This document shows positions 1-64,000 of a stretch of DNA of 64,000 nt, piece by piece. The DNA lies in NCBI GenBank assembly GCA_000403275.2, contig KE159599.1:397391-461390 (forward strand), read 5' to 3'. The translations under genes were made by a program, and so were the position numbers. The notes beneath the pieces are model-generated. The model was given only the letters and a program-made list of their open reading frames with translations, did not search any database and was not told the origin of the DNA. Within the stretch, counting starts at the first letter, position 1. The number at the start of each line of letters is the position of its first letter. The stretch comes from Lachnospiraceae bacterium 28-4. Lineage in GTDB: Bacteria; Bacillota; Clostridia; Lachnospirales; Lachnospiraceae.

Positions 1-90
1 GAAGTCAGCAGACCGGACGATCCCAGCCCATACCCGGATAGATTCGAAGTCAGCAGACCGGACGATCCCAGCCCATACCCTGACAGCGTT
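1..90. repeat. 45-bp tandem repeat inside a coding region
   Basis: Positions 1-45 and 46-90 are near-identical copies, with divergence starting only in the last dozen bases of the second copy. The period is a multiple of three. On the minus strand each unit encodes the 15-residue repeat built around GYGLGSSGLLTS. The array continues beyond the left edge, so the copy number is unknown. Confidence 0.85.
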
Positions 91-716
91 GACCCGGATC
101 CCAAAAGCAGCCGTGACGCCAAGCCACTTTGCACTCCCATCATCCATCCATAACTTTTTAATGGAATAGATGCCCCGTAACATTCTTCCTTTGTTTTTCC
201 AATCACCTGATATTCCACATACGGCTCATAATCGGAAAGCTGTTTCGAAAAATTTTCTCCCAGCATCCGAATCACTTCCTGTTCATAAGCAGAATCATTT
301 TTCATGTTCTCCAATGCTTCTTCCTTGAAAATAAGCACACCGTTTCCGCACATTCTTTTGCTGTCACTGACAGACAGAGATGAAATGGTATTGCAAATAT
401 ATTGTTTATATTCGTCCAGGCTCATTTCTTCTCTGGGCTTATTCATGTCAACCTGATAATTCGTACGATAAAGCGGAGGACAGGCCATAACCACGTCCCT
501 TCCTTCTGTAAATGCCCTCGTTTCTTTTTGTATTGCATTTTCTATATATTTGTGAAAGGATGTTCCTGCTTTTTCCACAGTATTTCCGGCACCGTCACTC
601 TTTCCCACGCTGTTTTTCCCTGCCGGAGCCTTGCTGGAAAAGCGTTCTTCTCCGTTCCCATATACCCTCGCTGCATTTTCTGACGCCGCCATCCCGGAAG
701 CAACCATATCCACCAT
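1..716 (-). CDS. Unrecognised protein, 3' end outside the window
   Basis: This reading frame stays open from an ATG at 716 through the left edge, giving at least 238 residues. A strong GGAGGG ribosome binding site lies 5 bases before the ATG. The N-terminal 60 residues are rich in Gly, Ala, Ser and Lys. The middle (about residues 75-180) looks like a folded mixed alpha/beta domain. The last visible 40 residues contain a Ser/Gly/Leu-rich repeat of 15 residues coded by a 45-bp tandem repeat. There is no signal peptide or membrane segment. I do not recognise the family. It may be one of the DUF6033-type Lachnospiraceae proteins, but that is only a guess. Confidence 0.6.
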   Translation of the reverse strand, partial: MVDMVASGMAASENAARVYGNGEERFSSKAPAGKNSVGKSDGAGNTVEKAGTSFHKYIENAIQKETRAFTEGRDVVMACPPLYRTNYQVDMNKPREEMSLDEYKQYICNTISSLSVSDSKRMCGNGVLIFKEEALENMKNDSAYEQEVIRMLGENFSKQLSDYEPYVEYQVIGKTKEECYGASIPLKSYGWMMGVQSGLASRLLLGSGSTLSGYGLGSSGLLTSNLSGYGLGSSGLLT

Positions 717-781
717 ATATTCCCTCCTCCCCAAAACCTTATATTATATATACGATCCATGGAGAGGAAAAGTTTCAGATC

Positions 782-1006
782 CTATAAATTATTTAAGCCA
801 AAAGCCCCGTCGTACCGGATAACGCCATTCAAATTTTCTCCTGTCCCTTTCAGGCAAATTGCCATAAAATTTTTATTTTCCACCTCAAAAGGCGCTTGGA
901 TCCCATAACGATCCGCCGGAACATATCCGGCTCTTGGATAATATTCGGCATGTCCCAAAACGACAGGATTTCCAAATGCCGTCCTCAGGTTTTCTGGTGC
1001 AAAACA
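782..1006 (-). pseudogene. GNAT acetyltransferase C-terminal remnant (YhbS-like)
   Basis: In the gap between comEC and the next gene, the minus strand encodes about 74 residues with no start codon. They are preceded in frame by a TGA at 1007-1009. The piece contains VLGHAEYYPRAGYVPADRYG followed by IQAPFEVENKNFMAI. This closely matches my memory of the acetyl-CoA-binding and C-terminal part of YhbS-type GNAT N-acetyltransferases. It ends with its own TAG at 782-784. The N-terminal half is missing. The call rests on the remembered family pattern; a protein search would settle it. Confidence 0.6.
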
Positions 1007-1023
1007 TCATTTATATCTCCCCT

Positions 1024-3300
1024 TTATGGCCGGAAACACCTCACCGCTGCCCCTCCTTTTCTCCGGTATACCGTTACTGCGCCGTGTTCCGGGGTGGAAT
1101 AAATCCGGCTTCCGGCCTCCCCCAGACGTTCCAGCAATTCTTCATGGGGGTGTCCGTAGCGATTATTTGCACCGCAGGATATGAAAGCCAATTTCGGAGA
1201 AAATAGTTCCAGCATTTCCCTGCGGGTCGAATATGCAGAACCGTGATGGGCTACTTTCAACAGCGTCAGATCGCTCACTTTTTTCTGTTTTCTCATGTAT
1301 TCCCAGGCCATTTCTTCCCCGGCGCCTTCGATATCCCCTGTAAAAAGCCCGGTAAACCCTTTATAATCCAGAAGCAATACCATAGAATATTCGTTCTTTT
1401 CCTCTGTTGCATAACCGGCGAACGGGTGCATACAAAGAAAGCTCATTTCCCCATCTTCAATCTGCTGCCCTCTGCCCATATATTCTACCCGGATTCCTTT
1501 CCCCATGGCCAATTCTTCCATCCTTTTATATTGCTCATCGGCACTTTCCCTGTCGATGGATGGAAGGACAAGACTTCCTATGGTCAGCCCCCTGACCGGG
1601 TATTCCTCCAACAGTTCTATTATCCCGCTGCAATGATCTTTGTCCGCATGGGTAACAAAAACCGCCTGGAGATGCCTCACACCCATAAACTTCAAATACG
1701 GAAGCATCTGATATTTCATTATTTCCTTTTTTGTCGAACTCCCTCCATCGATCAGATAATCCTTTCCATCCCCGCTTCTGATATGAATGCAGTCTCCCTG
1801 TCCTACATCCAGCATCGTTACCTGGAAACCATCTCCTGTCCTCAGCAAAAGAATGCAAAGTGCCGCCATAATCCACTGGCATTTCCAGAAAAGCGGCAGT
1901 TCCCCGCGGCGGCGGTATCCATAAGCCGCCAGTCCTGTTATAAGCACCAGATATAACGCGATCTGCCATCCCTCCGGCCTTCCTCTTACGAACAGCCCTC
2001 CCGGAATCCGCTCTCCCAGTCCGCAGCTCTTCTCATAGATCCAGAGAACCGCCCTGCACGTCCAGGCGGCCGCTCCCGCTATGCCGGGCAGCCATCCCCC
2101 CACAAGCATACAAAGCAGCCCGCCTCCCATAACAACCGTCATCAGCGGAACGACCAAAAGATTCAGAAATATGGAATAAACCGGAAATTGATAATAAAAC
2201 CAGAAATGAACGGGAAGAGTTCCCAAGGTCACGGAAATGCCGGCAGCTGCCGCCTGTTTGATCCTCCAGGCAATCCGCCGCCATCGGTTCCCTCCATCAT
2301 GCCGGGCATCTTCCGCAAAACCTTTTTTCCCTTGCAAAACAGCAGGAAAGAGTCCGAGAGATGCGACTGCCCCAAAGGAAAACAGAAATCCGCTGTGAGA
2401 AGCGTACCCCGGCTGTTCTGCCAGCAGCAATACCGCCGCCAGCGCAAGAGCTGTCGCCATATCGTATGTACGCCCCAGCGCATTTGCCAGAAGGCGCACG
2501 GCAAACATAATAATAGCCCTGACTGAAGACATGCTCATTCCCGTCATCATACCATAACAAAGAATAAAGACGATACAAATCGCCGTCGATCCTTTCTGCA
2601 AAACGCCGATCCTCCTCAGACACCGGTACAGGCCCATTCCAAGCATGGAAATATGCAGTCCCGAAATGCTTAAAATATGGATGATAGAGCTTTGCTGATA
2701 TAGCTCCTTCGTTTCCGCATCCAGCCCGCTTTTCTCCCCCAACAGCATCGCCTTCATAATCGACGCTTCCTTCGTTGGAAAAACAGCTTCCAATACTCCG
2801 GCAAAATACCGCTTAAGCCCGGAAAGCCCTTCTCTCACGTGCCACGGTTCCCCTCCCGCGGCAACGATACGGACATCCTCCAGCCGAAAGGAAATCTTCA
2901 TCACATCGTAATATTGCTGCATATCGAATTCCCCCGGATTGCCCGCCCGGGAAAAACAGCGTACCTTTCCTTCCAGCCGGACGGTTGTTCCCAGCTTCGG
3001 CTCTCTGTAACCATCTTTTTCCATATAACATACTATATTTTTTATTTCATCTGTGGGATTTTGTTCTGACGGATTCCTTTTGGAATATTCGGAATCCTCT
3101 AAGATATGTACTGATCTTAAATAAACCACCGGGATTTCACCGGAATCTGCCCGTTCTTTATATTCCTTCCGGTACACTTTCCCCTCTGCCACGATCTGCT
3201 GCCCGTCCAGGCTGTCATAGCCAGGCACGGGTGCAAACCGCGCGCAGAGGATAAGCACCGCTGCAAAGAACAGACATAAAAGACATAGCGGTCTTTTCAT
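1024..3300 (-). CDS. comEC: ComEC/Rec2-type DNA internalisation channel
   Basis: This 758-residue multi-spanning membrane protein moves single-stranded DNA across the membrane during transformation. It has an N-terminal hydrophobic segment, an OB-like extracytoplasmic region (about 30-150), the Competence domain with many membrane helices (about 160-470, including IHILSISGLHISMLG), and a C-terminal metallo-beta-lactamase-like domain from about 490. That domain carries LDVGQGD, the metal-binding THADKDH and a later HHG. Length and domain order match full ComEC. It lies downstream of comEA, with a two-component system and a GerMN lipoprotein between them. It is intact, so DNA uptake remains possible, although comEB, comF and pilus genes are not in the window. 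Confidence 0.93.
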   Translation of the reverse strand: MKRPLCLLCLFFAAVLILCARFAPVPGYDSLDGQQIVAEGKVYRKEYKERADSGEIPVVYLRSVHILEDSEYSKRNPSEQNPTDEIKNIVCYMEKDGYREPKLGTTVRLEGKVRCFSRAGNPGEFDMQQYYDVMKISFRLEDVRIVAAGGEPWHVREGLSGLKRYFAGVLEAVFPTKEASIMKAMLLGEKSGLDAETKELYQQSSIIHILSISGLHISMLGMGLYRCLRRIGVLQKGSTAICIVFILCYGMMTGMSMSSVRAIIMFAVRLLANALGRTYDMATALALAAVLLLAEQPGYASHSGFLFSFGAVASLGLFPAVLQGKKGFAEDARHDGGNRWRRIAWRIKQAAAAGISVTLGTLPVHFWFYYQFPVYSIFLNLLVVPLMTVVMGGGLLCMLVGGWLPGIAGAAAWTCRAVLWIYEKSCGLGERIPGGLFVRGRPEGWQIALYLVLITGLAAYGYRRRGELPLFWKCQWIMAALCILLLRTGDGFQVTMLDVGQGDCIHIRSGDGKDYLIDGGSSTKKEIMKYQMLPYLKFMGVRHLQAVFVTHADKDHCSGIIELLEEYPVRGLTIGSLVLPSIDRESADEQYKRMEELAMGKGIRVEYMGRGQQIEDGEMSFLCMHPFAGYATEEKNEYSMVLLLDYKGFTGLFTGDIEGAGEEMAWEYMRKQKKVSDLTLLKVAHHGSAYSTRREMLELFSPKLAFISCGANNRYGHPHEELLERLGEAGSRIYSTPEHGAVTVYRRKGGAAVRCFRP

Positions 3301-3355
3301 CTATTCCTCTCTTTCTCAGCATATTTCATATTCAGCATATTTCATATGTTCGTAT

Positions 3356-4309
3356 TTAATTTCCTCCCTGCTGCACAGTAGTGACCAGATCCAGATTTCT
3401 TTCATAAGTGGCGGATAAGCTGGTATTCTCACGGAACATCACATTGGAATCCCCATTTACCGCTATCTGCACCCGCCCCACATTAGGCAGTTCCACAAGA
3501 GTATTGACAAGGGAATAAATCGCTACGTCGGAACTGACATTATAAATCTGGGTCAGAAAATGTTCACTCAGATTCACATAACATGTTCCGTCTTTCAATG
3601 TCACCCCGATTACCTTCGTCTCAGGGTTCATCGTTGGATATACCTTATCTTTTACCTGCTCGCTCGGCCCTCCGATCAACTGTTCCACTACCAGCCTTTC
3701 CATGGAAATATTGGTGCTGTACCTGCTGTATTCCAACGTCCTGTTCGTTTCTATCAGTCTGTCCCCTTCCGCATTCGCAAAGTAAAGCCTTATCTTCACC
3801 CTTTCCCTGGAATTCATTTCGCTTTCCGTGTTATCGATAAACATATCGGCCGACATACTTCCGATCACATTTCCCGACATATCCAGAAGAGGATTGGAGC
3901 GTATCTGGAAAGAGACATAATCAACGCCCTTCACCTGCGTCATAGTACGCACTGTCGCCGCACGGGCAAGCACTTCCGTCGTCGGCGGCAGAGTGCGGTA
4001 ACGTTCATCGAAATTCAATACGAGCTGCCCTCCGTCCAAAGAATATCCGAGCAGTTCAAAGCTGCCCGAAAGAGGCGCTTTATATTCCATCCTCTCAGGA
4101 GTTGTCGTCAGCTGTTCCAGCAATTCGTCGATGACCTCTTCCTGGCTCCCGCCCTTTACCTCATACTCGTTGGCAGACAGTTTTGTTTCGTCCTTATTCA
4201 TTACATATATATTATAAACCCGGCTTCTGTCCGCCTCCTCCGCGCTTCCGCAGGAGACCGCAAAAAACAGGCTCAATAACAGGCAAACTAGCAGTCCTGA
4301 TTTTTTCAT
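3356..4309 (-). CDS. GerMN-domain lipoprotein
   Basis: The start chosen is the ATG at 4309, preceded by GGAGG at 5-base spacing; an ATG 12 bases upstream overlaps that site. The 317-residue product begins with MKKSG, a hydrophobic stretch and a Cys in AVSCGS, which fits a lipoprotein signal. Two GerMN-type repeats follow (about 55-160 and 190-300), the second with NPETKVIGVTLKDGTCYVNL. GerMN domains occur in the germination protein GerM and in WalRK-associated lipoproteins. The gene follows the histidine kinase after 18 bases and is probably co-transcribed, so it may act as the extracytoplasmic partner of that kinase. Role inferred. Confidence 0.82.
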   Translation of the reverse strand: MKKSGLLVCLLLSLFFAVSCGSAEEADRSRVYNIYVMNKDETKLSANEYEVKGGSQEEVIDELLEQLTTTPERMEYKAPLSGSFELLGYSLDGGQLVLNFDERYRTLPPTTEVLARAATVRTMTQVKGVDYVSFQIRSNPLLDMSGNVIGSMSADMFIDNTESEMNSRERVKIRLYFANAEGDRLIETNRTLEYSRYSTNISMERLVVEQLIGGPSEQVKDKVYPTMNPETKVIGVTLKDGTCYVNLSEHFLTQIYNVSSDVAIYSLVNTLVELPNVGRVQIAVNGDSNVMFRENTSLSATYERNLDLVTTVQQGGN

Positions 4310-4327
4310 TCCATCCTCCATATTTTA

Positions 4328-5827
4328 CTAAGCCGTCACATAGTTCAAAGGAATCTTTACCATAAACGTCGTTCCTTCTCCCTCCACGCTGGATACCTTG
4401 ATGGAACCCCTGTGCATCAGAATCGCGTTCCTTGTGATCGCAAGCCCCAAGCCGGTACCTCCGATCTCTCTGGAATGAGATTTATCCACACGGTAAAACC
4501 TTTCATAAATATGTTCCAAAGCATCCTGGGGAATACCAATCCCCGAATCCATAATATCAAGGGTAAAAAACTGATGGTCCGCATCAAGGACTACCTTCAC
4601 CCATCCTTGTTCCCGGTTATATTTGATCGCATTTTCCACAAGATTAGTAATGATCAGCGTCAGCTTTACTTCATCCGCCTCCGCCGTCACCGCCCTTTTG
4701 CTTTCAAATACCAACTCAATATCTCTTTTTCTGGCGATCGGCCGCAGCCTTTTTAAAATAATTTCTGTCAGAGCATTCACATCCACCACGCTGACATTCA
4801 TCGTGGCCACCGTCCTGTCCATCTTTACCATGGACAGCAGGTCGTTGATGATCTTATCCTCCCGTTCTATCTCCTCCGTAATATCCACCATAAACTCCCT
4901 GTAAAGCTCCGCCGGCGCATCCTCCTGCGCCAGCAGGGAATCCGCCAGCACTTTCACGGAAGTAATGGGCGTCTTCAATTCATGGGAAACATTGGCAACG
5001 AATTCCTGCCTGGAAGCATCCAATACCTTCATTCGATTCTGGAGCTGGTTAAACGCATCCACAATATGCTCGGTTTCCAGATAATCCGGCACCGAAATCG
5101 GTTCATCCTTATATCCTTCCTTCACTTCGCTGATCGCCTTTGCGACACGCTCGAAGGGTTTCATCAATATATTGGAAAGTACAAGGGCAATGGCAAAAAT
5201 GGCGATCATCATCATGATTTCCAGCAGCAGCGCCCTTCTGCTCAAAATATCCAAAGTCGTATTAATGCTGTCCGTAGAAACGCTTGTCAGCATCACTCCC
5301 TTGACCACATCCTGCCGCTTTTCTTTATCCGAAGGCTTTCCGTTGCCTGCGGCCTGCTCTGCCGGCACATTCTCAATGATAGGAGTCGTAATCTCTATAT
5401 ACCCGTATTCGCTGTCATAGTTCGAACCCCCGGCCGCTTCTTTCATACATTTGATCACGGCTTCCGTGATAACGGTCTTCCCCTCGCTCGTCCCGTATGT
5501 ATCCTTGATTACCTTCAGGCTGGAGTTGATCACCATCACGCGCCCGTCATACAGATTGGAAAGCTGTTCGAGTTCCGCGCTGATTACCTCCGAAGACGTA
5601 TCTGTCAAATAATTGTAGGTGATCAGGTGATTCGCTATGATATTCAACTGGTTCTGCATATCGGAAGTCCTGAGGCTGATCGCACGATCCTCATAATTTT
5701 CCAATATCCCATAGCGCAGCACTATGCCGGGGATGATCCCGATCAGGAAAACAATAATGAAAATGCGGGCTCTCAGGCTCCTGAAAAACTTAACATTATT
5801 CCATATCTTTTTGATTTTAATATTCAT
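4328..5827 (-). CDS. HAMP-containing sensor histidine kinase, WalK/PhoR-like
   Basis: A 499-residue membrane sensor kinase. It has a transmembrane helix near 15-35, an extracytoplasmic sensor region, a second helix near 195-218 and a HAMP linker. The HisKA phosphoacceptor is in FVANVSHELKTPITS (about 280), and the HATPase_c domain has N-box NLVENAIKYN and G-boxes DSGIGIP and GTGLGLAI. It sits 27 bases downstream of its response regulator and upstream of the GerMN lipoprotein. The arrangement resembles the WalRK cell-wall system. There is no PAS domain, which canonical WalK usually has, so the WalK name is not assigned. Confidence 0.88.
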   Translation of the reverse strand: MNIKIKKIWNNVKFFRSLRARIFIIVFLIGIIPGIVLRYGILENYEDRAISLRTSDMQNQLNIIANHLITYNYLTDTSSEVISAELEQLSNLYDGRVMVINSSLKVIKDTYGTSEGKTVITEAVIKCMKEAAGGSNYDSEYGYIEITTPIIENVPAEQAAGNGKPSDKEKRQDVVKGVMLTSVSTDSINTTLDILSRRALLLEIMMMIAIFAIALVLSNILMKPFERVAKAISEVKEGYKDEPISVPDYLETEHIVDAFNQLQNRMKVLDASRQEFVANVSHELKTPITSVKVLADSLLAQEDAPAELYREFMVDITEEIEREDKIINDLLSMVKMDRTVATMNVSVVDVNALTEIILKRLRPIARKRDIELVFESKRAVTAEADEVKLTLIITNLVENAIKYNREQGWVKVVLDADHQFFTLDIMDSGIGIPQDALEHIYERFYRVDKSHSREIGGTGLGLAITRNAILMHRGSIKVSSVEGEGTTFMVKIPLNYVTA

Positions 5828-5854
5828 CCACAGACTCCGCCTGTCAATATCTCT

Positions 5855-6541
5855 TTACGCATAATAATAGCCGACTCCCCATTTCGTGTGTACGTACTTC
5901 GGTTCGCTTGGATTCGTTTCGATCTTCTCCCTCAGTCTTCTGATATGCACATCCACCGTGCGTACATCGCCGGGATAATCGCTCCCCCATACAAGTTTCA
6001 ACAGGTTTTCCCTGCCGTATACTTTATTGGGATTCAACATAAGAAGTTCCAGCACTTCAAATTCCTTGGCTGTCAGGTTGATCTCCCTGCCGCTGATATA
6101 TACCCTCCGGCCTTCTCTGTCCAGGCGCATATCTTTTCCTTCTATGATCTTTTCTTCTTCCTGTGTCTTTTCCTTCCGGTTGGTGCGGCGCATAATAGCT
6201 TTTATCCTGGCCTTCACCTCCAGAATATTGAACGGCTTCGTGATATAATCGTCCGCCCCGTATTCCAGCCCGAGGATCTTATCCATATCTTCTCCCTTGG
6301 CCGTAAGCATCACTACCGGCACGTTGGAAAAATCCCGTATCTGCTGGCATACCTCGAACCCCGTCAGTTTGGGCAGCATCACATCCAGCAGGATAATATC
6401 ATACTCTTTTTCCTTTGCCTTTTGCAGCGCTTCTTCCCCGTCATAGGCGCAGTCCACTTCCATCCCGTCCTGCTCCAGACTGAACCGTATCCCCTTTACG
6501 ATCAATTTTTCATCGTCAACTACCAGCACTCTTTTACTCAT
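5855..6541 (-). CDS. OmpR/WalR-like response regulator
   Basis: The 228-residue product starts at MSKRVLVVDDEKLI. The receiver domain has the acidic pair DD, phosphoacceptor Asp in ILLDVMLP, the conserved Thr in MLTAKGED and Lys in DYITKPFN. The C-terminal winged helix contains NLTAKEFEVLELL and the recognition segment DVRTVDVHIRRLREK, which is very close to WalR/YycF. Its ATG overlaps the comEA stop codon (ATGA), implying translational coupling. The pair with the downstream kinase is clear; the regulon is not. Confidence 0.9.
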   Translation of the reverse strand: MSKRVLVVDDEKLIVKGIRFSLEQDGMEVDCAYDGEEALQKAKEKEYDIILLDVMLPKLTGFEVCQQIRDFSNVPVVMLTAKGEDMDKILGLEYGADDYITKPFNILEVKARIKAIMRRTNRKEKTQEEEKIIEGKDMRLDREGRRVYISGREINLTAKEFEVLELLMLNPNKVYGRENLLKLVWGSDYPGDVRTVDVHIRRLREKIETNPSEPKYVHTKWGVGYYYA

Positions 6542-7305
6542 CGCACACCTCTGACACAAATTTTATCTTTCATCTTCGCAAACATCCCCTCTTTAATGCC
6601 CTCTACCCTCATAATATCCTCAATCCGGGAAAAGCCTCCGTTTTTCTCCCTGTAGGAAATAATACTCTGCGCACGGCTCTCTCCCACTCCGGGCAGCGTC
6701 AGCAGTTCCTCCTTTGCCGCCGTATTGATATCCACCAATCCGCCGTCCGTTTCTCCCGCCGTTCCTGCTTCCGTCCCCGTCACGGCTCCTGCCCGAACGC
6801 CGGCATCAGGCGCTATACCGGAAACGACCGCCGCTTTGTATGCCGCATCTTCCCCGTCTTTTTCGGCCTCTCCGCTTTCCTCCCCGGAGCCTTTTCTCTC
6901 CGGAATTTCTATTTTCCAGCCATCCTCCAGCCTGTATGCCAGATTCAAATAATCATCTGCGGCCTCCTGCGTAAATCCGCCGGCTTCTTCTATGGCTTCA
7001 TAAATCCTGCTTCCCACGGGCAGTTCATATACCCCGGGATTTTCCACTGCCCCGCAAATATGTACAAACAAGGTGGATTCCTCCACCTGTTCCGGCGCTT
7101 CCACAGCATCCTCCTCCGTGGAGAAATCCTCCGAAAGATGCTCCCCGCCTTCTATCCTGACAAGATCCTCCGTTTCCAGCAGAACTGTTTCCTTTCCGCT
7201 GCAAGCCGCCGTCCCGGCCAGCATTCCGGCCAGAACCGCCAGCAACAGAACTTTTTTCCCCATACATAAATATTTTTTCGTAAAAATTTTTTTCATCATC
7301 CGCAT
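6538..7305 (-). CDS. comEA: ComEA-like DNA receptor with SLBB and helix-hairpin-helix domains
   Basis: A 255-residue secreted protein. The N-terminus has a basic start, a hydrophobic stretch and a possible lipobox ending in LAGTAAC. An SLBB/soluble-ligand-binding domain follows (about 80-140, VHICGAVENPGVYELP). A low-complexity Gly/Glu/Ala linker leads to a C-terminal pair of helix-hairpin-helix motifs (DINTAAKEELLTLPGVGES and IEDIMRVEGIKEG). In competence, ComEA binds double-stranded DNA outside the membrane and hands it to ComEC. A good AGGAAAC site precedes the ATG. It begins the likely operon comEA-regulator-kinase-GerMN-comEC. Confidence 0.88.
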   Translation of the reverse strand: MRMMKKIFTKKYLCMGKKVLLLAVLAGMLAGTAACSGKETVLLETEDLVRIEGGEHLSEDFSTEEDAVEAPEQVEESTLFVHICGAVENPGVYELPVGSRIYEAIEEAGGFTQEAADDYLNLAYRLEDGWKIEIPERKGSGEESGEAEKDGEDAAYKAAVVSGIAPDAGVRAGAVTGTEAGTAGETDGGLVDINTAAKEELLTLPGVGESRAQSIISYREKNGGFSRIEDIMRVEGIKEGMFAKMKDKICVRGVR

Positions 7306-7394
7306 AGTTTCCTTTCTGAACCGGAAGACCCCTCTATGCGACTCGTTATTTTATTGTAAAGTAATTACCCTCCTTTTACAAGTGCCTTTTCGTC

Positions 7395-7826
7395 CTATTT
7401 CCATTTAAAAATCACAACTCCCGCTATGGCGATCCCCATCCCCATCACCTTGCGCCATTCCAGAGGCTGTTTATCCGTGCCGAACCAGCCAAAAAGTTCA
7501 ATAATATACGCCACGATCAACTGCGCGATCACGATCAGCATAACGGCTTTTGCCGGCCCCAGCAGTTCCATTCCCTTAATTACCGTATAGGTGATCACCG
7601 CCCCGATCGCCCCTCCAAGCAGCATATACTTCGGTTCCACCCGAAATAAAGAGCCAAAAGATGACCGGTCTGTCGCCAGCCATACGCCGAGGCAGACCAA
7701 AAGAGCCGTAAACTGCACAAAAGCATTTGCCACCCAGATTCCCGACGTTTTTGTCACCTGCGTGTTAAATACCCCCTGTATGCTCATCAAAGCCCCTGAT
7801 AACAATGCAATAAAAAATCCAATCAT
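7395..7826 (-). CDS. Small DMT-superfamily transporter (YdcZ/DUF606 type)
   Basis: This 143-residue protein is almost entirely membrane-embedded, with five likely helices. It starts MIGFFIALLSGALMSIQGV and has the family-like GPAKAVMLIVIAQLIVAYIIE stretch and a C-terminal helix ending VVIFKWK. Length and pattern match YdcZ/DUF606 proteins, small drug/metabolite exporters that often work as pairs. No partner gene is adjacent, so it may be a homodimer. Substrate unknown. Confidence 0.8.
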   Translation of the reverse strand: MIGFFIALLSGALMSIQGVFNTQVTKTSGIWVANAFVQFTALLVCLGVWLATDRSSFGSLFRVEPKYMLLGGAIGAVITYTVIKGMELLGPAKAVMLIVIAQLIVAYIIELFGWFGTDKQPLEWRKVMGMGIAIAGVVIFKWK

Positions 7827-7901
7827 ACGGGTCCTCCAATTATTATTTTCTTTCTAATAATCTTGCCCATATGATTGGAAAGTATTCAAAAAATTCCTGT
7901 T

Positions 7902-9488
7902 TTACTGCGTTTCTTCCCCGCCTTCCTGCGCTTCCCGGCGCAGTTCTTCCTCATCCAGATATTCGATCTCTTCCACGGCTTCTTCCTCTTCTTCTATCAC
8001 CGTTTCCGTATACGGTTCTCCCGTTACCTGGGTCATAATCTTTTCCGAAAGCTGCCGCAGCCTGTCGTTGGCGTCGGCTCCGTCCCATATTTGTGCAAAC
8101 GCTATTTCCAATTCCACCCAGAAATTGCTCGTCTCCACCATCTTCGGCACCGGTACGGATATTTCATATTCGTTCACAAATTCCTGCAAATTGTTATTCC
8201 CATAATCCACGCCATAACGGGCCGCCACCTTTCCCGTTCTCGCATATAAAGTATCCGTATATTCACAAGTTAAAAACCGGGCAAAATCCTCTGCCGCTTC
8301 CTGCTTGTCCGAATAACCGTTGACCACGACGCAGTTTGTAACCGAGAGGCTCCTCGTCAAAAGCTCCTCATTGATGTCGGGAACGAGGGCAATGCTGTAA
8401 TCATACGCAAAGCTTCCGTTCTCCTTCGCTTCCTCCAATTTCGCCACCGCGTCCGTCGTCGCCACCGTATAAACGATCTTTCCGGCGATAAAATCATCCA
8501 GTATTTTATCGTAACTGATCTCCTTTGTATCGATAGAAAAAAACTGGTTCAGATCCTGATATACTTTCAGGCATTCGATAGCATCCTTATTATAAATATT
8601 CATATTGGCCGTATTGTCCCCGGCAGCGCCGCCCACGATCATATAATTCCCGGCAAAAAAATAATTATAAAAAATATCCGTTACATCCCATTTAAAAATC
8701 GCTTCCACCTGTTCCGGCGCATTATATTCATTCGCAAAATTTAAAATATCGTCGATGGTGGAAGGAAGTATCTCCCTGACCCTTTCCGCGACCAACTCCT
8801 GCATTCCGGCCTCGTCATCCGCTCCCGTCTCCGGCTCCGCATCGATATCCGGCATATCTCCGTCTTCCGGCGCGTCGCCTTCCCCGGATTCCCCTTCTTC
8901 CAAAGGCCCGTTCTCTTCCAGTTCGGCCATCGCCGCTTCCCCTTCTGCCGCATCCCTTTCCGCTTCAATCAGGCTCCTTGCAAAATCTTCCAGGTAGGTT
9001 CTGTTATAAAGCAAAGAACTTGTCTCAAAATAAAACGGATATCCGACAGTCTTATTTTTATAAGTGACGGCCAGTCTGGCCGCATCGGGATATTCTTCCT
9101 TGATTTCACTCCAGCCCTCTTCCTCCAAAGGGGATGCCAGCCCTGCCAGAAAAGCTTTTTCCAGGGAATCATTGCTGATAATGTACAGATCCGGCGGGTT
9201 TTCCGACTGAATAGACGCCTTATTGATCTCTTCCAAATATTCCAGCCCGGAAGTCAGCACCGGAATCACCCTCACATCATGGTTTTCCCCATAAGCTACC
9301 GCAGCGCTGCCCAGATAATCGGTCAGCGCCTCGTCCGTATACCAAAAATAAATCGTATCTTTACTTTTGCTAAAAATCGTTTCCTCCTGCTCCTGGCTGA
9401 CCGTTTTTCCCGACAGCCCGATCGCCGCTACTGCCGCTGCCGCACAGACAACGGCCGCCGCCGTAAAAAGTCTTCTTTTCAGACCCAT
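7902..9488 (-). CDS. Extracellular solute-binding-like protein with acidic insert
   Basis: A 528-residue protein with an Ala-rich N-terminal hydrophobic anchor or signal (about 7-28) but no Cys for lipidation. The rest resembles a family 1 (maltose-type) binding protein: TIYFWYTDEALTDYLGSAA, then PPDLYIISNDSLEKAFLAG and GYPFYFETSSLLYNRTYLE. Two unusual acidic stretches occur: one near 180-225, between the two lobes, and a C-terminal tail (about 495-528) rich in Glu. No ABC permease or ATPase genes lie beside it, which is odd for a transport protein. It could serve a distant transporter or be a surface sensor. Substrate not predicted. Confidence 0.75.
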   Translation of the reverse strand: MGLKRRLFTAAAVVCAAAAVAAIGLSGKTVSQEQEETIFSKSKDTIYFWYTDEALTDYLGSAAVAYGENHDVRVIPVLTSGLEYLEEINKASIQSENPPDLYIISNDSLEKAFLAGLASPLEEEGWSEIKEEYPDAARLAVTYKNKTVGYPFYFETSSLLYNRTYLEDFARSLIEAERDAAEGEAAMAELEENGPLEEGESGEGDAPEDGDMPDIDAEPETGADDEAGMQELVAERVREILPSTIDDILNFANEYNAPEQVEAIFKWDVTDIFYNYFFAGNYMIVGGAAGDNTANMNIYNKDAIECLKVYQDLNQFFSIDTKEISYDKILDDFIAGKIVYTVATTDAVAKLEEAKENGSFAYDYSIALVPDINEELLTRSLSVTNCVVVNGYSDKQEAAEDFARFLTCEYTDTLYARTGKVAARYGVDYGNNNLQEFVNEYEISVPVPKMVETSNFWVELEIAFAQIWDGADANDRLRQLSEKIMTQVTGEPYTETVIEEEEEAVEEIEYLDEEELRREAQEGGEETQ

Positions 9489-9511
9489 AATTTTCTCCTA
9501 ACTTACCGTTC

Positions 9512-10699
9512 CTAAGCCGGAAGGCATGTTTCCAGTATAGCCGTCATTTCATCCACATTTTCTTTCGTAATGACGAGAGGCGGCACAAGACGGATAATAT
9601 TTGCCCCGGCGCTGATCAAAATCAGTCCGTTTTCCATCGCTTTGTTTATCGTATCCCCTACCGGCCCTTTGCATACCAGACCCTGCATCAGCCCGGTTCC
9701 GCGCCTTCCTTCTATAAAATCGTATTTTTCCGCCAAAGCATCCAGTTTTTCCTCCAGATAAGGCGCTACTGCATTCACATTTTCTATTATATGGTTCTCC
9801 TCAAATAAATCAAGCACTTTATTCACCGCTGCCGCTGCCAGCGGATTGCCGCCATAAGTCGTACCGTGGTCGCCGCTGGTGAGGGAACGCTCTGCCACAT
9901 GTTCCGTCATAAGAAAAGCCCCTACCGACACGCCGCAGCCAAGAGCCTTGGCCGTTGTCATAATATCCGGCCTGACCCCATACTTCTGCCATGCATACAT
10001 CGCCCCGGTGCGTCCCATTCCGCACTGAATCTCATCCAGAACCAGCAGGATATCCCTTTCTTCGCACAACGCCTTCACCTGCTCCATGAATTCCCTGTCG
10101 GCAGGATAAATGCCGCCTTCACCCTGCACCGTTTCAAACAATATCGCACAGGTTTTTTCCGTAACCAGATTTTTCACACTGTCGAAATCGTTCATTTTTG
10201 CAAAGCGGATATTCCCGATCATCGGCCCGAAGGCTTCCCTGTAACCCGGATTGCCCGTTACCGACAAAGCGCCCATCGTCCTTCCATGGAAGGAATGTTC
10301 CATGGCGATGATTTCATGATCCGCAGCCCCGTCCTTCAAATAAGCATATTTCCTCGCCGCCTTAATGGCTCCTTCCACCGCTTCCGCCCCGCTGTTCGTA
10401 AAAAATACCCGATCCATGCCGGAAGCCTTTTTCAGTTTTTTCGCCGCTTCTATGGCCGGCACGTTATAAAAATAATTGGAAGTATGGATCAGCTTGTCGA
10501 TCTGGGCTTTCAGCGCGTCGTCATACGCCCGGTTATGATATCCAAGGGCAAAAACCGCAATGCCGGAAGCAAAGTCCAGATAGCGTTTCCCTTCGATATC
10601 ATATAAATGCACCCCGTCCCCCCGGTCCAATACCACCTGATATCTGTTGTATGTATGAAGAAGGGCTTTTTCCGCTTCTTCTATATATTCTTTCATCAT
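9512..10699 (-). CDS. argD: Acetylornithine aminotransferase
   Basis: This 395-residue PLP enzyme converts N-acetylglutamate semialdehyde to N-acetylornithine. Class III aminotransferase signatures are present: GSGAEAVEGAIKA-like TNSGAEAVEGAIKAARKYA, HSFHGRTMGALSVTG, the PLP Asp in LLVLDEIQCGMGRTG and the Schiff-base Lys in TTAKALGCG. Two tandem ATG codons begin the gene after an AGGAGG site. It follows argB after 154 bases that hold a palindrome. Family members also act on succinyldiaminopimelate or ornithine, but the arg context supports argD. Confidence 0.93.
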   Translation of the reverse strand: MMKEYIEEAEKALLHTYNRYQVVLDRGDGVHLYDIEGKRYLDFASGIAVFALGYHNRAYDDALKAQIDKLIHTSNYFYNVPAIEAAKKLKKASGMDRVFFTNSGAEAVEGAIKAARKYAYLKDGAADHEIIAMEHSFHGRTMGALSVTGNPGYREAFGPMIGNIRFAKMNDFDSVKNLVTEKTCAILFETVQGEGGIYPADREFMEQVKALCEERDILLVLDEIQCGMGRTGAMYAWQKYGVRPDIMTTAKALGCGVSVGAFLMTEHVAERSLTSGDHGTTYGGNPLAAAAVNKVLDLFEENHIIENVNAVAPYLEEKLDALAEKYDFIEGRRGTGLMQGLVCKGPVGDTINKAMENGLILISAGANIIRLVPPLVITKENVDEMTAILETCLPA

Positions 10700-10724
10700 C
10701 TCTGTCTGCCTTTCCTCCTATTAT

Positions 10725-10811
10725 TGTGCATTACACGATTTTTAGTAATGATATTCTATCATAAAGGCCTTTGCGCTTCCATACACATTACTATTTTTCG
10801 TGCATTGCACA
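10725..10811. repeat. 87-bp imperfect palindrome between argB and argD
   Basis: Arms at 10725-10750 and 10786-10811 are inverted repeats matching at about 20 of 26 positions, around a 35-base centre. On the minus strand the centre holds a possible -10 (TATGAT, 10757-10762). The arms contain TGTGCA and TAGTAATG. It could be a processing or attenuation hairpin in the arg operon, a two-site operator, or a palindromic mobile remnant. Confidence 0.6.
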
Positions 10812-10853
10812 TTTTTATGCAGTCATCGGACAAGGAAAAAAGTTTGCCTTACC

Positions 10854-11750
10854 CTACGGATTCTGCCCGGTCACATCCTCATCCCTTAAAATAGCGGTTC
10901 CAATTCCCCGATTCGTGAATATTTCCAAAAGCAGACAGTGGGGAATACGTCCGTCCAGGATATGCACCCGGCTTACGCCCTGACGGATTGCATCCGTACA
11001 GTTCGCCAGTTTCGGCAGCATGCCGCCCCCGATATACCCCGCTTCGATCCAATTCTCCGCTTCGGACGCCCCAAGCCTGGAAATAAAGGAACTCTTATCG
11101 TTAATATCCTTATAAAGCCCCTCAATATCGGTAAGAAACGCCAGTTTTTCCGCATGGACCGCCTTTGCAATCGCGCATGCCGCATCGTCCGCATTAATAT
11201 TATAAGTATGAAAATGATCGTCCAGCCCGACCGGGGCAACGATCGGAAGAAAATCCTTTTCCAGCAGATCGTAAAGCACCTTCGGATTTACCTCTTTGAT
11301 ATCTCCTACAAAACCGATATCCCTGCCGTCGGAATATTTTTTATCCACCGTCAGAAGGCCGCCGTCCTTGCCGCTGATCCCCACTGCTTTCACACCCAGT
11401 TCCTGCACCATCGTCACAAGGCTTTTATTTACTTTCGAAAGAACCATCTCCGCGATCTCCATCGTCTCTTCATCCGTCACCCGAAGGCCGTTGACAAACT
11501 GCGGCTCCTTCCCTACTTTGCCGACCCACCGGCTGATTTCCTTTCCGCCCCCATGCACGATAATCGGCTTAAATCCCACCAGCTTTAACAAAGTCACGTC
11601 CTTGATCACATTTTTCTGTAATTCCTCGTTGCTCATAGCGCTTCCGCCATATTTCACCACGATAATCTTACGGTTGAACTGCTGTATGTAAGGCAGGGCC
11701 TCGATCAGCACCTCCGCCTTCTTCAGCACTTCCGTCATATCCTTATCCAT
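10854..11750 (-). CDS. argB: Acetylglutamate kinase
   Basis: A 298-residue amino-acid kinase that phosphorylates N-acetylglutamate, the second step of arginine synthesis. Seen are VVKYGGSAM near the start, the substrate/nucleotide motif [12 protein letters not shown], the [16 protein letters not shown] segment, [14 protein letters not shown] and the C-terminal GGMLPKL. The start at 11750 was chosen because GGAGG lies 5 bases upstream; ATGs at 11780 and 11762 are also in frame but have poorer sites. The 5' end is made of a GC-rich palindrome (11766-11779) that resembles part of a repeat seen at 52.5 and 55.8 kb. Arginine feedback inhibition is typical for kinases with an N-terminal helix of this kind. 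Confidence 0.95.
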
Positions 11751-11788
11751 CTTTTCCTCCATTTCTGCGCGGCCGCGCATGTTTTCAT

Positions 11789-13012
11789 TTAACTCCGGTA
11801 ATCCGCATTGATCTTCACATAATCATAAGTCAGGTCACAGCCCCAGGCACGGGCTTCGCTGTCCCCCATTTTCATATCCACGACTACCCGCACTTCCGGC
11901 AGGGCAAGGATCTTCGTTGCCTCCTCCTCGCTGTAATCCGTTGCAGTTCCATCTTTATAAATCTGTATCCGCTTATCCTCCCCTTCAAAAAACAGCTCGA
12001 TATTTTCCGGGTCAAAGGATACGCCGGAATAACCCAATGCGCAGAGAATCCTCCCCCAGTTGGCATCATGCCCGAAAATAGCCGCTTTGGTCAGGCTGGA
12101 ACAGATCACGGACTTGCTTAAAACCCTTGCCTCTTCCTTCGTTCTGGCATGGATCACGCGGGTTTCAAAAAGAGCCGTCGCCCCTTCGCCGTCCCCCGCC
12201 ATCTTTTTTGCCAGCGTTTCGTTCACTATATGGAGGGCTTCCACAAACCGGTTATACCGTTCGTCCTTGCTGACAATCTCTTCATTGCCCGCCATACCGT
12301 TTGCCAGCACGAGAAGCGTATCGTTCGTAGACGTATCCCCGTCCACCGAAACCATATTAAAAGTGTCTTTTACATCTTCCCGCAAAGCTTCCTGGAGAAG
12401 TTCTTTGGAAATAGCAGCATCCGTCGTTACAAACCCAAGCATTGTACACATGTTGGGATGGATCATGCCGGATCCTTTGCACATACCGCCAAGCGTCACT
12501 ATTTTTCCATCTATTTCAAACTGCACAGCCGCCTCTTTGGACGCCGTGTCCGTCGTCATAATGGCCTCCGCCGCCATCCCGGCCGCTTCTCTGCCCTCCG
12601 ATTTGATCCGGGCAAGGTCTTCGATTCCTGCCGTTATCTTTTCCACCGGAATCTGCATCCCGATCACGCCGGTGGAAGCCACCAGTACGGCATCCGCAGG
12701 AATATCCAGCGTTTCCGCCGCGCATTCCGCCGTCTTTTTGCAGCAGTCATATCCCGCCGCCCCCGTACATGCATTGGCGATCCCCGCGTTGATGACCACC
12801 GCCTGAGCATAAGGGGAATGTTCCACTACATTCTTGTCCCAGACCACCGGGGCCGCTTTCACTATATTGGAAGTAAAAACTCCTGCCGCCTTGCACGGAA
12901 CCTGGCTGTAAATAACCGCCATGTCCTTCCTGTCCTTATATTTTATCCCCGCCGCCGTTCCGGCTGCCTCAAATCCTTTCGCTGCGGTCACGCCGCCGTC
13001 GATTTTTTTCAT
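11789..13012 (-). CDS. argJ: Bifunctional ornithine acetyltransferase / N-acetylglutamate synthase
   Basis: This 407-residue enzyme recycles the acetyl group from N-acetylornithine to glutamate. The self-cleavage site is in the segment [22 protein letters not shown], where the conserved Thr starts the beta chain. The start at 13012 ([14 protein letters not shown]) follows AAAGGAGC; an upstream in-frame ATG overlaps that site. It lies between the GNAT gene and argB. Presence of argJ with no argA or argE nearby fits the cyclic pathway. Whether it is mono- or bifunctional cannot be told by eye. Confidence 0.94.
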
Positions 13013-13036
13013 TGCTGTTTTTGCTCCTTTCACTTC

Positions 13037-13480
13037 TCACTGGTTAAAAGCCACAATATTTTCTTTATTCAGCACAAAATCATAATAATTCAAATCTTCC
13101 CTTTTTGTCCACCCGATCCGGTTCCAAAATGCATTCCCCACATCGTTTTTGGTAAACGCGATCAGCGAAACCTTGCTGATCTTTTCCCTCTTCAGCGCTT
13201 CCATGGCAAACACCACCATCGCCTTTCCGATCCCTCTCATGCGGTAATCCGCATGGACGCATACATGGTACATGCATCCCCTTCGTCCGTCGTGCCCGCA
13301 AAGGATCGCCCCCACGACTTTTCCATCTTCCAGCGCCACCACGCTCGTTTCCGGATTCCTCGCCAGGAAACGTTCCACTCCCTCTTTCGAGTCATCGATG
13401 CTCCGCATGGCAAATCCTTTAATGCTCATCCAAAGGGCATACACCCCTTCGTAATCCTCGATCGTCATCATCCGAATCAT
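13037..13480 (-). CDS. GNAT-family N-acetyltransferase inside the arg operon
   Basis: A 147-residue single-domain acetyltransferase beginning MIRMMTIEDYEGVYALW. The acetyl-CoA-binding region contains VCVHADYRMRGIGKAMV (a Q/RxxGxG/A-type loop), and a typical GNAT tail follows: NDVGNAFWNRIGWTKRED. Its ATG overlaps the argC stop (ATGA), so it is translated with argC. Position between argC and argJ raises the idea of N-acetylglutamate synthesis. However, the sequence looks like a general YpeA-type GNAT, and glutamate as substrate is only a hypothesis. Confidence 0.85.
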   Translation of the reverse strand: MIRMMTIEDYEGVYALWMSIKGFAMRSIDDSKEGVERFLARNPETSVVALEDGKVVGAILCGHDGRRGCMYHVCVHADYRMRGIGKAMVVFAMEALKREKISKVSLIAFTKNDVGNAFWNRIGWTKREDLNYYDFVLNKENIVAFNQ

Positions 13481-14427
13481 ATATTCAGCCCTTTCCCCTC
13501 TTCGCATCCAAGCATCAGATTCAGGCACTGCACCGCCGCCCCCGACGCCCCTTTCCCAAGATTGTCAAACTGAGCCGTCAGCACGGCCCGCTCCTCGTTC
13601 CCCGTCACATAAATCCGAAGCCCGTCCCAGCCCGAACATCCATTGCCGGCCATCATGCCGCCGGCCAGTTCTTCCTCCGCTCCAGCCGCCATCACTTTAA
13701 TAAATTTCTGCCCTTTATAATATTCTTCAAAAAAATCCCTCAGCCCTGCCGCACCGGCATATCTTTGCAGGAATTCCCCATATACCGGGACGGAAACCAC
13801 CATTCCGCTGTAATAGTCCGCTACGATCGGCGAAAATAACGGCTCCCTCGCCAATCCCGCTATTGCCTTCATTTCCTTCAAATGCTTATGATTCTGGGAA
13901 AGCGCATACTCCCTTGGCGCATCCAGCTCCGGTTCCCGTCCCTCCGCCTCATACTGAGCGATCATCTTCTTCCCCCCTCCGCTGTACCCGGTAAGGGAAA
14001 ATGCCGAAAACGGATAATCCGCTGCCAATACTTTAGAAGCAACCAGCGGGTAAACCAGCGAAATAAAACCGGTCGCATGGCAGCCCGGCACCGCGATCCG
14101 CCTCCCCCCGGCGATCGCTTCCCTCTGTCCCACAGAAAGTTCCGGAAATCCATAGATCCAGCCTTCCGCAGTCCTGTGGGCCGTAGACGTATCGATGATT
14201 CTGACATTTTCATTTTCCACGAGTCCCGCCGACTCCTTTGCCGCCCCATCCGGCAGACACAAAAAAACCACATCCGCCGAATTAATCAGCCTCTTCCTTT
14301 CCCCGATATCCTTCCTCAGCTCCGGAGCGACCGGCAGCAATTCAATATCCTCCCGCCCCGCAAACCTTTCATATATTCTCAACCCCGTAGTCCCTTCACT
14401 TCCATCAATAAACACTCTCGTCTTCAT
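13477..14427 (-). CDS. argC: N-acetyl-gamma-glutamyl-phosphate reductase
   Basis: A 316-residue NAD(P)-dependent reductase making N-acetylglutamate semialdehyde. The N-terminus KTRVFIDGSEGTTGLRI is the nucleotide-binding loop; VPGCHATGF holds the catalytic Cys. Short length, DGSEGTTG in place of GASGYTG and the later GYSGGGKK match the short type-2 ArgC group. The start MKTRV at 14427 is preferred; an ATG 9 bases upstream is possible. It opens the leftward argC-GNAT-argJ-argB-argD operon, with a likely promoter at 14479-14506. Confidence 0.94.
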   Translation of the reverse strand: MKTRVFIDGSEGTTGLRIYERFAGREDIELLPVAPELRKDIGERKRLINSADVVFLCLPDGAAKESAGLVENENVRIIDTSTAHRTAEGWIYGFPELSVGQREAIAGGRRIAVPGCHATGFISLVYPLVASKVLAADYPFSAFSLTGYSGGGKKMIAQYEAEGREPELDAPREYALSQNHKHLKEMKAIAGLAREPLFSPIVADYYSGMVVSVPVYGEFLQRYAGAAGLRDFFEEYYKGQKFIKVMAAGAEEELAGGMMAGNGCSGWDGLRIYVTGNEERAVLTAQFDNLGKGASGAAVQCLNLMLGCEEGKGLNI

Positions 14428-14478
14428 CCCAACCATCCTCTATCCTTTTCTTTTATATATATTTTTACACACATACAT

Positions 14479-14506
14479 CTTATATGTCTCCACAGGCCAT
14501 TGCCAA
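14479..14506 (-). promoter_or_regulatory. Probable sigma-A promoter of the argC operon
   Basis: On the minus strand TTGGCA (14501-14506) and TATAAG (14479-14484) are separated by 16 bases. They sit about 50 bases upstream of the argC start. This is the only good match between argC and the palindrome. Confidence 0.55.
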
Positions 14507-14521
14507 ATCAATAAATTTGCC

Positions 14522-14674
14522 GAATATTCTGACAAGATATTCTGTGAAAATCCTTCTGTACCATGGAATCAAGACCGTAGAAGCCAGGAGGTTCCCGACT
14601 GGCTTCTGCTTTACCGGGCTTGATGGAATGTTCGGTACAACTGGATTTTCACGGAATATCTTGTCAGAATATTC
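14522..14674. repeat. 153-bp long palindrome between divergent argC and argG
   Basis: The outer 32 bases at each end are inverted copies with one mismatch (14522-14553 against 14643-14674). Pairing continues imperfectly inwards, with matching stretches around GTACC, GGAATCAAG/CTTGATGG and AAGCCAG/CTGGCTT, leaving about 11 unpaired bases near 14588-14598. As RNA from either strand it would form a stem of about 70 bp. It contains no open frame of note. Its sharp ends resemble a MITE with terminal inverted repeats, but no clear target duplication is visible. Confidence 0.8.
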
Positions 14675-14756
14675 CCACAACCTATCCCTTTTCAATGACC
14701 TGCATACCAATCATACACTCTCTTCCGCAAAATCTCAATCCCTTTGCCATTCCTTT

Positions 14757-14835
14757 TTGCATTGTATAAATATACTATATGTATGAATAATATGCAATAT
14801 TTTTTTTGACTCCCCCTTGCATTTCTTTTCATAAT
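14757..14835 (+). promoter_or_regulatory. argG promoter with candidate ArgR (ARG box) operators
   Basis: TTGACT (14806-14811) and CATAAT (14830-14835) with an 18-base spacer form a sigma-A-like promoter. Immediately upstream, ATGAATAATATGCAAT (14783-14798) closely resembles the known ARG box pattern TGAATA-N4-5-TGCAA. A second, inverted, weaker match TGCATTGTATAAATA begins at 14757. ArgR control by arginine is therefore likely. The leader from about 14840 to 14942 has a small GCGCC/GGCGC hairpin and a GGGAGG ribosome binding site. Confidence 0.6.
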
Positions 14836-14942
14836 GTTGTATATTGTTTGCAGGTTCGCGTTGCGGGCCTGTGAATACACGCGCCTTATGGCGCAGTTTC
14901 CTGTTATAGTAAAAAAACAAAAAGATTGGGAGGCATAGATCC

Positions 14943-16169
14943 ATGAAAGAAAAAGTAGTATTAGCTTATTCCGGCGGACTGGACACCACCGCCATTATTC
15001 CCTGGTTAAAAGAAAACTTCGATTATGAAGTTATCTGCGTATGCGTAGACTGCGGCCAAGGCGAGGAACTGGATGGTCTGGAAGAAAGGGCCAAATTCTG
15101 CGGCGCTGCAAAATTATACATAGAAGACGTCACCGACGAATTCTGTGACGAGTATATCATGCCCTGTTTACAGGCCCATGCGGTGTATGAAAACAAATAT
15201 CTTCTCGGCACCTCCATGGCACGTCCGGTCATCGCAAAAAAACTGGTGGAAATCGCACGCAAAGAAGGCGCTTCCGCTATTTGCCACGGCGCAACAGGCA
15301 AAGGCAACGACCAGATCCGTTTTGAACTCGGCATCAAAGCCCTGGCTCCCGACTTAAAAATTATCGCTGCCTGGAGAAATGAAAAATGGACTATGGACTC
15401 CCGCGAATCCGAAATCGAATATTGCAAGGCACATGGCATCGACCTGCCTTTTTCAGCGGATTCCTCTTACAGCCGCGACCGCAACCTCTGGCACATCAGC
15501 CACGAAGGGCTGGAGTTGGAAGACCCGGCCAGCGAGCCGAATTATGAACATCTCCTCGTTCTCGGCACGACGCCGGAAAAAGCTCCTGAAGAGGGAGAAT
15601 ACGTTACCATGGCCTTTGAAAAAGGAATACCCGTTTCCATCAACGGCCATAAAATGAAAACAGCCGATATCATTCGCGAACTCAACGCCCTGGGCGGAAA
15701 ACACGGGATCGGCATCGTGGACATCGTGGAAAACCGCGTGGTCGGCATGAAATCCCGCGGCGTATATGAAACTCCCGGCGGAACGATCCTTTACGAAGCC
15801 CACCAGCAGCTGGAAGAACTCATTCTGGACAGGGATACTTATGCCCTCAAAGAAGATATGGGCAATAAACTGGCACAGATTGTTTATGAAGGCAAATGGT
15901 TCACTCCTTTGCGGGAGGCGGTACAGGCATCTATCGAATCCACACAGCGCTATGTAACCGGCGAAGTAAAATTCAAGCTTTATAAAGGCAACATTATAAA
16001 AGCCGGAACTACTTCCCCGTACTCTTTATATAATGAAAGCATTGCCTCCTTTACCACCGGCGACTTGTACGACCATCACGACGCGGAAGGCTTTATCAAC
16101 CTTTTCGGCCTTTCCTGCAAAGTCCGCGCCATGAAAATGCAGGAAGCCCAGGGAACACAGAAGAAATAA
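14943..16169 (+). CDS. argG: Argininosuccinate synthase
   Basis: This 408-residue enzyme joins citrulline and aspartate using ATP. The N-terminal pyrophosphatase loop is [30 protein letters not shown] and [20 protein letters not shown] follow at the expected places. Full length for the family. It starts after GGGAGG at good spacing. It is alone on the plus strand, opposite the other arg genes; argH, argF and carAB are not in the window. A likely ArgR-controlled promoter precedes it. Confidence 0.96.
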
Positions 16170-16229
16170 AAAGCCACGGCAGATCATAAGCGCCCTAAAA
16201 AGAACAAACGAAAAGGAATGGTTATCCAT

Positions 16230-16520
16230 ATGAACGTTATCACTTTGCTAGTCGCATATTTTACCTCAGTAAACCTGATCGGCTTATTTCTTATGGGGCT
16301 TGATAAATACCGGGCGAAGAAGCATCTCTGGCGGATTCCCGAATCCACCTTATTTATCATTGCAATCATCGGCGGAAGCATCGGCAGCATCACCGGCATG
16401 TATGCTTTCCGCCATAAAACAAGGCATTGGTACTTTGTTTATGGCATGCCGGCTATTCTTTTTCTGCAAATAGCCCTTATTTATGCCATCCTTCATTCCG
16501 TACAGATTCAGATCATGTAA
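16230..16520 (+). CDS. DUF1294 small membrane protein
   Basis: A 96-residue protein with three to four hydrophobic segments. Family features are NLIGLFLMGLDKYRAKK near the start and RIPESTLFIIAIIGGSIGS in the middle, then FRHKTRHWYF. An ATG at 16218 is in frame, but its ribosome binding site overlaps it, so the ATG at 16230 is preferred. Function of DUF1294 is unknown. It lies 60 bases after argG and just before a response regulator. Confidence 0.8.
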   Translation: MNVITLLVAYFTSVNLIGLFLMGLDKYRAKKHLWRIPESTLFIIAIIGGSIGSITGMYAFRHKTRHWYFVYGMPAILFLQIALIYAILHSVQIQIM

Positions 16521-16541
16521 CCCTATCCACGGAGGGCCGAT

Positions 16542-17231
16542 ATGAAAAACATGGGAAATGCCAAGAGCATTTTTGTGATTGACGACGACGTAAATATAGG
16601 AAACATGCTGGAAGAAGCACTGATAAAAGAAGGCTACCAGGTTCTCCGCGCCTATTCAGGAACGGAGGCTCTGTTTGTTTTAGAACGCAAAAAGCCCGAC
16701 CTTATTCTTCTGGACCTGATGCTCCCTGGCCTGGACGGCCGGGAACTTCTGTCTGAAATAGAAGGAATACCCGTGATTGTCGTCAGCGCCAGAGACGAAA
16801 CGGAGGATAAAGTATCCCTGTTGCTAAAAGGCGCGGCGGACTATGTTACAAAACCTTTCGATACCAAGGAATTGCTTGCCAGAATCGCCGTACAGCTTCG
16901 GAACTTTTCTCCTTCCGGAAAAATTTCCCTGTTGGAATTCTCGGATGTTTCGCTGTCTGCCGACACCCATAAGGCTACCGTATGCGGACTTCCTGTCAAA
17001 CTTACCAAAACGGAATTTGCGATTTTAAAACTGCTCATGTCCCATCCCTCCCAAGTCATTACCAAATCCCTGCTCCTGGAAAAAATCAGCGAGGATACTC
17101 CCGATTGCGTGGAAAGCTCCCTGCGGGTGCATGTCAGCAATTTAAGGAAAAAACTCCGGGATGCCGGCGGACAGGATTATATCGAATCGGTCTGGGGAAT
17201 CGGCTTCAAGATGAAAGAAACTGAGAATTGA
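16542..17231 (+). CDS. OmpR-family response regulator of an ABC-transporter module
   Basis: A 229-residue regulator. The receiver has VIDDDVNIG, phosphoacceptor Asp in LILLDLMLPGLDG, VVSARDE and the Lys in DYVTKPFD. The C-terminal winged helix has LTKTEFAILKLLMSHP and RVHVSNLRKKLRD. It is followed by ABC ATPase, permease and kinase genes, a layout seen in bacitracin- or lantibiotic-response modules. Four phased direct repeats at 17241-17281, directly downstream, are its likely binding site. Confidence 0.9.
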   Translation: MKNMGNAKSIFVIDDDVNIGNMLEEALIKEGYQVLRAYSGTEALFVLERKKPDLILLDLMLPGLDGRELLSEIEGIPVIVVSARDETEDKVSLLLKGAADYVTKPFDTKELLARIAVQLRNFSPSGKISLLEFSDVSLSADTHKATVCGLPVKLTKTEFAILKLLMSHPSQVITKSLLLEKISEDTPDCVESSLRVHVSNLRKKLRDAGGQDYIESVWGIGFKMKETEN

Positions 17232-17240
17232 CGGCAAATC

Positions 17241-17296
17241 TTTACAATTTCTTTACTTTTCCCTTAACAGCTTTCTTAACAAAAAGGGGATACAAT
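17241..17296 (+). promoter_or_regulatory. Candidate regulator-controlled promoter of the ABC genes
   Basis: Four direct repeats (TTTACA, TTTACT, TTAACA, TTAACA) start at 17241, 17252, 17263 and 17275, spaced 11, 11 and 12 bases, one helical turn each. A -10 TACAAT follows at 17291-17296, and no canonical -35 is present. This is the usual layout for promoters activated by OmpR-type regulators. The start codon is at 17327 with AAGGAGG at 17312. Confidence 0.5.
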
Positions 17297-17326
17297 ACAT
17301 GTATCAACGATAAGGAGGCTTTTATT

Positions 17327-18241
17327 ATGGACTATGTATTAACTGTCAATGCCATCAGCAAAAGCTATAAGCGCTTCCAGGCATTAAAAAATCTTTCCAT
17401 GCACGTCCCAAAAGGAGCGGTCTATGGCTTTGTCGGAAAAAACGGTTCCGGCAAAACGACCTTGATCCGGCTCATCTGCGGCTTACAAACTCCCACTTCC
17501 GGCAGCTATGCCTTATATGGAACGGAAAATACGGAAGAATCGATCCAAACAGTCCGGAAGAGAATCGGAGCGGTAGTAGAAACGCCGTCCATCTATCTTC
17601 ATATGACAGCGGAAGAAAACCTGAAGGAACAATACCGCATTTTAGGTCTGCCCTCTTTTGACGGCATCGGCGAAATCTTAAAACTGGCAGGTTTGGACAA
17701 CACAGGGAAAAAGAAAGCAAAGCATTTTTCTCTCGGCATGAGGCAGCGGCTTGGCATCGCCATCGCCCTCTGCGGAAATCCCGACTTTCTTATTCTGGAC
17801 GAACCGGCCAACGGCCTTGATCCGCAAGGCATCGTCGAAATACGGGAATTGATTTTAAAACTGAACAAAGAAAGGCAGATCACCTTTCTGATCTCCAGCC
17901 ATATCCTGGATGAACTGTCCCGCCTGGCCACCCACTACGGATTTATCGACAACGGACATATTGTCAAAGAAATCAGCGCCGCAGATCTGGACCGCACCTG
18001 CCGCAAATGCCTTTGTCTGGAAGTATCCGACATCCGGGCCTTTGCTCTGGCGGCAGATCAAATGGGGCTGGAATACCATATTCTTTCCGATACCCAGGCC
18101 GAAATATTTTCTAAAATTACTATTACCAAATTAATTCTGCCGCTGTCCGAAAAAGGCTGTGAAGTCCTTTCCATTCATGAGCGGGAAGAAAGCCTTGAAA
18201 GCTATTATATGAGTCTGATAGGAGGTAAAACACATGAATAA
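17327..18241 (+). CDS. ABC transporter ATP-binding protein (BcrA/lantibiotic-immunity type)
   Basis: A 304-residue ATPase. Walker A is GKNGSGKTTL, the signature is FSLGMRQRLGIAIAL, Walker B is LILDEPANGLDP, and the switch His is in ISSHILDEL. The C-terminal 90 residues are typical of DrrA/BcrA-like exporters. The start at 17327 follows AAGGAGG; the frame is open upstream but without support. It overlaps the permease start by 8 bases. With the flanking regulator and kinase it probably senses and removes a cell-envelope antibiotic or peptide; substrate is inferred only. Confidence 0.9.
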   Translation: MDYVLTVNAISKSYKRFQALKNLSMHVPKGAVYGFVGKNGSGKTTLIRLICGLQTPTSGSYALYGTENTEESIQTVRKRIGAVVETPSIYLHMTAEENLKEQYRILGLPSFDGIGEILKLAGLDNTGKKKAKHFSLGMRQRLGIAIALCGNPDFLILDEPANGLDPQGIVEIRELILKLNKERQITFLISSHILDELSRLATHYGFIDNGHIVKEISAADLDRTCRKCLCLEVSDIRAFALAADQMGLEYHILSDTQAEIFSKITITKLILPLSEKGCEVLSIHEREESLESYYMSLIGGKTHE

Positions 18242-19073
18242 ATTATTATCGGCTAACTTTTCCCGGTTAAAAAAAGATATCTCTTTCCGAATCGGCATCC
18301 TTTACATGTTTGCCATAGGAATTATAGTGCCGCTCTCAAACTTTATCACTATGAAAAAATACGGTTATACCATTTCCCTCGAATCAGGTTTCTGCCTCTA
18401 TGCTTTTTTTATGGCGATCCTTTCTTCCGTTTTCTGTAGTCTGTTTATCGGAACGGAATACAATGACGGAACCATGAGAAACAAACTGATTGCCGGGCAT
18501 TCCCGGACAGCGGTCTATTTTTCTTTCCTGATCGTTTCCATCGCAGCCATTTTTCTTATGTGCCTCGCATACCTTATTTCCAGTCTGTGTACAGGTATCC
18601 CTCTGCTCGGCTTTTTTTCCGATGCTGCCTTTCCCATTGTTCTCGGGCATATCGGCACCATTTTCATACTGGCCGTCGCTTTTACCTCTATCTGCACAGC
18701 GGCCGCCATGCTGTGCCAAAATAAAGCCGCAACAGCGACAGTTTGCATTTTAGGCGTATTTATCTTTTTATTTTTCGGGGCTTATATCCGCGCAAGGCTG
18801 GAAGAACCGGAATACGACCAGGCATATTACTTCGAAACGGAGGAAACTTCGGAAGCAGAAAGTGCTCCCCCCACGCCAAACCCCTGGTATGTCAGCGGAA
18901 CTAAACGCCAGGTTTACGAGTTCCTCCATGATTTCCTTCCCGGAAATCAGGCAATGCAACTATGCACCCTGTCGGCAGACAATTTATGGAAAATGTCTTT
19001 CTATTCCATTCTCATCGCCGCCGTCGTTACAGGAACCGGCATATATGTCTTTTACCGGGAAAACATCAACTAA
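18234..19073 (+). CDS. ABC-2 type permease of the same module
   Basis: A 279-residue membrane protein with about six helices. Helix 1 begins near residue 17 (RIGILYMFAIGIIVPLSNF). A polar, Glu-rich loop lies around 188-225, before the last helix. FCSLFIGTEYNDGTMRNKL matches the cytoplasmic segment typical of ABC-2 permeases. It is translated from a GGAGG site inside the ATPase gene. It works with the ATPase encoded just upstream. Confidence 0.85.
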   Translation: MNKLLSANFSRLKKDISFRIGILYMFAIGIIVPLSNFITMKKYGYTISLESGFCLYAFFMAILSSVFCSLFIGTEYNDGTMRNKLIAGHSRTAVYFSFLIVSIAAIFLMCLAYLISSLCTGIPLLGFFSDAAFPIVLGHIGTIFILAVAFTSICTAAAMLCQNKAATATVCILGVFIFLFFGAYIRARLEEPEYDQAYYFETEETSEAESAPPTPNPWYVSGTKRQVYEFLHDFLPGNQAMQLCTLSADNLWKMSFYSILIAAVVTGTGIYVFYRENIN

Positions 19074-19093
19074 TTTTGATTGGAGATTTGGCT

Positions 19094-19981
19094 ATGACAT
19101 ATTTATTATGGGCTTGCATCGGCATCCTCTTTGCCGTTCTATCGGCAATGGGCATGAAAATATATTTTATGAAAAAAGCGGCACGGGAGATCACCGCCCA
19201 GTTTGCCGAAAAGCTTGCGGAAGATACCAATACGCTTATCTCCGTATCCTGCCGCGACAAACATATGCGCCAGCTGGCTTCCGATATCAACAAGCAGCTG
19301 CGCCGGCTCCGCGCCGAACAGCTCCGGTTCCGCCAGGGCAATATGGAACTGACGGAGGCCGTTGCCAATATCTCCCATGACTTGCGGACTCCTCTGACCG
19401 CCGTCTGCGGCTATCTTGATCTGCTCCGGCAAACCGATGATCCTGAGGACATACGCCGCTATCTTTCCATCGTCGAGGAGCGAACCGGTATTTTAAAGCA
19501 ACTAACCGAGGAGCTTTTCCGATATTTCGCGGCCGCATCTTCTATCGATGAAGTTCCTTTGGAAGAGGTCAATATAAACGGCGTATTGGAAGAAACCATT
19601 TCTTCCTATTACGCCGCCCTGAAAGGGTGTAAGATTTCCCCCCGGATCATCATGCCGGAAGAAAAGATTGTCCGTTCCCTGAACAGGAGCGCCCTCTCCC
19701 GTATCTTCGCCAATTTAATCAGCAACGCCATGAAATACAGCGATGGCGACCTGACTGTTTCTTTATCAAAAGAGGGCGAAATCCTCTTTTCCAATCATGC
19801 TTCCGGCTTAAATGAACTACAGGCCATGCAATTACTGAATCGCTACTATACCGTAGAATCCGCCGGACAATCCACCGGTCTCGGCCTCTCCATCGCCAGG
19901 GAACTGACAGAAAAAATGAATGGAAAGATCGCCGTCCGCTTCCTTGACGGGATACTTTCCATCTCCATTCTTTTTCCATAG
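19094..19981 (+). CDS. Sensor histidine kinase of the ABC module
   Basis: A 295-residue kinase starting MTYLLWACIGILFAVLS, with only one N-terminal membrane helix and almost no extracytoplasmic part. HisKA has ANISHDLRTPLTAVCGYLD; the ATPase domain has NLISNAMKYS and TGLGLSIAREL. Such intramembrane-sensing kinases usually learn of the signal through the ABC transporter. The ATG at 19094 has a modest site (TGGAGA). The gene ends 19 bases before a tandem repeat array, converging on degV. Confidence 0.88.
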   Translation: MTYLLWACIGILFAVLSAMGMKIYFMKKAAREITAQFAEKLAEDTNTLISVSCRDKHMRQLASDINKQLRRLRAEQLRFRQGNMELTEAVANISHDLRTPLTAVCGYLDLLRQTDDPEDIRRYLSIVEERTGILKQLTEELFRYFAAASSIDEVPLEEVNINGVLEETISSYYAALKGCKISPRIIMPEEKIVRSLNRSALSRIFANLISNAMKYSDGDLTVSLSKEGEILFSNHASGLNELQAMQLLNRYYTVESAGQSTGLGLSIARELTEKMNGKIAVRFLDGILSISILFP

Positions 19982-20000
19982 ATTCATAATAACCAGACGG

Positions 20001-20068
20001 TGTTGTTTTTTACAGCGTTACGATGTTGTTTTTACAGCGTTACGATGTTGCTTTTTACAGCGTTACGA
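20001..20068. repeat. Threefold 22-23-bp tandem repeat covering the end of degV
   Basis: Units at 20001-20023, 20024-20045 and 20046-20068 share the core TTTTTACAGCGTTACGATGTTG. The third copy overlaps the last codons and stop of degV (minus strand, ending VTL-stop). So the tail of the gene has been duplicated into the spacer between two convergent genes. Each copy carries an in-frame-like stop. Confidence 0.8.
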
Positions 20069-20891
20069 TCACCCCGCCGTCATTCGCATACATGCTGCTG
20101 ATCCCCGCGGTATCCATAATCAGCACATCCTTTACGCGGATGTCCTTCAATATCGCGTCTCTTACCAGTTCCGCCCTTTCCGGGCAGTTGCAATGGGTAA
20201 TCATCAATTTTTTCCCTTCCGTATCCACCGCTTCTTTTACCAGTGTATCCACCAATTTGGCCAGCCCCTTCTTGATGCCGATAGCCTGGCCTCTTTGTAC
20301 AATCTCGCCCTTCTGGCCTTCCATCAGCGGTTTCACGCTCAACGTCGTGGCTACCAGCGCTTTCACGCCGGACAATCTCCCATTCTTCCTGAGCGTCTCC
20401 AGATTATCCAATACAAAAAAAGTCTTAAGGCCGTCTCTGAATTTCTCCAGTTCTTTGACAATTTCCTCAAAAGAACGCCCTTCTTCTTCCATCTCCATCG
20501 CCCGGAACGCGATCTGAGTCTCCCCGCAGCTGGCGGACTGGGAATCACATACATGGATATCCTTATCCCCGTATTTTTCATGATACAGATTTTTTCCCAA
20601 TACGGCGCTGTTGTAACTGCCGCTCAACTTAGAAGACAGGGTTACGATATACACATGATCCGCATCGCAATGGCATGCTTCCATATAGCTCTCCGGGGAA
20701 GGGCAGGAAGATTTCGGGCATTTCGGGCATGCCGCCACCTTTGCGAGAAATTCCTTCTGGTTAAAATTCTCGTCATCCATGATCTGATAATCTCCCACTT
20801 CTATGCCCAATGAAACGATCTCAAATCTTTCGTCTGCCTTATACTTGGGAGGCAGTTCCCCACAACTGTCCAATATGATCTTATAACTCAT
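20055..20891 (-). CDS. DegV-family fatty-acid-binding protein
   Basis: This 278-residue cytosolic protein binds a fatty acid, and FakB proteins of this family deliver it to the FakA kinase. Family features are YKIILDSCGELPP at the start, the lipid-contact loop TLSSKLSGSYNSAVLG and the C-terminal MITHCNCPERAELV. A Cys-rich patch (KVAACPKCPKSSCPSPESY) near residue 55-70 is typical of clostridial members. No fakA lies nearby. The stop codon falls inside a tandem repeat. Confidence 0.9.
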   Translation of the reverse strand: MSYKIILDSCGELPPKYKADERFEIVSLGIEVGDYQIMDDENFNQKEFLAKVAACPKCPKSSCPSPESYMEACHCDADHVYIVTLSSKLSGSYNSAVLGKNLYHEKYGDKDIHVCDSQSASCGETQIAFRAMEMEEEGRSFEEIVKELEKFRDGLKTFFVLDNLETLRKNGRLSGVKALVATTLSVKPLMEGQKGEIVQRGQAIGIKKGLAKLVDTLVKEAVDTEGKKLMITHCNCPERAELVRDAILKDIRVKDVLIMDTAGISSMYANDGGVIVTL

Positions 20892-21179
20892 TTCCGCAAC
20901 CGTGCCTTTCCCTAAATAGTATACTTTTTCAGTATGTGTAAACCAATCATATTTATTACCGTTCTATGTGGTTTTAATTACTACTTATGATAACACAATT
21001 AACTGTTTATTGTAAAGAGGGTTTTCTGTTTTTCCACGGAAATCAATTTTTACTTTCCCGTCTTTGAAAACCCTTGCTATCTTTATGCTTTTCATATACT
21101 CTAATAGGGAGAAGTAAAAAGAGGCTGCCATCCCAAACCGGAACAACAAAAACCAAAAAGACAGATAAAAGAGGAACCT

Positions 21180-21683
21180 ATGAAAACCTATCAAATATCC
21201 AATCTCAAAGATTTCATGAATAAACTGCTCCTTTCCGACGACTTCGACGGCTTCCTGCTGGAAGAGGGGACTATCGTTACCGCCAATGCATTCCAAATTG
21301 ACGGACATATACGAAAAAATTTTTACACAAAAGAAGAGCAGGAGGATCCGTCTCTCTGCCCTTATGATTTTTCTTTATGGAAGGAGATCCGTCCTCTCTG
21401 CTTCCAGCTGATCAAAGGAAAACGCACGCCGCTGAGCTTCCAATTTGTACTGCTCCTCCTTCCCCGCCATATGGAGCAGATCCTGGAAAAAGGCGGTTTC
21501 CAAGACAACGGAAGCCTCGTCAAATACTTTGCCCTCACCATACGGTTCGACGGGACAAACGCCATACTGGCGACCGGCCTTTCCACCAATACCTTTCTCA
21601 TGGACAGAACGCCGGAGCAGCTCTGGGACGATGCGTTCCGCAAGTTTATGGATAAACGCGGAATTTCCTGGGAAGAAATCTGA
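21180..21683 (+). CDS. Uncharacterised protein, probably DUF5721 family
   Basis: A 167-residue soluble protein beginning MKTYQISNLKDFMNKLL. It has conserved-looking motifs DGFLLEEGTIVTANAFQIDG and a C-terminal MDRTPEQLWDDAFRKFM. I associate this pattern with DUF5721 of Lachnospiraceae, from memory. It starts after AGAGGAACCT. The 290-base upstream spacer is AT-rich with a weak TTGCTA-N17-TACTCT promoter candidate. It converges on spoVAE with only 11 bases between stops. Function unknown. Confidence 0.7.
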   Translation: MKTYQISNLKDFMNKLLLSDDFDGFLLEEGTIVTANAFQIDGHIRKNFYTKEEQEDPSLCPYDFSLWKEIRPLCFQLIKGKRTPLSFQFVLLLLPRHMEQILEKGGFQDNGSLVKYFALTIRFDGTNAILATGLSTNTFLMDRTPEQLWDDAFRKFMDKRGISWEEI

Positions 21684-21694
21684 GCCTCCGCCTT

Positions 21695-22051
21695 TTATTT
21701 TTTCATCTTCGGGTTAAAAATCAAACTTGCCAGATACCCGAATACCAATGCGGCACATGTCCCGACCGCTCCTGCCTTAAATCCACCCTGGAATATCCCG
21801 ATAAAGCCGGACTGGTCCACCGCTTCCCTGACCCCTTTCATCAGCACATTTCCAAATCCAAGCAGCGGGACGGAAGAGCCGGCGCCCGCATATTCCTGGA
21901 ATGGCTCATAAATGCCAAACGCGCTTATGACCGCGCCGAGACAGACGAGAAGAACCATAATTCTTCCCGGCATCATTTTCGTCTTTTCCATCAATATCTG
22001 CACAAGGGCACAAATCAGCCCTCCTACCCAAAACGCATTCAAATAGTCCAT
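21695..22051 (-). CDS. spoVAE: Stage V sporulation protein AE, separated from the other spoVA genes
   Basis: A 118-residue membrane protein with about four helices (MDYLNAFWVGGLICALVQIL, then GRIMVLLVCLGAVISAFG). The GAGSSVPLLGFGNVLMKGVREAV motif is typical of SpoVAE(b). In spores, SpoVA proteins form the channel that moves dipicolinic acid. Here it stands alone, about 4 kb from spoVAD and 10 kb from spoVAC. Its own promoter must lie in 22052-22163, which also contains a 13-bp direct repeat (AGATCCTATCCCC) near 22080-22105. Confidence 0.88.
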   Translation of the reverse strand: MDYLNAFWVGGLICALVQILMEKTKMMPGRIMVLLVCLGAVISAFGIYEPFQEYAGAGSSVPLLGFGNVLMKGVREAVDQSGFIGIFQGGFKAGAVGTCAALVFGYLASLIFNPKMKK

Positions 22052-22163
22052 GCAAACCTCCTATATTTTCCAGGATCCCCAGATCCTATCCCCAGATCCT
22101 ATCCCCGGATCCCATTTTATCATTCCTTTCGCATGACACTATTATCTCTTTTTTTTTCATAAA

Positions 22164-23078
22164 TTATTCATTCTTTGGTTTATATTTACGGCTTATACGT
22201 GCGGACGGGGACGGCATCTGCACCCAGATCACCGCCGCAAATACAAGGGCGCATCCAAATAATTCCTTCACCGTCAAAGCCTGCCCCAGTATGAACCACC
22301 CGGCCAGTACGGAAACGGCGGATTCCAGGCTGAGGATCAGGGAGGCTACCGTCGGATCCAGGTTTTTCTGCCCTATGATCTGTAACGTATACGCGACCCC
22401 GCAGGACATCACGCCCGCATACAGCAGCGGAACAATCCCGCTGAAAATCTGGTTCCAAGACGGTTCCTCCAACAAAAAAGCCCCCAATATGCAGATAAGA
22501 CCCGCCGTATAAAACTGGATGCAGGAAAGGGCTACTCCGTCGGTTTTCGGTGAAAAATGATCGATCACCAGAATATGTATCGAAAAAATAACGGCACAGA
22601 GGCAGACCAAAGCATCCCCCTTCCCAATAGAAAAACTCTCGTTTATGCAAAGCAGATACATTCCAGCCGCTGCCACCAGCGCTGCCTTCCAGACCTTTCC
22701 CTCCACTTTCCTGTGCAGGAACAGCCCTAACACGGGTACGATAATAATATACAGCGTTGTAATAAATCCTGCTTTTCCTACCGTAGTGTACATGATGCCG
22801 ATCTGCTGGCTCAAAGAAGCAAAGCAGATGGCCAGTCCGCAGTAGATCCCGCCTTTCCACGTAAGCGCCGCCGGAATCTCTTCCGGCGTATTTTTCTTCT
22901 TCTTTATTCTGATAGCGACGAGGGGCAGAAGCACCGTACCCCCGATCAGAAACCGGGTTCCGTTAAAAGTAAAAGGCCCCATATATTCCATGCCCACGCT
23001 CTGGGCCACAAAGGCAACGCCCCATATACAGGCGGCCAGAAACAGCAGCAGACTGCTGCCAATCGCCATTTTTTTCAT
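22164..23078 (-). CDS. EamA-family (DMT) transporter
   Basis: This 304-residue protein has ten predicted helices in two EamA repeats. The first begins LLLFLAACIWGVAFVAQSVGMEYMGPFTFNGTRF, and the second spans about 150-285 with a conserved VASLILSLESAVSVLAGW. It probably exports a metabolite or drug; substrate unknown. Its ATG overlaps the aroK stop (ATGA), so ridA, aroK and this gene form one leftward operon. Confidence 0.88.
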   Translation of the reverse strand: MKKMAIGSSLLLFLAACIWGVAFVAQSVGMEYMGPFTFNGTRFLIGGTVLLPLVAIRIKKKKNTPEEIPAALTWKGGIYCGLAICFASLSQQIGIMYTTVGKAGFITTLYIIIVPVLGLFLHRKVEGKVWKAALVAAAGMYLLCINESFSIGKGDALVCLCAVIFSIHILVIDHFSPKTDGVALSCIQFYTAGLICILGAFLLEEPSWNQIFSGIVPLLYAGVMSCGVAYTLQIIGQKNLDPTVASLILSLESAVSVLAGWFILGQALTVKELFGCALVFAAVIWVQMPSPSARISRKYKPKNE

Positions 23079-23596
23079 TGGTGCCTATCCTCCTGTTCCC
23101 GTGCGGCGGCTGCCGAAATAATTTCCGCGGCAATATCCTTTATCATCTTATTTTCGCAATCTATGACAATCCGGGCATACTTTTCATAATAGGGAATTCT
23201 TTCCTCATACAAATCCCTCAAAGTCTGCCCTTCCCGAACCGCCACACCCCTTTCGTTCAGATCCCCGAGGCGTTCCTCCACCGCCGGACAGGAAAGCTTT
23301 AAATACACAAGGGTTCCGATTCTTCCCAAATGCTCCATGGCTTCTTTTCCGTAAATTACGCTTCCCCCGGTAGCGATTACGCTCCGCTCCGCCTCCAGGG
23401 AGGCGTTGATTTCATTTTCCACCGCGAGAAATCCGTCCGTTCCCCGCTCTTCCATAATCTCATGCAGGAGCTTGCCCTCTTTTTCCTGAATCACGAGATC
23501 CGAGTCCACAAAACGATAACCGAGGCACTTTGCCAGCACTACTCCTACCGTGCTTTTCCCGGCTCCCGGCATACCGATCAATACAATATTATTCAT
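23075..23596 (-). CDS. aroK: Shikimate kinase
   Basis: A 173-residue P-loop kinase that phosphorylates shikimate in aromatic amino acid synthesis. Walker A is [11 protein letters not shown]; the shikimate-binding Asp is in [11 protein letters not shown] and the conserved Gly-Gly segment is [13 protein letters not shown]-like [19 protein letters not shown] follows. The ATG at 23596 lies inside the 3' end of ridA; a TTG 9 bases upstream is an alternative. No other aro gene is in the window. Confidence 0.9.
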
Positions 23597-23966
23597 GATA
23601 TGCAATCACTTCCACTTCACAGAGTACGTTTTTAGGAAGCTGTTTTACTGCCACGCAGCTTCTTGCCGGTTTCCCCGTGAAATATTTTTCATACACACCG
23701 TTAAACGTCGCAAAATCACCCATATCCGCCAGAAAGCATGTGGTCTTTACCACATCTTCATAACGATAGCCCGCTTCTTCCAGAATCGCCCCCACGTTCT
23801 TCATGACTTGTTCCGTCTGTTCCAGGATATCCTCCCCTTTGATCTCCCCCGTCGCCGGATCGATGGGAATCTGACCCGAAGCGTATAAAAACGGACCTGC
23901 CACAATCCCCTGGGAATATGGCCCGATCGCCGCCGGCGCCTTTTGTGTGGATATTACTTTTTTCAT
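23589..23966 (-). CDS. ridA: RidA-family enamine/imine deaminase
   Basis: A 125-residue trimeric enzyme that hydrolyses reactive enamines such as 2-aminoacrylate from PLP enzymes. Family signatures are [27 protein letters not shown] and the C-terminal [11 protein letters not shown]. The catalytic Arg in [14 protein letters not shown] is present. It overlaps aroK by 8 bases and starts the ridA-aroK-eamA unit after an AGGGAGGAAT site. Confidence 0.93.
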
Positions 23967-24029
23967 GTTGTATTCCTCCCTTTTTCTCTTTTCTCGTATG
24001 ATCAGTCAACTTCATCCATACCCTGTCGG

Positions 24030-24260
24030 TTATTCATCAAACTCTGCTATGACATAAAATCCTCTTTCCTTCTCCAAAATCTCTCTGACAATTCCTTCCC
24101 TTGCCAGCATCCGTTCCCGAAAAGGATAATTGCCGGACATGGCCAGCGCCGGATCAATGGTATAATAATAATTGCTTGGAAGAACGCCCTCCGTTACCGT
24201 CACCCGATCCCCCTCCTTCAGAAGACCCTGTCTTTCCATCTTAAACTCCATTTCCCTCAT
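24030..24260 (-). CDS. Small hypothetical protein
   Basis: A 76-residue soluble acidic protein (MREMEFKMERQGLLKEGD at the start, ERGFYVIAEFDE at the end). The start ATG at 24260 has GGAGG 6 bases upstream. The central DRVTVTEGVLPSNYYYTIDP looks like a small beta structure. I do not recognise the family. It is separated from ridA by 63 bases and may head that operon. Confidence 0.6.
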   Translation of the reverse strand: MREMEFKMERQGLLKEGDRVTVTEGVLPSNYYYTIDPALAMSGNYPFRERMLAREGIVREILEKERGFYVIAEFDE

Positions 24261-24363
24261 AACCATCCTCCATGCCGCATCCGCATATCCTACCGCACTT
24301 TATTTTACTAGCACTTTCCACTTTTTTCAATAGATTTCTGACGGATGGGCTGGATCGGACTAT

Positions 24364-24545
24364 GGAATTGCGGAGCGGGCGGCGGACGGGGAGAAAGGGC
24401 GGGGAAGAACGGCGGGGGCGGGTGGAATATGGTTTTCCGTGCCGGCTTCGAAAAATGGATTTTCTAAATATTCCGATAAAAGAGGATCAGCCGGACGCAA
24501 CCGCCGTTCCTCCCCGTCCGCCGCCTGTTCCCCAGCTCCGTTTCC
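24364..24545. repeat. 182-bp GC-rich imperfect palindrome upstream of the glutamate-synthase-like gene
   Basis: A perfect 16-bp inverted repeat GGCGGCGGACGGGGAG (24378-24393) pairs with 24510-24525. Further matching blocks lie inside (GAACGGCGG with its complement near 24500, GGAATAT/ATATTCC near 24424 and 24467) and outside (CGGAGC, GGAA). The arms are far more GC-rich than the flanks. The remaining spacer 24546-24672 carries the downstream promoter. Confidence 0.7.
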
Positions 24546-24595
24546 TCCCTTCCCATTTCCGGCTTAAAAAATTAATTTCCCCTCCCCCTCCATCC

Positions 24596-24625
24596 TTGAC
24601 AAAGCAGAAAGAAATATTTTAGAAT
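24596..24625 (+). promoter_or_regulatory. Sigma-A promoter of the rubredoxin-GltB gene
   Basis: TTGACA (24596-24601), 18-base spacer, TAGAAT (24620-24625). It lies 48 bases upstream of the ATG at 24673, which follows GGAGG at 24661. Confidence 0.65.
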
Positions 24626-24672
24626 GTTTCTAATACAGATAAAATGGTTTTAATACATATGGAGGATTTTTT

Positions 24673-26073
24673 ATGGCAATTTACAAATGCGCCGTATGCG
24701 GCGCTGTCTTTGACGAAGACAAAGAGGGAAAAAAATTATCGGAGCTGGACTGCTGCCCGGTTTGCAAACAGCCGGTTTCCAAATTTGAAAAGGTTGGGGA
24801 TGAGACTCCACAGGAAGAGAGTTCCCCCCAGGGAGAGCTTGCTTATGATCCCCAGTATATGCGGCATGATAAAAACAGCCGTTATATGGAAGAGATCCAC
24901 GAGATAGCGGTAACGGGAAAGAGCATCGACGGAGCGATGGGAACAAAAATGGCTATGCCGGGCTGGGACGATGTTCTCTTTCTTGGCGCTCAGTTAAATC
25001 CGGCTCCTCTTCTTGACTCGGATCCTGTAAGTACACGAACCGTCATCGGAAAGCATGCGCAAAAACCTATGGTGCTGGAAAGCCCCGTCTATATTTCCCA
25101 TATGTCCTTCGGAGCGCTTTCCAGAGAAATCAAGGTAGCCCTGGCCAAAGGCAGCGCCCTGGCCAAAACCGCTATGTGCAGCGGAGAAGGCGGCATCCTT
25201 CCCGAAGAAAAGCAGGCGGCCTATAAGTATATTTTTGAATATATTCCAAATAAATACAGCGTGACCGATGAAAACCTGAAGTCTTCGGACGCTATCGAAA
25301 TCAAGATCGGTCAAGGGACAAAACCCGGCATGGGAGGACATCTTCCGGGAGAAAAAGTAACTCCCGAAATCGCCGCTCTCCGTGGAAAAAATCCGGGCGA
25401 TGACATTCAAAGCCCCAGCCGGTTTGAAGAGATCAATTCGAAAGAAGATTTGAAAAAAACGGTGGATACCCTCCGCCAGCTTTCCGGCGGACGACCCATC
25501 GGCATCAAAATAGCGGCCGGACGGATCGAACGCGATCTGGAACACTGCGTATATGCCGACCCCGACTTTATTACGATCGACGGACGGGGAGGCGCTACCG
25601 GATCCAGCCCGCTCCTGCTCCGGGAATCCACCTCCGTTCCGACCATTTTTGCATTGCATCGGGCAAGAAAATATTTGGACTCCGTCCATTCGGATATTTC
25701 CCTTGTAATCACGGGCGGACTTCGGGTATCTTCTGACTTTGCGAAGGCTCTTGCTATGGGCGCGGATGCCGTTGCCATCGCCAGCGCCGGACTCATCGCG
25801 GCGGCCTGCCAGCAATACAGAATCTGCGGAACTGGAAACTGCCCCGTAGGAATCGCCACGCAAAAAACGGAACTCCGGGCGCGGCTGAAAGTGGATGCGG
25901 CGGCTCAAAGAGTCGCTAACTTCCTCAACGTCTCTCTGGAAGAATTAAAAATGTTCGCCAGAACTACCGGCCATTCTTCCGTACATGACCTGAACGTCAG
26001 CGATCTCGTCACGCTGAACCGGGATATCGCGGAATATACGAATATTCCCCACGCCGGAATGAGCAGGAACTAA
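24673..26073 (+). CDS. FMN-binding glutamate-synthase-family protein with N-terminal rubredoxin-like domain
   Basis: The 466-residue product joins a rubredoxin-like domain (residues 1-45, CAVCG and CCPVCK metal ligands) to the FMN/3Fe-4S domain of glutamate synthase. GSGEGGI-like CSGEGGILPEE, the KIGQGTKPGMGGHLPG loop and GRGGATGSSP are FMN-site motifs; the cluster Cys residues are in CQQYRICGTGNCPVG. The glutaminase domain is absent, so ammonia or another electron acceptor would be used. Such stand-alone proteins are common in Clostridia, and their true reaction is unproven. It converges on spoVAD with overlapping stop codons (26070-26073). Confidence 0.9.
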   Translation: MAIYKCAVCGAVFDEDKEGKKLSELDCCPVCKQPVSKFEKVGDETPQEESSPQGELAYDPQYMRHDKNSRYMEEIHEIAVTGKSIDGAMGTKMAMPGWDDVLFLGAQLNPAPLLDSDPVSTRTVIGKHAQKPMVLESPVYISHMSFGALSREIKVALAKGSALAKTAMCSGEGGILPEEKQAAYKYIFEYIPNKYSVTDENLKSSDAIEIKIGQGTKPGMGGHLPGEKVTPEIAALRGKNPGDDIQSPSRFEEINSKEDLKKTVDTLRQLSGGRPIGIKIAAGRIERDLEHCVYADPDFITIDGRGGATGSSPLLLRESTSVPTIFALHRARKYLDSVHSDISLVITGGLRVSSDFAKALAMGADAVAIASAGLIAAACQQYRICGTGNCPVGIATQKTELRARLKVDAAAQRVANFLNVSLEELKMFARTTGHSSVHDLNVSDLVTLNRDIAEYTNIPHAGMSRN

Positions 26074-27110
26074 CCGCAGCTTTCGATGACTAACCCGTGG
26101 GCGATCCCCGGTACTGTCTGTCCTTCGTTAAAGCTTGTCTTGCTCAACAGCGCCCCTGTCGGCACAAAGAGGACTCTTTTCCACGTACCCTCTTCTATCT
26201 TTTTTAAGACATAGGCCGACAGGGTAACAGCGCTGCAGCCGCAGCCGCTTCCTCCTGCATGGGTATCCTGTTCTTTTGCATCGTAAATCTCAATCCCGCA
26301 GTCCATATGCTGTCCTGCGATATCCACATCTTTTTCATTCAGAAGATCAATCAGCGCCTGACGCCCTATGCTCCCCAAATCCCCGGTAATAATCTTATCA
26401 TAATCCGAAGGCCTTCTCCCAAAGTCCTTTAAATTCCAATAAATCGTATCACAGGCCGCCGGAGCCATACACGCTCCCATATTCATCGAGTCTTTCAGCC
26501 CGTAATCCATAATTTTCCCCGTCGTTATCCCGGTGATCCTTGCTCTGGACCGCTCCCCTTCCGTATTGCTTAATACAAAAGCCCCGCTGCCCGTCACCGT
26601 CCACGATGCGGACAAGGGCCTTTGATTCCCATATCCGAGAGGAAAGCGAAATTCCTTTTCCGCGCTGGCAAAATGGCTGGACGTTACACAAACCACCTGT
26701 TCCGCATAACCTCCGTTCACCGCCATCGCTCCCATACTCAGCGAAAGGCCGCAGGTCGAACAGGCTCCATACAGACCAATAAGGGGAATCTCATAACTCG
26801 CCAGTCCGAAACTGCTGGCGATGGACTGCCCCAGCAAATCTCCTGCAAACAAATAACGGATATCCTCTTTTTTTAACCCCGCTTTCCCCAGGGCCAGATA
26901 AACGGCGTCTTTTTGCAGACTGCTTTCCGCCTCTTCCCAGGAAGCGCAGCCAAACATATCGTCCTGCCCGATCATATCAAAAAGCTCCGCCAGAGGCCCC
27001 TGTCCTTCCTTCGTTCCTACCACGCTGGCGCTCTCCCTGATATAAACGGGATTTTTCAATTCTATGCTTTGCTTTCCTAAGATACATGTTTCCTTTTTTT
27101 CCTGGCTCAT
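26070..27110 (-). CDS. spoVAD: Stage V sporulation protein AD
   Basis: A 346-residue thiolase-fold protein that binds dipicolinic acid for its uptake into the forespore. The N-terminus KQSIELKNPVYIRESASVVG and the segment LIGLYGACSTCGLSLSMGAM (thiolase-like Cys) are typical, as are DSMNMGACMAPAACDTI and HAGGSGCGCSAVT. The ATG at 27110 has a nearby GGAGC. The gene is separated from spoVAC by about 5 kb of unrelated genes. It starts 67 bases from the SGNH gene's stop, so it may have its own sporulation promoter there. Confidence 0.93.
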   Translation of the reverse strand: MSQEKKETCILGKQSIELKNPVYIRESASVVGTKEGQGPLAELFDMIGQDDMFGCASWEEAESSLQKDAVYLALGKAGLKKEDIRYLFAGDLLGQSIASSFGLASYEIPLIGLYGACSTCGLSLSMGAMAVNGGYAEQVVCVTSSHFASAEKEFRFPLGYGNQRPLSASWTVTGSGAFVLSNTEGERSRARITGITTGKIMDYGLKDSMNMGACMAPAACDTIYWNLKDFGRRPSDYDKIITGDLGSIGRQALIDLLNEKDVDIAGQHMDCGIEIYDAKEQDTHAGGSGCGCSAVTLSAYVLKKIEEGTWKRVLFVPTGALLSKTSFNEGQTVPGIAHGLVIESCG

Positions 27111-27177
27111 ACTATACACAGCTCCTTCCTGTCGCTTTCAAAATTCTTCTCATATGATGTATAGTATTGCCGCTTCC

Positions 27178-28263
27178 TTACCGCTCAATTCCGTGTTCCA
27201 GCAAAAACTGTTTCCATATCTCGTAATATTTTGCCTTTAAATGCACTTCGTCTATCGTATATTCCGCATTCAGGTTTCCCTCCGCATCACATACCGCTTC
27301 GTTTACATCGATATAAAAAATAGTTTGGTTGTCCGCCAGCTCCGCGATGGCCGCATTCTTTTCCTCAATATTTTTGTTGTTAAAAATCGGGTCTTCCGCA
27401 TCCTTGCTCGCTGTCACTTTCATAATCCCTTCTACGAAAATCACCGCATCCGGCTGCAGTTCCCGAATCCGTTCCACCACAGCCTTATATTCTTCCATAA
27501 AGGTTTCCGTCGTTCCCGTTCCCAATTCGTTGATTCCCAGCATCAAATAGACTTTGCCGTACTGTTTCTGCGACAACGCCTCCTCCGCCGTGATCTTTTT
27601 TCCCGTTCCCTCTTCCTTCGCCAGCAATTCGGAAAATACATTATATATTGTCAGGGATATTTTTGCATAAAAATCGGCCCGCTCTTCCAGCCCTCCATAT
27701 TCAAACAAACCTACCGTCCTGGAATCCCCGATAAACGCCGCATCGTCAAAATAATCTTCCGTCACTGTCCCGAATTCATAAGTTTTTCCCTCCTCCGTAC
27801 CGCCGGGCAGATCTTCACCGGCTTCATCAGGAAACTCGCTTTGTATTGGGGAAGCCGTCTCTTCCTCCGTTTCGTTTTCTTCAGGATCGGAATTTTCGTC
27901 CATGGCCGGGTCTTCCGGCAAAGTTTCCTCTTCCAAATCAGACGAAAGGGAGACAGCCTCCTCTGCCTTCTTCCCCTCTATATCATCGATGCTCTGCCCT
28001 TCGTCCCCGGTTTGGAATACGGCGAACAACCGGCCCGGGAATTCACCGGCCCCCATTCCTATATGCTCTGCGATCTCCCAGGGCGCCGTCCCATTTCCCG
28101 CGCCTTCCATCACAAGGGCGAGGAACGGCCTCTTTATCGGGTCGAATTCATAATCTTTATATATTGAAAATCTGCCGGCCGCCCCTGTCAGCGTAAGGGC
28201 AAGGCCGCTTATCACCAAAAGCAGGAAAACCGGGCATTTTTTTATCCATTTTATTATTCTCAT
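27178..28263 (-). CDS. Membrane-anchored SGNH/GDSL hydrolase-fold protein, partner of the MBOAT protein
   Basis: A 361-residue protein with an N-terminal membrane helix (about 12-28) and an acidic disordered linker (about 105-165). The SGNH domain has block I FIGDSRTVGL, GINELGTG as block III and a C-terminal DEVHL-type Asp/His pair (TIDEVHLKAKYYEIW). It follows the MBOAT gene after 34 bases. MBOAT/SGNH pairs move acyl groups across the membrane and attach them to surface polysaccharides, as in PatA/PatB or AlgI/AlgX-type systems. The target here is unknown. Confidence 0.85.
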   Translation of the reverse strand: MRIIKWIKKCPVFLLLVISGLALTLTGAAGRFSIYKDYEFDPIKRPFLALVMEGAGNGTAPWEIAEHIGMGAGEFPGRLFAVFQTGDEGQSIDDIEGKKAEEAVSLSSDLEEETLPEDPAMDENSDPEENETEEETASPIQSEFPDEAGEDLPGGTEEGKTYEFGTVTEDYFDDAAFIGDSRTVGLFEYGGLEERADFYAKISLTIYNVFSELLAKEEGTGKKITAEEALSQKQYGKVYLMLGINELGTGTTETFMEEYKAVVERIRELQPDAVIFVEGIMKVTASKDAEDPIFNNKNIEEKNAAIAELADNQTIFYIDVNEAVCDAEGNLNAEYTIDEVHLKAKYYEIWKQFLLEHGIER

Positions 28264-28297
28264 AGCTGCGCTCGCTTTATCTCAGGTTCAAATAATC

Positions 28298-29662
28298 TTA
28301 AAATTTTAAATAAGCAAAAGGATTGTTTTCCATGCTCACCAGGCAATAAACAGAAAGCCAAAAAACCGCCACCGTCAGCAACACCATCAGCGGATGCTTT
28401 CTGCGTTTTTGCAGGAAACGCGAAACGGACGGGATGCACCAAAGCGCTCCCACCAGCAAGTAATGCCAATACATTCCCAAATACTTCCATATATCGTTAG
28501 CGTTGACGGCGATCCCCCCTCCCGCAAAAGGAAACAACCGCTCCAGATACAGGCCAAGCTGGCCCAGATCCGTCAGCGCAAAAAACACCCATGTCACCGG
28601 TATCAGGAAAAGCGTGTAGCACCTTCCGATCAAGGGAAATCTGGTAAATAATTTTCCAAGCCCGATCTTCTCCACCGCGATCAGCAAAAATAATGCCAGG
28701 CCCCAAAGCACAAAATTCAGGCTCCCTCCGTGCCAGAGCCCCGTTAAAACCCATACCGCCAGAAGATTTCTAAGCGTCTCCGGCATACCTCCCCGGCTTC
28801 CGCCCAGCGGGATATAAACGTAATCCCTGAAAAAACTGCCAAGCGTCATATGCCACCGCCTCCAGAACTCGCTGACGCTTTTCGAAGCATAAGGATGTTC
28901 AAAATTTTTAACAAACGGGAAGCCAAGCATCACGCAAATGCCCGATGCCATAAGGGAATACCCCCAAAAGTCAAAATACAGCTCCATGGAATAAGCCGCC
29001 GCTCCCAGCCAGGCCAGCGGGGTAGATATACTCTCATATCCTATCATATGAATATCTTTCCATAAAATTGCCAGTCTGTCCGCCAGCAGCACTTTCGTTC
29101 CCAGACCCGCCACAAAATATTGCAGCCCCTCCTCCAGTTTTTCCCAGGAGTACTCCCTCTCTTCCATGAGAAAGCTTCCTTCGTTAAAACGCATAATCGG
29201 GCCGGATACGATCTGGGGAAACATCGTAAAATAAACTGCCGTCCTTTTAAAAGTTGGCAGTTCTTTCATTTCTCCCCGGAATACGTCTGCCTGAAAGGAT
29301 ATCATTTTAAAAGTATAAAAACTCAATCCAAGGGGAAGTATGCTGCTCCCTGCAAAAGCGCCCAGCGCCTTAAAAAGCACCAGCAGCCCGATATCCAAAG
29401 CAAGAACCGTAACAAGTCTGTCTTTCCGGCATTTTTTCCCCCTTCGGGTATCCCTGCAGGAATATATTTTTTTTGCAAAAAAATAATTCAGCCATACCAT
29501 GACAAGAAGAAGCAGCACATAGTACGGCTCCCCCACGGCATAAAATATAATGCTGCCAAGCAGCAGCGTAGTATTCCTGTATTTTTTTTGCGTTATATAA
29601 TAAACGGCGAGGAACGCCGGAAAAAATCGGAAAAGAAACTCCAAACCGGTAAACGATACCAT
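28298..29662 (-). CDS. MBOAT-family membrane O-acyltransferase (AlgI/DltB-like)
   Basis: A 454-residue multi-spanning protein starting MVSFTGLEFLFRFFPAFLAVYYI. Family marks are LPLGLSFYTFKMISFQADVFRGE, the FPQIVSGPIMRF segment, FWRRWHMTLGSFFRDYVYIPLG and the catalytic His in LTGLWHGGSLNF. It transfers acyl groups to extracytoplasmic acceptors, probably through the SGNH protein encoded next. No dlt or alginate genes are near. The 270-base spacer 29663-29932 to the XRE gene holds divergent promoters and a TATAC-type dyad. Confidence 0.92.
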   Translation of the reverse strand: MVSFTGLEFLFRFFPAFLAVYYITQKKYRNTTLLLGSIIFYAVGEPYYVLLLLVMVWLNYFFAKKIYSCRDTRRGKKCRKDRLVTVLALDIGLLVLFKALGAFAGSSILPLGLSFYTFKMISFQADVFRGEMKELPTFKRTAVYFTMFPQIVSGPIMRFNEGSFLMEEREYSWEKLEEGLQYFVAGLGTKVLLADRLAILWKDIHMIGYESISTPLAWLGAAAYSMELYFDFWGYSLMASGICVMLGFPFVKNFEHPYASKSVSEFWRRWHMTLGSFFRDYVYIPLGGSRGGMPETLRNLLAVWVLTGLWHGGSLNFVLWGLALFLLIAVEKIGLGKLFTRFPLIGRCYTLFLIPVTWVFFALTDLGQLGLYLERLFPFAGGGIAVNANDIWKYLGMYWHYLLVGALWCIPSVSRFLQKRRKHPLMVLLTVAVFWLSVYCLVSMENNPFAYLKF

Positions 29663-29932
29663 CCTTGACCAATCCTTTTCATTTGTAATCGTTTCTTTTT
29701 ATTCTACCATTCCACTTCATGAATCTCAATAGAAGAAATATATTATTTTATAACTATTTCGGCCATTGTCATTTTCCCACCTTCGTTTTCCCTTTTGGCC
29801 CGGTATACATATTTTAATTTTGCCAAAATATTTATATACATTTTTTCGTTGTTATTGTGTGCAAATTATAAATCCTTGTGCTATTATTTCCACATCGAAC
29901 GACACAACGAACAGAAGTAAGGAGGAATTGCA

Positions 29933-30295
29933 TTGACAAACGTTCATGTTAAGATCAAGAATCTACGGGAAGAAAGCCACCTCAAGCAAAGACAGGTCGC
30001 AGACTACCTCGGCATATCCCAACAGGCATATTCCTATTATGAACTGGATAAACGGGAACTCCCTTCCAGGCATGTAGTGAATCTGGCCAAACTGTACAAC
30101 GTAAGCACCGACTATATCCTCGGAATGGAGCCGGAGCGCGCCGGTTCGTATGACCTGAACGCTACTTTTGTTCAGGGAGTCCAGCTGAAAGATGTTCTGA
30201 TCAGCCTGAGAAAGCTCAACAAATCAGGCAAAGCGGACTTGATGAAATACTTATCCTATCTAGGTTCCTCCCAGGCCAACGGAACAAATATTTAG
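29933..30295 (+). CDS. XRE-family helix-turn-helix regulator
   Basis: A 120-residue DNA-binding protein. The Cro/CI-type helix-turn-helix spans about 8-62 (IKNLREESHLKQRQVADYLG through YNVSTDYILG). A 55-residue C-terminal tail has no recognised domain. Translation most likely starts at a TTG (29933) with AAGGAGG 9 bases upstream. An extended -10 (TGCTATTAT, 29878-29886) and a dyad GTATACATATTTT / AAAATATTTATATAC (about 29801-29841) suggest autoregulation. It converges with the GNAT gene, with overlapping ends. Confidence 0.85.
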   Translation: MTNVHVKIKNLREESHLKQRQVADYLGISQQAYSYYELDKRELPSRHVVNLAKLYNVSTDYILGMEPERAGSYDLNATFVQGVQLKDVLISLRKLNKSGKADLMKYLSYLGSSQANGTNI

Positions 30296-30801
30296 TTTTC
30301 CTTTAAGAGTCCCATGATGCACAGGTTGTAAACCCCGCCGTTCTTTACCACGGCATTTTTCATTGTACCCTCATATACAAAACCAGCCTTTTCCAAAACG
30401 CGTTTTGAACCCGTATTCGGTTCATAATACAGGCCCGTGATTCGAAGAATGTCCAATCCGTCAAAGGCGGTCCTGCATATTCGTTTTACGGCCTCCGTCG
30501 CGATCCCGCGGGACCAGTATTCCGTCAGAAGGCAGTAGCCGATCTCTGCGTCTTTTCGATAGACATCGGATTTCTTTTCAATGGAAATGTTTCCAACCAG
30601 TCTGCCGTCCACATATATCACGCGCCAATTTCCGGACTTCCCTTCGTTCTCTGCGACCATGCGGATCCACCAGTCCGCGTCCTCATCCGTATAAGGATAT
30701 GGCAGCCTGTCCGCAAGATATCTTCTGTCAACGGCATTGCACAAAGCTTTCAGTCCTTCTTTATCCGCTTCTGTCGGTATTCTCAGTTCTATGTTCATCA
30801 T
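30292..30801 (-). CDS. RimJ/RimL-type GNAT acetyltransferase
   Basis: A 169-residue acetyltransferase starting MMNIELRIPTEADKEGL. The acetyl-CoA region is EIGYCLLTEYWSRGIATEAVKRI, followed by GLYYEPNTGSKRVLEKAGFVYEG, typical of the RimJ/RimL or SpeG-like group. The ATG-ATG start overlaps the Fic gene's TGA, and the GGAGG site lies in the Fic coding end, so the two genes are co-translated. Substrate unknown. Confidence 0.87.
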   Translation of the reverse strand: MMNIELRIPTEADKEGLKALCNAVDRRYLADRLPYPYTDEDADWWIRMVAENEGKSGNWRVIYVDGRLVGNISIEKKSDVYRKDAEIGYCLLTEYWSRGIATEAVKRICRTAFDGLDILRITGLYYEPNTGSKRVLEKAGFVYEGTMKNAVVKNGGVYNLCIMGLLKEN

Positions 30802-31805
30802 TTTCTCCTCCTGTATCTTTGGTTTTTACTGTTAGGTTTATCCGGAATTGTCCGTTCAATAAGCAGTTTCTCCAATGCCGGATTTAGATAATTCTTTCGG
30901 AAAGTCGGCCTATGGGAAAGTCCAAGGCGTTCCATGATTTCCACCGCCGATAATGTATCTTCTCCAAGTATGGCAAGAAGCCGTTTCACGCAAGTTTCAT
31001 CTTGGTCGTTTACTTGATCGCTATCTTGATCGCTACTACTGCCAACAACTGTTATTTCTAACAAACTATCTCTTATAATTTCCAACATTAGTTCCACAAA
31101 TCCGGCACTATCCGCCTGCATATCTGCTGTACCAAGCGCTTCATAATATTCTTTCTGTCTCGATTGAATCAGTTCCTCCATCGGCAACCAGAAAAATAAT
31201 TCTCTCCATTTGCCCAACAAGAGACTATGCCACATTCGCCCTAAACGGCCGTTACCATCGACAAAGGGGTGGATAAACTCAAATTCATAGTGAAATACCG
31301 CACTTTTAATCAGTGGATGCAGCTCCGATTGTTCATACCAGATAAGCAAATTTTGGATATGTTCCGGCACAAATTGGGCTGGAAGAGCCATATGAATCAA
31401 AGCCTCGCCTTCAAATACACCTACACCACCGGAACGAAATCTCCCATTCTCCAAAACCAACCCATTCATCATCAGCTTATGCGCTTTTAACAAATCATCC
31501 ACCGATAACGGATTCAGCCTCAACATCAGTTCATAGGCTTCATAAGCATTCTGTACCTCTTTAATTTCATTCGGATTGCCCAAAACACGTTTACCATCCA
31601 GAATCGCGGTCACTTGTTCTAATGATAATGAATTATGTTCTATCGCAAGGGAGGAATGTATTGTCCGTATGCGGTTCTCCCGTCTCAAATGAGGATTAAT
31701 CGTTCTCTCCTGCTGAACGGCCATGCGGCCGACTTGCTCGCTGATTTCTGCAATCAACAAAATCATTTTATCCGTCACATGAAATGGCGGTTTATATTTA
31801 TTCAT
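30798..31805 (-). CDS. Fic-family adenylyltransferase with self-inhibitory motif
   Basis: A 335-residue protein that probably transfers AMP to hydroxyl groups of target proteins. The catalytic motif HPFVDGNGRLGR is complete. An N-terminal inhibitory helix motif, SSLAIEHN, is upstream (about residue 52), as in class II Fic proteins. The C-terminal third holds a winged-helix-like segment ending in a basic tail (KNQRYRRRK). It is coupled to a GNAT gene downstream. Targets are unknown; it could be housekeeping or toxin-like. No antitoxin gene is adjacent, consistent with an internal inhibitor. Confidence 0.9.
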   Translation of the reverse strand: MNKYKPPFHVTDKMILLIAEISEQVGRMAVQQERTINPHLRRENRIRTIHSSLAIEHNSLSLEQVTAILDGKRVLGNPNEIKEVQNAYEAYELMLRLNPLSVDDLLKAHKLMMNGLVLENGRFRSGGVGVFEGEALIHMALPAQFVPEHIQNLLIWYEQSELHPLIKSAVFHYEFEFIHPFVDGNGRLGRMWHSLLLGKWRELFFWLPMEELIQSRQKEYYEALGTADMQADSAGFVELMLEIIRDSLLEITVVGSSSDQDSDQVNDQDETCVKRLLAILGEDTLSAVEIMERLGLSHRPTFRKNYLNPALEKLLIERTIPDKPNSKNQRYRRRK

Positions 31806-31925
31806 AGAACTCCCTCATTTCTTTCCCTCCCTAATATAAATTGTAATCCTTTTGCTACTAATCTATTCAAATCACACTTCCTTCCAACTATATTAGTATT
31901 ATAACCAAAAAAAACTTAATGTACA

Positions 31926-31964
31926 ATAAAAACAGGCCGGTAAACTTCCCATTCACCGCCCTGC
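31926..31964 (-). terminator. Rho-independent terminator after spoVAC
   Basis: On the minus strand CAGGGCGGT (ending at 31963) pairs with ACCGGCCTG (from 31933) over a 13-base loop, followed by TTTTTATTG. It starts 33 bases after the spoVAC stop. This shows the spoVAC transcript ends here and does not continue to spoVAD. Confidence 0.65.
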
Positions 31965-31996
31965 TTATCCAATCCGTTTTTTATCATCCATACTTC

Positions 31997-32455
31997 TTAA
32001 AAAATCCCTGTTACTTTCAATATCCAATACCCAAGCCCCAATACCCAGCTGGTAAAAATCCCGTACAAAATCACCGGCCCGGCGATCGTAAAAATCTTAC
32101 ACCCGATTCCGAATACCTGTCCTTCTTTCTTAAATTCGATGGCCGGCGCGGCTACGGAATTGGCAAAGCCCGTGATCGGCACGAGGGCTCCCGCCCCTCC
32201 GAATTTTACAATAGAAGGATAAATATTCAAGCCGGTCAGCACAATGCTGGCCAATATGAGCAACAATGAACACCAGCTGCCCGCCGTTTCCTTATCCATC
32301 CCCATTGTATTTGTGCAATAATTCAATATCAACTGACCGACCACGCATATCACGCCGCCGACAAAAAAAGCCTTCGCCATCTGAAGCCATAAGTTATGCG
32401 TCGGTGTGACCTCTTTGACATACTCCTGATATTCCTGTTTCACCTGTTCGTCCAT
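31997..32455 (-). CDS. spoVAC: Stage V sporulation protein AC
   Basis: A 152-residue membrane protein and part of the dipicolinic acid channel; SpoVAC itself is known as a mechanosensitive channel. It begins MDEQVKQEYQEYV and has about four helices, with the family segment GGAGALVPITGFANSVAAPAIEFKKEG split here only for length. The ATG at 32455 was chosen for its GAGGT site and match to the family N-terminus; the frame is open upstream into a hairpin array. A 160-base gap with four hairpins separates it from spoVAB. Confidence 0.92.
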   Translation of the reverse strand: MDEQVKQEYQEYVKEVTPTHNLWLQMAKAFFVGGVICVVGQLILNYCTNTMGMDKETAGSWCSLLLILASIVLTGLNIYPSIVKFGGAGALVPITGFANSVAAPAIEFKKEGQVFGIGCKIFTIAGPVILYGIFTSWVLGLGYWILKVTGIF

Positions 32456-32500
32456 ATCTAACCTCATTTCCGGCCTCATGCCTTTATATTCTAATACCAT

Positions 32501-32616
32501 GATTCCGCTTCGCGGAATCACACAATCCCCCAGAGCTGAAGCTCCGATGAAAAATGCCGCATTTCAGGCATTTTTTGGTGTGAAGAACGGTTCGCGACGC
32601 GAATCGCTCTTCACAC
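32501..32616. repeat. Cluster of four hairpins between spoVAB and spoVAC
   Basis: Four consecutive inverted repeats are seen. 32501-32519 has perfect 8-bp arms with a TTC loop. 32533-32544 is GAGCT/AGCTC. 32550-32575 has perfect 9-bp arms AAAAATGCC/GGCATTTTT. 32578-32616 has 19-bp arms with about three mismatches around a single base. The last touches the spoVAB stop codon. The third looks like a terminator in both directions. Confidence 0.8.
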
Positions 32617-33116
32617 TACCCCCCGCCATGCAGATATACCGCCTGCGCGAAATAAAGAAGGCTGCCCGCCGCTTTCCCCAAAGCCATCGCCAGCACGGCA
32701 ATGCCAAGCCCATGCCGGAATCCTATCCTCCTGGAAAAAATAGGGATCGTATCCAGCATTTCCGCGATAGCGAGAGCAAGGCACCCGACAAAAATCCCGA
32801 CAAACAGGCCGAACACCATAAGCACGGCCAGTCCCAGGACATGCCATACTGCCTCCGTATTCCCCTTTCCGAATACCTGATTTTTTATGACCAGATCCCC
32901 GATATGCCCATACCTGTCAAATACGCTGAAAAAATCCCCGAACAACGTCCCGCATACCACCGCTTCTTCAAACAAAAAAACCTTCCTGCTCACATGCATT
33001 TTTCCCGCAAAACGCGGAATCAGCCCTACCGATATCAATACCGTAAAAACGCCTCCCGCCGCAAACATCCCAAAGCTCACGCCCACGATCCCCAAAAATA
33101 TCTGCTTAAGAAACAT
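32616..33116 (-). CDS. spoVAB: Stage V sporulation protein AB
   Basis: A 166-residue membrane protein with about five helices, starting MFLKQIFLGIVGVSFGMFAAGGVFT. The pattern ISVGLIPRFAGKMHVSRKV and the ending LGIAVLAMALGKAAGSLLYF are typical of SpoVAB, which is needed for dipicolinic acid uptake. It overlaps spoVAA by 11 bases. Its stop codon is part of a long hairpin. Confidence 0.9.
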   Translation of the reverse strand: MFLKQIFLGIVGVSFGMFAAGGVFTVLISVGLIPRFAGKMHVSRKVFLFEEAVVCGTLFGDFFSVFDRYGHIGDLVIKNQVFGKGNTEAVWHVLGLAVLMVFGLFVGIFVGCLALAIAEMLDTIPIFSRRIGFRHGLGIAVLAMALGKAAGSLLYFAQAVYLHGGG

Positions 33117-33735
33117 CGATTACCTTCCCTTCCCTGTCCGCAGTCTCAATCAGCGCATCGTTTACATCCTTTTCATAAACACGCATTTCTACCTCTATAG
33201 GAGTCGGATCCTTCGTAATCCTCCGCCCTCCTATATGGTTAAAAAACACGATGATCCCGGCAGCAAGCCCGATCGAATACGTAAACTCCAGTATCGTATA
33301 ACCGCTTGACGCCTCCCCCATAACCAATTCATACACCTTTTCAAATACCTGGTTAATCCCCACATCGTTATGAAAAGCCATAATCGTAAAAGCCGTTCCA
33401 AAAAAACTGATGCAAGCCACAAAAATAATTTTCAAAGTCTGGCCAAACCCCTTATGCTTTTCCACATTCACCCGCTCCACAAGAATATCCGTTTCCCCCA
33501 GATTTTCCACCGTCACGCCGGGACATGCCTGCTGGATCATCTCAATCAGCTTCAGGATACTGAATACCTGCCTTTTCTGTTCCTCATTCGAAAAACGATG
33601 CACCTTCAACGATTTCACCTTCGCCGCCACATGGCTGTCCGCGCAATACACCTTAGCCATATCTTTAAACAGCACATCATCCTCCATAACCTCTACATTC
33701 CGTTCCGCCTTTATATAAACAATTTCCCCTGCCAT
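33106..33735 (-). CDS. spoVAA: Stage V sporulation protein AA
   Basis: A 209-residue protein in which a soluble N-terminal domain (VYIKAERNVEVMEDDVLFKDMAKVYC, about 5-90) precedes two membrane helices. The start MAGEI at 33735 gives the usual family length (about 206); an ATG at 33780 is the main alternative. The frame is open to 33912 but lacks support there. With spoVAB and spoVAC it forms the truncated spoVA operon downstream of sigF. Forespore (sigma-G) expression is expected from the family. Confidence 0.87.
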   Translation of the reverse strand: MAGEIVYIKAERNVEVMEDDVLFKDMAKVYCADSHVAAKVKSLKVHRFSNEEQKRQVFSILKLIEMIQQACPGVTVENLGETDILVERVNVEKHKGFGQTLKIIFVACISFFGTAFTIMAFHNDVGINQVFEKVYELVMGEASSGYTILEFTYSIGLAAGIIVFFNHIGGRRITKDPTPIEVEMRVYEKDVNDALIETADREGKVIDVS

Positions 33736-33950
33736 TCCCTCCGTACGCTCCTTCCGCACATCCTCGCATACTAAATCCATACTTGCCAGTCTTCCAAGCC
33801 TGTCAACTATCCATATGCTTATTATGGCAAAAAATCCTCCATTTATACGCAATATCCCTAAATCGCCCATTTCATTTTTTAACATAGACGGAATCTTATC
33901 AGATTCGACCAACTGCTTAAATTCCTTAATTTTAATTTCCTATAGGAAAT

Positions 33951-33980
33951 GAGCTTGTCCAAATTCATTCAGACAAGCTC
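33951..33980. terminator. Hairpin between the sigF operon and spoVAA
   Basis: GAGCTTGTCC at 33951-33960 and its near-complement GACAAGCTC at 33972-33980 form a 9-bp stem with a 12-base loop. It is flanked by A/T-rich runs (ATTTTCT on the plus side, ATTTCC on the minus side). It probably limits read-through from the sigF operon into spoVA. Confidence 0.5.
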
Positions 33981-34086
33981 ATTTTCTCATGCCTCATAAT
34001 TATAATAGGCATCCGCTGCCGCATAGAGATTTATCCGTCTCAGCGTACCACAAAGTTCGATAAAATAAGGCCTTCTTCCCCCTCTC

Positions 34087-34263
34087 CTACTCTACGATAC
34101 TATACTCCATATACTCATAATGCAGCTTCGTCCCTTCCATAATCGCATCCGGCAGAAGGGCTCTGGCCACCAGCTTAAGCTCATCGCTTTCGGCTCCCAG
34201 CTGTCTTAAATTTGCGTAATCCCCTTCGATACTTTCTACTACATAATCAAAAGCTTTCATCAT
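34087..34263 (-). CDS. Small hypothetical protein after sigF, possibly DUF3006-like
   Basis: A 58-residue acidic protein starting MMKAFDYVVESIEGDYANL, with a GAGGT site just upstream. The pattern VxxIEGDYAxL ... ALLPDAIMEGTKL recalls DUF3006, a small beta-barrel family; this is from memory and weak. It lies 68 bases after sigF on the same strand. Function unknown. Confidence 0.6.
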   Translation of the reverse strand: MMKAFDYVVESIEGDYANLRQLGAESDELKLVARALLPDAIMEGTKLHYEYMEYSIVE

Positions 34264-34331
34264 CCTTACCTCGTTTCCTTCGTTTTTTACCATCCCATTC
34301 TATCACATGCGCCCCCGTTTTCCCAGACATA

Positions 34332-35051
34332 TCAGTTCTGAAGCTTCTCGCGCATCCGTATCAGTATCTTCTTTTCCATCCTGCTCACCTGTACCTGGCT
34401 GATGCCAAGGTTTTTCGCCACCTCCACCTGGGTCTTGTCCTGGAAATACCGCAGCCGTATGAGCATCCGTTCCTCCTCCCCCAGCTCTCCGATCAGTTGT
34501 TCCAGCAGCATATGGTTTAACAGTTTTTCATTATCGTCCTTTTTTTCCGGCAGCTTGTCCACCAGATAAATTTCATTGCCGTCGGACTGGTAAACGGATT
34601 TATAAATGGATTCCACTTCCACATTGGCTTCCATGGCCATGACGATATCCTCCCTGGCTATTCCCGTCGCCTCCGCAATCTCTTCCAGCGTGGCATCCCT
34701 TCCCCGCTCATGGTAAATCTGCTCCGCCGCCTGCCTGATTTTCCATCCGTTTTCCTTTAATGTCCTGCTCACTTTTACGATTCCGTCATCCCGTAAAAAA
34801 CGCTTGATTTCACCGCTTATCATTGGTACTGCATAGGTGGAGAATTTTACATCGTATGCCAGATCGAACTTATCGATCGCCTTCATCAGCCCTATCGCCC
34901 CGATCTGGAACAAATCCTCCGCATCATATCCTCTTCCCAGAAAACGCCTGACGATATGATGCACCAGACCAAGGTTTTTCTCTATCAGCGCTTCCCTCGC
35001 CGCTTTATCCCCCGCCTGTGAACGTGCAATCAGTACCGCAACTTCCTCCAT
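34332..35051 (-). CDS. sigF: Forespore sigma factor F
   Basis: A 239-residue sigma-70 family factor without region 1. Region 2 has DLFQIGAIGLMKAIDKFD and FSTYAVPMISGEIKRFLRDDG; region 3 has KVSRTLKENGWKIRQAAEQI; region 4 ends with DKTQVEVAKNLGISQVQVSRMEKKIL. It starts 3 bases after spoIIAB. SigF is kept inactive by SpoIIAB until asymmetric division. Gene order spoIIAA-spoIIAB-sigF is canonical. Confidence 0.96.
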   Translation of the reverse strand: MEEVAVLIARSQAGDKAAREALIEKNLGLVHHIVRRFLGRGYDAEDLFQIGAIGLMKAIDKFDLAYDVKFSTYAVPMISGEIKRFLRDDGIVKVSRTLKENGWKIRQAAEQIYHERGRDATLEEIAEATGIAREDIVMAMEANVEVESIYKSVYQSDGNEIYLVDKLPEKKDDNEKLLNHMLLEQLIGELGEEERMLIRLRYFQDKTQVEVAKNLGISQVQVSRMEKKILIRMREKLQN

Positions 35052-35054
35052 AAT

Positions 35055-35501
35055 CTATTCCTCATCCTCTATCCATGGAATGCATCCTATTTTTTTCTTC
35101 ATAATGATCGTCGTTCCTTCCCCCACTACGGACAACACTTCCAAATCATCCATAAATGCTTCCATAAAAGGAAAACCCATCCCCGAGCGGTTCAGCTCCG
35201 GTTTGGTCGTAAAGAGCGGTTCCATCGCCTTTTCAATGTCCTCTATGCCGTTTCCCTTGTCCATCACTTCCACATGCAGCACATCCTGTTCAATAAGGCA
35301 TCGTATATTTACTTTTCCCCCTTCTATTCCGTCATATCCGTGGATGATCGCATTTGTCACCGCTTCCGATACCGCCGTCTTAATATCCGAAACTTCCTCC
35401 AGCGTAGGATCCAGCTCGGACACAAAAGCCGCCACCGCTACCCTGGCAAATGCTTCGTTTGCCGATATAGCGTCGAACTCCATCTTCATTTCGTTTTTCA
35501 T
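35055..35501 (-). CDS. spoIIAB: Anti-sigma F factor and serine kinase
   Basis: A 148-residue GHKL-fold protein. The N-box is [13 protein letters not shown], the G1 box DKGNGIEDI and the G2 region [14 protein letters not shown]. It binds SigF and phosphorylates SpoIIAA. It lies between spoIIAA (15-base gap) and sigF. Length is standard. Confidence 0.95.
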
Positions 35502-35516
35502 TCCAGTCCTCCATGT

Positions 35517-35825
35517 TTATTCCATAATTTCCACAATTTTATGTAATCCCGATATCATTAAGAGATGCCGGATTCGGTTATCCGCATTGATGGCGAATAC
35601 TTTTCCCCCAAAACAGGCAATCTTCTTATACCTTCCAAGAATAATCCCGATTCCTGAGCTGTCCATAAACTTCGTATTTTCAAAATCGAAGACCACATGG
35701 TCTACCTTCTCCTGAACGATAAACCTGTCCGCATTTTCGCTTATGTATGATGACTTATGATGATCGATCTCTTCCGGCATTCTGACCATCAGGTAATTAT
35801 CGATCACCTTGAAATTTTCCATCAT
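35517..35825 (-). CDS. spoIIAA: Anti-sigma F factor antagonist
   Basis: A 102-residue STAS-domain protein starting MMENFKVIDNYLMVRMP. The phosphorylated Ser lies in TKFMDSSGIGIILGRY. When dephosphorylated by SpoIIE it releases SigF from SpoIIAB. The ATG at 35825 follows AAAGGAG. The frame is also open upstream through a terminator-like hairpin (35850-35880), to an ATG at 35888 without a ribosome site. Confidence 0.94.
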   Translation of the reverse strand: MMENFKVIDNYLMVRMPEEIDHHKSSYISENADRFIVQEKVDHVVFDFENTKFMDSSGIGIILGRYKKIACFGGKVFAINADNRIRHLLMISGLHKIVEIME

Positions 35826-35849
35826 GCAATTCTCCTTTCCTCTAAGGTC

Positions 35850-35880
35850 AAAAAGAGAACATAAAATTATGTTCTCTTTT
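35850..35880. terminator. Strong bidirectional terminator-like hairpin just before spoIIAA
   Basis: A perfect stem (AGAGAACATAA with its complement) over a 3-4-base loop is flanked by A-runs on one side and T-runs on the other. It would end the leftward TPR-protein transcript. Only 24 bases separate it from the spoIIAA start, too few for a separate promoter downstream of the hairpin. Confidence 0.75.
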
Positions 35881-35908
35881 GTGTCCATTTTCTTATATTT
35901 TCCTGATG

Positions 35909-37324
35909 TCAGTTCCCATCGTTCAATTCTGCCAGATATGTCTGGGAATTGCTTGCCTTGAGCGTTCCGGGGAACAATTCGATCACCTGCGCATAGGCTT
36001 CCTTCGCTCTTTCCAGATTCCCTGTCTCTTTATAGCAGTTGGCCAGGTAAAAAAGCGCGTCCCCGTTCGTCTCGTCATACTGATATGCCTTTGCCAGATT
36101 CGGCAGGGCTTCCGCGAACTCCCCTTCCTTATAAGACCGGTAGCCTTCGTCATAAGCGGTCTGGGCCAGTTCCGGCCCGATCATGGCGGTCAACGTATCG
36201 TATAGCGCAATAAACGCTTCCGACGCCGTATCCGCAAGTTCTTCTATATTTACTCCGTCCAGATATTCCGATACCTTGAACGCATCCCCTTCGCTGGCCA
36301 GATATTCGTTAGCCGCCGCAATCAGTTGGTCGGAAGCCTGTATCGTGCCGTCCGTCCCGACATAATCCTCCAACTGCGTTTCCAGCTTTGCATTCTCTTC
36401 CTTCAGCCGTTTCAACTGCTGTTCCATCTCGTCAATGGTAGCCGTTTTGGCATCCGACTGGTCTCCGATCGTCCGCAATTCTTCATCCATAGCTACCTGC
36501 GCCATCTGGATTCTTGCCGGAAGGATGAGAAACCAGGCCGCTGCCAGCCCTATTACGATACCAATCGCCATATTGACAAGAACGGAGATTCCTTTTCTTT
36601 CCTTCCCGTTCACCGGCTGGATGATTGTCTCGTTGCCGCTCTGGTATTTGATAGCATCCGTCGCAACACCCCGTTTCTTTCCGGCTCCCTTTGCCGATCC
36701 TTCTTCCGGTGCCAGCATCCGCTCCACTTCTTTTAAATAGCGCCTTGTGGTCGTATTATTCGAATCTATCCTGCCGCACTTATAAAGTTCCTTCCGCGCC
36801 TTCTCCCACTCGCCGGCCTCGATATAAAGCAGCGCCAGAAGCTGGTGTGCCCTGACAAACTTCGGGTTCAGCGACAGCACCTTTTTCAGCTGTATCACCG
36901 CCAAGTCCTGGCTGTCCTGGCGGCAGTATGTCAATGCCTGATTGTATTTCTTGATCGTCTGGTTAATGGAATCCAGCCTGGACTGATTGGTCTGTATCAT
37001 ATTGATATACATGTCCGCTATATTTTTCTTTGGACGGATATTCTTGCTGATGACCCATTCGCTCAATGCCGCCACCACTTCCCCCATTTCGAAATAAACC
37101 AGCCCTAAAAGATTCCTTGCCTTTATATTGTTTTTATTTAATTTCAAACTCTGCCGCAGACTGTTTATCGCGCCGGTCAAATCCCTGACCTGTGCCTTTT
37201 CCAGTCCGTCATTGTAAAAACGGTTGGAAAGATGCATGATTTTTTTATAAATGCTTACATCCGCCCCGCAAGAAGTGCAGAAATCATGTTCCGATAAACT
37301 ACGGCCGCAATTATAACATAACAT
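35909..37324 (-). CDS. Zinc-ribbon, TPR and coiled-coil membrane protein
   Basis: A 471-residue protein. The N-terminal zinc ribbon has CYNCGRSLSEHDFCTSCG. TPR repeats follow (about 30-200, including IKARNLLGLVYFEMGEVVAALSEW split across repeats), then one membrane helix (about 245-268, VNMAIGIVIGLAAAWFLILP). Next comes a coiled coil (about 280-325, EMEQQLKRLKEENAKLETQLEDY split here), and C-terminal TPRs close the protein. It is likely a scaffold with TPR modules on both sides of the membrane. It sits between folC and the spoIIA operon and ends at a strong hairpin. Role unknown; a sporulation link is only positional. Confidence 0.85.
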   Translation of the reverse strand: MLCYNCGRSLSEHDFCTSCGADVSIYKKIMHLSNRFYNDGLEKAQVRDLTGAINSLRQSLKLNKNNIKARNLLGLVYFEMGEVVAALSEWVISKNIRPKKNIADMYINMIQTNQSRLDSINQTIKKYNQALTYCRQDSQDLAVIQLKKVLSLNPKFVRAHQLLALLYIEAGEWEKARKELYKCGRIDSNNTTTRRYLKEVERMLAPEEGSAKGAGKKRGVATDAIKYQSGNETIIQPVNGKERKGISVLVNMAIGIVIGLAAAWFLILPARIQMAQVAMDEELRTIGDQSDAKTATIDEMEQQLKRLKEENAKLETQLEDYVGTDGTIQASDQLIAAANEYLASEGDAFKVSEYLDGVNIEELADTASEAFIALYDTLTAMIGPELAQTAYDEGYRSYKEGEFAEALPNLAKAYQYDETNGDALFYLANCYKETGNLERAKEAYAQVIELFPGTLKASNSQTYLAELNDGN

Positions 37325-37334
37325 TCCGCCACCC

Positions 37335-37544
37335 CTATTCTTCAAAAGAACCGTTTTCTTCGCGGGCCGCTATCTCATCCTGCCTTACGGGCCGCTCGGA
37401 AAATGCCGTATTCCCCATATCCTTGATCATGCTTACCAATATATCCGCCATATCCGTCAAATCCTGATTGTAGATCGACTCTTCCGCATCCTCTACCTCC
37501 AGGCTGGGATGGAACTTCTTTAATTCTTCTTCAAAATTGATCAT
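37335..37544 (-). CDS. Small acidic hypothetical protein
   Basis: A 69-residue protein starting MINFEEELKKFHPSLEVED, very acidic, with a single predicted helix (DMADILVSMIKDMG). It overlaps the folC 3' end by 14 bases and ends 10 bases before the TPR protein start, so it is part of that leftward unit. No family recognised. Overlap and spacing support a real gene. Confidence 0.65.
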   Translation of the reverse strand: MINFEEELKKFHPSLEVEDAEESIYNQDLTDMADILVSMIKDMGNTAFSERPVRQDEIAAREENGSFEE

Positions 37545-38847
37545 CCGATTTCCTCCTAAACAATGCCTTCACCTCACCTGCCAAATAAAGCGAACCGACA
37601 ATATATATGAAATCCTCTTCTTGTTTTCCTGCCAGCAGACGGCCTAACGCCTGCTCCGTATTCTCCGCCGCGCTGCACTTCATCCCATGGAAATGCTGTC
37701 CCAGCGTTTTCGCGCCCGCTCCCCTTATATCATGAATCCCCGCCGTCACGGCCTCTTCAAAGAGTCCGCCGGAACTCAGTATCTTTATCATTTCCCCGTA
37801 ATTTTTATCTTCCACTGCAGAAAACAGCAAATACCTCCTGCCTTTGCAGCCGTCAGCCTCCACCGACCGGATAAACGCGCGTATCCCGTCTTCGTTATGC
37901 GCTCCATCCACATATACGCCCGGAAGAATCTCCTCCATTCTTCCTTCCCAAAAAGTCCTGCGCAGCCCTTCTTCTATCCATTCCCTCTTCATCTTCCTGC
38001 CATCCGGCAGCTCTTCGATGCACCGGACGGCCAGAGCGGCATTTTCCGCCTGGTAAAGAGCATCCGTTTCCAGTTTTAGCCTAATATAACCATAATACCG
38101 AGAATGCATGAAAAAATCAATGCTTTTCTTTGTTAATTTATTATAAAGGAAATCCCCTTCTTTTATTCCAACCGCCTTATTTCCAAGCTTTTCCGCCCTT
38201 TCTTCTATCACCAGGGAAGCTTCCCTTCTTTTATCGCAGAAAACGACGGGAACCCCCTGTTTTAATATGCCCGCCTTCTCTCCGGCGATCTCCCCGATCG
38301 TATCCCCGAGATATTCCATATGATCATAACCGATGGAAGTAATCGCCGTAAGGACGGGATTTTTCACCGCATTGGTAGCATCCAGCCTTCCTCCCATCCC
38401 CGTTTCCAGTATGAGATATTCCACTCCTTCCTTTCGGAAGATCACCATTCCCATCAAAAATAACAACTCGAAAAATGTAGGATGATAGTCCGGCTTCCCT
38501 GACAACCGCCGCATCTCCCCCAGCCGTTCCATCACATAATCAAATCCCCATACAAACTGCTCTTCCGTAACCAGTCCTTTGTCTGTCCGAAACCGCTCCC
38601 TCATTTCCACCAAGTGAGGGGATGTGAACATGCCCACCGAATAGCCTCCTTCGGCCAGCATGGAACACAAGTAGGCACAAACAGAACCTTTCCCGTTTGT
38701 GCCCGCTACATGGATAATTTTCATTTCCTCTTCGGGGGAACCGAGGACTTTTAAAAAAGTCCCGGTATCCTCCACATTGTTTTTTTTCGTAAACTTCGGC
38801 AAGTCCAGAATATACCGTTCCGCTTCCCTGTAAGAATCTGCCGGCAT
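37531..38847 (-). CDS. folC: Folylpolyglutamate synthase / dihydrofolate synthase
   Basis: A 438-residue Mur-ligase-fold enzyme that adds glutamate to folates. The P-loop is HVAGTNGKGSVCAYL, then TSPHLVEMRERFR, ILETGMGGRLDATN and YVDGAHNEDGI (usually DGAHNP) in the C-terminal domain. Family length is normal. It lies 5 bases downstream of valS, a common pairing in Firmicutes, and is probably read from the T-box-controlled valS promoter. Confidence 0.94.
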   Translation of the reverse strand: MPADSYREAERYILDLPKFTKKNNVEDTGTFLKVLGSPEEEMKIIHVAGTNGKGSVCAYLCSMLAEGGYSVGMFTSPHLVEMRERFRTDKGLVTEEQFVWGFDYVMERLGEMRRLSGKPDYHPTFFELLFLMGMVIFRKEGVEYLILETGMGGRLDATNAVKNPVLTAITSIGYDHMEYLGDTIGEIAGEKAGILKQGVPVVFCDKRREASLVIEERAEKLGNKAVGIKEGDFLYNKLTKKSIDFFMHSRYYGYIRLKLETDALYQAENAALAVRCIEELPDGRKMKREWIEEGLRRTFWEGRMEEILPGVYVDGAHNEDGIRAFIRSVEADGCKGRRYLLFSAVEDKNYGEMIKILSSGGLFEEAVTAGIHDIRGAGAKTLGQHFHGMKCSAAENTEQALGRLLAGKQEEDFIYIVGSLYLAGEVKALFRRKSDDQF

Positions 38848-38852
38848 CCCCT

Positions 38853-41516
38853 TTATCCTTTCAGTTGTTTCAAACGAAGTTTTACCTGTTCCATCATCTG
38901 CGTATATTTTTCCATCTTTTCTCTTTCTTCCGCGATCTTTGCCTCCGGCGCTTTGGAAATAAATCTCTCGTTATTCAGCATTCCGTTGACCCGCGCCAGC
39001 TCTCCCTGTAGGCGCTTCTCTTCTTTTTCCAGCCGCACAATCTCCTGCCCGATATCCACCAATTCCGCAAACGGAATATAAAGCGTTGCCCCCGGGATCA
39101 CTACCGACACCGCATCGCTTTCGATGCCCTGTTTATCCCTTTGGACAGCCACGGAGGAGGCATATGCCAGGGAGGCAAAAAAGAGTCTGCCCTCTTCAAA
39201 GGCTCTGCAAACCGTTTCATTTTCACTTACTACATATACTTTTGCCTTCCTGCTGTGAGGCACATTCATCTGCGTCCTTACGTTACGGATTCCCCGCACC
39301 GCTTCCTTGATCGTCTCAATATCTTTTTCTTCTTTCCCGAAGTTCCACTCCTCTTTATATTCCGGCCACGGGGAGATCATAATGGACTCTTCCTCCGGCT
39401 GCAGGGAGCAGAAAATCTCCTCCGTTATAAAAGGCATATACGGATGCAGCAGCTTCAAAGCCCCGCTCAACACGGTCTTCAATGTCCAGAGCGCCGCATT
39501 CTGGCTCTCCTTGTCGTCGGAATTGTAAAGCCTTGGTTTCACCATTTCGATATACCAGTCGCAGAACTCATCCCAGATAAAATCGTATACTTTCTGTACC
39601 GCAATACCCAGTTCATAATGTTCCATATTATCGGTGGCTTCTTTTACCAGACGGTTCAGTCTGGATATGATCCATCTGTCCGCTGGTTCCAACATATCCG
39701 GCGCAACGGCTCCCGTATCCTTTCCTTCCATATTCATCATAATGAAACGGGAAGCGTTCCACACCTTATTGGCAAAGTTCCGGCTGGCTTCCACTTTTTC
39801 ATAATAAAAACGCATATCGTTGCCCGGCGCGTTGCCCGTGATCAGCGTCAGCCGCAGGGCGTCCGCCCCATATTTGTCAATAATTTCCAAAGGATCGATG
39901 CCGTTCCCCAGGGATTTGCTCATCTTCCTTCCCTGGGAATCGCGGATCAGCCCGTGGAACAGCACGGTATGAAACGGTTTTTCCCCCATCTGCTCGTAGC
40001 CTGAGAAAATCATACGGATAACCCAGAAGAAAATAATATCATATCCTGTCACCAGCACATCTGTCGGATAAAAATAGTCAAGCTCTTCCGTCTTTTCCGG
40101 CCATCCCAAGGTGGAAAAAGGCCACAGAGCGGAGGAAAACCATGTGTCCAGCGTATCAGGATCCTGCGTAAACTTATCGCCGCCGCATTTCGGGCATGTG
40201 TCCGGCATCCCGGCGGAAACCACGGTTTCCCCGCATTTGTCGCAGTAATACGCCGGAATCCTGTGCCCCCACCAGAGCTGTCGGCTGATACACCAGTCGC
40301 GGATATTGTCCGTCCAGTTAAAATAGGTTTTTTCCATGCGCTCCGGCACGAGCTTGATCTCTCCTTCTTTTACTGCCTTTACGGCCGGCCGGATCAGTTC
40401 TTCCATTTTCACGAACCACTGTTTTTTGATCAGAGGTTCGATCGTCGTTTTGCAGCGGTCATGGGTTCCTACATTATGGGAATAGTCTTCTACTTTTACG
40501 AGCAGCCCCATTTCCTCCAGCTCTTTCACGATGGCCTCCCTCGCTTCATAACGGTCCATTCCCTGGAATTTCCCGCCGTTTTCGTTAATGGTGGCATCGT
40601 CGTTCATAATATTGATCTCCGGAAGTCCGTGCCGCTTGCCCACTTCAAAATCGTTAGGGTCGTGGGCCGGTGTGATTTTTACCACGCCGGTTCCGAATTC
40701 CATATCCACATAAGGATCCGCCACGATAGGAATCTCCCTGTTTACAAAGGGGAGCAGCACCTTTCTTCCTATCAGGTGTTTGTATCTTTCGTCCTCTGGA
40801 TTCACTGCTACCGCCGTATCCCCCAGCATTGTTTCCGGCCTGGTGGTGGCGAATTCCAGGAATTCCTTATTATCTGTCCGCCCATTCCCATCGGAAAGCG
40901 GATATTTAATATGCCAGAAATGCCCCGCCTGTTCTTCGTATTCCACTTCTGCATCGGAAATCGAAGTATTGCATACCGGACACCAGTTAATGATCCTGCT
41001 TCCTTTATAAATCCATCCCTTTTCATGCATTTTGCAGAATACTTCCGTCACCGCCCTGTTGCAGCCTTCGTCCATGGTAAAACGCTCTCTGTCCCAATCA
41101 CAGGATGAGCCAAGCTTCTTCAGCTGGCCGATGATCCTTCCGCCGTATTCTTTCTTCCATTCCCAGGCTCTTTCCAGAAAACCTTCCCTGCCTAAGTCTT
41201 CCTTGTCGATGCCTTCTTCTTTTAATTTCTCAATGATCTTAACTTCCGTGGCGATGGAAGCATGATCCGTCCCCGGCTGCCAGAGGGCGTTATATCCCTG
41301 CATCCTCTTAAACCGGATCAGAATATCCTGCATCGTGTTGTCCAGGGCATGCCCCATATGGAGCTGCCCGGTAATATTCGGGGGCGGAATCACAATCGTA
41401 AACGGCTTCCTGCTCCTGTCCACTTCGGCATGGAAGTATTTCTTTTCCATCCACTTTTCATACAATCTGTCCTCGATCCCTTTCGGATCATAAGTTTTTG
41501 CCAATTCTTCTGCCAT
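38853..41516 (-). CDS. valS: Valine--tRNA ligase
   Basis: An 887-residue class I synthetase charging tRNA-Val. It starts [24 protein letters not shown] in [12 protein letters not shown] is the HIGH motif and [11 protein letters not shown] the KMSKS loop. The editing domain holds [19 protein letters not shown], and the C-terminal coiled-coil arm ends the protein. The ATG at 41516 has GAGGT upstream. The frame is open further upstream only because an 84-bp repeat array (41533-41737) lacks stops. Transcription is controlled by a T-box. Confidence 0.97.
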
Positions 41517-41532
41517 AATTACCTCTTTTCCG

Positions 41533-41737
41533 CGCCGCTTTGGCGGCATTTTCCTTCTGCATGGGGCTATACCATCGAGCAGGCGGATTTTCTCCCTGCT
41601 CGCCGCGCGCCCCATGCGCCGCTTTGGCGGCATTTTTCCTTTGCATGGGGCTGTACCATCGAGCAGGAGGATTTTCTCCCTGCTCGCCGCGCGCCCCATG
41701 CGCCGCTTTGGCGGCATTTTTCCTTTGCATGGGGCTG
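41533..41737. repeat. 84-bp tandem hairpin repeats in the valS leader
   Basis: Copies lie at 41533-41616, 41617-41700 and a partial one at 41701-41737; they differ at only a few positions. Each unit holds three inverted repeats: CCGC/GCGG followed by a T-run, GAGCAGG/CCTGCTC, and an enclosing GCATGGGGC/GCGCCCCATGC. They sit between the T-box terminator and the valS ribosome binding site, so they belong to the mRNA leader. The 84-base period is a multiple of three, and both strands stay open. Confidence 0.9.
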
Positions 41738-41742
41738 CGCAT

Positions 41743-42015
41743 AAAAAAATCGCCCTCCGCCGACATCTGTCAGCAAAGGGCGTTCAAATCACGCGGTACC
41801 ACCTTCATTTTTACTCACCGGTCCTGTCAGACCTGATCCTGTAACGGGGATCAATCGTGGAAACTTACTTTTCTGCATTCCGTTTCAGTCTCCCGGCTCC
41901 AAAGCTACCTTCCGCACGCCTTTCTTTAAACGGTCTTTCAGCCGGTGAACCATTCTCTCTTTTAAGGGGCTGTACGTACTCCTCTTTTTCATTACCTTTT
42001 CTCATATCAGTATCT
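41743..42015 (-). promoter_or_regulatory. T-box leader controlling valS
   Basis: On the minus strand the conserved T-box core AAGGTGGTACCGCG lies at 41792-41805. It is followed by a terminator (stem 41751-41782 built on CGCCCT/AGGGCG, T-run 41743-41749). The upstream part has Stem I-like sequences. In T-boxes, uncharged tRNA stabilises the antiterminator and allows expression; here tRNA-Val is expected from the target gene. I could not fix the specifier codon by eye. Confidence 0.9.
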
Positions 42016-42021
42016 ATGGTT

Positions 42022-42051
42022 AATATAAGCCAGGAAACTGAGATTTGTCAA
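42022..42051 (-). promoter_or_regulatory. Sigma-A promoter of valS
   Basis: On the minus strand TTGACA (42046-42051) and TATATT (42022-42027) are 18 bases apart. The predicted transcript start at about 42015 fits the beginning of the T-box leader. Confidence 0.75.
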
Positions 42052-42193
42052 GATAATTTTTATATCGATTCCGTTTTCGAAGCTGCGGAAATCTTGAAGT
42101 TCCATAAAAGCATGTTCCATTCGCCGCACAAATGCCTTATAATAAATCCAGAACCCAATCGGAAATGAAAAAAAATGAAAGGATTGTCTATTC

Positions 42194-42850
42194 ATGAAAA
42201 AAACGATTCTATGTTTCGGAGACTCCAACACCCATGGCTATTGCTCTGAAACAGGCGGCAGGTTTGACGATACGAAAAGATATCCCTGCCTTCTGGAAAA
42301 ATACCTTGGAGACGGCTATATCGTCCGCGAAGAGGGCTTAAGCGGCCGCACCACAGTTTTCGAAGATCCTTTGTTTGAAGGGCTGTGCGGTCTGTCCGCC
42401 ATCTTCGGCTGCCTGATGAGCCACGAACCCGTGGACTTATTGATCATTATGCTTGGAACCAATGACACAAAAGAAAGGTTTGGATGCAATGCGGAAAACA
42501 TTGCAAAAGGGCTGGAACGGCTGGCCAGAAAAGCCCAGTCCGTCACCGATGCATGGGCCGGCGGCCGTCCCAATATACTTCTGGTCGCTCCCGCCCCAAT
42601 CGAGGACGGCTATGCATCGACCTTTGTATTTAACGAAATGGGAAAAGGATGCGTAGAAAAATCAAAAGAACTGGCCTTCTATTATGAAAGAACCGCCAGG
42701 CTGACCGGCTGTCACTTTTTTGACGCGGGTACGGTTCCCGGTATATGCATGCATCCCAACGATTATATGCACCTTACCGAAGAAAGCCACGATTTACTGG
42801 CAAAAGCTCTGGCCGAACTCGTTCCGTCCCTGACCTCTGACCGGTCATAA
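42194..42850 (+). CDS. SGNH/GDSL-family hydrolase
   Basis: A 218-residue cytosolic esterase-like protein. Block I is ILCFGDSNTHGY with the nucleophile Ser, block III is IMLGTNDTK, and the terminal DYMHLTEESH supplies Asp and His. The family is close to arylesterase/TesA-like YxiM-type enzymes. It is transcribed divergently from valS; its start follows GAAAGGATTG. Substrate unknown. Confidence 0.88.
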   Translation: MKKTILCFGDSNTHGYCSETGGRFDDTKRYPCLLEKYLGDGYIVREEGLSGRTTVFEDPLFEGLCGLSAIFGCLMSHEPVDLLIIMLGTNDTKERFGCNAENIAKGLERLARKAQSVTDAWAGGRPNILLVAPAPIEDGYASTFVFNEMGKGCVEKSKELAFYYERTARLTGCHFFDAGTVPGICMHPNDYMHLTEESHDLLAKALAELVPSLTSDRS

Positions 42851-42871
42851 TGTATTCTTTCTCCTCCCCGC

Positions 42872-42933
42872 AAACTGGCATGGTTTAAAAAATCTAAAAT
42901 GGTTCTTTTATCTATGCCAATTTGAGGTATAAT
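42872..42933 (+). promoter_or_regulatory. Candidate PdxR-type operator and promoter of the ECF S-component
   Basis: Direct repeats AAACTGG (42872-42878) and AAAATGG (42896-42902) are 24 bases apart. They are followed by CTTTTA (42905-42910), a 17-base spacer and TATAAT (42928-42933). The same arrangement occurs before pdxS (52611-52672), where the shared block TGGCATGGT also appears. MocR/PdxR regulators bind direct repeats of AAAGTGG type. Confidence 0.55.
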
Positions 42934-42986
42934 AAACTGCATTAGAAAAATAAATTATCTATGCAAACCATCGAGGAGAAATTTTT

Positions 42987-43577
42987 ATGAAAAATGAAAA
43001 CATACAAAAAGTTATTTTTACCGGAGTCATGGCCGCCCTTTCCTATGTAGTGTTTACTTTCCTTCAGATCAAGATCACCCTTCCCGGTGGAGACGCCACT
43101 TCCATCCATCTCGGAAATGCCGTCTGCGTGCTGGGCGCCTTGCTCCTCGGAGGGGCATACGGCGGTTTGGGCGGGGCCATCGGCATGACGATCGGCGACC
43201 TTCTCGATCCGGTCTATATCGTCTATGCCCCAAAAACCTTTCTGTTAAAACTGTGCATCGGCCTGATCACCGGCCTGATCGCCCACAACTTAGGACATAT
43301 CACTACCGAAACGGACAGCCGGAAAGTGTGGAAATGGACGATTGCCGCCGCTGTCGGAGGACTGCTGTTTAATGTAATTTTCGATCCGCTCATCGGATAT
43401 TTCTATAAACGGGCCATCCTCGGCAAACCGGCGGCAGAACTTACCCTGGCATGGAATATCGCTTCCACCTCCATTAACGCCGTGACTTCCACCGTCGCAT
43501 CCACCGCAATTTACATGGCCCTCCGGCCCGCCTTAAAAAAGTCAGGACTGTTTTTTACGATTGGGAAGAAACGATGA
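42987..43577 (+). CDS. ECF transporter S-component, probably for vitamin B6
   Basis: A 196-residue membrane protein with about six helices, beginning MKNENIQKVIFTGVMAALSYVVF. The segments GGDATSIHLGNAVCVLGALLLG and GMTIGDLLDPVYI are typical of ECF substrate-binding subunits of the HmpT/PdxU-like group. It binds a vitamin and docks on the shared EcfAAT module, which is not in the window. The pdxST-like promoter upstream suggests a pyridoxine-type substrate; without that evidence it would be unassigned. GAGGAG precedes the ATG. Confidence 0.82.
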   Translation: MKNENIQKVIFTGVMAALSYVVFTFLQIKITLPGGDATSIHLGNAVCVLGALLLGGAYGGLGGAIGMTIGDLLDPVYIVYAPKTFLLKLCIGLITGLIAHNLGHITTETDSRKVWKWTIAAAVGGLLFNVIFDPLIGYFYKRAILGKPAAELTLAWNIASTSINAVTSTVASTAIYMALRPALKKSGLFFTIGKKR

Positions 43578-43595
43578 TTGCTCTTCCGCCGTCCC

Positions 43596-44297
43596 TTATA
43601 CAACATCCCTCGTTTCCACCCCATGCACGCATGAAAATACGGATATTGCCGACAGCACTACCAAACCTGTATAAAAAGGAATATTATAGATCAGCGTAAA
43701 AGAACCGATATTTCCCTGCGTCAGCAGCATAACGATGCATGCCGCCACTATCGCCGCTTTCGAGGACTTCATCCGCATACCGACCAATAAAGCCGTATAG
43801 CTGACGCTGACCATAATCGCGGAATTGACCAGCATATTTATATAAAAAGACATATCCGTCCATGTCCCTCCCGGCAGAACAGCCCCCGCCGCTATATGAG
43901 CCAGAGGACTTACAAGCACAAGTCCTCCATAAACCAGAAGCTTGCATAAGACCAAAGCACAAAAATTGAAGAGCCATACTACAAGCATTTGGGAAAGCAA
44001 TATTTTTTGTCTCCTGATCGGATAGGAAAACATCAGATTCATCGTTTTATTCTGATAAGCGCTGATAATCAGGGATGACAGCATAGCGGCAGTACAAAGC
44101 ATAAACGCCATATTCGCGAACATATCCACGCCGGCCCCGATCATGCTCTTTCCGTATATCTCCACCGTCTCCACTTCATTTAGCTCGCCCGATGTGGCAA
44201 AAATCATTAAAAAAATAATAACCGTTACCACCGCCGCTTTTCCGACATATTTTTTCATATTGTTTTTCTTCCACTCCAATTTCATCAATTTCCACAT
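43596..44297 (-). CDS. ABC-2 type permease of the second transporter module
   Basis: A 233-residue membrane protein with about six helices, starting MWKLMKLEWKKNNMKKYV. The motif AYQNKTMNLMFSYPIRRQKILLSQ is typical of BcrB/lantibiotic-immunity permeases. It overlaps the ATPase gene by 13 bases and is its obligate partner. It ends 18 bases from the convergent ECF gene. Confidence 0.85.
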   Translation of the reverse strand: MWKLMKLEWKKNNMKKYVGKAAVVTVIIFLMIFATSGELNEVETVEIYGKSMIGAGVDMFANMAFMLCTAAMLSSLIISAYQNKTMNLMFSYPIRRQKILLSQMLVVWLFNFCALVLCKLLVYGGLVLVSPLAHIAAGAVLPGGTWTDMSFYINMLVNSAIMVSVSYTALLVGMRMKSSKAAIVAACIVMLLTQGNIGSFTLIYNIPFYTGLVVLSAISVFSCVHGVETRDVV

Positions 44298-45214
44298 GAT
44301 CCATCCGCCTCCCCTGTTATTTTCAAAAAGTAGTCTTCCAATGTCTCCGATTTCTTTCCAATCGCTGTCACTTCTATCCTGTGCGCCGCCAATGTTTTTG
44401 CCGTCTCCTGCACCGTCGCCTCCGGGTCATAAATTCTGATATTCCCGCCGTCAATAATTTTAAAATTGTGCATCCCGCATCGATCGCTCAAAACATATGC
44501 CGCGCCTTTCGTATCCGTCACGCTTATTTCGATACAGGCCGTATTCATCTCCTCCAACATTTTCATTCCGATTTCCTTCACCAATTTTCCCTGGTGGAGA
44601 ATTCCCACCGTATCGGCAATGCTCTCGATCTCCGACAGGATATGGCTGGAGATCATCACGGTCATTTCATATTCCGAGCTAAGGCTTTTGAGCAATCCCC
44701 GCACATGCTTTATGCCCGCAGGATCAAGCCCGTTCGTCGGCTCATCCAAAATCAAAAGCTCCGGCCGGCAAAGGATCGCCCTGGCTATTCCCAGCCGCTC
44801 TTTCATTCCCAAGGAATAATTTTTTACCGGCCAGTCGGCGTCACCCGAAAGATCCAGCATCTTTAAAGCTTCGTCCACGCTCCCCGGGTGGTAATACCCC
44901 ATATATTCGCAGTGAAGCTCCAGGTTTTCCCGCCCCGTCAGGCGCTCATAAAAGCAGGGGAATTCTATAATGCTTCCCATTCTTTTCAATATTCCGCAGG
45001 ATCCCGGCGTCAGATTTTCTCCAAAAAGTTCAATACTTCCGGCCGTTGGCTTCCAAAGATTGACGAGCATTTTCATTACCGTGGTTTTTCCCGCCCCATT
45101 CGGCCCGAGAAACCCGTAGATTTCTCCCTTTTTTACATGCAGGTTCACGTCCTTTACGATCACTTTCTCTCCAATGGTTTTCGTAAGATGGTTCGTTTGT
45201 ATTACGTATGGCAT
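44285..45214 (-). CDS. ABC transporter ATP-binding protein of the second module
   Basis: A 309-residue ATPase. Walker A is GPNGAGKTTV, the signature YSLGMKERLGIARAI, Walker B LLILDEPTNGLDP, the H-loop ISSHILSEIESIAD. The C-terminal region resembles BcrA. It lies 110 bases downstream of the kinase gene; that gap contains a TTACA-N8-TGTAA dyad (about 45282-45299) and may hold a regulator-dependent promoter. The module probably responds to envelope-active antibiotics; substrate unproven. Confidence 0.9.
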   Translation of the reverse strand: MPYVIQTNHLTKTIGEKVIVKDVNLHVKKGEIYGFLGPNGAGKTTVMKMLVNLWKPTAGSIELFGENLTPGSCGILKRMGSIIEFPCFYERLTGRENLELHCEYMGYYHPGSVDEALKMLDLSGDADWPVKNYSLGMKERLGIARAILCRPELLILDEPTNGLDPAGIKHVRGLLKSLSSEYEMTVMISSHILSEIESIADTVGILHQGKLVKEIGMKMLEEMNTACIEISVTDTKGAAYVLSDRCGMHNFKIIDGGNIRIYDPEATVQETAKTLAAHRIEVTAIGKKSETLEDYFLKITGEADGSCGN

Positions 45215-45324
45215 ACTTTGTCTCCTTTCTTTCCAGCAGCGGCAGCTACGGCTGTGAAACCTTTGAATTTCTCTTTACATAAACCATTGTAACAATCCGT
45301 TTTTTCAAAACTCTTGACCAAATC

Positions 45325-46356
45325 TTACGAATTTCTTTCGCCGTTAATTTCATGGGCTGCTTTCTTTAATTTTAAGGTAAATGTGGTTTTCCGGTAAGGA
45401 ACGCTTTCCAACACGATATCCCCTCCCATCTGAACCGCCAGATTTTTTGCAATCGTCAGCCCAAGCCCGTTTCCCTGTACTTTGCGGCTGCGGGAATCTT
45501 CCATTGTAAAAAGGCGTTCAAACACATTTTCCGAAAACTTTTTATCGATCCCCTTTCCTTTATCGGCCACGGAGATCCATATTTCCTCCCCGTTCTCCTT
45601 CAGGAATATCCCCAGATATTTCCCATCCTTTCCGTATCTGATCACATTGGAAATCAGATTCGATAAAATACGCTGCAAAGCTTCTTTATTTCCCCATGCA
45701 TATACCGGCGTCTCCGGAATATCGATTTCCAGCCGAAAAACGTCTTCCCGGACATGTTCCGAAACCCCCGTTTCTTCCACGCAGTCCTCCGTCCGGCCCA
45801 TTTCCCACCGGAAATTGGTCGTTTCATACAATCCCAATATGGTTTCCCTGCATATGCCTCCCGCCTCAATCTTTGACATTTCCATATCCATATCGCCGGA
45901 TTCCAGCTTTGCCAGCGTAAAAAAATGATCGATCAGCTCCATCACGTTCTGCGCCTTTTTTTCTGTTTTTTCCAACATTTCACCGTTATACTCCCCTTTC
46001 AGGCGCATAATTTCCAAATACCCCAATACGACAGTCATTGGCGTTTTAATATCATGGGAAATATTGGACAGCATCCGTTTCGACGCCATCTCGGAGCGGC
46101 AGTATCCGGCCCTGGCCTTCCGGTGTTTTTCCAGCAACCGGTTAATCTGAGACATCAGCGCCATCAGTCCCTGATGATTCGTAAAAATCATCAGGCCGGC
46201 CCCGCTGTCCCTGTCCAGAATATCTTTTAATTCCTCCGCCATCTCCAGAAGCTCCCTCTGTATGCCGAACCGAAATGCCAAATGCTGCCAGACCACAATG
46301 CTGGCCAGCACCAGAACAAAAAAAGAAAGAAGAAATATAACCATTTGCTCATTCAT
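45325..46356 (-). CDS. Sensor histidine kinase of the second module
   Basis: A 343-residue kinase with a single N-terminal helix (about 5-24). HisKA has MLSNISHDIKTPMTVVLGYLE, with N-box ILSNLISNVIRYG and GNGLGLTIAKNL further on. The very short extracytoplasmic part marks it as an intramembrane-type sensor. Its ATG overlaps the regulator stop (ATGA). Confidence 0.9.
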   Translation of the reverse strand: MNEQMVIFLLSFFVLVLASIVVWQHLAFRFGIQRELLEMAEELKDILDRDSGAGLMIFTNHQGLMALMSQINRLLEKHRKARAGYCRSEMASKRMLSNISHDIKTPMTVVLGYLEIMRLKGEYNGEMLEKTEKKAQNVMELIDHFFTLAKLESGDMDMEMSKIEAGGICRETILGLYETTNFRWEMGRTEDCVEETGVSEHVREDVFRLEIDIPETPVYAWGNKEALQRILSNLISNVIRYGKDGKYLGIFLKENGEEIWISVADKGKGIDKKFSENVFERLFTMEDSRSRKVQGNGLGLTIAKNLAVQMGGDIVLESVPYRKTTFTLKLKKAAHEINGERNS

Positions 46357-47045
46357 GACATATCCCCCAATTTATAGCCAATCCCCCAGATCGTCACAAT
46401 ATATCCCGGATTTTTCGCATCTTCCTCCAGCTTATTCCTCAATCTGCTGATATGGACATTGACAGCATTTTCATCCCCGTAATAAGCGTCTTTCCAAACA
46501 AGGGAATATATCTGCTCTTTCGTATATACTTTTTTCGGATTTTGCATCAGCAGCTTTAATATTTCAAACTCCTTGGCCGTCAGATCTATTTTATTTCCCG
46601 CCTTCGTCACCGTATAGTCGGCCAGGTTCATTTCAATTTCCCCGGCTTTGACCACTTCGCCCTCCTGCCCTGCATCCCCGTTATACTGTGTAAATCTGCG
46701 GATATTCGCCTTTACTCTTGCCAGTACTTCGGCAACGGAAAAGGGCTTGGTGATATAATCGTCCGCTCCAAGCCCAAGCCCCAGCATCTTGTCCGCCTCT
46801 GAATCCCTTGCGGAAACTATAATTACGGGAACCACGCTATCCTTTCTGATCCGTTGCAATACATCCATCCCGCTGACCACAGGGATCATCAAATCGAGAA
46901 GAACGAGATCAAAACGGGAAGCTGCAAATTTATCGCATGCTTCCCTCCCGTCATGAGCCATAACCACTTCAAAATTTTCCGTTTCCAAATAATCTTTCAA
47001 CATCATACCTATTTCCGGATCATCCTCTACCAAAAGAATTCTCAT
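46353..47045 (-). CDS. OmpR-family response regulator of the second module
   Basis: A 230-residue regulator starting MRILLVEDDPEIGMMLKD. Phosphoacceptor Asp is in DLVLLDLMIP; IIVSARDSEAD and DDYITKPFS complete the receiver. The winged helix has DLTAKEFEILKLLMQNP and AVNVHISRLRNKLEE. The ATG at 47045 follows GGAGAG. The bases just upstream (GCAGAAATGGAGAG) match the boundary of a repeat element seen before argB and pdxS. The 5' region also overlaps the tail of a decayed gene. Confidence 0.92.
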   Translation of the reverse strand: MRILLVEDDPEIGMMLKDYLETENFEVVMAHDGREACDKFAASRFDLVLLDLMIPVVSGMDVLQRIRKDSVVPVIIVSARDSEADKMLGLGLGADDYITKPFSVAEVLARVKANIRRFTQYNGDAGQEGEVVKAGEIEMNLADYTVTKAGNKIDLTAKEFEILKLLMQNPKKVYTKEQIYSLVWKDAYYGDENAVNVHISRLRNKLEEDAKNPGYIVTIWGIGYKLGDMS

Positions 47046-47370
47046 TTTTCTCTCCATTTCTGCACTGTTCCAATATTCTTTCGTCACGTTTGTTTTCCCT
47101 GTCAAACGCCGCGACAGAACCATCGTTTTTGCTATGCCCCATATGTATTCCGATGTGGCCGATTCCCAGAACCGTCGCCGCTATCAGCATCCATATTATT
47201 TTACCATATATTCAGCAAAGTTGCTGTAAAAATCCTCCAATCTTCGTTTGCTTCGGAAATAACGTATCCACCACAGCTCATACAGAACCATCAGTACCGC
47301 AGACGCCGCCAGCCACCATGACCAGGCCGACCACGGTTTTATATTAAAATAGGAAAAAATCAGCGCCCCA
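47020..47370 (-). pseudogene. Decayed small membrane protein gene
   Basis: Two frames encode complementary pieces. The first (about 47370 down to 47196) gives FSYFNIKPWSAWSWWLAASA, VLMVLYELWWIRYF and RSKRRLEDFYSNF and then stops. A second frame (about 47225 down to 47020) gives YGKIIWMLIAATVLGIGHIG and a basic tail that runs into the regulator gene. The pieces read like the start and end of one small helical membrane protein with a deletion and frameshift between. Intact relatives are remembered, not searched. Confidence 0.5.
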
Positions 47371-47434
47371 TGATGAAAACGGCAGAGTCCATGCCCTGCC
47401 GTTTTTCGTTGCCTGTTGTTATTTTTTCTTCTCT

Positions 47435-47638
47435 TTACCGTTCTTCCGGTATGATGATTGCAGCTATGAGGTACGCCACTAAGCCAGTTCCCCATCCTGC
47501 AATGCTTAAAACTACCCATATGATCCGCACCAGCGTAGGATCAATCCCTACATATTCTCCAATGCCTCCGCAGACTCCGCAAATCATTCTTTCCACTCTT
47601 GATCTCGTTAATTTCTTATAATTACCTTCCATTTTCAT
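47435..47638 (-). CDS. PspC-domain small membrane protein
   Basis: A 67-residue protein: KKLTRSRVERMICGVCGGIG, EYVGIDPTLVRIIWVVLS and one or two hydrophobic segments ending AAIIIPEER. This is a complete stand-alone PspC domain, known from phage-shock/envelope stress systems. It follows the DUF4097 gene by 18 bases and belongs to the PadR-DUF1700-DUF4097-PspC unit. Confidence 0.9.
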   Translation of the reverse strand: MKMEGNYKKLTRSRVERMICGVCGGIGEYVGIDPTLVRIIWVVLSIAGWGTGLVAYLIAAIIIPEER

Positions 47639-47656
47639 TCTTCCTTTCCTATATTA

Positions 47657-48694
47657 TTATTTTGTAAAAGTAACGTCTATGCTGCCCATGGAGCATTCCA
47701 AAAAGCATTTCCCGGATGCCTTGTTATCCACATTCACTTCATTCATCATGGCTCCATACGTCTTACCCCCTACGCTGACAGCTCCTGCGGAACATTCTAT
47801 CTCATAATTAAAATCCGTTTCCGCATTGTCCAGTTGCAGAGATAAATAACCCATGCCGCACGAAGCGTCTATCTTCCGGTTCGCCCTGCCCTTTATATCA
47901 GCCGTCCCCATACCGACTTCAATATCGATTTCATCCGCTTCAATCCCTTCCAATACGACTTCCCCCGCACCTACCTCTACGGACAGATCGCTGCAGTTGA
48001 TCTTTTCGCTGGCGATGATTCCGGCTCCCGCATTCAACTCAACCTCACGGGCATTCAACTCGCCAATGCTGATAACTCCCCCTCCTACGTCGATCTTCAC
48101 GTCGTCAAAATTCTTGCCACCGGGAATATACAGATATACTTTTTCATTGCGGTTTCCTGTGAAGCGGTCGTATCCGCCCTCCAGATGGAATACTCCTCCG
48201 GACTCATAATACTGGTAGTCTCCTTTTCCGTCTATTTTTACGCCGAAATTATTATTCCCGGACTCCATAAGGCAAAGAGCCGCGCCGCCGATTTCAATCT
48301 TTAGTTTCTTCACCTTGTCCGCTTCTATTCCCGTATCCTCATTTTCCTCCGGGATATCTGCTGCGAATTCTTCCAGGATCGCTTCCCTCACATCTTTCCC
48401 GGCCTCATCCATGGCCTCCTCTATATCATCCTTTATATCATCCTCCCATTCCTCCCGGATATCTTCTTCAATGTCTTCCATTTCTTCCCGAACTTCCTGC
48501 GTCATCTCATGCCGGATATTCCTTACTGCGTCTTCGCCGCCAAACCAGCTTACAAAATGCCAGAAGTCATCATCCATTTCCATTTCATTCACCATGCGCC
48601 AGCCGCCGCTGAAAAAACCAAGCACGCAGATAGTGCCTCCTATTAAAATCAACACGGCAGAAGCGATCAAACATATTTTCCCAAACTTCTTCAT
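47657..48694 (-). CDS. DUF4097-family adhesin-like membrane protein
   Basis: A 345-residue protein with one N-terminal membrane helix (about 7-30). A long acidic segment (about 60-120) is rich in Glu/Asp and Arg, and a right-handed beta-helix-like DUF4097 domain follows, with repeats such as FDDVKIDVGGGVISIG and VEVGAGEVVLEGIEADEID. It overlaps the DUF1700 gene by ATGA. DUF1700/DUF4097 pairs are PadR-controlled envelope proteins of unknown function. Confidence 0.85.
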   Translation of the reverse strand: MKKFGKICLIASAVLILIGGTICVLGFFSGGWRMVNEMEMDDDFWHFVSWFGGEDAVRNIRHEMTQEVREEMEDIEEDIREEWEDDIKDDIEEAMDEAGKDVREAILEEFAADIPEENEDTGIEADKVKKLKIEIGGAALCLMESGNNNFGVKIDGKGDYQYYESGGVFHLEGGYDRFTGNRNEKVYLYIPGGKNFDDVKIDVGGGVISIGELNAREVELNAGAGIIASEKINCSDLSVEVGAGEVVLEGIEADEIDIEVGMGTADIKGRANRKIDASCGMGYLSLQLDNAETDFNYEIECSAGAVSVGGKTYGAMMNEVNVDNKASGKCFLECSMGSIDVTFTK

Positions 48695-49362
48695 CTCTCT
48701 TCTCCCCTCCTTCCATGCAGCAGCCTTCTACAAAGGTTGACCACCGTGCGTATGATCCACGGAAATACCGTTCCCCAAAGCCATATCGTGATCCAGATGC
48801 AAAACAAAGCCAGGCCGATCAGCAATATGCCGGCTCCCACCAGGCAGACCCCTACCAGGGGAACTATGGCCATTTGAACCATTCCTGCGATCAACAGCCC
48901 TATGCCCGCCGCAAAAAGTCCGATGCCCGCCGCCGCAGTCCCGACAAAGAGCGCTAAAAACCCTCCAAGTATTCCGATTCCCGCCCCAAAAATGCTCGAC
49001 AGCATCGCGGCCAGCATAGGCAGCGCCATGATACATAAAAGAATAAGCAAAATGATCATACCGCCTGACAAACGCTTTTTTTCTTCCTTTCTGACAACCT
49101 CGTTCTTTACTGCTTCTTCATATGATTTATTATGATAACCGGTTTCCGTAAATTCTCCGTCCCCTCCGTTATCCCCAAGCCCTTCTTTGATGGTTCTTGC
49201 AAGCTGCTCCGGGGTTCCCATCGATTCCAGCACTTCCTGTTCATTTTCCACCCCTGCGTCATTTAAATAATCGTTATAATATTGCAGCGCTTCCTCTCTC
49301 TCGCTCCGGGAAATATCGGAGAGAAGCTCTTCCAGCCGCTTCATAAATTCCAACCTATTCAT
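48691..49362 (-). CDS. DUF1700-family membrane protein
   Basis: A 223-residue protein. The N-terminal domain (MNRLEFMKRLEELLSDISRS and EEALQYYNDYLNDAG) is the DUF1700 signature; several hydrophobic, Gly-rich helices follow (about 90-215). It overlaps the PadR gene by 8 bases. It is probably an integral membrane partner of the DUF4097 protein. Confidence 0.88.
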   Translation of the reverse strand: MNRLEFMKRLEELLSDISRSEREEALQYYNDYLNDAGVENEQEVLESMGTPEQLARTIKEGLGDNGGDGEFTETGYHNKSYEEAVKNEVVRKEEKKRLSGGMIILLILLCIMALPMLAAMLSSIFGAGIGILGGFLALFVGTAAAGIGLFAAGIGLLIAGMVQMAIVPLVGVCLVGAGILLIGLALFCIWITIWLWGTVFPWIIRTVVNLCRRLLHGRRGEER

Positions 49363-49681
49363 AAATGAATCCTCCCTCGAACACCTCACTTATTTTTGCG
49401 GAATACTTTTTCCATTCGCTTTTATACAGCGCAAGCTGTATTCTCCCTTTTTCCGTCACCTTATAATACCGTCTGTTCCGTCCTGCGCATTCCATATCAT
49501 ATGCCTCCAGGCATTCATCCTTCTGAAGTCTGCGTAAAACCGGATATAAGGTGGATTCGGATATTTCAATCGCCTGCCTGACTTCCTGAGTGATCTTATA
49601 TCCATAAGTCCCTTCTCTGTCCCGGGCAACCACCGATAAAACAATCGCGTCCAACAGCGCCGCCCCCGTATTGAATACCAT
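49355..49681 (-). CDS. PadR-family transcriptional regulator
   Basis: A 108-residue winged-helix repressor. The motif TYGYKITQEVRQAIEISEST and LYPVLRRLQKDECLEAY is the PadR DNA-binding domain; no C-terminal extension, so it is the short PadR-s2 type. It is first in the operon with DUF1700, DUF4097 and PspC. A dyad at 49760-49800, upstream of the gene, is the likely autoregulatory site. Confidence 0.92.
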   Translation of the reverse strand: MVFNTGAALLDAIVLSVVARDREGTYGYKITQEVRQAIEISESTLYPVLRRLQKDECLEAYDMECAGRNRRYYKVTEKGRIQLALYKSEWKKYSAKISEVFEGGFIYE

Positions 49682-49756
49682 ATATCTTGCTCCTTTCCTG
49701 TCCTCTGCGATTATAAATCCATTGCTCTTCTTCCTTCTTTCACTTTTTATAATATT

Positions 49757-49802
49757 ATATGATGTATAGTATTTCTTCTTGATTCATACTATATACCATA
49801 TA
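49757..49802 (-). promoter_or_regulatory. Candidate PadR operator upstream of padR
   Basis: ATGTATAGTAT and ATACTATATACCAT form an inverted repeat (arms ATAGTAT at 49766-49772 and ATACTAT at 49786-49792) in a very AT-rich region 75-120 bases before the padR start. PadR proteins bind dyads of this ATGT/ACAT type. The first 17 bases also occur before spoVAD at 27152-27168. Confidence 0.5.
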
Positions 49803-49886
49803 ATATTAGTCTGTCAATAGGGGAATAGAAAAAATGTGAATTTTTTTTGAGATTTCTTTCATTTAATATTGCAGCAAGCGGAGAGT

Positions 49887-50110
49887 CCCTGCCATCCCTG
49901 CAAGCAGTATCCAGGGCGCCAGGGCCGGCGGCGGGAGGCTTTTGCGTACAGTTTTTGCACGATGGAGATGAGACTCTAAATCGTGGAAGCTTTTGCTGAA
50001 CGCGATTTATGCTTTTAGAGGCTCATCGAAATGTTCCGTGCATTACTGTACGCAAAAGCCTCCCGCCGCCGGCCCTGGCGCCCTGGATACTGCTCGCGGG
50101 GATGGCAGGG
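49887..50110. repeat. 224-bp long palindrome with 65-bp arms
   Basis: Arms at 49887-49951 and 50046-50110 are inverted copies with only two mismatches, GC-rich (with CCAGGGCGCCAGGGCCGG), in AT-rich surroundings. The 94-base centre has further inverted matches (GCACG/CGTGC, ATGAG/CTCAT, CTCTAAATCG/CGATTT). A T-rich run (GCTTTTTATTTTC) follows the right arm. No protein is encoded. It lies between the padR operon and a decayed MATE gene. Confidence 0.9.
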
Positions 50111-50187
50111 GCTTTTTATTTTCATTTTCGTTCAAAAGAATCCTCTTACCATTAATGTAATAGCACATTTTGCCCGATATAATATAA

Positions 50188-50381
50188 ATCCACTCAATAC
50201 AGGTACAATTTGTTTTGAATTTATTTTTTTCAGCCCTTACAACCGGCACTACAGTTTTAGCAGCGCAGTATTGGCAGTTTACTTTTTACTGAATTTAGAC
50301 GAATGGATAAAACTGCCCGCCGTTTACAGGCATTACAAACAATACAAATGGGTTCAAAACCTAACTATAAACCAACAATAA
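50188..50381 (+). pseudogene. MATE transporter remnant with large internal deletion
   Basis: In one frame 50188-50274 encodes IQVQFVLNLFFSALTTGTT and VLAAQYW, typical of the second helix region of MATE efflux pumps. After a frame change, 50280-50381 encodes DEWIKLPAVYRHYKQYKWVQ and NLT, typical of the MATE C-terminus, ending in TAA. About 90 percent of the gene is missing between them. The call is from remembered family patterns. Confidence 0.6.
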
Positions 50382-50391
50382 GGAGAAATTT

Positions 50392-51030
50392 ATGAACCAA
50401 AAAGAAAGAATGTTGAATGGTCTGCCTTATAAAGCATGGCTTGATGGTCTTGAAGAAGAACGGGAAATCTGCAAGCAGTTCGTTTATGAATTGAATTTCC
50501 TGCCGCCGAAAGAAAGGGGGCGTATTCCCGAACTGCTTAAAAAGCTGCTTGGAAAAACAGGGGAAAACGTTTGGATAGAGCCGCCCTTTCATTGCGATTA
50601 TGGATGGAATATTGAAGTAGGCAATAATTTTTTTGCAAATTATAACCTCACTATCCTTGATGTAGGGAAAGTCACCATCGGGGAGAATGCACAAATCGCA
50701 CCCAATGTATCCATTTATACGGCAGGACACCCAATACACCCGGAAAGCCGCAACTCCGGCTATGAATACGGAATACCTGTCACAATTGGCGATAACGTAT
50801 GGATCGGCGGTAATGCGGTCATACTTCCGGGAGTGACGATTGGGAACAATGTCGTAATCGGGGCAGGAAGTATTGTAGCAAAAGATATTCCCGACAACGT
50901 GATTGCAACAGGTAATCCTTGCAAGATTATCCGTGAAATAACGGAAGAAGATAGAATTTACTACTTCAAAAAAAGAAAGTTTGATGCAGAATCCTTAACT
51001 GATATGGAGGAAACAGAGCATGAAATTTGA
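50392..51030 (+). CDS. Maltose O-acetyltransferase-type sugar acetyltransferase
   Basis: A 212-residue left-handed beta-helix enzyme that acetylates sugars from acetyl-CoA. It has the N-terminal maltose-acetyltransferase domain ([24 protein letters not shown], cut to its pattern) and hexapeptide repeats ([30 protein letters not shown] and [20 protein letters not shown]). The catalytic His is in [17 protein letters not shown] precedes the ATG, 10 bases after the MATE remnant stop, so it may once have been in an operon with it. Confidence 0.93.
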
Positions 51031-51043
51031 AAAGTTTTTATTT

Positions 51044-51598
51044 TTATATATGGAAAAGCATTTCATATATGTGACGGCAGTCAGTTAGTTCCGGGTGGAA
51101 GGACAGGCCGATTTGCTTTTTGTACCGGACGGCCACAATGCGGCCGTCCACCTGTGCCAGAACTTCTGTTCCTTCGCCAGCTTCCACAATATAAGGGGCG
51201 CGTATGAACACCATTTTTGTCCGGCCTATCCCTTTCATATCCGCTTCCGTAACAAAGCTTCCAAGCTGGCGTCCATAGGCGTTCCGCTTTACTGTCACCG
51301 GCATTGTGGCCAGATGCGGAGTCCCGTCTGTGAGCTGCTTTGCCAGAAGAATCAGTCCTGCGCATGTGCCGAGAACGGGAAGTCCTTTTTCTATCTTTTC
51401 TTTTAATATATGGAGCAAATGATAATCTCTAAGGAGCTTTCCCATTGCCGTACTTTCTCCCCCCGGCAGGATCAGCGCATCAAAATCCTGATAAGCGTCT
51501 TTTTCCTGCCGGATTTCCATGTATTCCACGCCCATATCTTCCAATATACGTTCATGTTCCGCAAATGCTCCCTGCAGAGCCAGTACCGCCGCCCGCAT
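51044..51598 (-). CDS. pdxT: Pyridoxal 5'-phosphate synthase, glutaminase subunit
   Basis: A 184-residue class I glutaminase supplying ammonia to PdxS. The N-terminus [32 protein letters not shown], nucleophile Cys in LGTCAGLILLA and the His/Glu pair in LSFHPELT are all present. It overlaps the pdxS stop (ATGA or GTG alternative 3 bases upstream). PdxST makes vitamin B6 de novo without DXP. Confidence 0.95.
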   Translation of the reverse strand: MRAAVLALQGAFAEHERILEDMGVEYMEIRQEKDAYQDFDALILPGGESTAMGKLLRDYHLLHILKEKIEKGLPVLGTCAGLILLAKQLTDGTPHLATMPVTVKRNAYGRQLGSFVTEADMKGIGRTKMVFIRAPYIVEAGEGTEVLAQVDGRIVAVRYKKQIGLSFHPELTDCRHIYEMLFHI

Positions 51599-52470
51599 CA
51601 CTTTCCCCGCTCCGCCATAAGCAATTCGATTTCCGCTTCATTTATTCCCACCATCGCTTCTCCCAAGTCCTCCGACAGCTTTGCCAGCATGGCCGCATCT
51701 TTGTAATTGGTAACGGCTTTTACAATAGCAGCGGCCCTCTTTTCAGGGTTGCCCGACTTGAAAATACCGGAACCGACAAATACTCCCTCCGCGCCAAGCT
51801 GCATCATCAGCGCCGCGTCCGCCGGAGTGGCAATGCCTCCCGCCGCAAAATTCACTACCGGCAGCTTTTGGTTTTCATGGACATACAATACCAGATTATA
51901 CGGTGCTCCCAGCTCTTTTGCCGCCTGATACAATTCATCCTTCCGCATGGCGGCAATCTTTGCCATCTGCCCGTTTATTTTTCTCATATGGCGCACCGCC
52001 TGTACCACATCTCCCGTCCCAGGCTCCCCTTTTGTTCGGATCATGGACGCTCCCTCCGCGATTCTGCGCAACGCTTCCCCCAGATCTTTTGCGCCGCATA
52101 CGAAAGGAACGCGGAACTTTTCTTTATTAATATGGTAAACATCATCTGCCGGCGAAAGCACTTCGCTTTCATCAATATAATCGATCTCGATCGCTTCCAA
52201 TATCTGTGCTTCCGCGAAATGCCCGATGCGGCATTTTGCCATCACCGGAATCGAAACCGCCTCCTGGATGCCCCGGATCATCTTCGGATCGCTCATGCGG
52301 GCCACTCCTCCTGCCGCCCTGATATCCGCAGGGATCTTCTCCAGCGCCATGACAGCGCAAGCCCCCGCCTCCTGCGCGATCTTCGCCTGTTCCGGATTCG
52401 TCACGTCCATGATCACACCGCCTTTTAACATCTGTGCCAGTTGTTTATTCAGTTCATATCTTTCCTTCAT
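51598..52470 (-). CDS. pdxS: Pyridoxal 5'-phosphate synthase, lyase subunit
   Basis: A 290-residue TIM-barrel enzyme combining ribose 5-phosphate, glyceraldehyde 3-phosphate and ammonia into PLP. Marks are [20 protein letters not shown], the catalytic Lys regions [15 protein letters not shown] and [20 protein letters not shown]. The C-terminus is typical ([21 protein letters not shown]). The start at 52470 ([11 protein letters not shown]) follows a GAGG site that is part of a repeat element's edge; an ATG at 52509 lies inside that element. Regulation is likely by a PdxR-type activator and perhaps by the leader structure. Confidence 0.96.
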
Positions 52471-52479
52471 AAATTGCCT

Positions 52480-52541
52480 CATTTCTGCGCTGCTTTTTGC
52501 ATAGTTCAAGTTTGTGGATGCAGCGCGGACACAAACTTTGG
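52480..52541 (-). repeat. Pseudoknot-capable element, copy 1, in the pdxS leader
   Basis: Read on the minus strand, AAGTTTGTG and CACAAACTT form a 9-bp hairpin (52538-52508) with a 13-base loop containing GCGCTGC. A downstream GCAGCGC (52493-52487) is complementary to that loop over 7 bases and is followed at once by AGAAATGAGG, the pdxS ribosome binding site. The second copy is at 55728-55828 and shows a compensatory change. Confidence 0.6.
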
Positions 52542-52610
52542 AGTCTGCATTTTCTTATTTTTTTCCGGTCATGACCTGCAACGTAAACCTTAGATCTACT
52601 TCTTACCGCT

Positions 52611-52672
52611 ATTATAGCCATATCTGTATATATGAAAAGGTGCAATTTTGATCTAAATGACCATGCCACTTT
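52611..52672 (-). promoter_or_regulatory. Candidate PdxR-type operator and promoter of pdxST
   Basis: On the minus strand AAAGTGG (52672-52666) and AAAATTG (52649-52643) are direct repeats 23 bases apart. They are followed by CTTTTC (52639-52634), a 17-base spacer and TATAAT (52616-52611). The distance from the second repeat to the -10 is within one base of that in the ECF S-component promoter at 42872-42933. Confidence 0.6.
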
Positions 52673-52683
52673 GGATTTCTATG

Positions 52684-52712
52684 TTGTATTTTTTCTTCGG
52701 TTCGGGTAAAAT
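52684..52712 (+). promoter_or_regulatory. Promoter of the small gene at 52781
   Basis: TTGTAT (52684-52689), 17-base spacer, TAAAAT (52707-52712). It is divergent from the pdxST promoter, with the operator block of pdxST ending 12 bases upstream. A GTCTG/CAGAC hairpin (52740-52762) lies in the leader. Confidence 0.5.
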
Positions 52713-52780
52713 ATTGGTAAGACACTCGATAGAAATCTCTGTCTGGGGCAAGGCCCGCAGACCTAGGAAGGGAGAAAGGT

Positions 52781-53080
52781 ATGCAAAAGAAATATGAACG
52801 AGCTTCTTTAATCGTAACGGCAGAACAATATGAGCTGGATAAGGGACTGGAAGACGGCTTTGAATTATATACCAAGGTCATTACCAACGGCTGGATCAGC
52901 ACCGACGGCCTGTTCAAGCTCACCCGCCCGGACGGCTCCGTGGTATGCCCGTTTATCCAGAACAGGCGAGGGGTTATCTTTATCCGCGAAGGCGACTATA
53001 TCATTACGGAAAACGACCATGAACGCCATGTGTGCGGAGCGGATAAATTTTTCAAACGTTTTACCCCTGTAGAAGACTAA
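52781..53080 (+). CDS. Hypothetical protein, 99 residues
   Basis: A soluble protein starting MQKKYERASLIVTAEQYELDK. The middle (ISTDGLFKLTRPDGSVVCPF and NRRGVIFIREGDYIITE) looks like a small beta barrel; the C-terminus has HERHVCGADKFFKRF. GGGAGAAAGG precedes the ATG. It is divergent from pdxST. No family recognised; the 73-base gap to cutC suggests possible co-transcription. Confidence 0.65.
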   Translation: MQKKYERASLIVTAEQYELDKGLEDGFELYTKVITNGWISTDGLFKLTRPDGSVVCPFIQNRRGVIFIREGDYIITENDHERHVCGADKFFKRFTPVED

Positions 53081-53153
53081 CCGGTAAAAACATCTGTAAA
53101 GCAGATGATAATCCGCATAAAAAACAGCTTGGGGAAAGGGTATTATTGTTCAA

Positions 53154-53933
53154 ATGAAAATTTCCACGGAAAATAAAGGCCGAAACGGCGGAAAATACAT
53201 CTTGGAATGCTGTGTGGACAGCGTGGAATCGGCGCTTCAAGCCGAAAAAGGCGGTGCGGACCGGCTGGAACTTTGTTCCAATCTGGTCATAGGCGGCACT
53301 ACGCCTACCCTCGCCCTGTTCCGGCAGATACGGGAACATACGAATATCCCCATCCATGTCCTTCTCCGTCCCCGTTTCGGCGATTTTCTATATACGGATC
53401 AGGAACTTGGCATCATCGCCAAAGAAATCGATATGTTTCGCGAAGCCGGGGCGGAGGGCATCGTAATCGGCTGTCTGAAACCCGACGGCAATCTGGATCT
53501 TGAAGCGATGCGTTCTTTGATAGACCATAGCGGTCAAATGAAGATCACTTTGCACCGTGCTTTTGACATGTGCGTCAATCCTTTCCACACATTGGAACTT
53601 GCGAAATCTCTTGGCATTCATGCGATTCTCACCTCAGGCTGCCAGCCCTCCTGCCTGGAAGGTATTGACTTAATCAGGCAACTGGATGAAAAAGCGGAGG
53701 GTCGGATTGCTATCATGGCGGGAGCCGGTATCCAGGAAAACAGCGCAAAGATCCTGAAGGAACAGACAAAGATCACCTCTTTTCATATGTCCGGCAAAAA
53801 AATCCGGGAAAGCGGAATGCAATTCCGCAATCCTAATGTTGCCATGGGACTGCCGGGTATGGGAGAATATGAAATATGGGAAACCTCTGCCGATGCGGTT
53901 GCCGCCGTCCGAAAAGTACTCTCCGGTTATTGA
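53154..53933 (+). CDS. cutC: CutC-family TIM-barrel protein
   Basis: A 259-residue protein starting MKISTENKGRNGGKYILE. Family marks are ECCVDSVESALQAEKGGADRLELC, LRPRFGDFLYT, VIGCLKPDGNLD and TLHRAFDMC. CutC was linked to copper handling, but its reaction is unknown. The N-terminal 12 residues are longer than usual, so translation could start later, although no better ATG follows. It is followed by a bidirectional terminator. Confidence 0.9.
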   Translation: MKISTENKGRNGGKYILECCVDSVESALQAEKGGADRLELCSNLVIGGTTPTLALFRQIREHTNIPIHVLLRPRFGDFLYTDQELGIIAKEIDMFREAGAEGIVIGCLKPDGNLDLEAMRSLIDHSGQMKITLHRAFDMCVNPFHTLELAKSLGIHAILTSGCQPSCLEGIDLIRQLDEKAEGRIAIMAGAGIQENSAKILKEQTKITSFHMSGKKIRESGMQFRNPNVAMGLPGMGEYEIWETSADAVAAVRKVLSGY

Positions 53934-54013
53934 TCCGAAAAGATTGCACTGCTGGCACGGCAGCCGAATCGCAAATGGATACTCCATTGCCAGCTGCAGG
54001 ACTTTTGATTTAC

Positions 54014-54077
54014 AAAAAAAAGCGCCGGACATTCTATCTTCATAACCCGAAGACAGAACGTCCGGCATTTCATTTTT
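54014..54077. terminator. Bidirectional terminator between cutC and the GH13 gene
   Basis: GCCGGAC (54024-54030) pairs with GTCCGGC (54060-54066), with additional pairing inside (TTCTATCTTC/GAAGACAGAA). An A-run lies on the left (54014-54021) and a T-rich run on the right (to 54077). It serves both convergent genes. Confidence 0.85.
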
Positions 54078-54084
54078 TCTCTGT

Positions 54085-55395
54085 TTATCTCTCCATTTTC
54101 CAGAAATAAGCGCTGTAAGGAGGAAGTTCACTGCCGCCTCCGAAATCATGCGCTTCTCCGCTGATCAGGTCTACCGCCGTACCGCATCCTGCATCAAAAT
54201 GAGCCGTAAAGCTCTCGCCGTCCGCATTAACAGCCACCAGCACCCTCTCCTGATCTGTCTTTCTTTCAAAAATACACTGCTTATTTGTCAAAACAACAGA
54301 ACGGAAAGCTCCGTAGTTTAATGCCTCCGAATTCTTCTTCGCCTCCGCCAGCTTTGAAATAAATTCCGACAGTTCGTTAAAGACCGGTTCCGCAAAGCTC
54401 GCCCGCAGCGCCGGGTCGCCTTCGCTCTTATTTGCTTTTGCCCCCCATTCGCTTCCGTAATACACGCACGGAATCCCCGGCATGCCGAAACAAATAGCAT
54501 AGATCAGCGGCAAATGCTTCTCATTCGTCAATATGCTGGCAATTCTCGATACATCGTGGTTATCCACAAAAGAAAGAAGATGTTTTCCTTTGTACAAAGT
54601 CCAGTTTTCCGGCCCGAACTGCCGCATCAGCGAATGATTGATCTCAAACATATTCATGCTGTTAAAGCTGGAATGAAGTCCCTTATAACATTCATAGTTT
54701 GTAGCGGAATGCAGCATCCCGTCGTTCATCATCTGGTTATAATCCCCATGGAGCATCTCGCCCACGAGGAAAAACTCATTCTTCTTTCCATCCGTAAAAT
54801 TCCTTAACCGGCGCACGAAATCATGATCCAGGCAATACGCCACATCCAGCCTAAGCCCGTCAATATCAAACTCGTCGATCCAGGAAGCCACGCTGTCGAA
54901 AATATGCCCGATCACTTCTTCATTTCTAAGGTTCAGCTTCACCAGATCATAGTTGCCCTCCCAGCCTTCATACCAGAGGCCGTCGTTATAATTGGAATTT
55001 CCTCCCAGATTAATATGGAACCAATTCAGGTAAGGGGAATGCTCCCTGTTTTTCAGCACGTCCTGAAACTGGGTAAATCCTCTCCCCACATGATTGAAAA
55101 CACCGTCCAGCACGATACGGATTCCATTTTCATGCAGCTTTTCGCATACCTTTTTAAAATCCTCATTCGTCCCAAGTCTGCCGTCTATCTTCCTGTAATC
55201 CCTCGTATTATACCCATGAGTATCCGATTCAAACACAGGCGAAAAATAAACTGCGTTTATCCCCAGCTTCTTCATATGGGGGATCCAATCCAATACTTTC
55301 AGTATCCTTGATTCCACCACGCCGTCGTTTTCAAAAGGCGCTCCACAAAAACCCAGTGGATAGATCTGATAAAAAACGCTTTCATATGCCCACAT
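54085..55395 (-). CDS. GH13-family alpha-amylase (neopullulanase/maltogenic type)
   Basis: A 436-residue intracellular glycosidase; there is no signal peptide. Catalytic regions: GIRIVLDGVFNHVGRGF (region I), DGLRLDVAYCLD with nucleophile Asp (II), FFLVGEMLHGDY with acid/base Glu (III) and LLSFVDNHDVSRIAS (IV). The C-terminal domain (about 360-436) is a beta sandwich. It lacks the N-terminal domain of neopullulanases, so it is a short cytosolic alpha-glucan hydrolase for maltodextrins. No sugar-transport genes are adjacent. Confidence 0.92.
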   Translation of the reverse strand: MWAYESVFYQIYPLGFCGAPFENDGVVESRILKVLDWIPHMKKLGINAVYFSPVFESDTHGYNTRDYRKIDGRLGTNEDFKKVCEKLHENGIRIVLDGVFNHVGRGFTQFQDVLKNREHSPYLNWFHINLGGNSNYNDGLWYEGWEGNYDLVKLNLRNEEVIGHIFDSVASWIDEFDIDGLRLDVAYCLDHDFVRRLRNFTDGKKNEFFLVGEMLHGDYNQMMNDGMLHSATNYECYKGLHSSFNSMNMFEINHSLMRQFGPENWTLYKGKHLLSFVDNHDVSRIASILTNEKHLPLIYAICFGMPGIPCVYYGSEWGAKANKSEGDPALRASFAEPVFNELSEFISKLAEAKKNSEALNYGAFRSVVLTNKQCIFERKTDQERVLVAVNADGESFTAHFDAGCGTAVDLISGEAHDFGGGSELPPYSAYFWKMER

Positions 55396-55727
55396 CTTAT
55401 TATTCCTCCTAATTCCAATATGCCATTGCCAGATTTTTTAACCTTTTTCATTTTACCACAAAATCTTCTGTTTTTATATAAAAATATTTAGCCCGTATAA
55501 TTTGACCCAACCGGTATTTTGCAATATCTGAAAGAAATGACTTGCAAAATAAAAATTTTATATTTCCCTCCCTATTTTTCTTTCCTTCGACCTTTTTCAA
55601 AAAGAAATCCCCAAAATCCACAGAGTTATCCACATATGACATCTATGTCATATAATATGACTCATAAATCATTTTAAGGAAATTATGACGTCACCAGGCT
55701 TCATTTTATACTTTTCATGTTTTACTC
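55396..55727. other. AT-rich spacer with a single DnaA box
   Basis: About 330 bases with no convincing gene; a 64-residue open frame on the minus strand (55448-55642) has no ribosome site and low complexity. The stretch contains one perfect DnaA box TTATCCACA (55626-55634) and a small ATATGACAT/ATGTCATAT hairpin (about 55632-55652). Promoters for the GH13 gene and endonuclease IV flank it. Confidence 0.5.
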
Positions 55728-55828
55728 CATTTCTGCGCGGCTTTATTGCGCAAAGCCAGCCTGGCTTTCAAGTTTGTGGATGCCGCGCAGACACAAACTT
55801 GGGATTGAAAATTTTTAATTTTCAATCT
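55728..55828 (-). repeat. Pseudoknot-capable element, copy 2
   Basis: Read on the minus strand, hairpin AAGTTTGTG/CACAAACTT has a loop with TGCGCGGC. The downstream strand GCCGCGCA (55743-55736) pairs with it over 8 bases and is followed by GAAATGGAG. Between them is an extra AAAGCCA/TGGCTTT hairpin. Upstream of the main hairpin is a GATTGAAAAT/ATTTTCAATC hairpin. No gene follows on this strand apart from a five-codon open frame. Confidence 0.6.
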
Positions 55829-55912
55829 TCCATCTAAAAAAATCCATAATTTACACCATATCACCCTTTTGCTATAATACTATTATCTAAAAAAATACTG
55901 GAGAAAAAAAGA

Positions 55913-56779
55913 ATGTTAAAAATAGGTTCACATGTTGGAATGAAAGGAAAAGAAATGATGTTGGGATCGGCGAAGGAAGCCTGTTCCTACGGAGCCAATA
56001 CTTATATGATATTTACAGGAGCGCCGCAGAACACAAAGCGCAAACCCATATCGGATCTGAATATCGAAGCCGCCTGGGAATTTATGAAACAACATGATAT
56101 TACGGAACCCATTATCCACGCCCCGTACATTATCAACCTGGGCAACACGGTAAATGAAGAGACATTCCGGCTGGCAGTGGAATTCCTGTCCATGGATATC
56201 GAACGCACCGCCGCTATGGGATGCCATACGCTGGTTCTCCACCCCGGTTCCCATGTAGGCGCCGGTGCCGACGCCGGCATACGCCGGATCGCCCAGGGGC
56301 TTAACGAGATCCTTTCCGCCGGCACGCCCTGCTGCATCGCATTAGAGACCATGGCCGGCAAAGGATCTGAAATCGGGAGAAATTTTGAAGAGCTGGCTGC
56401 TATTTTTGATAAAGTAACCTATAATGACAAACTCCGCATCTGCCTGGACACCTGTCATATGCACGACGGTGGATACGATATCGTCCACGATTTTGACAGC
56501 GTGATAGACAAGTTAGACAGACTGATCGGCAAGGAACAAGTGGCGGCCATCCATATCAATGACAGCAAAAATCCTTGCGGAGCCAGGAAAGACAGGCATG
56601 CCAATATCGGCAAGGGCCATATCGGCTTCGATGCCCTGCATGCCATCGTACACCATCCCGCTTTCCCCGAAGTGCCAAAAATATTAGAGACGCCCTATCA
56701 GCCCTCTGAAAACGATCCTTCCAAACTGGTTCCTCCTTACAAGGAAGAAATCGCGCGGTTAAGAAGCGCTCAAACCTGA
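55913..56779 (+). CDS. nfo: Endonuclease IV (AP endonuclease)
   Basis: A 288-residue TIM-barrel enzyme with three zinc ions that cuts DNA at abasic sites. Marks: IGSHVGMKG at the start, [72 protein letters not shown] and ILETPYQ near the end (each carries metal ligands). Length is normal. It is the first of several DNA-metabolism genes in this region, convergent with the helicase. Confidence 0.95.
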
Positions 56780-56808
56780 AGCCGGACTTTTCCGTATCCT
56801 CCCATTTT

Positions 56809-59211
56809 TTATAACCATTCATCCCAGAAACGTTCCACCCGTTTCGCCACTCTGTCCGCCGTAACGATTTCAAAGCCTTCCCATTCTCTGGGAAACATCC
56901 GCTGGTAGGAACCGTTTAAAAAGCGCTCGTCCAGAAGGGCAATGACCCCCACATCTTCATCCGTGCGGATCACCCTTCCGGCCGCTTGCAGCACCTTATT
57001 CATCCCGGGATAGCGGTAGGCATAGTCGAAACCGTGATTGCCCGCCTCGTCGAAATATTTTTTCAATATCTCCCGCTCATTGCATACCTGGGGCAGCCCC
57101 GTTCCTACTATAATAGCTCCGATCAGACTATCTTTTTTCAGATCAATGCCTTCGCTGAAGATTCCTCCCAGAACACAGAAACCGAGCAGACTCCTCTCCT
57201 CTTCTCCTTTATTCTCTCCAAACTGCTGCAAAAACTCCTCTCTGGACCTTTCATCCATGCGGTCCTCCTGAACAATACAGTCTATTTGCTGCCCTTCCGC
57301 AAAATATTCCATAAAAATATCATATATCCTCTGTAAAAAAATATGGGATGGAAAGAATATCATATAATTTCCGTAACGGTTTTTTACGATTTCATAAATA
57401 TACCGCGCAATATGGCGATACTCCTCTTCCGTTCTCCGGCTGTATTTGCTGGTGACGTCGCTCCCGACCAAAAGCTTCTTGCGTCCGGGATCAAAAACCG
57501 ACCGTGCATAGACCTCATAATCCCCCTCTTCCGCCCCGAGCAATGCCTTATAATATTCGATCGGCAGCAAAGTAGCGGAAAAAAGAATCGTACTCCTTCC
57601 CCTTCCCATGCACTCCCTTAAGTTCACCGAGGGATTGACACAAAAAAGCTTTAAAATAAAGTGCCCGTCCTCCCGGAGTTCGGAATACGTCACGTAATTT
57701 TCATCCACCCTTTCATACATATCCAGAAAATGCATGACCTCGAAATAAAAGTCCAGTACTTCCTTTCGCACCTCTTTCCCATGCACCATCCCTTCGGCAT
57801 CCTCTTCCAGATAAGTCTCCATGGCGGAATGGAGCCGGCGCAGCGCTGTCACAAAGGGTTCAATATATTCTTCGATCTGATAAGCGCCGCATTCCCTTTT
57901 GATCGCCAGAAGTTCCCTGTTGCATTTCTCCAGTCTCCGCACCATCCGGTCATCCATTCCCGTGACCGTCCGCTTCAGCTTCAGAAAATCTTCCTTGCAC
58001 AGAACCGCACTGTACATTTCCCGTCCCCGTTCCACCAGGTTATGCGCTTCGTCGATCAGAAAAATATATTCTCCTTTCACTCCTTCGGAAAAAAATCGTT
58101 TTAAATATACATGGGGATCAAATACATAATTATAATCGCAGATAATTCCATCCGAAAACAGGCTCATATCCAGCCCCATTTCAAAAGGGCAGACTCTGTG
58201 CGTTCTTGCGTAGCCTTCGATCTCTTCCCTGCTGAAATTATCCAAATGAGTCAACAAATCATAGATCGCATCGTTAATTCTGTCATAATGTCCCTTGGCG
58301 TAAGGGCAGTATTCCGGGTTACATTCCGTCTCTTCCATGAAACATATTTTGTCCTTTGCAGTCAATGTCACTGTCTTAAAATGCAGCCCTCTCTGCCTCA
58401 AAACCCGGAACGTATGATCTGCTACCGTCCTTGTAATCGTTTTTGCCGTCAGATAAAAGATTCTTTCTCCCTTTCCCTCCCCGATGGCCTTTACCGCAGG
58501 AAAAACTGTGGATATGGTTTTTCCTGCCCCTGTAGGCGCTTCTACAAACAGCTTTTTTTTATGATAAATCGTCCGATACACATAAGTGACAAGATCCTTC
58601 TGCCCCTCCCGGTAATCGAACGGAAATAACAGTTTTTTAATCGATTCCTGCCGCTCTGCCTTCCACCAAAACTGGAAGTCCGCCCATTTCCTGTACTGGT
58701 TCATCACATCTTCGAACCATTCTTCCAATTCCCCGAAGATATAATCATAATGGAAATACTTGATTTCCTCCGTATCCATATTGCAATAAGTCATTCTTAC
58801 CCTGATTCCATCCAGTCTTTCCTGCTTCGCGTGCATATACGCATAACATTTTGCCTGTGCAAGATGAACCGGCGCGGGTTTTTTCAATTTCTTAAGATCC
58901 TGGTAAGTTCCTTTTATCTCATCTATCGTCACCGCATATCCCTGCCCCGCATGCTCTCCCATATCCTTGATAATGCCATCCGCCCTTCCTTCTACGATTA
59001 CCGTATACTGCTCGGTTTCGTACCGGTACTTTAAGGCAACCTCCGCCCGATAATCCGCCCCCATTCTTTTCTGAATCATCCGGTGAATCCTTCCGCCCTC
59101 CAGCATGGCATTTTCCAGCGAAGAAGCCCTCCTGTTGTCAATATTCCCTGACCGCAATATAAATTCCACCAGATTACGCACCGAAGTACGAATTTCCGTC
59201 TTATCCGCCAT
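56809..59211 (-). CDS. DinG/Rad3 (XPD-like) ATP-dependent DNA helicase
   Basis: An 800-residue superfamily 2 helicase. An N-terminal PD-(D/E)XK nuclease-like segment is suggested by VEGRADGIIKD ... VTIDEIKGTY (about 60-95). Walker A is VEAPTGAGKTIST (about 225); the Fe-S cluster Cys residues are in CFMEETECNPEYCPYAKG and RVCPFEM; the DEAH box is FLIDEAHNL; and motif VI AAGRVIRTDEDVG is at the end. The start MADKTEIRTS at 59211 follows AGGTGG. The PD-(D/E)XK plus XPD-like layout is known for a group of clostridial DinG-like proteins. Role in repair is inferred. Confidence 0.9.
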   Translation of the reverse strand: MADKTEIRTSVRNLVEFILRSGNIDNRRASSLENAMLEGGRIHRMIQKRMGADYRAEVALKYRYETEQYTVIVEGRADGIIKDMGEHAGQGYAVTIDEIKGTYQDLKKLKKPAPVHLAQAKCYAYMHAKQERLDGIRVRMTYCNMDTEEIKYFHYDYIFGELEEWFEDVMNQYRKWADFQFWWKAERQESIKKLLFPFDYREGQKDLVTYVYRTIYHKKKLFVEAPTGAGKTISTVFPAVKAIGEGKGERIFYLTAKTITRTVADHTFRVLRQRGLHFKTVTLTAKDKICFMEETECNPEYCPYAKGHYDRINDAIYDLLTHLDNFSREEIEGYARTHRVCPFEMGLDMSLFSDGIICDYNYVFDPHVYLKRFFSEGVKGEYIFLIDEAHNLVERGREMYSAVLCKEDFLKLKRTVTGMDDRMVRRLEKCNRELLAIKRECGAYQIEEYIEPFVTALRRLHSAMETYLEEDAEGMVHGKEVRKEVLDFYFEVMHFLDMYERVDENYVTYSELREDGHFILKLFCVNPSVNLRECMGRGRSTILFSATLLPIEYYKALLGAEEGDYEVYARSVFDPGRKKLLVGSDVTSKYSRRTEEEYRHIARYIYEIVKNRYGNYMIFFPSHIFLQRIYDIFMEYFAEGQQIDCIVQEDRMDERSREEFLQQFGENKGEEERSLLGFCVLGGIFSEGIDLKKDSLIGAIIVGTGLPQVCNEREILKKYFDEAGNHGFDYAYRYPGMNKVLQAAGRVIRTDEDVGVIALLDERFLNGSYQRMFPREWEGFEIVTADRVAKRVERFWDEWL

Positions 59212-59411
59212 ATTCCACCTCATCCTATCCCTGACCGCACCATCGAATCCACAGACCACAAAAAAATCCCCATAAGAATAGTCTACTCTATCTCTCATGG
59301 GGAGTCAATTAACCGGAATCTTGTTTACTGCCAGCTGTATTGGCTTGGCATTAATACCGCTGGTTACGAAATGAGGATATCCCTCTTCCGCAGCCAGCAG
59401 CGCTATTGGTA

Positions 59412-59443
59412 TGCGGCGTGAAACTGCCGCCACGCCGCCGCAT
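59412..59443. terminator. GC-rich hairpin after the HPr-like gene
   Basis: GCGGCGTG and CACGCCGC form a perfect 8-bp stem with a 10-base loop, 5 bases after the HPr-like stop on the minus strand. An adjoining GCATGC/GCATGC dyad (59442-59458) overlaps that stop. There is no T-run, so it may stabilise the transcript rather than end it. The rest of 59212-59411 shows no convincing gene. Confidence 0.4.
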
Positions 59444-59447
59444 GCTG

Positions 59448-59672
59448 CTAGCATGCAACTGCAAAACGTTTCATGAACTGCTCGAAATCAGCATCATAGC
59501 CAGTATAAGATACTGTTAAAGTCTGATTAAAATCCAATCCTAACACGCCGACGATGGATTTTGCATCTACAATATATCTATTATATGCAATGTCAACATC
59601 AAATTCACATTTTGACGCTGCTGCCACAAAATCCTTCACTTCAACGGGTCTTAACTTAATTCTATGTTTCAT
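59448..59672 (-). CDS. HPr/Crh-like protein lacking the active-site histidine
   Basis: A 74-residue protein with HPr-type fold. The segment VDAKSIVGVLGLDFNQTLTV aligns with the HPr helix that carries regulatory Ser46 (here Ser in AKSIVG). The region that normally has the phosphorylated His15 (GLHARPA) is shortened to VEVKDFVAAASK, without His. It therefore cannot carry phosphate in the sugar phosphotransferase chain. Like Bacillus Crh, it could be phosphorylated on Ser by HPr kinase and act with CcpA. A cre-like site lies in its leader (59692-59706). Confidence 0.8.
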   Translation of the reverse strand: MKHRIKLRPVEVKDFVAAASKCEFDVDIAYNRYIVDAKSIVGVLGLDFNQTLTVSYTGYDADFEQFMKRFAVAC

Positions 59673-59691
59673 AATAAATCACCCTTTCTTG

Positions 59692-59728
59692 AGAAAAACG
59701 TTTTCTTTGTGGTTACATCTGTATTATA
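59692..59728 (-). promoter_or_regulatory. HPr-like gene promoter with a cre-like site in the leader
   Basis: On the minus strand TATAAT (59728-59723) with TTTACT 16 bases upstream gives a promoter. Downstream of it, AGAAAACGTTTTTC (59706-59693) matches the CcpA cre consensus at 12 of 14 positions and is a near-palindrome. A site between transcription start and the ATG (59672) suits roadblock repression by CcpA. Confidence 0.5.
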
Positions 59729-59901
59729 TCCCATATTTTGTAAAAGTAAAGCAAAAAATTTATGAACAAAATTGGCAAAATTTTCTGTTTTTTTAATAAA
59801 TTTTCAAATTGCACTTTCAGGCTTGCCGATTCCGGTATTCTTTTGTAAAAATTCACAAAAGTAATTGCTTTGCCTCTTTTTGGGTACTTGCACATTGATA
59901 A

Positions 59902-60672
59902 TTATTGCCCAAATTCCACCATATATTCTTGGAATCTAAGAGGCATCATATTTCTTTGCAATTTCAGATTTTTTCTCTCTTTAATAGCTATTTTATGACA
60001 GAAAAAAGCAAACAGTTCCTGATATTCCAATTCCCCCTCCGAATAGGGCGCTATCTTTTCTTCTTCAAAATCCCTGGCCATAACGAGATACCATTCTTTT
60101 GATTTGGGATGTACGGCAAAGATTCCCCGCTTCTCATCATAAATAATGAAATCCAGCAGAGGAAGCCTGTCCGCAAAATGAGGCGCGAGAAAGGTCAATA
60201 CATTGCATTTTGGCCCTATCCTGGAAAACAAGATTCCATTTTCCAATTCCTGGAACCGGAGAAACTCCTTCCAATGGTGTACTTCGTTTCTGGTAAACCG
60301 GGCAAGTTCGAATACTTTATGGACATATGAATTCGCCAGATTCCCCATAATCTCCCTCCCGTCCTTCATTCTTAGCCCGCACACCACCACTTTATATACT
60401 GCCTCCCCCTTTTGTCCGTCTTCACAGGCCAATGCCCTGCATATATCCAGATAAGCCTCGCCCCCGAGCCTTCTGTTTATCGTTTCCGCTACCTTGGCCG
60501 CTTTCCCCTGATCCGGTTGTATCTCCATATAAGCCGCAAACAGGCGCAGGTTTTCCTCCTCTCCCACTTGTATATGAATCCTCTCATGTTCTCTCCTCAG
60601 CGCATAGGCCTCATAAATTCCTGTAAAAATTCCTTCCAAAGAGTCCTCACATATTAAATAATTCTCTTCCAT
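59902..60672 (-). CDS. DUF4130-type DNA-metabolism protein (TIGR03915-like)
   Basis: A 256-residue protein starting MEENYLICEDSLEGIFTGIY. Marks include RTRNEVHHWKEFLRFQ-like ARFTRNEVHHWKEFLRF, FLAPHFADRLPLLDFIIYDEKR and the C-terminal PLRFQEYMVEF. This is the DUF4130/TIGR03915 family, called a probable DNA metabolism protein; in other bacteria it is fused to a uracil-DNA glycosylase. It lies 13 bases after the radical SAM gene and is always its partner. The start at 60672 follows GGAGG. Reaction unknown. Confidence 0.87.
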   Translation of the reverse strand: MEENYLICEDSLEGIFTGIYEAYALRREHERIHIQVGEEENLRLFAAYMEIQPDQGKAAKVAETINRRLGGEAYLDICRALACEDGQKGEAVYKVVVCGLRMKDGREIMGNLANSYVHKVFELARFTRNEVHHWKEFLRFQELENGILFSRIGPKCNVLTFLAPHFADRLPLLDFIIYDEKRGIFAVHPKSKEWYLVMARDFEEEKIAPYSEGELEYQELFAFFCHKIAIKERKNLKLQRNMMPLRFQEYMVEFGQ

Positions 60673-60685
60673 GCCGCCTTCCTCC

Positions 60686-62035
60686 CTATAACTGTCCAAA
60701 CGCTGCTTTTACACTATCTTCTCTTTCCGGAGGCATCCGGAAACTCATATCGTCAAACAGCGACATCTGCCGGTAAGTCATCCCATCCTTGTCAAAAGGA
60801 AGCTTTTCTTTCACGGACAGAAGATTTCTTGTAATATAATCTTCCTCTATTTTTGTACGGTACATCATCCTTCCTCCGCACGTAATGAAATAAAGCGCCC
60901 GTTTCAGCACCACGCCTATTTTCTTCAGGTCTTCAAAGCGAAGCGCCCCGTTTTTCCTCGCCCGCACGATCCTCTGGGCACTCTTGACGCCAATTCCCGG
61001 TATGCGCAGAAGCAGCTGATACTCCGCCCGGTTCACCTCCACCGGAAATACCTCCAGATGCCGGAGCGCCCAATCCGCCTTCGGATCCAGCAGAACGTTG
61101 AAATTCGGCCTCTCCTCGCTTAGCAACTCCTGTGCCTGAAATCCGTAATAACGCAGCAGCCAGTCCGCCTGATACAGCCGGTGTTCCCTCAGCAGCGGCG
61201 GCCCTCCCGGCAAGGCCGGCAGTTCCTTATCTTCATTCACATTGACAAAGGCAGAATAGAACACCCTTTTTAGCCCGAACTTCTGATAAAGGTTTTCGGC
61301 CACCATCATAAGCTGATAATCATTTTCCGGCGTAGCCCCTATAATCATCTGCGTGGACTGCCCTGCCGGCACAAAATAAGGCGCTTTTTTATATAGTACG
61401 AGTTCATTTTTATTGGCCTCTATCCCGTTCTGGATCTGGCGCATAGGTGCCAGGATATTCTTCCTGTGTTTATTCGGAGCCAGCTGCCGCAAACCGTCCG
61501 CCGTAGGCAGTTCCAGATTCACGCTCATCCTGTCCGCAAAAAATCCCGCCTTTTGAATCAGCATCGGATCCGCCCCGGGAATCGCCTTGACATGGATGTA
61601 TCCCTGGAATCCATGCTCCCTGCGCAGCTTATAAATTGTTTGGCAAATCAGCTCCATCGTAAAATCAGGATTGTACAAGATCCCTGAACTCAAAAACAGA
61701 CCCTCGATATAATTTCTCTTATAAAACCCCATCGTCAGTTCGCATACCTCATCCGGCGTAAACGACGCCCTCGGTACATCGTTGGATTTCCTGTTAATAC
61801 AATATTTGCAATCATAAATGCATTCATTCGTAAATAGAATCTTAAGCAGCGATATGCACCGGCCATCCGAGCTGAAACTATGGCAGATTCCTCCAAGCTC
61901 CGTATTGCCCATTCCTTTCCCGTCGCCGCGCCTGTCTACGCCGCTGGAAGTACACGCCACGTCATACTTAGCCGCATCCGTCAGAATCCCCAGCTTCTCC
62001 TTTATCCCCATCTCCTCCGCAGCTTTATAGTACAT
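60686..62035 (-). CDS. Radical SAM protein, putative DNA modification/repair (TIGR03916-like)
   Basis: A 449-residue radical SAM enzyme. The 4Fe-4S motif is CIYDCKYC (about 80), i.e. CX3CX2C. The later segment PAGQSTQMIIGATPENDYQLM is typical of this group, and a helix-hairpin-helix DNA-binding motif lies near the C-terminus (LLRIPGIGVKSAQRIVRAR). The combination of radical SAM and DNA-binding HhH suggests action on damaged or modified DNA. Two dyads flank its promoter in the manner of SOS boxes (62054-62122). Confidence 0.9.
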   Translation of the reverse strand: MYYKAAEEMGIKEKLGILTDAAKYDVACTSSGVDRRGDGKGMGNTELGGICHSFSSDGRCISLLKILFTNECIYDCKYCINRKSNDVPRASFTPDEVCELTMGFYKRNYIEGLFLSSGILYNPDFTMELICQTIYKLRREHGFQGYIHVKAIPGADPMLIQKAGFFADRMSVNLELPTADGLRQLAPNKHRKNILAPMRQIQNGIEANKNELVLYKKAPYFVPAGQSTQMIIGATPENDYQLMMVAENLYQKFGLKRVFYSAFVNVNEDKELPALPGGPPLLREHRLYQADWLLRYYGFQAQELLSEERPNFNVLLDPKADWALRHLEVFPVEVNRAEYQLLLRIPGIGVKSAQRIVRARKNGALRFEDLKKIGVVLKRALYFITCGGRMMYRTKIEEDYITRNLLSVKEKLPFDKDGMTYRQMSLFDDMSFRMPPEREDSVKAAFGQL

Positions 62036-62053
62036 CTCCTCTCACCTCGAACC

Positions 62054-62122
62054 CAAACATTTGTTTGCCTTATCATAACACATCCCATTTCCCATTGCAA
62101 TACTTTTTGCAAACATTTGTTC
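62054..62122 (-). promoter_or_regulatory. Promoter of the radical SAM/DUF4130 pair flanked by two SOS-like dyads
   Basis: On the minus strand TTGCAA (62100-62095), 17-base spacer and TATGAT (62077-62072) form the promoter. CAAACATTTGTTTG (62054-62067) lies just after it and CAAACATTTGTTCT (62110-62123) just before it. They share 12 bases. Read on the minus strand they are (A)GAACAAATGTTTG-like, close to clostridial LexA boxes (GAAC-N4-GTTT/C). Confidence 0.6.
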
Positions 62123-62281
62123 TATTTTTTATTTGCGCCCTGCTATTCCCTTTGTCCGCATTGTAATCTGAAAGGATTGATGTAAAATATTTTGTAGGAA
62201 AATGCAGACAAATATGCGCACAAAAAATCGGGCAAAGGATTTTCAAAAAATGTAATCTATAAATGCAGAGGAGGTAAAAGC

Positions 62282-63145
62282 ATGGAATGGAGCGAACGGA
62301 TCAGCAAAGCCATCAACTATATGGAAAGCCATATCACGGAAGAATTGACGATTGCAGATATTGCAGAACACGCAGTCATTTCACCGTACTATTTTCAAAA
62401 AGGTTTTTCTATGCTTTGTGGTTTTACAGTTGGAGAATACATCAAAAAGCGCAGACTAACGCTTGCCGGAAGTGAACTTGTTTCTACCGATAAGAAAATA
62501 ATTGATATTGCGCTCGAGTATGGATATGATTCGCCAGACAGTTTTTCAAAAGCATTTCTTCGTTTTCATGGGGCTACTCCTACTGCCATACGCAAAGGAG
62601 AGGCAATGATCAAGTCATTTGCCCCTCTGAAAATCAAATTAATTTTAACAGGAGGTTATACTATGGATTACAAAATTGTTAAAAAAGCCCCGTTTACCGT
62701 GATAGGCGTATCAGCGGTCTTCAAGTATGAAACCGCTGATCATGAGATTCCTCAATTCTGGTTGGAATTTAACCGGTCAGGAAAAAATGCACTTATCGAC
62801 AGCATGTATGGAATATCCATTGACAAAGATATGAGCGGTAGTGAATTTGAATATCTGATTGCCGATCATTATAATCCGCTCAAGGAAATTCCTGCAGGTT
62901 TTGTTACACATTGTATTCCCGAATATACATGGGCTGTCTTTTCGTGCAAAGGCGCGCTTATAAATACCGGCGCTTTGCATGATATTCACAAAAAGATTTT
63001 TACAGAATGGCTGCCCCAAAACAAGGACTATGAGATTGCCGCCGGATATCACATCGAAATGTATAGTAACCCTGCCGACTATTTAAACGGTATAGAAGAC
63101 GAAAACTATTACAGTGAGATATGGATTCCTGTCCGTAAAAAATAA
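62282..63145 (+). CDS. AraC-family regulator with GyrI-like effector domain
   Basis: A 287-residue regulator. The AraC helix-turn-helix pair covers about 5-105 (LTIADIAEHAVISPYYFQKGF and IIDIALEYGYDSPDSFSKAF). The GyrI/SbmC-like domain follows (about 125-287, MDYKIVKKAPFTVIGVSAVF). Such proteins (BltR/Rob-like) bind small hydrophobic drugs and switch on efflux or detoxification genes. GGAGG precedes the ATG. It is divergent from the radical SAM gene; its targets may include the reductase at 63303. Confidence 0.92.
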   Translation: MEWSERISKAINYMESHITEELTIADIAEHAVISPYYFQKGFSMLCGFTVGEYIKKRRLTLAGSELVSTDKKIIDIALEYGYDSPDSFSKAFLRFHGATPTAIRKGEAMIKSFAPLKIKLILTGGYTMDYKIVKKAPFTVIGVSAVFKYETADHEIPQFWLEFNRSGKNALIDSMYGISIDKDMSGSEFEYLIADHYNPLKEIPAGFVTHCIPEYTWAVFSCKGALINTGALHDIHKKIFTEWLPQNKDYEIAAGYHIEMYSNPADYLNGIEDENYYSEIWIPVRKK

Positions 63146-63214
63146 AGTATAAAAATTGTTTTGCTGATTCTGTAAAAGTTAATATCTATGATAATCTGTT
63201 TCACGATCTTTGCC

Positions 63215-63281
63215 GGAATTGATGCATCAATTCCAATCCATACATTGTCCTCGATTACAAGCGACTTACTGCAAGTCGCTT
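63215..63281. terminator. Two hairpins between the AraC gene and the reductase gene
   Basis: A perfect 20-base palindrome GGAATTGATGCATCAATTCC (63215-63234) and a hairpin with 9-bp arms AAGCGACTT/AAGTCGCTT (63259-63267 and 63273-63281). They lie between convergent genes and probably act in transcript ending, although T-runs are weak. Confidence 0.45.
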
Positions 63282-63302
63282 CCCCGTTGCTGTCTGCACC
63301 CC

Positions 63303-63932
63303 TTATCTGATGAAATTCGTAAGTGTTACATCTTCGTACTCAGGCTTGGTAATCCCTGCGTTTTCAGCAGCTTCCCCAGCTTTCAGCAGATATGCCATGT
63401 TTGCGCCGAGCGTACGCATGGTCTGCAAGCCTTCCTCATCCTGTTTGGCTTCTTCCGCTATAAAGCCGTGGATCTGATTCCAGTACTGGGAAGAAACCAC
63501 ATGCATATTTGTCATCAGAAAATACTGATTCAACCGTTCAAAGGCAGCCGTTGCGCCGCCTCTGCGGCATGACACAACCGAAGCCGCCAGCATCCCTCTG
63601 AACTTTGTCCCATCTGCGCTGAAGAACAGACGGTCCAGGAAAGATGTCAGCCTTCCGTTCGGGCCACCATAGTAGACGGGCGAGCCTACAATCATTCCGC
63701 CAAATTCGTCTAAACGGGCAGCTATCTCATTTACCTGATCATCAAAAACGCACTTACCCTTCTGCCGGCACTGGTAACAGGCAATGCAGTCCTGCATCGG
63801 CTGTTTCCCAAGCCACAGGATTTCCGTTTCAATTCCGTTTTTGTTAAGAGATGCTGCCGCTTCCAGCAGCGCAACATCCGTACACCCATGTTCATTCGGG
63901 CTGCCATTGATTAAAAGTACCTTTTTTATCAT
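63303..63932 (-). CDS. Flavodoxin-fold NAD(P)H-dependent FMN reductase
   Basis: A 209-residue flavoprotein. FMN-binding loop LLINGSPNEHGCTD, the Cys cluster CIACYQCRQKGKC typical of iron-sulfur flavoprotein-like reductases, and GSPVYYGGPNGRLTSFLDRL. It may reduce quinones, drugs or metals. Its ATG overlaps the stop of a gene continuing off the right edge (ATGA). The AraC/GyrI gene converges on it. Confidence 0.92.
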   Translation of the reverse strand: MIKKVLLINGSPNEHGCTDVALLEAAASLNKNGIETEILWLGKQPMQDCIACYQCRQKGKCVFDDQVNEIAARLDEFGGMIVGSPVYYGGPNGRLTSFLDRLFFSADGTKFRGMLAASVVSCRRGGATAAFERLNQYFLMTNMHVVSSQYWNQIHGFIAEEAKQDEEGLQTMRTLGANMAYLLKAGEAAENAGITKPEYEDVTLTNFIR

Positions 63933-64000
63933 GTCTGGCCTCCATTATATTTTTTAAACCACGTCTCCGGCTTTCTGTTTCCCATTCTGTGCCATAACAC
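63929..64000 (-). CDS. C-terminal end of an unidentified protein, 5' part outside the window
   Basis: An open frame runs from the right edge to a TGA at 63929-63931 that overlaps the reductase ATG. The 23 visible residues include LWHRMGNRKPETWFKKYNGG. The ATGA overlap and the coding-like composition support a real gene in operon with the reductase. Family cannot be told from so short a piece. Confidence 0.5.
   Translation of the reverse strand: MLWHRMGNRKPETWFKKYNGGQT

Follow-up and report, generated by a model that had tools for sequence, protein, structure and literature searches.

The structured repeat found twice in the window (the whole stretch of 64 000 nucleotides analysed here) is probably a small, non-autonomous mobile element whose insertions fall in translation-initiation regions and are tolerated because they restore the ribosome-binding site, as judged from comparison of its copies and of their sites in related genomes. 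The element stands in sense before unrelated genes, between the host Shine-Dalgarno (SD) and the start codon, and its own SD would replace that of the host, translation continuing from the element's site; such insertions are presumably tolerated because the new SD is supplied at the correct distance. The pseudoknot formed by its RNA may keep this SD accessible, and the SD might even be regulable through the pseudoknot, because in an alternative, nested fold the 5′ arm of the main hairpin (P1) pairs with the SD of copy 1. Most mobile elements avoid genes or break them, and a habit of inserting just before start codons is, to our knowledge, not known from any described mobile element. The present one occupies the few bases where a gene is most sensitive, and its own SD seems to keep that gene readable. 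Its copies could serve as a natural library of how structure beside an SD tunes initiation, and could lead to the machinery of integration, by which initiation regions are apparently recognised.

Organization of the element and covariation of its RNA

Both copies of the window lie on the minus strand. In copy 1, the P1 hairpin, as read from the sequence (AAGTTTGTG, a 13 nt loop, CACAAACTT), spans 52508..52538; its loop contains the pseudoknot strand GCGCTGC (52520..52526), the complementary downstream strand GCAGCGC is at 52487..52493 and an extended SD, AGAAATGAGG, at 52477..52486. This copy is in the leader of pdxS (51598..52470, start ATG at 52468-52470). A TATAAT at 52611..52616, upstream of copy 1, is probably the -10 box of the pdxS promoter, so that copy 1 should be part of the pdxS mRNA leader; a TATAAT is also present at the corresponding place in the pdxS region of congener G015. 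Copy 2 comprises a P0 hairpin, GATTGAAAATTAAAAATTTTCAATC (55803..55827), P1 (55770..55800) with GCGCGGC within its loop, an optional inner hairpin P2, AAAGCCAGGCTGGCTTT (55752..55768), the downstream strand GCCGCGC (55735..55741) and an extended SD, AGAAATGGAG (55725..55734), with the same tail as in copy 1. Behind it, at the standard spacing, is an ATG (55716..55718) opening a 5-codon ORF only (MKSIK). The hairpin, the 13-base loop and the complementary downstream strand of each copy were thus as given in the original prediction; its account of two copies was correct yet too small, for they belong to a dispersed family of dozens of copies. It had also overlooked the ribosome-binding tail and ATG of copy 2 and the upstream hairpin of that copy. 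Three occurrences of the 10-mer CACAAACTTG were counted in the window, where 0.04 would be expected.

Across the family, the order of the parts is an optional A/T-rich hairpin (P0), P1, the pseudoknot strand, the extended SD and then TAAA or similar, for a total size of about 35-110 bp. The left end reads AAGATTG or AAGAGTG and the right end GAGGTAAA or GGAGTAAA.

The proposal that the RNA is an H-type pseudoknot, in which the hairpin loop pairs with the downstream strand, is supported by covariation in both helices, where further compensatory pairs were found; changes in the loop are not independent of those in its partner strand. For P1, 97.5% of the cells are paired and double changes affect 9 of 9 pairs. 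The corresponding value for the pseudoknot helix, which was not included in the search model, is 92.7%, with 46 double-changed cells versus 12.3 ± 2.8 in shuffles; none of 500 shuffles, which ignore shared ancestry, matched its paired cells, its double-changed cells or its covariation score. Double changes are seen in five of the eight pseudoknot pairs, an unexceptional count (70 of 500 shuffles, shared ancestry being uncorrected). A second hairpin pairing the linker UGCGC with GCGCA was unsupported in P1-bearing copies (77.6% versus 76.5 ± 0.6 in shuffles, 25 of 500 reaching this value); copies lacking P1 are able to form it. No known RNA family fits: no Rfam family exceeded its curated gathering threshold at the element in the window, and in nine divergent loci the element was likewise unmatched, only a T-box and a tRNA elsewhere in these loci passing.

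Copy number and position relative to start codons

An exact-pattern search found 17 matches in the element's own genome and none for the reversed pattern, and a covariance model raised this number to 49 (E ≤ 0.01). With the same model, the element was found in 10 of 16 genomes of the genus, with a maximum of 141 matches in one congener, and it is present in 36 of 397 sampled genomes of the family. A class-wide sample of 391 genomes gave matches only in the own genome and in one other, of the same family, and the element therefore appears, as far as sampled, to be confined to one bacterial family, the Lachnospiraceae. Seven copies in the own genome are identical over 76 nt, and such near-identity within a genome points to recent spread. 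As some gut species hold more than 100 copies, an appreciable number of genes could have their translation reset.

The copies are in sense orientation and their position is precise: among 155 parsed copies, 114 have an ATG at the modal spacing and 140 at this spacing or one base off, far from the random placement relative to start codons that would have spoken against the original prediction. The parse excludes seven poor loci (L087-L089, L091, L092, L115 and L118), and L082 and L275, not parsable for ATG spacing, are absent from it. In five copies an ATG within range is lacking; one of them is L070, where a younger copy interrupts. Such precision could come from selection rather than targeting. 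Copy number, tail sequence and ATG spacing together bear out one of the two options originally put forward, a dispersed structured repeat carrying its own ribosome-binding site; mobility and siting between SD and start codon had not been foreseen.

Empty sites and the ends of the insert

Comparison of occupied and empty orthologous sites indicates that the element is apparently mobile. A clean empty site was defined by a left flank of ≥ 90 nt with ≥ 75% identity, a right flank starting within 2 nt and a gap of at most 4 nt in the relative; with these thresholds, which were chosen after the alignments had been inspected, 17 of 30 compared own-versus-relative pairs passed. The other 13, among them pdxS (where the relative has a 29 nt gap) and copy 2 of the window, failed through divergence of the flanks, larger gaps or occupation of both genomes; near misses were L023 and L374 on identity and L042 and L037 on gap. 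Six more regions of G015, mostly with poor upstream alignments, are outside the 30 pairs, as are the orthologues located in G015 and G003 in one ortholog search. The insert sits 3′ of the host SD, and roughly 2 nt separate its right end from the start codon. By eye, there is no obvious target-site duplication in the empty-site alignments (with ambiguity at a few shared A residues) and there are no terminal inverted repeats between the left and right ends; both observations speak against a MITE of a DDE transposon. Some elements are inserted into the tail of an older one (L067 and L070, L023 and L061; the analysis showing the first two excluded the same seven poor loci), and L176 contains a tandem array.

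The 3′ end is constant at the SD tail, and it keeps its place and ATG spacing even in P1-less and partly truncated copies. The 5′ start, on the other hand, differs: it may coincide with the outer border of P0 or with a CC just inside it, fall within the loop (L392) or the 3′ arm (L383) of P1, or lie close to the 3′ base of that hairpin (L361, L371 and L379). Nine copies have a 61 nt core in common, five with a full P0 and four without, three of the latter beginning at CC. Decay and modular variants could, however, mimic 5′ truncation. A single sharp 5′ edge is common to most copies with P0, and in L362, L375 and L092 P0 is fused directly to a short hairpin form, which in sequence terms is internal loss and not 5′ truncation.

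Alternative explanations and comparable repeats

The presence of one copy at pdxS had raised the possibility of a pdxS-specific regulator sensing pyridoxal phosphate (PLP) or vitamin B6. Listing of the genes behind the remaining copies revealed no functional coherence of the kind expected for a metabolite riboswitch, and no match to the element was obtained in the leaders of pdxS from 8 congeners and 80 named relatives; the PLP riboswitch is therefore rejected, being refuted as a general explanation and having practically no likelihood left. A broader version, in which the pseudoknot binds a protein, a small RNA or a metabolite so as to expose or hide the SD, copies spreading because this control is useful to a large regulon, is unlikely but deserves more consideration. 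It would account for covarying helices directly upstream of an SD and for mutually exclusive folds: in pseudoknot-free folding, the P1 5′ arm pairs with the SD of copy 1 and likewise in one stretch of copy 2, although P1 is retained in the best fold of a longer copy 2 stretch from which P0 is absent. Copies at one gene in two genomes (metF, L024 and L325; a biotin-carrier-like gene, L044 and L312; also L052/L289 and L090/L097) are what regulatory benefit would predict, and so would inheritance. Against it are the functionally unrelated downstream genes, nine copies at modal spacing before ATGs that open tiny ORFs only, the relatives' pdxS genes working without the element, and the seven identical 76 nt copies with the recent proliferation they suggest.

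If the element is mobile, as we favour, the question is how it moves. One specific form of this reading, compatible with it and possible although not the likelier case, is an RNA intermediate joined at initiation regions and reverse transcribed from its 3′ end. The constant 3′ and varied 5′ ends hint at such an intermediate without proving it, and the sense orientation, targets resembling initiation regions and the want of an obvious target duplication agree with it. The internal losses and the sharp 5′ edge described above do not; moreover, three of the shortened copies (L392, L383 and L379) are outside the empty-site comparison, and, since nothing beyond the SD tail is required, decay could strip older copies of their 5′ part. 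More speculative, and rather doubtful at present, is a bacterial SINE-like retroelement aimed at initiation regions, perhaps via ribosome-bound mRNA, whose structured RNA would be copied 3′ end first into the SD/start interval and which would survive by using its own end to restore the ribosome-binding site. REP/RAYT and IS200/IS605-derived palindromic elements are, like the present one, small, hairpin-forming, non-autonomous and without target duplication, and a DNA element of this kind with hairpin ends, moved by a Y1 transposase, would suit its asymmetry and the similarity of the right end GGAGTAAA to the target left of the insertion. Unlike them, however, the element targets the SD/start interval, and its copy number is uncorrelated with Y1 transposases (PF01797) across the 16 genomes of the genus: 13 encode such proteins, but G004, G014 and G015, with none, hold 115, 12 and 30 copies, and G002, G007 and G011, with 5, 10 and 4 Y1 matches, have zero copies at E ≤ 0.01. 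Mobilization by a Y1 transposase is thus improbable, even if an extinct or distant one might conceivably have been involved. As to carriers, a plasmid search gave no match to the element; 15 of 50 697 phage records matched, all unannotated faecal ‘Bacteriophage sp.’ contigs, and an exact-pattern search matched one viral contig, but these contigs may be bacterial DNA.

In the literature covered, as judged by titles and abstract openings and with preprints and most subscription papers outside its scope, no description of the element was found. The BOX, RUP and SPRITE repeats of Streptococcus pneumoniae resemble it in being small, dispersed and structured as RNA, with a likely effect on co-transcribed genes, and were judged parasitic; the abstract does not mention an SD-adjoining pseudoknot or exact placement before start codons (PMC3049150). 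Another comparison is provided by the TAACTGA heptamer repeats of marine Beggiatoaceae, many of which lie directly upstream of start codons, mostly forward and before genes without functional pattern; these are simple heptamers with little SD character, at genes mostly without SD (PMC4679880). The present element, in contrast, is a structured unit that brings an extended SD, and relatives offer empty sites for it. Finally, MRSC-65-2, a mobile/repeat sequence candidate, is also a structured motif at multiple genomic positions and was classed as probably selfish; its class is told by inconsistent gene orientation and nearby transposases (PMC11109978), whereas orientation and ATG distance are nearly constant in the element described here.

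Insertion between Shine-Dalgarno sequence and start codon

We rate the element (an optional hairpin P0, a hairpin P1 with a pseudoknotting loop, the partner strand of that loop, and an extended Shine-Dalgarno (SD) tail ahead of a start codon) as a small dispersed mobile repeat, a known class, with a target habit that is new to us. Thirty element-bearing loci of the Lachnospiraceae bacterium 28-4 genome, chosen where orthologues were found, were compared with relatives (29 in genome G009, 1 in G015). A strict empty site (left flank of at least 90 nt at 75% identity or more, right flank within 2 nt, gap in the relative of at most 4 nt) was seen in 17 of them. The insert lies 3′ of the host SD, about 2 nt ahead of the start codon, and no clear target duplication was seen by eye in the empty-site alignments. 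Examples of the relative's sequence, with the insertion point marked ^, are GAGGAAAT^TATTATG (L034), GGAGGATAA^CAATG (L020), GAGAAA^AAGTG (L025), AGGAATAA^AAAAATG (L044) and GGAGGAAA^AAGATG (L361). The other 13 comparisons failed through diverged flanks, larger gaps or occupation of both genomes; among these are the pdxS locus, where the relative has a 29-nt gap, and L027 and L372, where both genomes carry the element. Younger elements sit within the SD tail of older ones at L067, L070 (two matches about 110 nt apart), L023 and L061. In ‘Clostridia bacterium SZUA-448’ a tandem array near a contig end (L176:3738-3908) holds at least two head-to-tail elements with a hairpin upstream of each, as if the element inserted repeatedly behind its own SD.

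The conserved tail is AGAAATGAGGT. The 16S 3′ end that is usual in Firmicutes, a generic sequence which may differ in this genome, has AGAAAGGAGGT as its complement, a single base different from the tail. Extended SD pairing is shown to be important in Staphylococcus aureus (PMC13009471). The first ATG stood at the modal distance in 114 of 155 parsed copies and at most one base off in 140, with none in range in 5; by arithmetic only, chance would place an ATG at any given position in about 1/64 of cases. The set of 155 counts at least one place twice (L061/L322) and excludes the poor loci L087-L089, L091, L092, L115 and L118 and the unparsed L082 and L275. Reading frames of at least 50 codons followed 40/44 copies in the own genome, 15/22 in G012, 21/23 in G008 and 17/19 in G004. 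The downstream genes of the own genome, whose translations were read by eye, include pdxS, folD, metF, hisC, leuD, ilvD, secG, thiI and hom, a functionally mixed set without a shared theme.

Shorter frames followed 14 parsed copies, at least two of them parsing artefacts (L102 has a long frame, L103 a GTG in place). Because 9 of these 14 keep an ATG at the modal spacing, there is a hint in the sequences that the ATG context itself may be targeted; at two of the nine the relative has GTG (L025) or ACG (L036) at the ATG place. Small genes or assembly errors are also possible behind such copies. For four gene pairs (protein identity at least 63%) a copy precedes the same gene in two genomes, which can reflect inheritance, repeated targeting or benefit. 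One recent copy, L018 (own genome, C1, ~982 kb), has ATA replacing ATG at the usual spacing; about 48 nt separate its end from the downstream start of a gene with a large-serine-recombinase-like product. In another genus, a T-box leader lies close to a divergent copy (L111:5-232).

Structure of the window copies and of the family

Both copies of the original prediction were found in the window sequence as described. On the minus strand, copy 1 (~52477-52538) ends in AGAAATGAGG, the SD region of pdxS (start at 52470), and copy 2 (~55725-55827) in AGAAATGGAG, followed by an ATG at the same distance; this ATG, overlooked earlier, opens a frame of five codons only. Just 5′ of P1, copy 2 carries a perfect, A/T-rich P0 (55803-55827, minus strand). 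Another strong hairpin of the window, with flanking A/T runs (54024-54066), lies between CutC-like and GH13-like genes and is probably a bidirectional terminator; a weak mir-7385 match there was dismissed as chance.

Matches to R1, a covariance model whose structure is P1 only, were aligned from 100 chosen loci; the alignment has 111 rows, of which 98 are distinct, and includes copies used for building R1. P1 was paired in 97.5% of the cells, with two-sided changes at 9/9 pairs. The pseudoknot with compensatory change, proposed from two copies, held across this set: 92.7% of its cells were paired though R1 does not model it, and 5/8 pairs showed double changes. Its double-changed cells numbered 46, against 12.3 ± 2.8 in shuffled alignments (0/500 as high) and at most 13 with the partner slid; for the pseudoknot alone the count of double-change pairs was unexceptional, being reached in 70/500 shuffles. 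These statistics ignore kinship among copies; four rows that are antisense readings of the palindrome, with a few misaligned ones, are scored against the pairing. By eye, the pseudoknot also fits in further species, in Butyribacter intestini L152 (GCACAC with GTGTGC) and in L165. A P0 of at least 8 bp adjoined P1 in 20/43 own, 62/82 congener and 7/24 other-genus copies; the corresponding counts were 5, 8 and 3 for a more upstream stretch and 2, 2 and 1 after shuffling. The stretch from P1 to the downstream strand carries extra hairpins that differ by subfamily, e.g. AAACTCAAATGAATTTGAG (L289, L290, L292-L294 and L296 of G008; L037, L046, L063), and is apparently free to vary. In L087, P1 is present, the downstream strand and usual tail are absent, and the 3′ part is altered.

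In copies whose P1 is not recognisable, the same GYGCA strand serves as the 3′ arm of a short hairpin, and the usual SD tail follows. Twenty places with no or a weak R1 match were selected among 71 pattern hits, and 16 of the 20 had the modal-spacing ATG; a few of them, e.g. L356 and L363, may be chance hits. Against G009, 5 of 8 short-form loci showed strict empty sites (L361, L365 and L371 without P0; L362 and L375 with it), and therefore the short form is likewise an insertion.

Distribution

The exact hairpin pattern occurs 17 times in the 4.28 Mb of the own genome, the reversed pattern not at all. R1 gave 49 matches there at E≤0.01 and 66 at E≤1, some of the latter weak and at least two of them antisense readings of the palindrome. 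Within the genus the element is present in 10 of 16 genomes, own included, and none was found in 6; with the best 150 candidates per genome scored, counts reached at least 141 (G005), 115 (G004) and 94 (G008), and the largest may be too small. At E≤1e-4 and with the best 12 candidates per genome scored, R1 matched 36/397 sampled genomes of the bacterial family (34/334 genera) and 2/391 of the class, namely the own genome and G272, both of one family. R2, a slightly impure model of the short form that includes the ATG and is thus biased to start codons, matched 14/16 genus genomes at E≤0.01; its matches are numerous only alongside R1 copies, with 0 or 1 in the six genomes that have none. Rfam had no family at the element positions.

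The gene pdxS is found in 9/16 genus genomes and is preceded by the element in the own genome only. Neither model matched at E<0.1 in pdxS leaders within loci of 80 named relatives. The L165 leader has a 22-nt R2 match (E=0.17), and that of L134, TGCAGAAATGAGG-N6-ATG, resembles the element tail without stems. A match directly behind pdxS in L143 (R2 E=1e-4, R1 E=0.86) is perhaps a copy ahead of the next gene. In two genomes (L143, L149) another hairpin-like stretch, CTGYGCGGCTTCG, which may be unrelated to the element, precedes the pdxS SD.

Probable mobility and possible function

Nine copies of a recent subfamily have a common 61-nt core; P0 is present in five and absent in four, three of which begin at CC just inside P0. 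Of other copies, L392 and L383 start within P1, and L361, L371 and L379 close to the 3′ base of P1; the 3′ end is constant. Varied 5′ starts with a constant 3′ end are expected from an RNA copied 3′ end first, which may have given rise to them; but most P0-bearing copies have one sharp 5′ edge in common, and an appearance of truncation can also arise by decay of old copies or from modular variants in which P0 adjoins the short hairpin. A Y1 transposase is a very unlikely mobiliser, since presence of the gene does not track the element among the 16 genus genomes.

The nearest known kinds found are the BOX, RUP and SPRITE repeats (PMC3049150), the TAACTGA repeats (PMC4679880) and a set of mobile or repeat candidates (PMC11109978); the element differs from each. 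No description of it was found in a literature search that covered neither most subscription papers nor any preprints. Our reading is that the SD tail serves the self-preservation of the element: with the ribosome-binding site rebuilt, it may persist where others would silence the gene. Translational regulation is also possible on folding grounds. The pseudoknot would leave the SD free; in pseudoknot-free folding of copy 1 the 5′ arm of P1 pairs with GAGG (−15.5 kcal/mol; P1 by itself, −8.2), which might be an off state. The same folding of copy 2 depends on the stretch taken: in one stretch the P1 arm pairs with part of the SD, in another P1 is kept.
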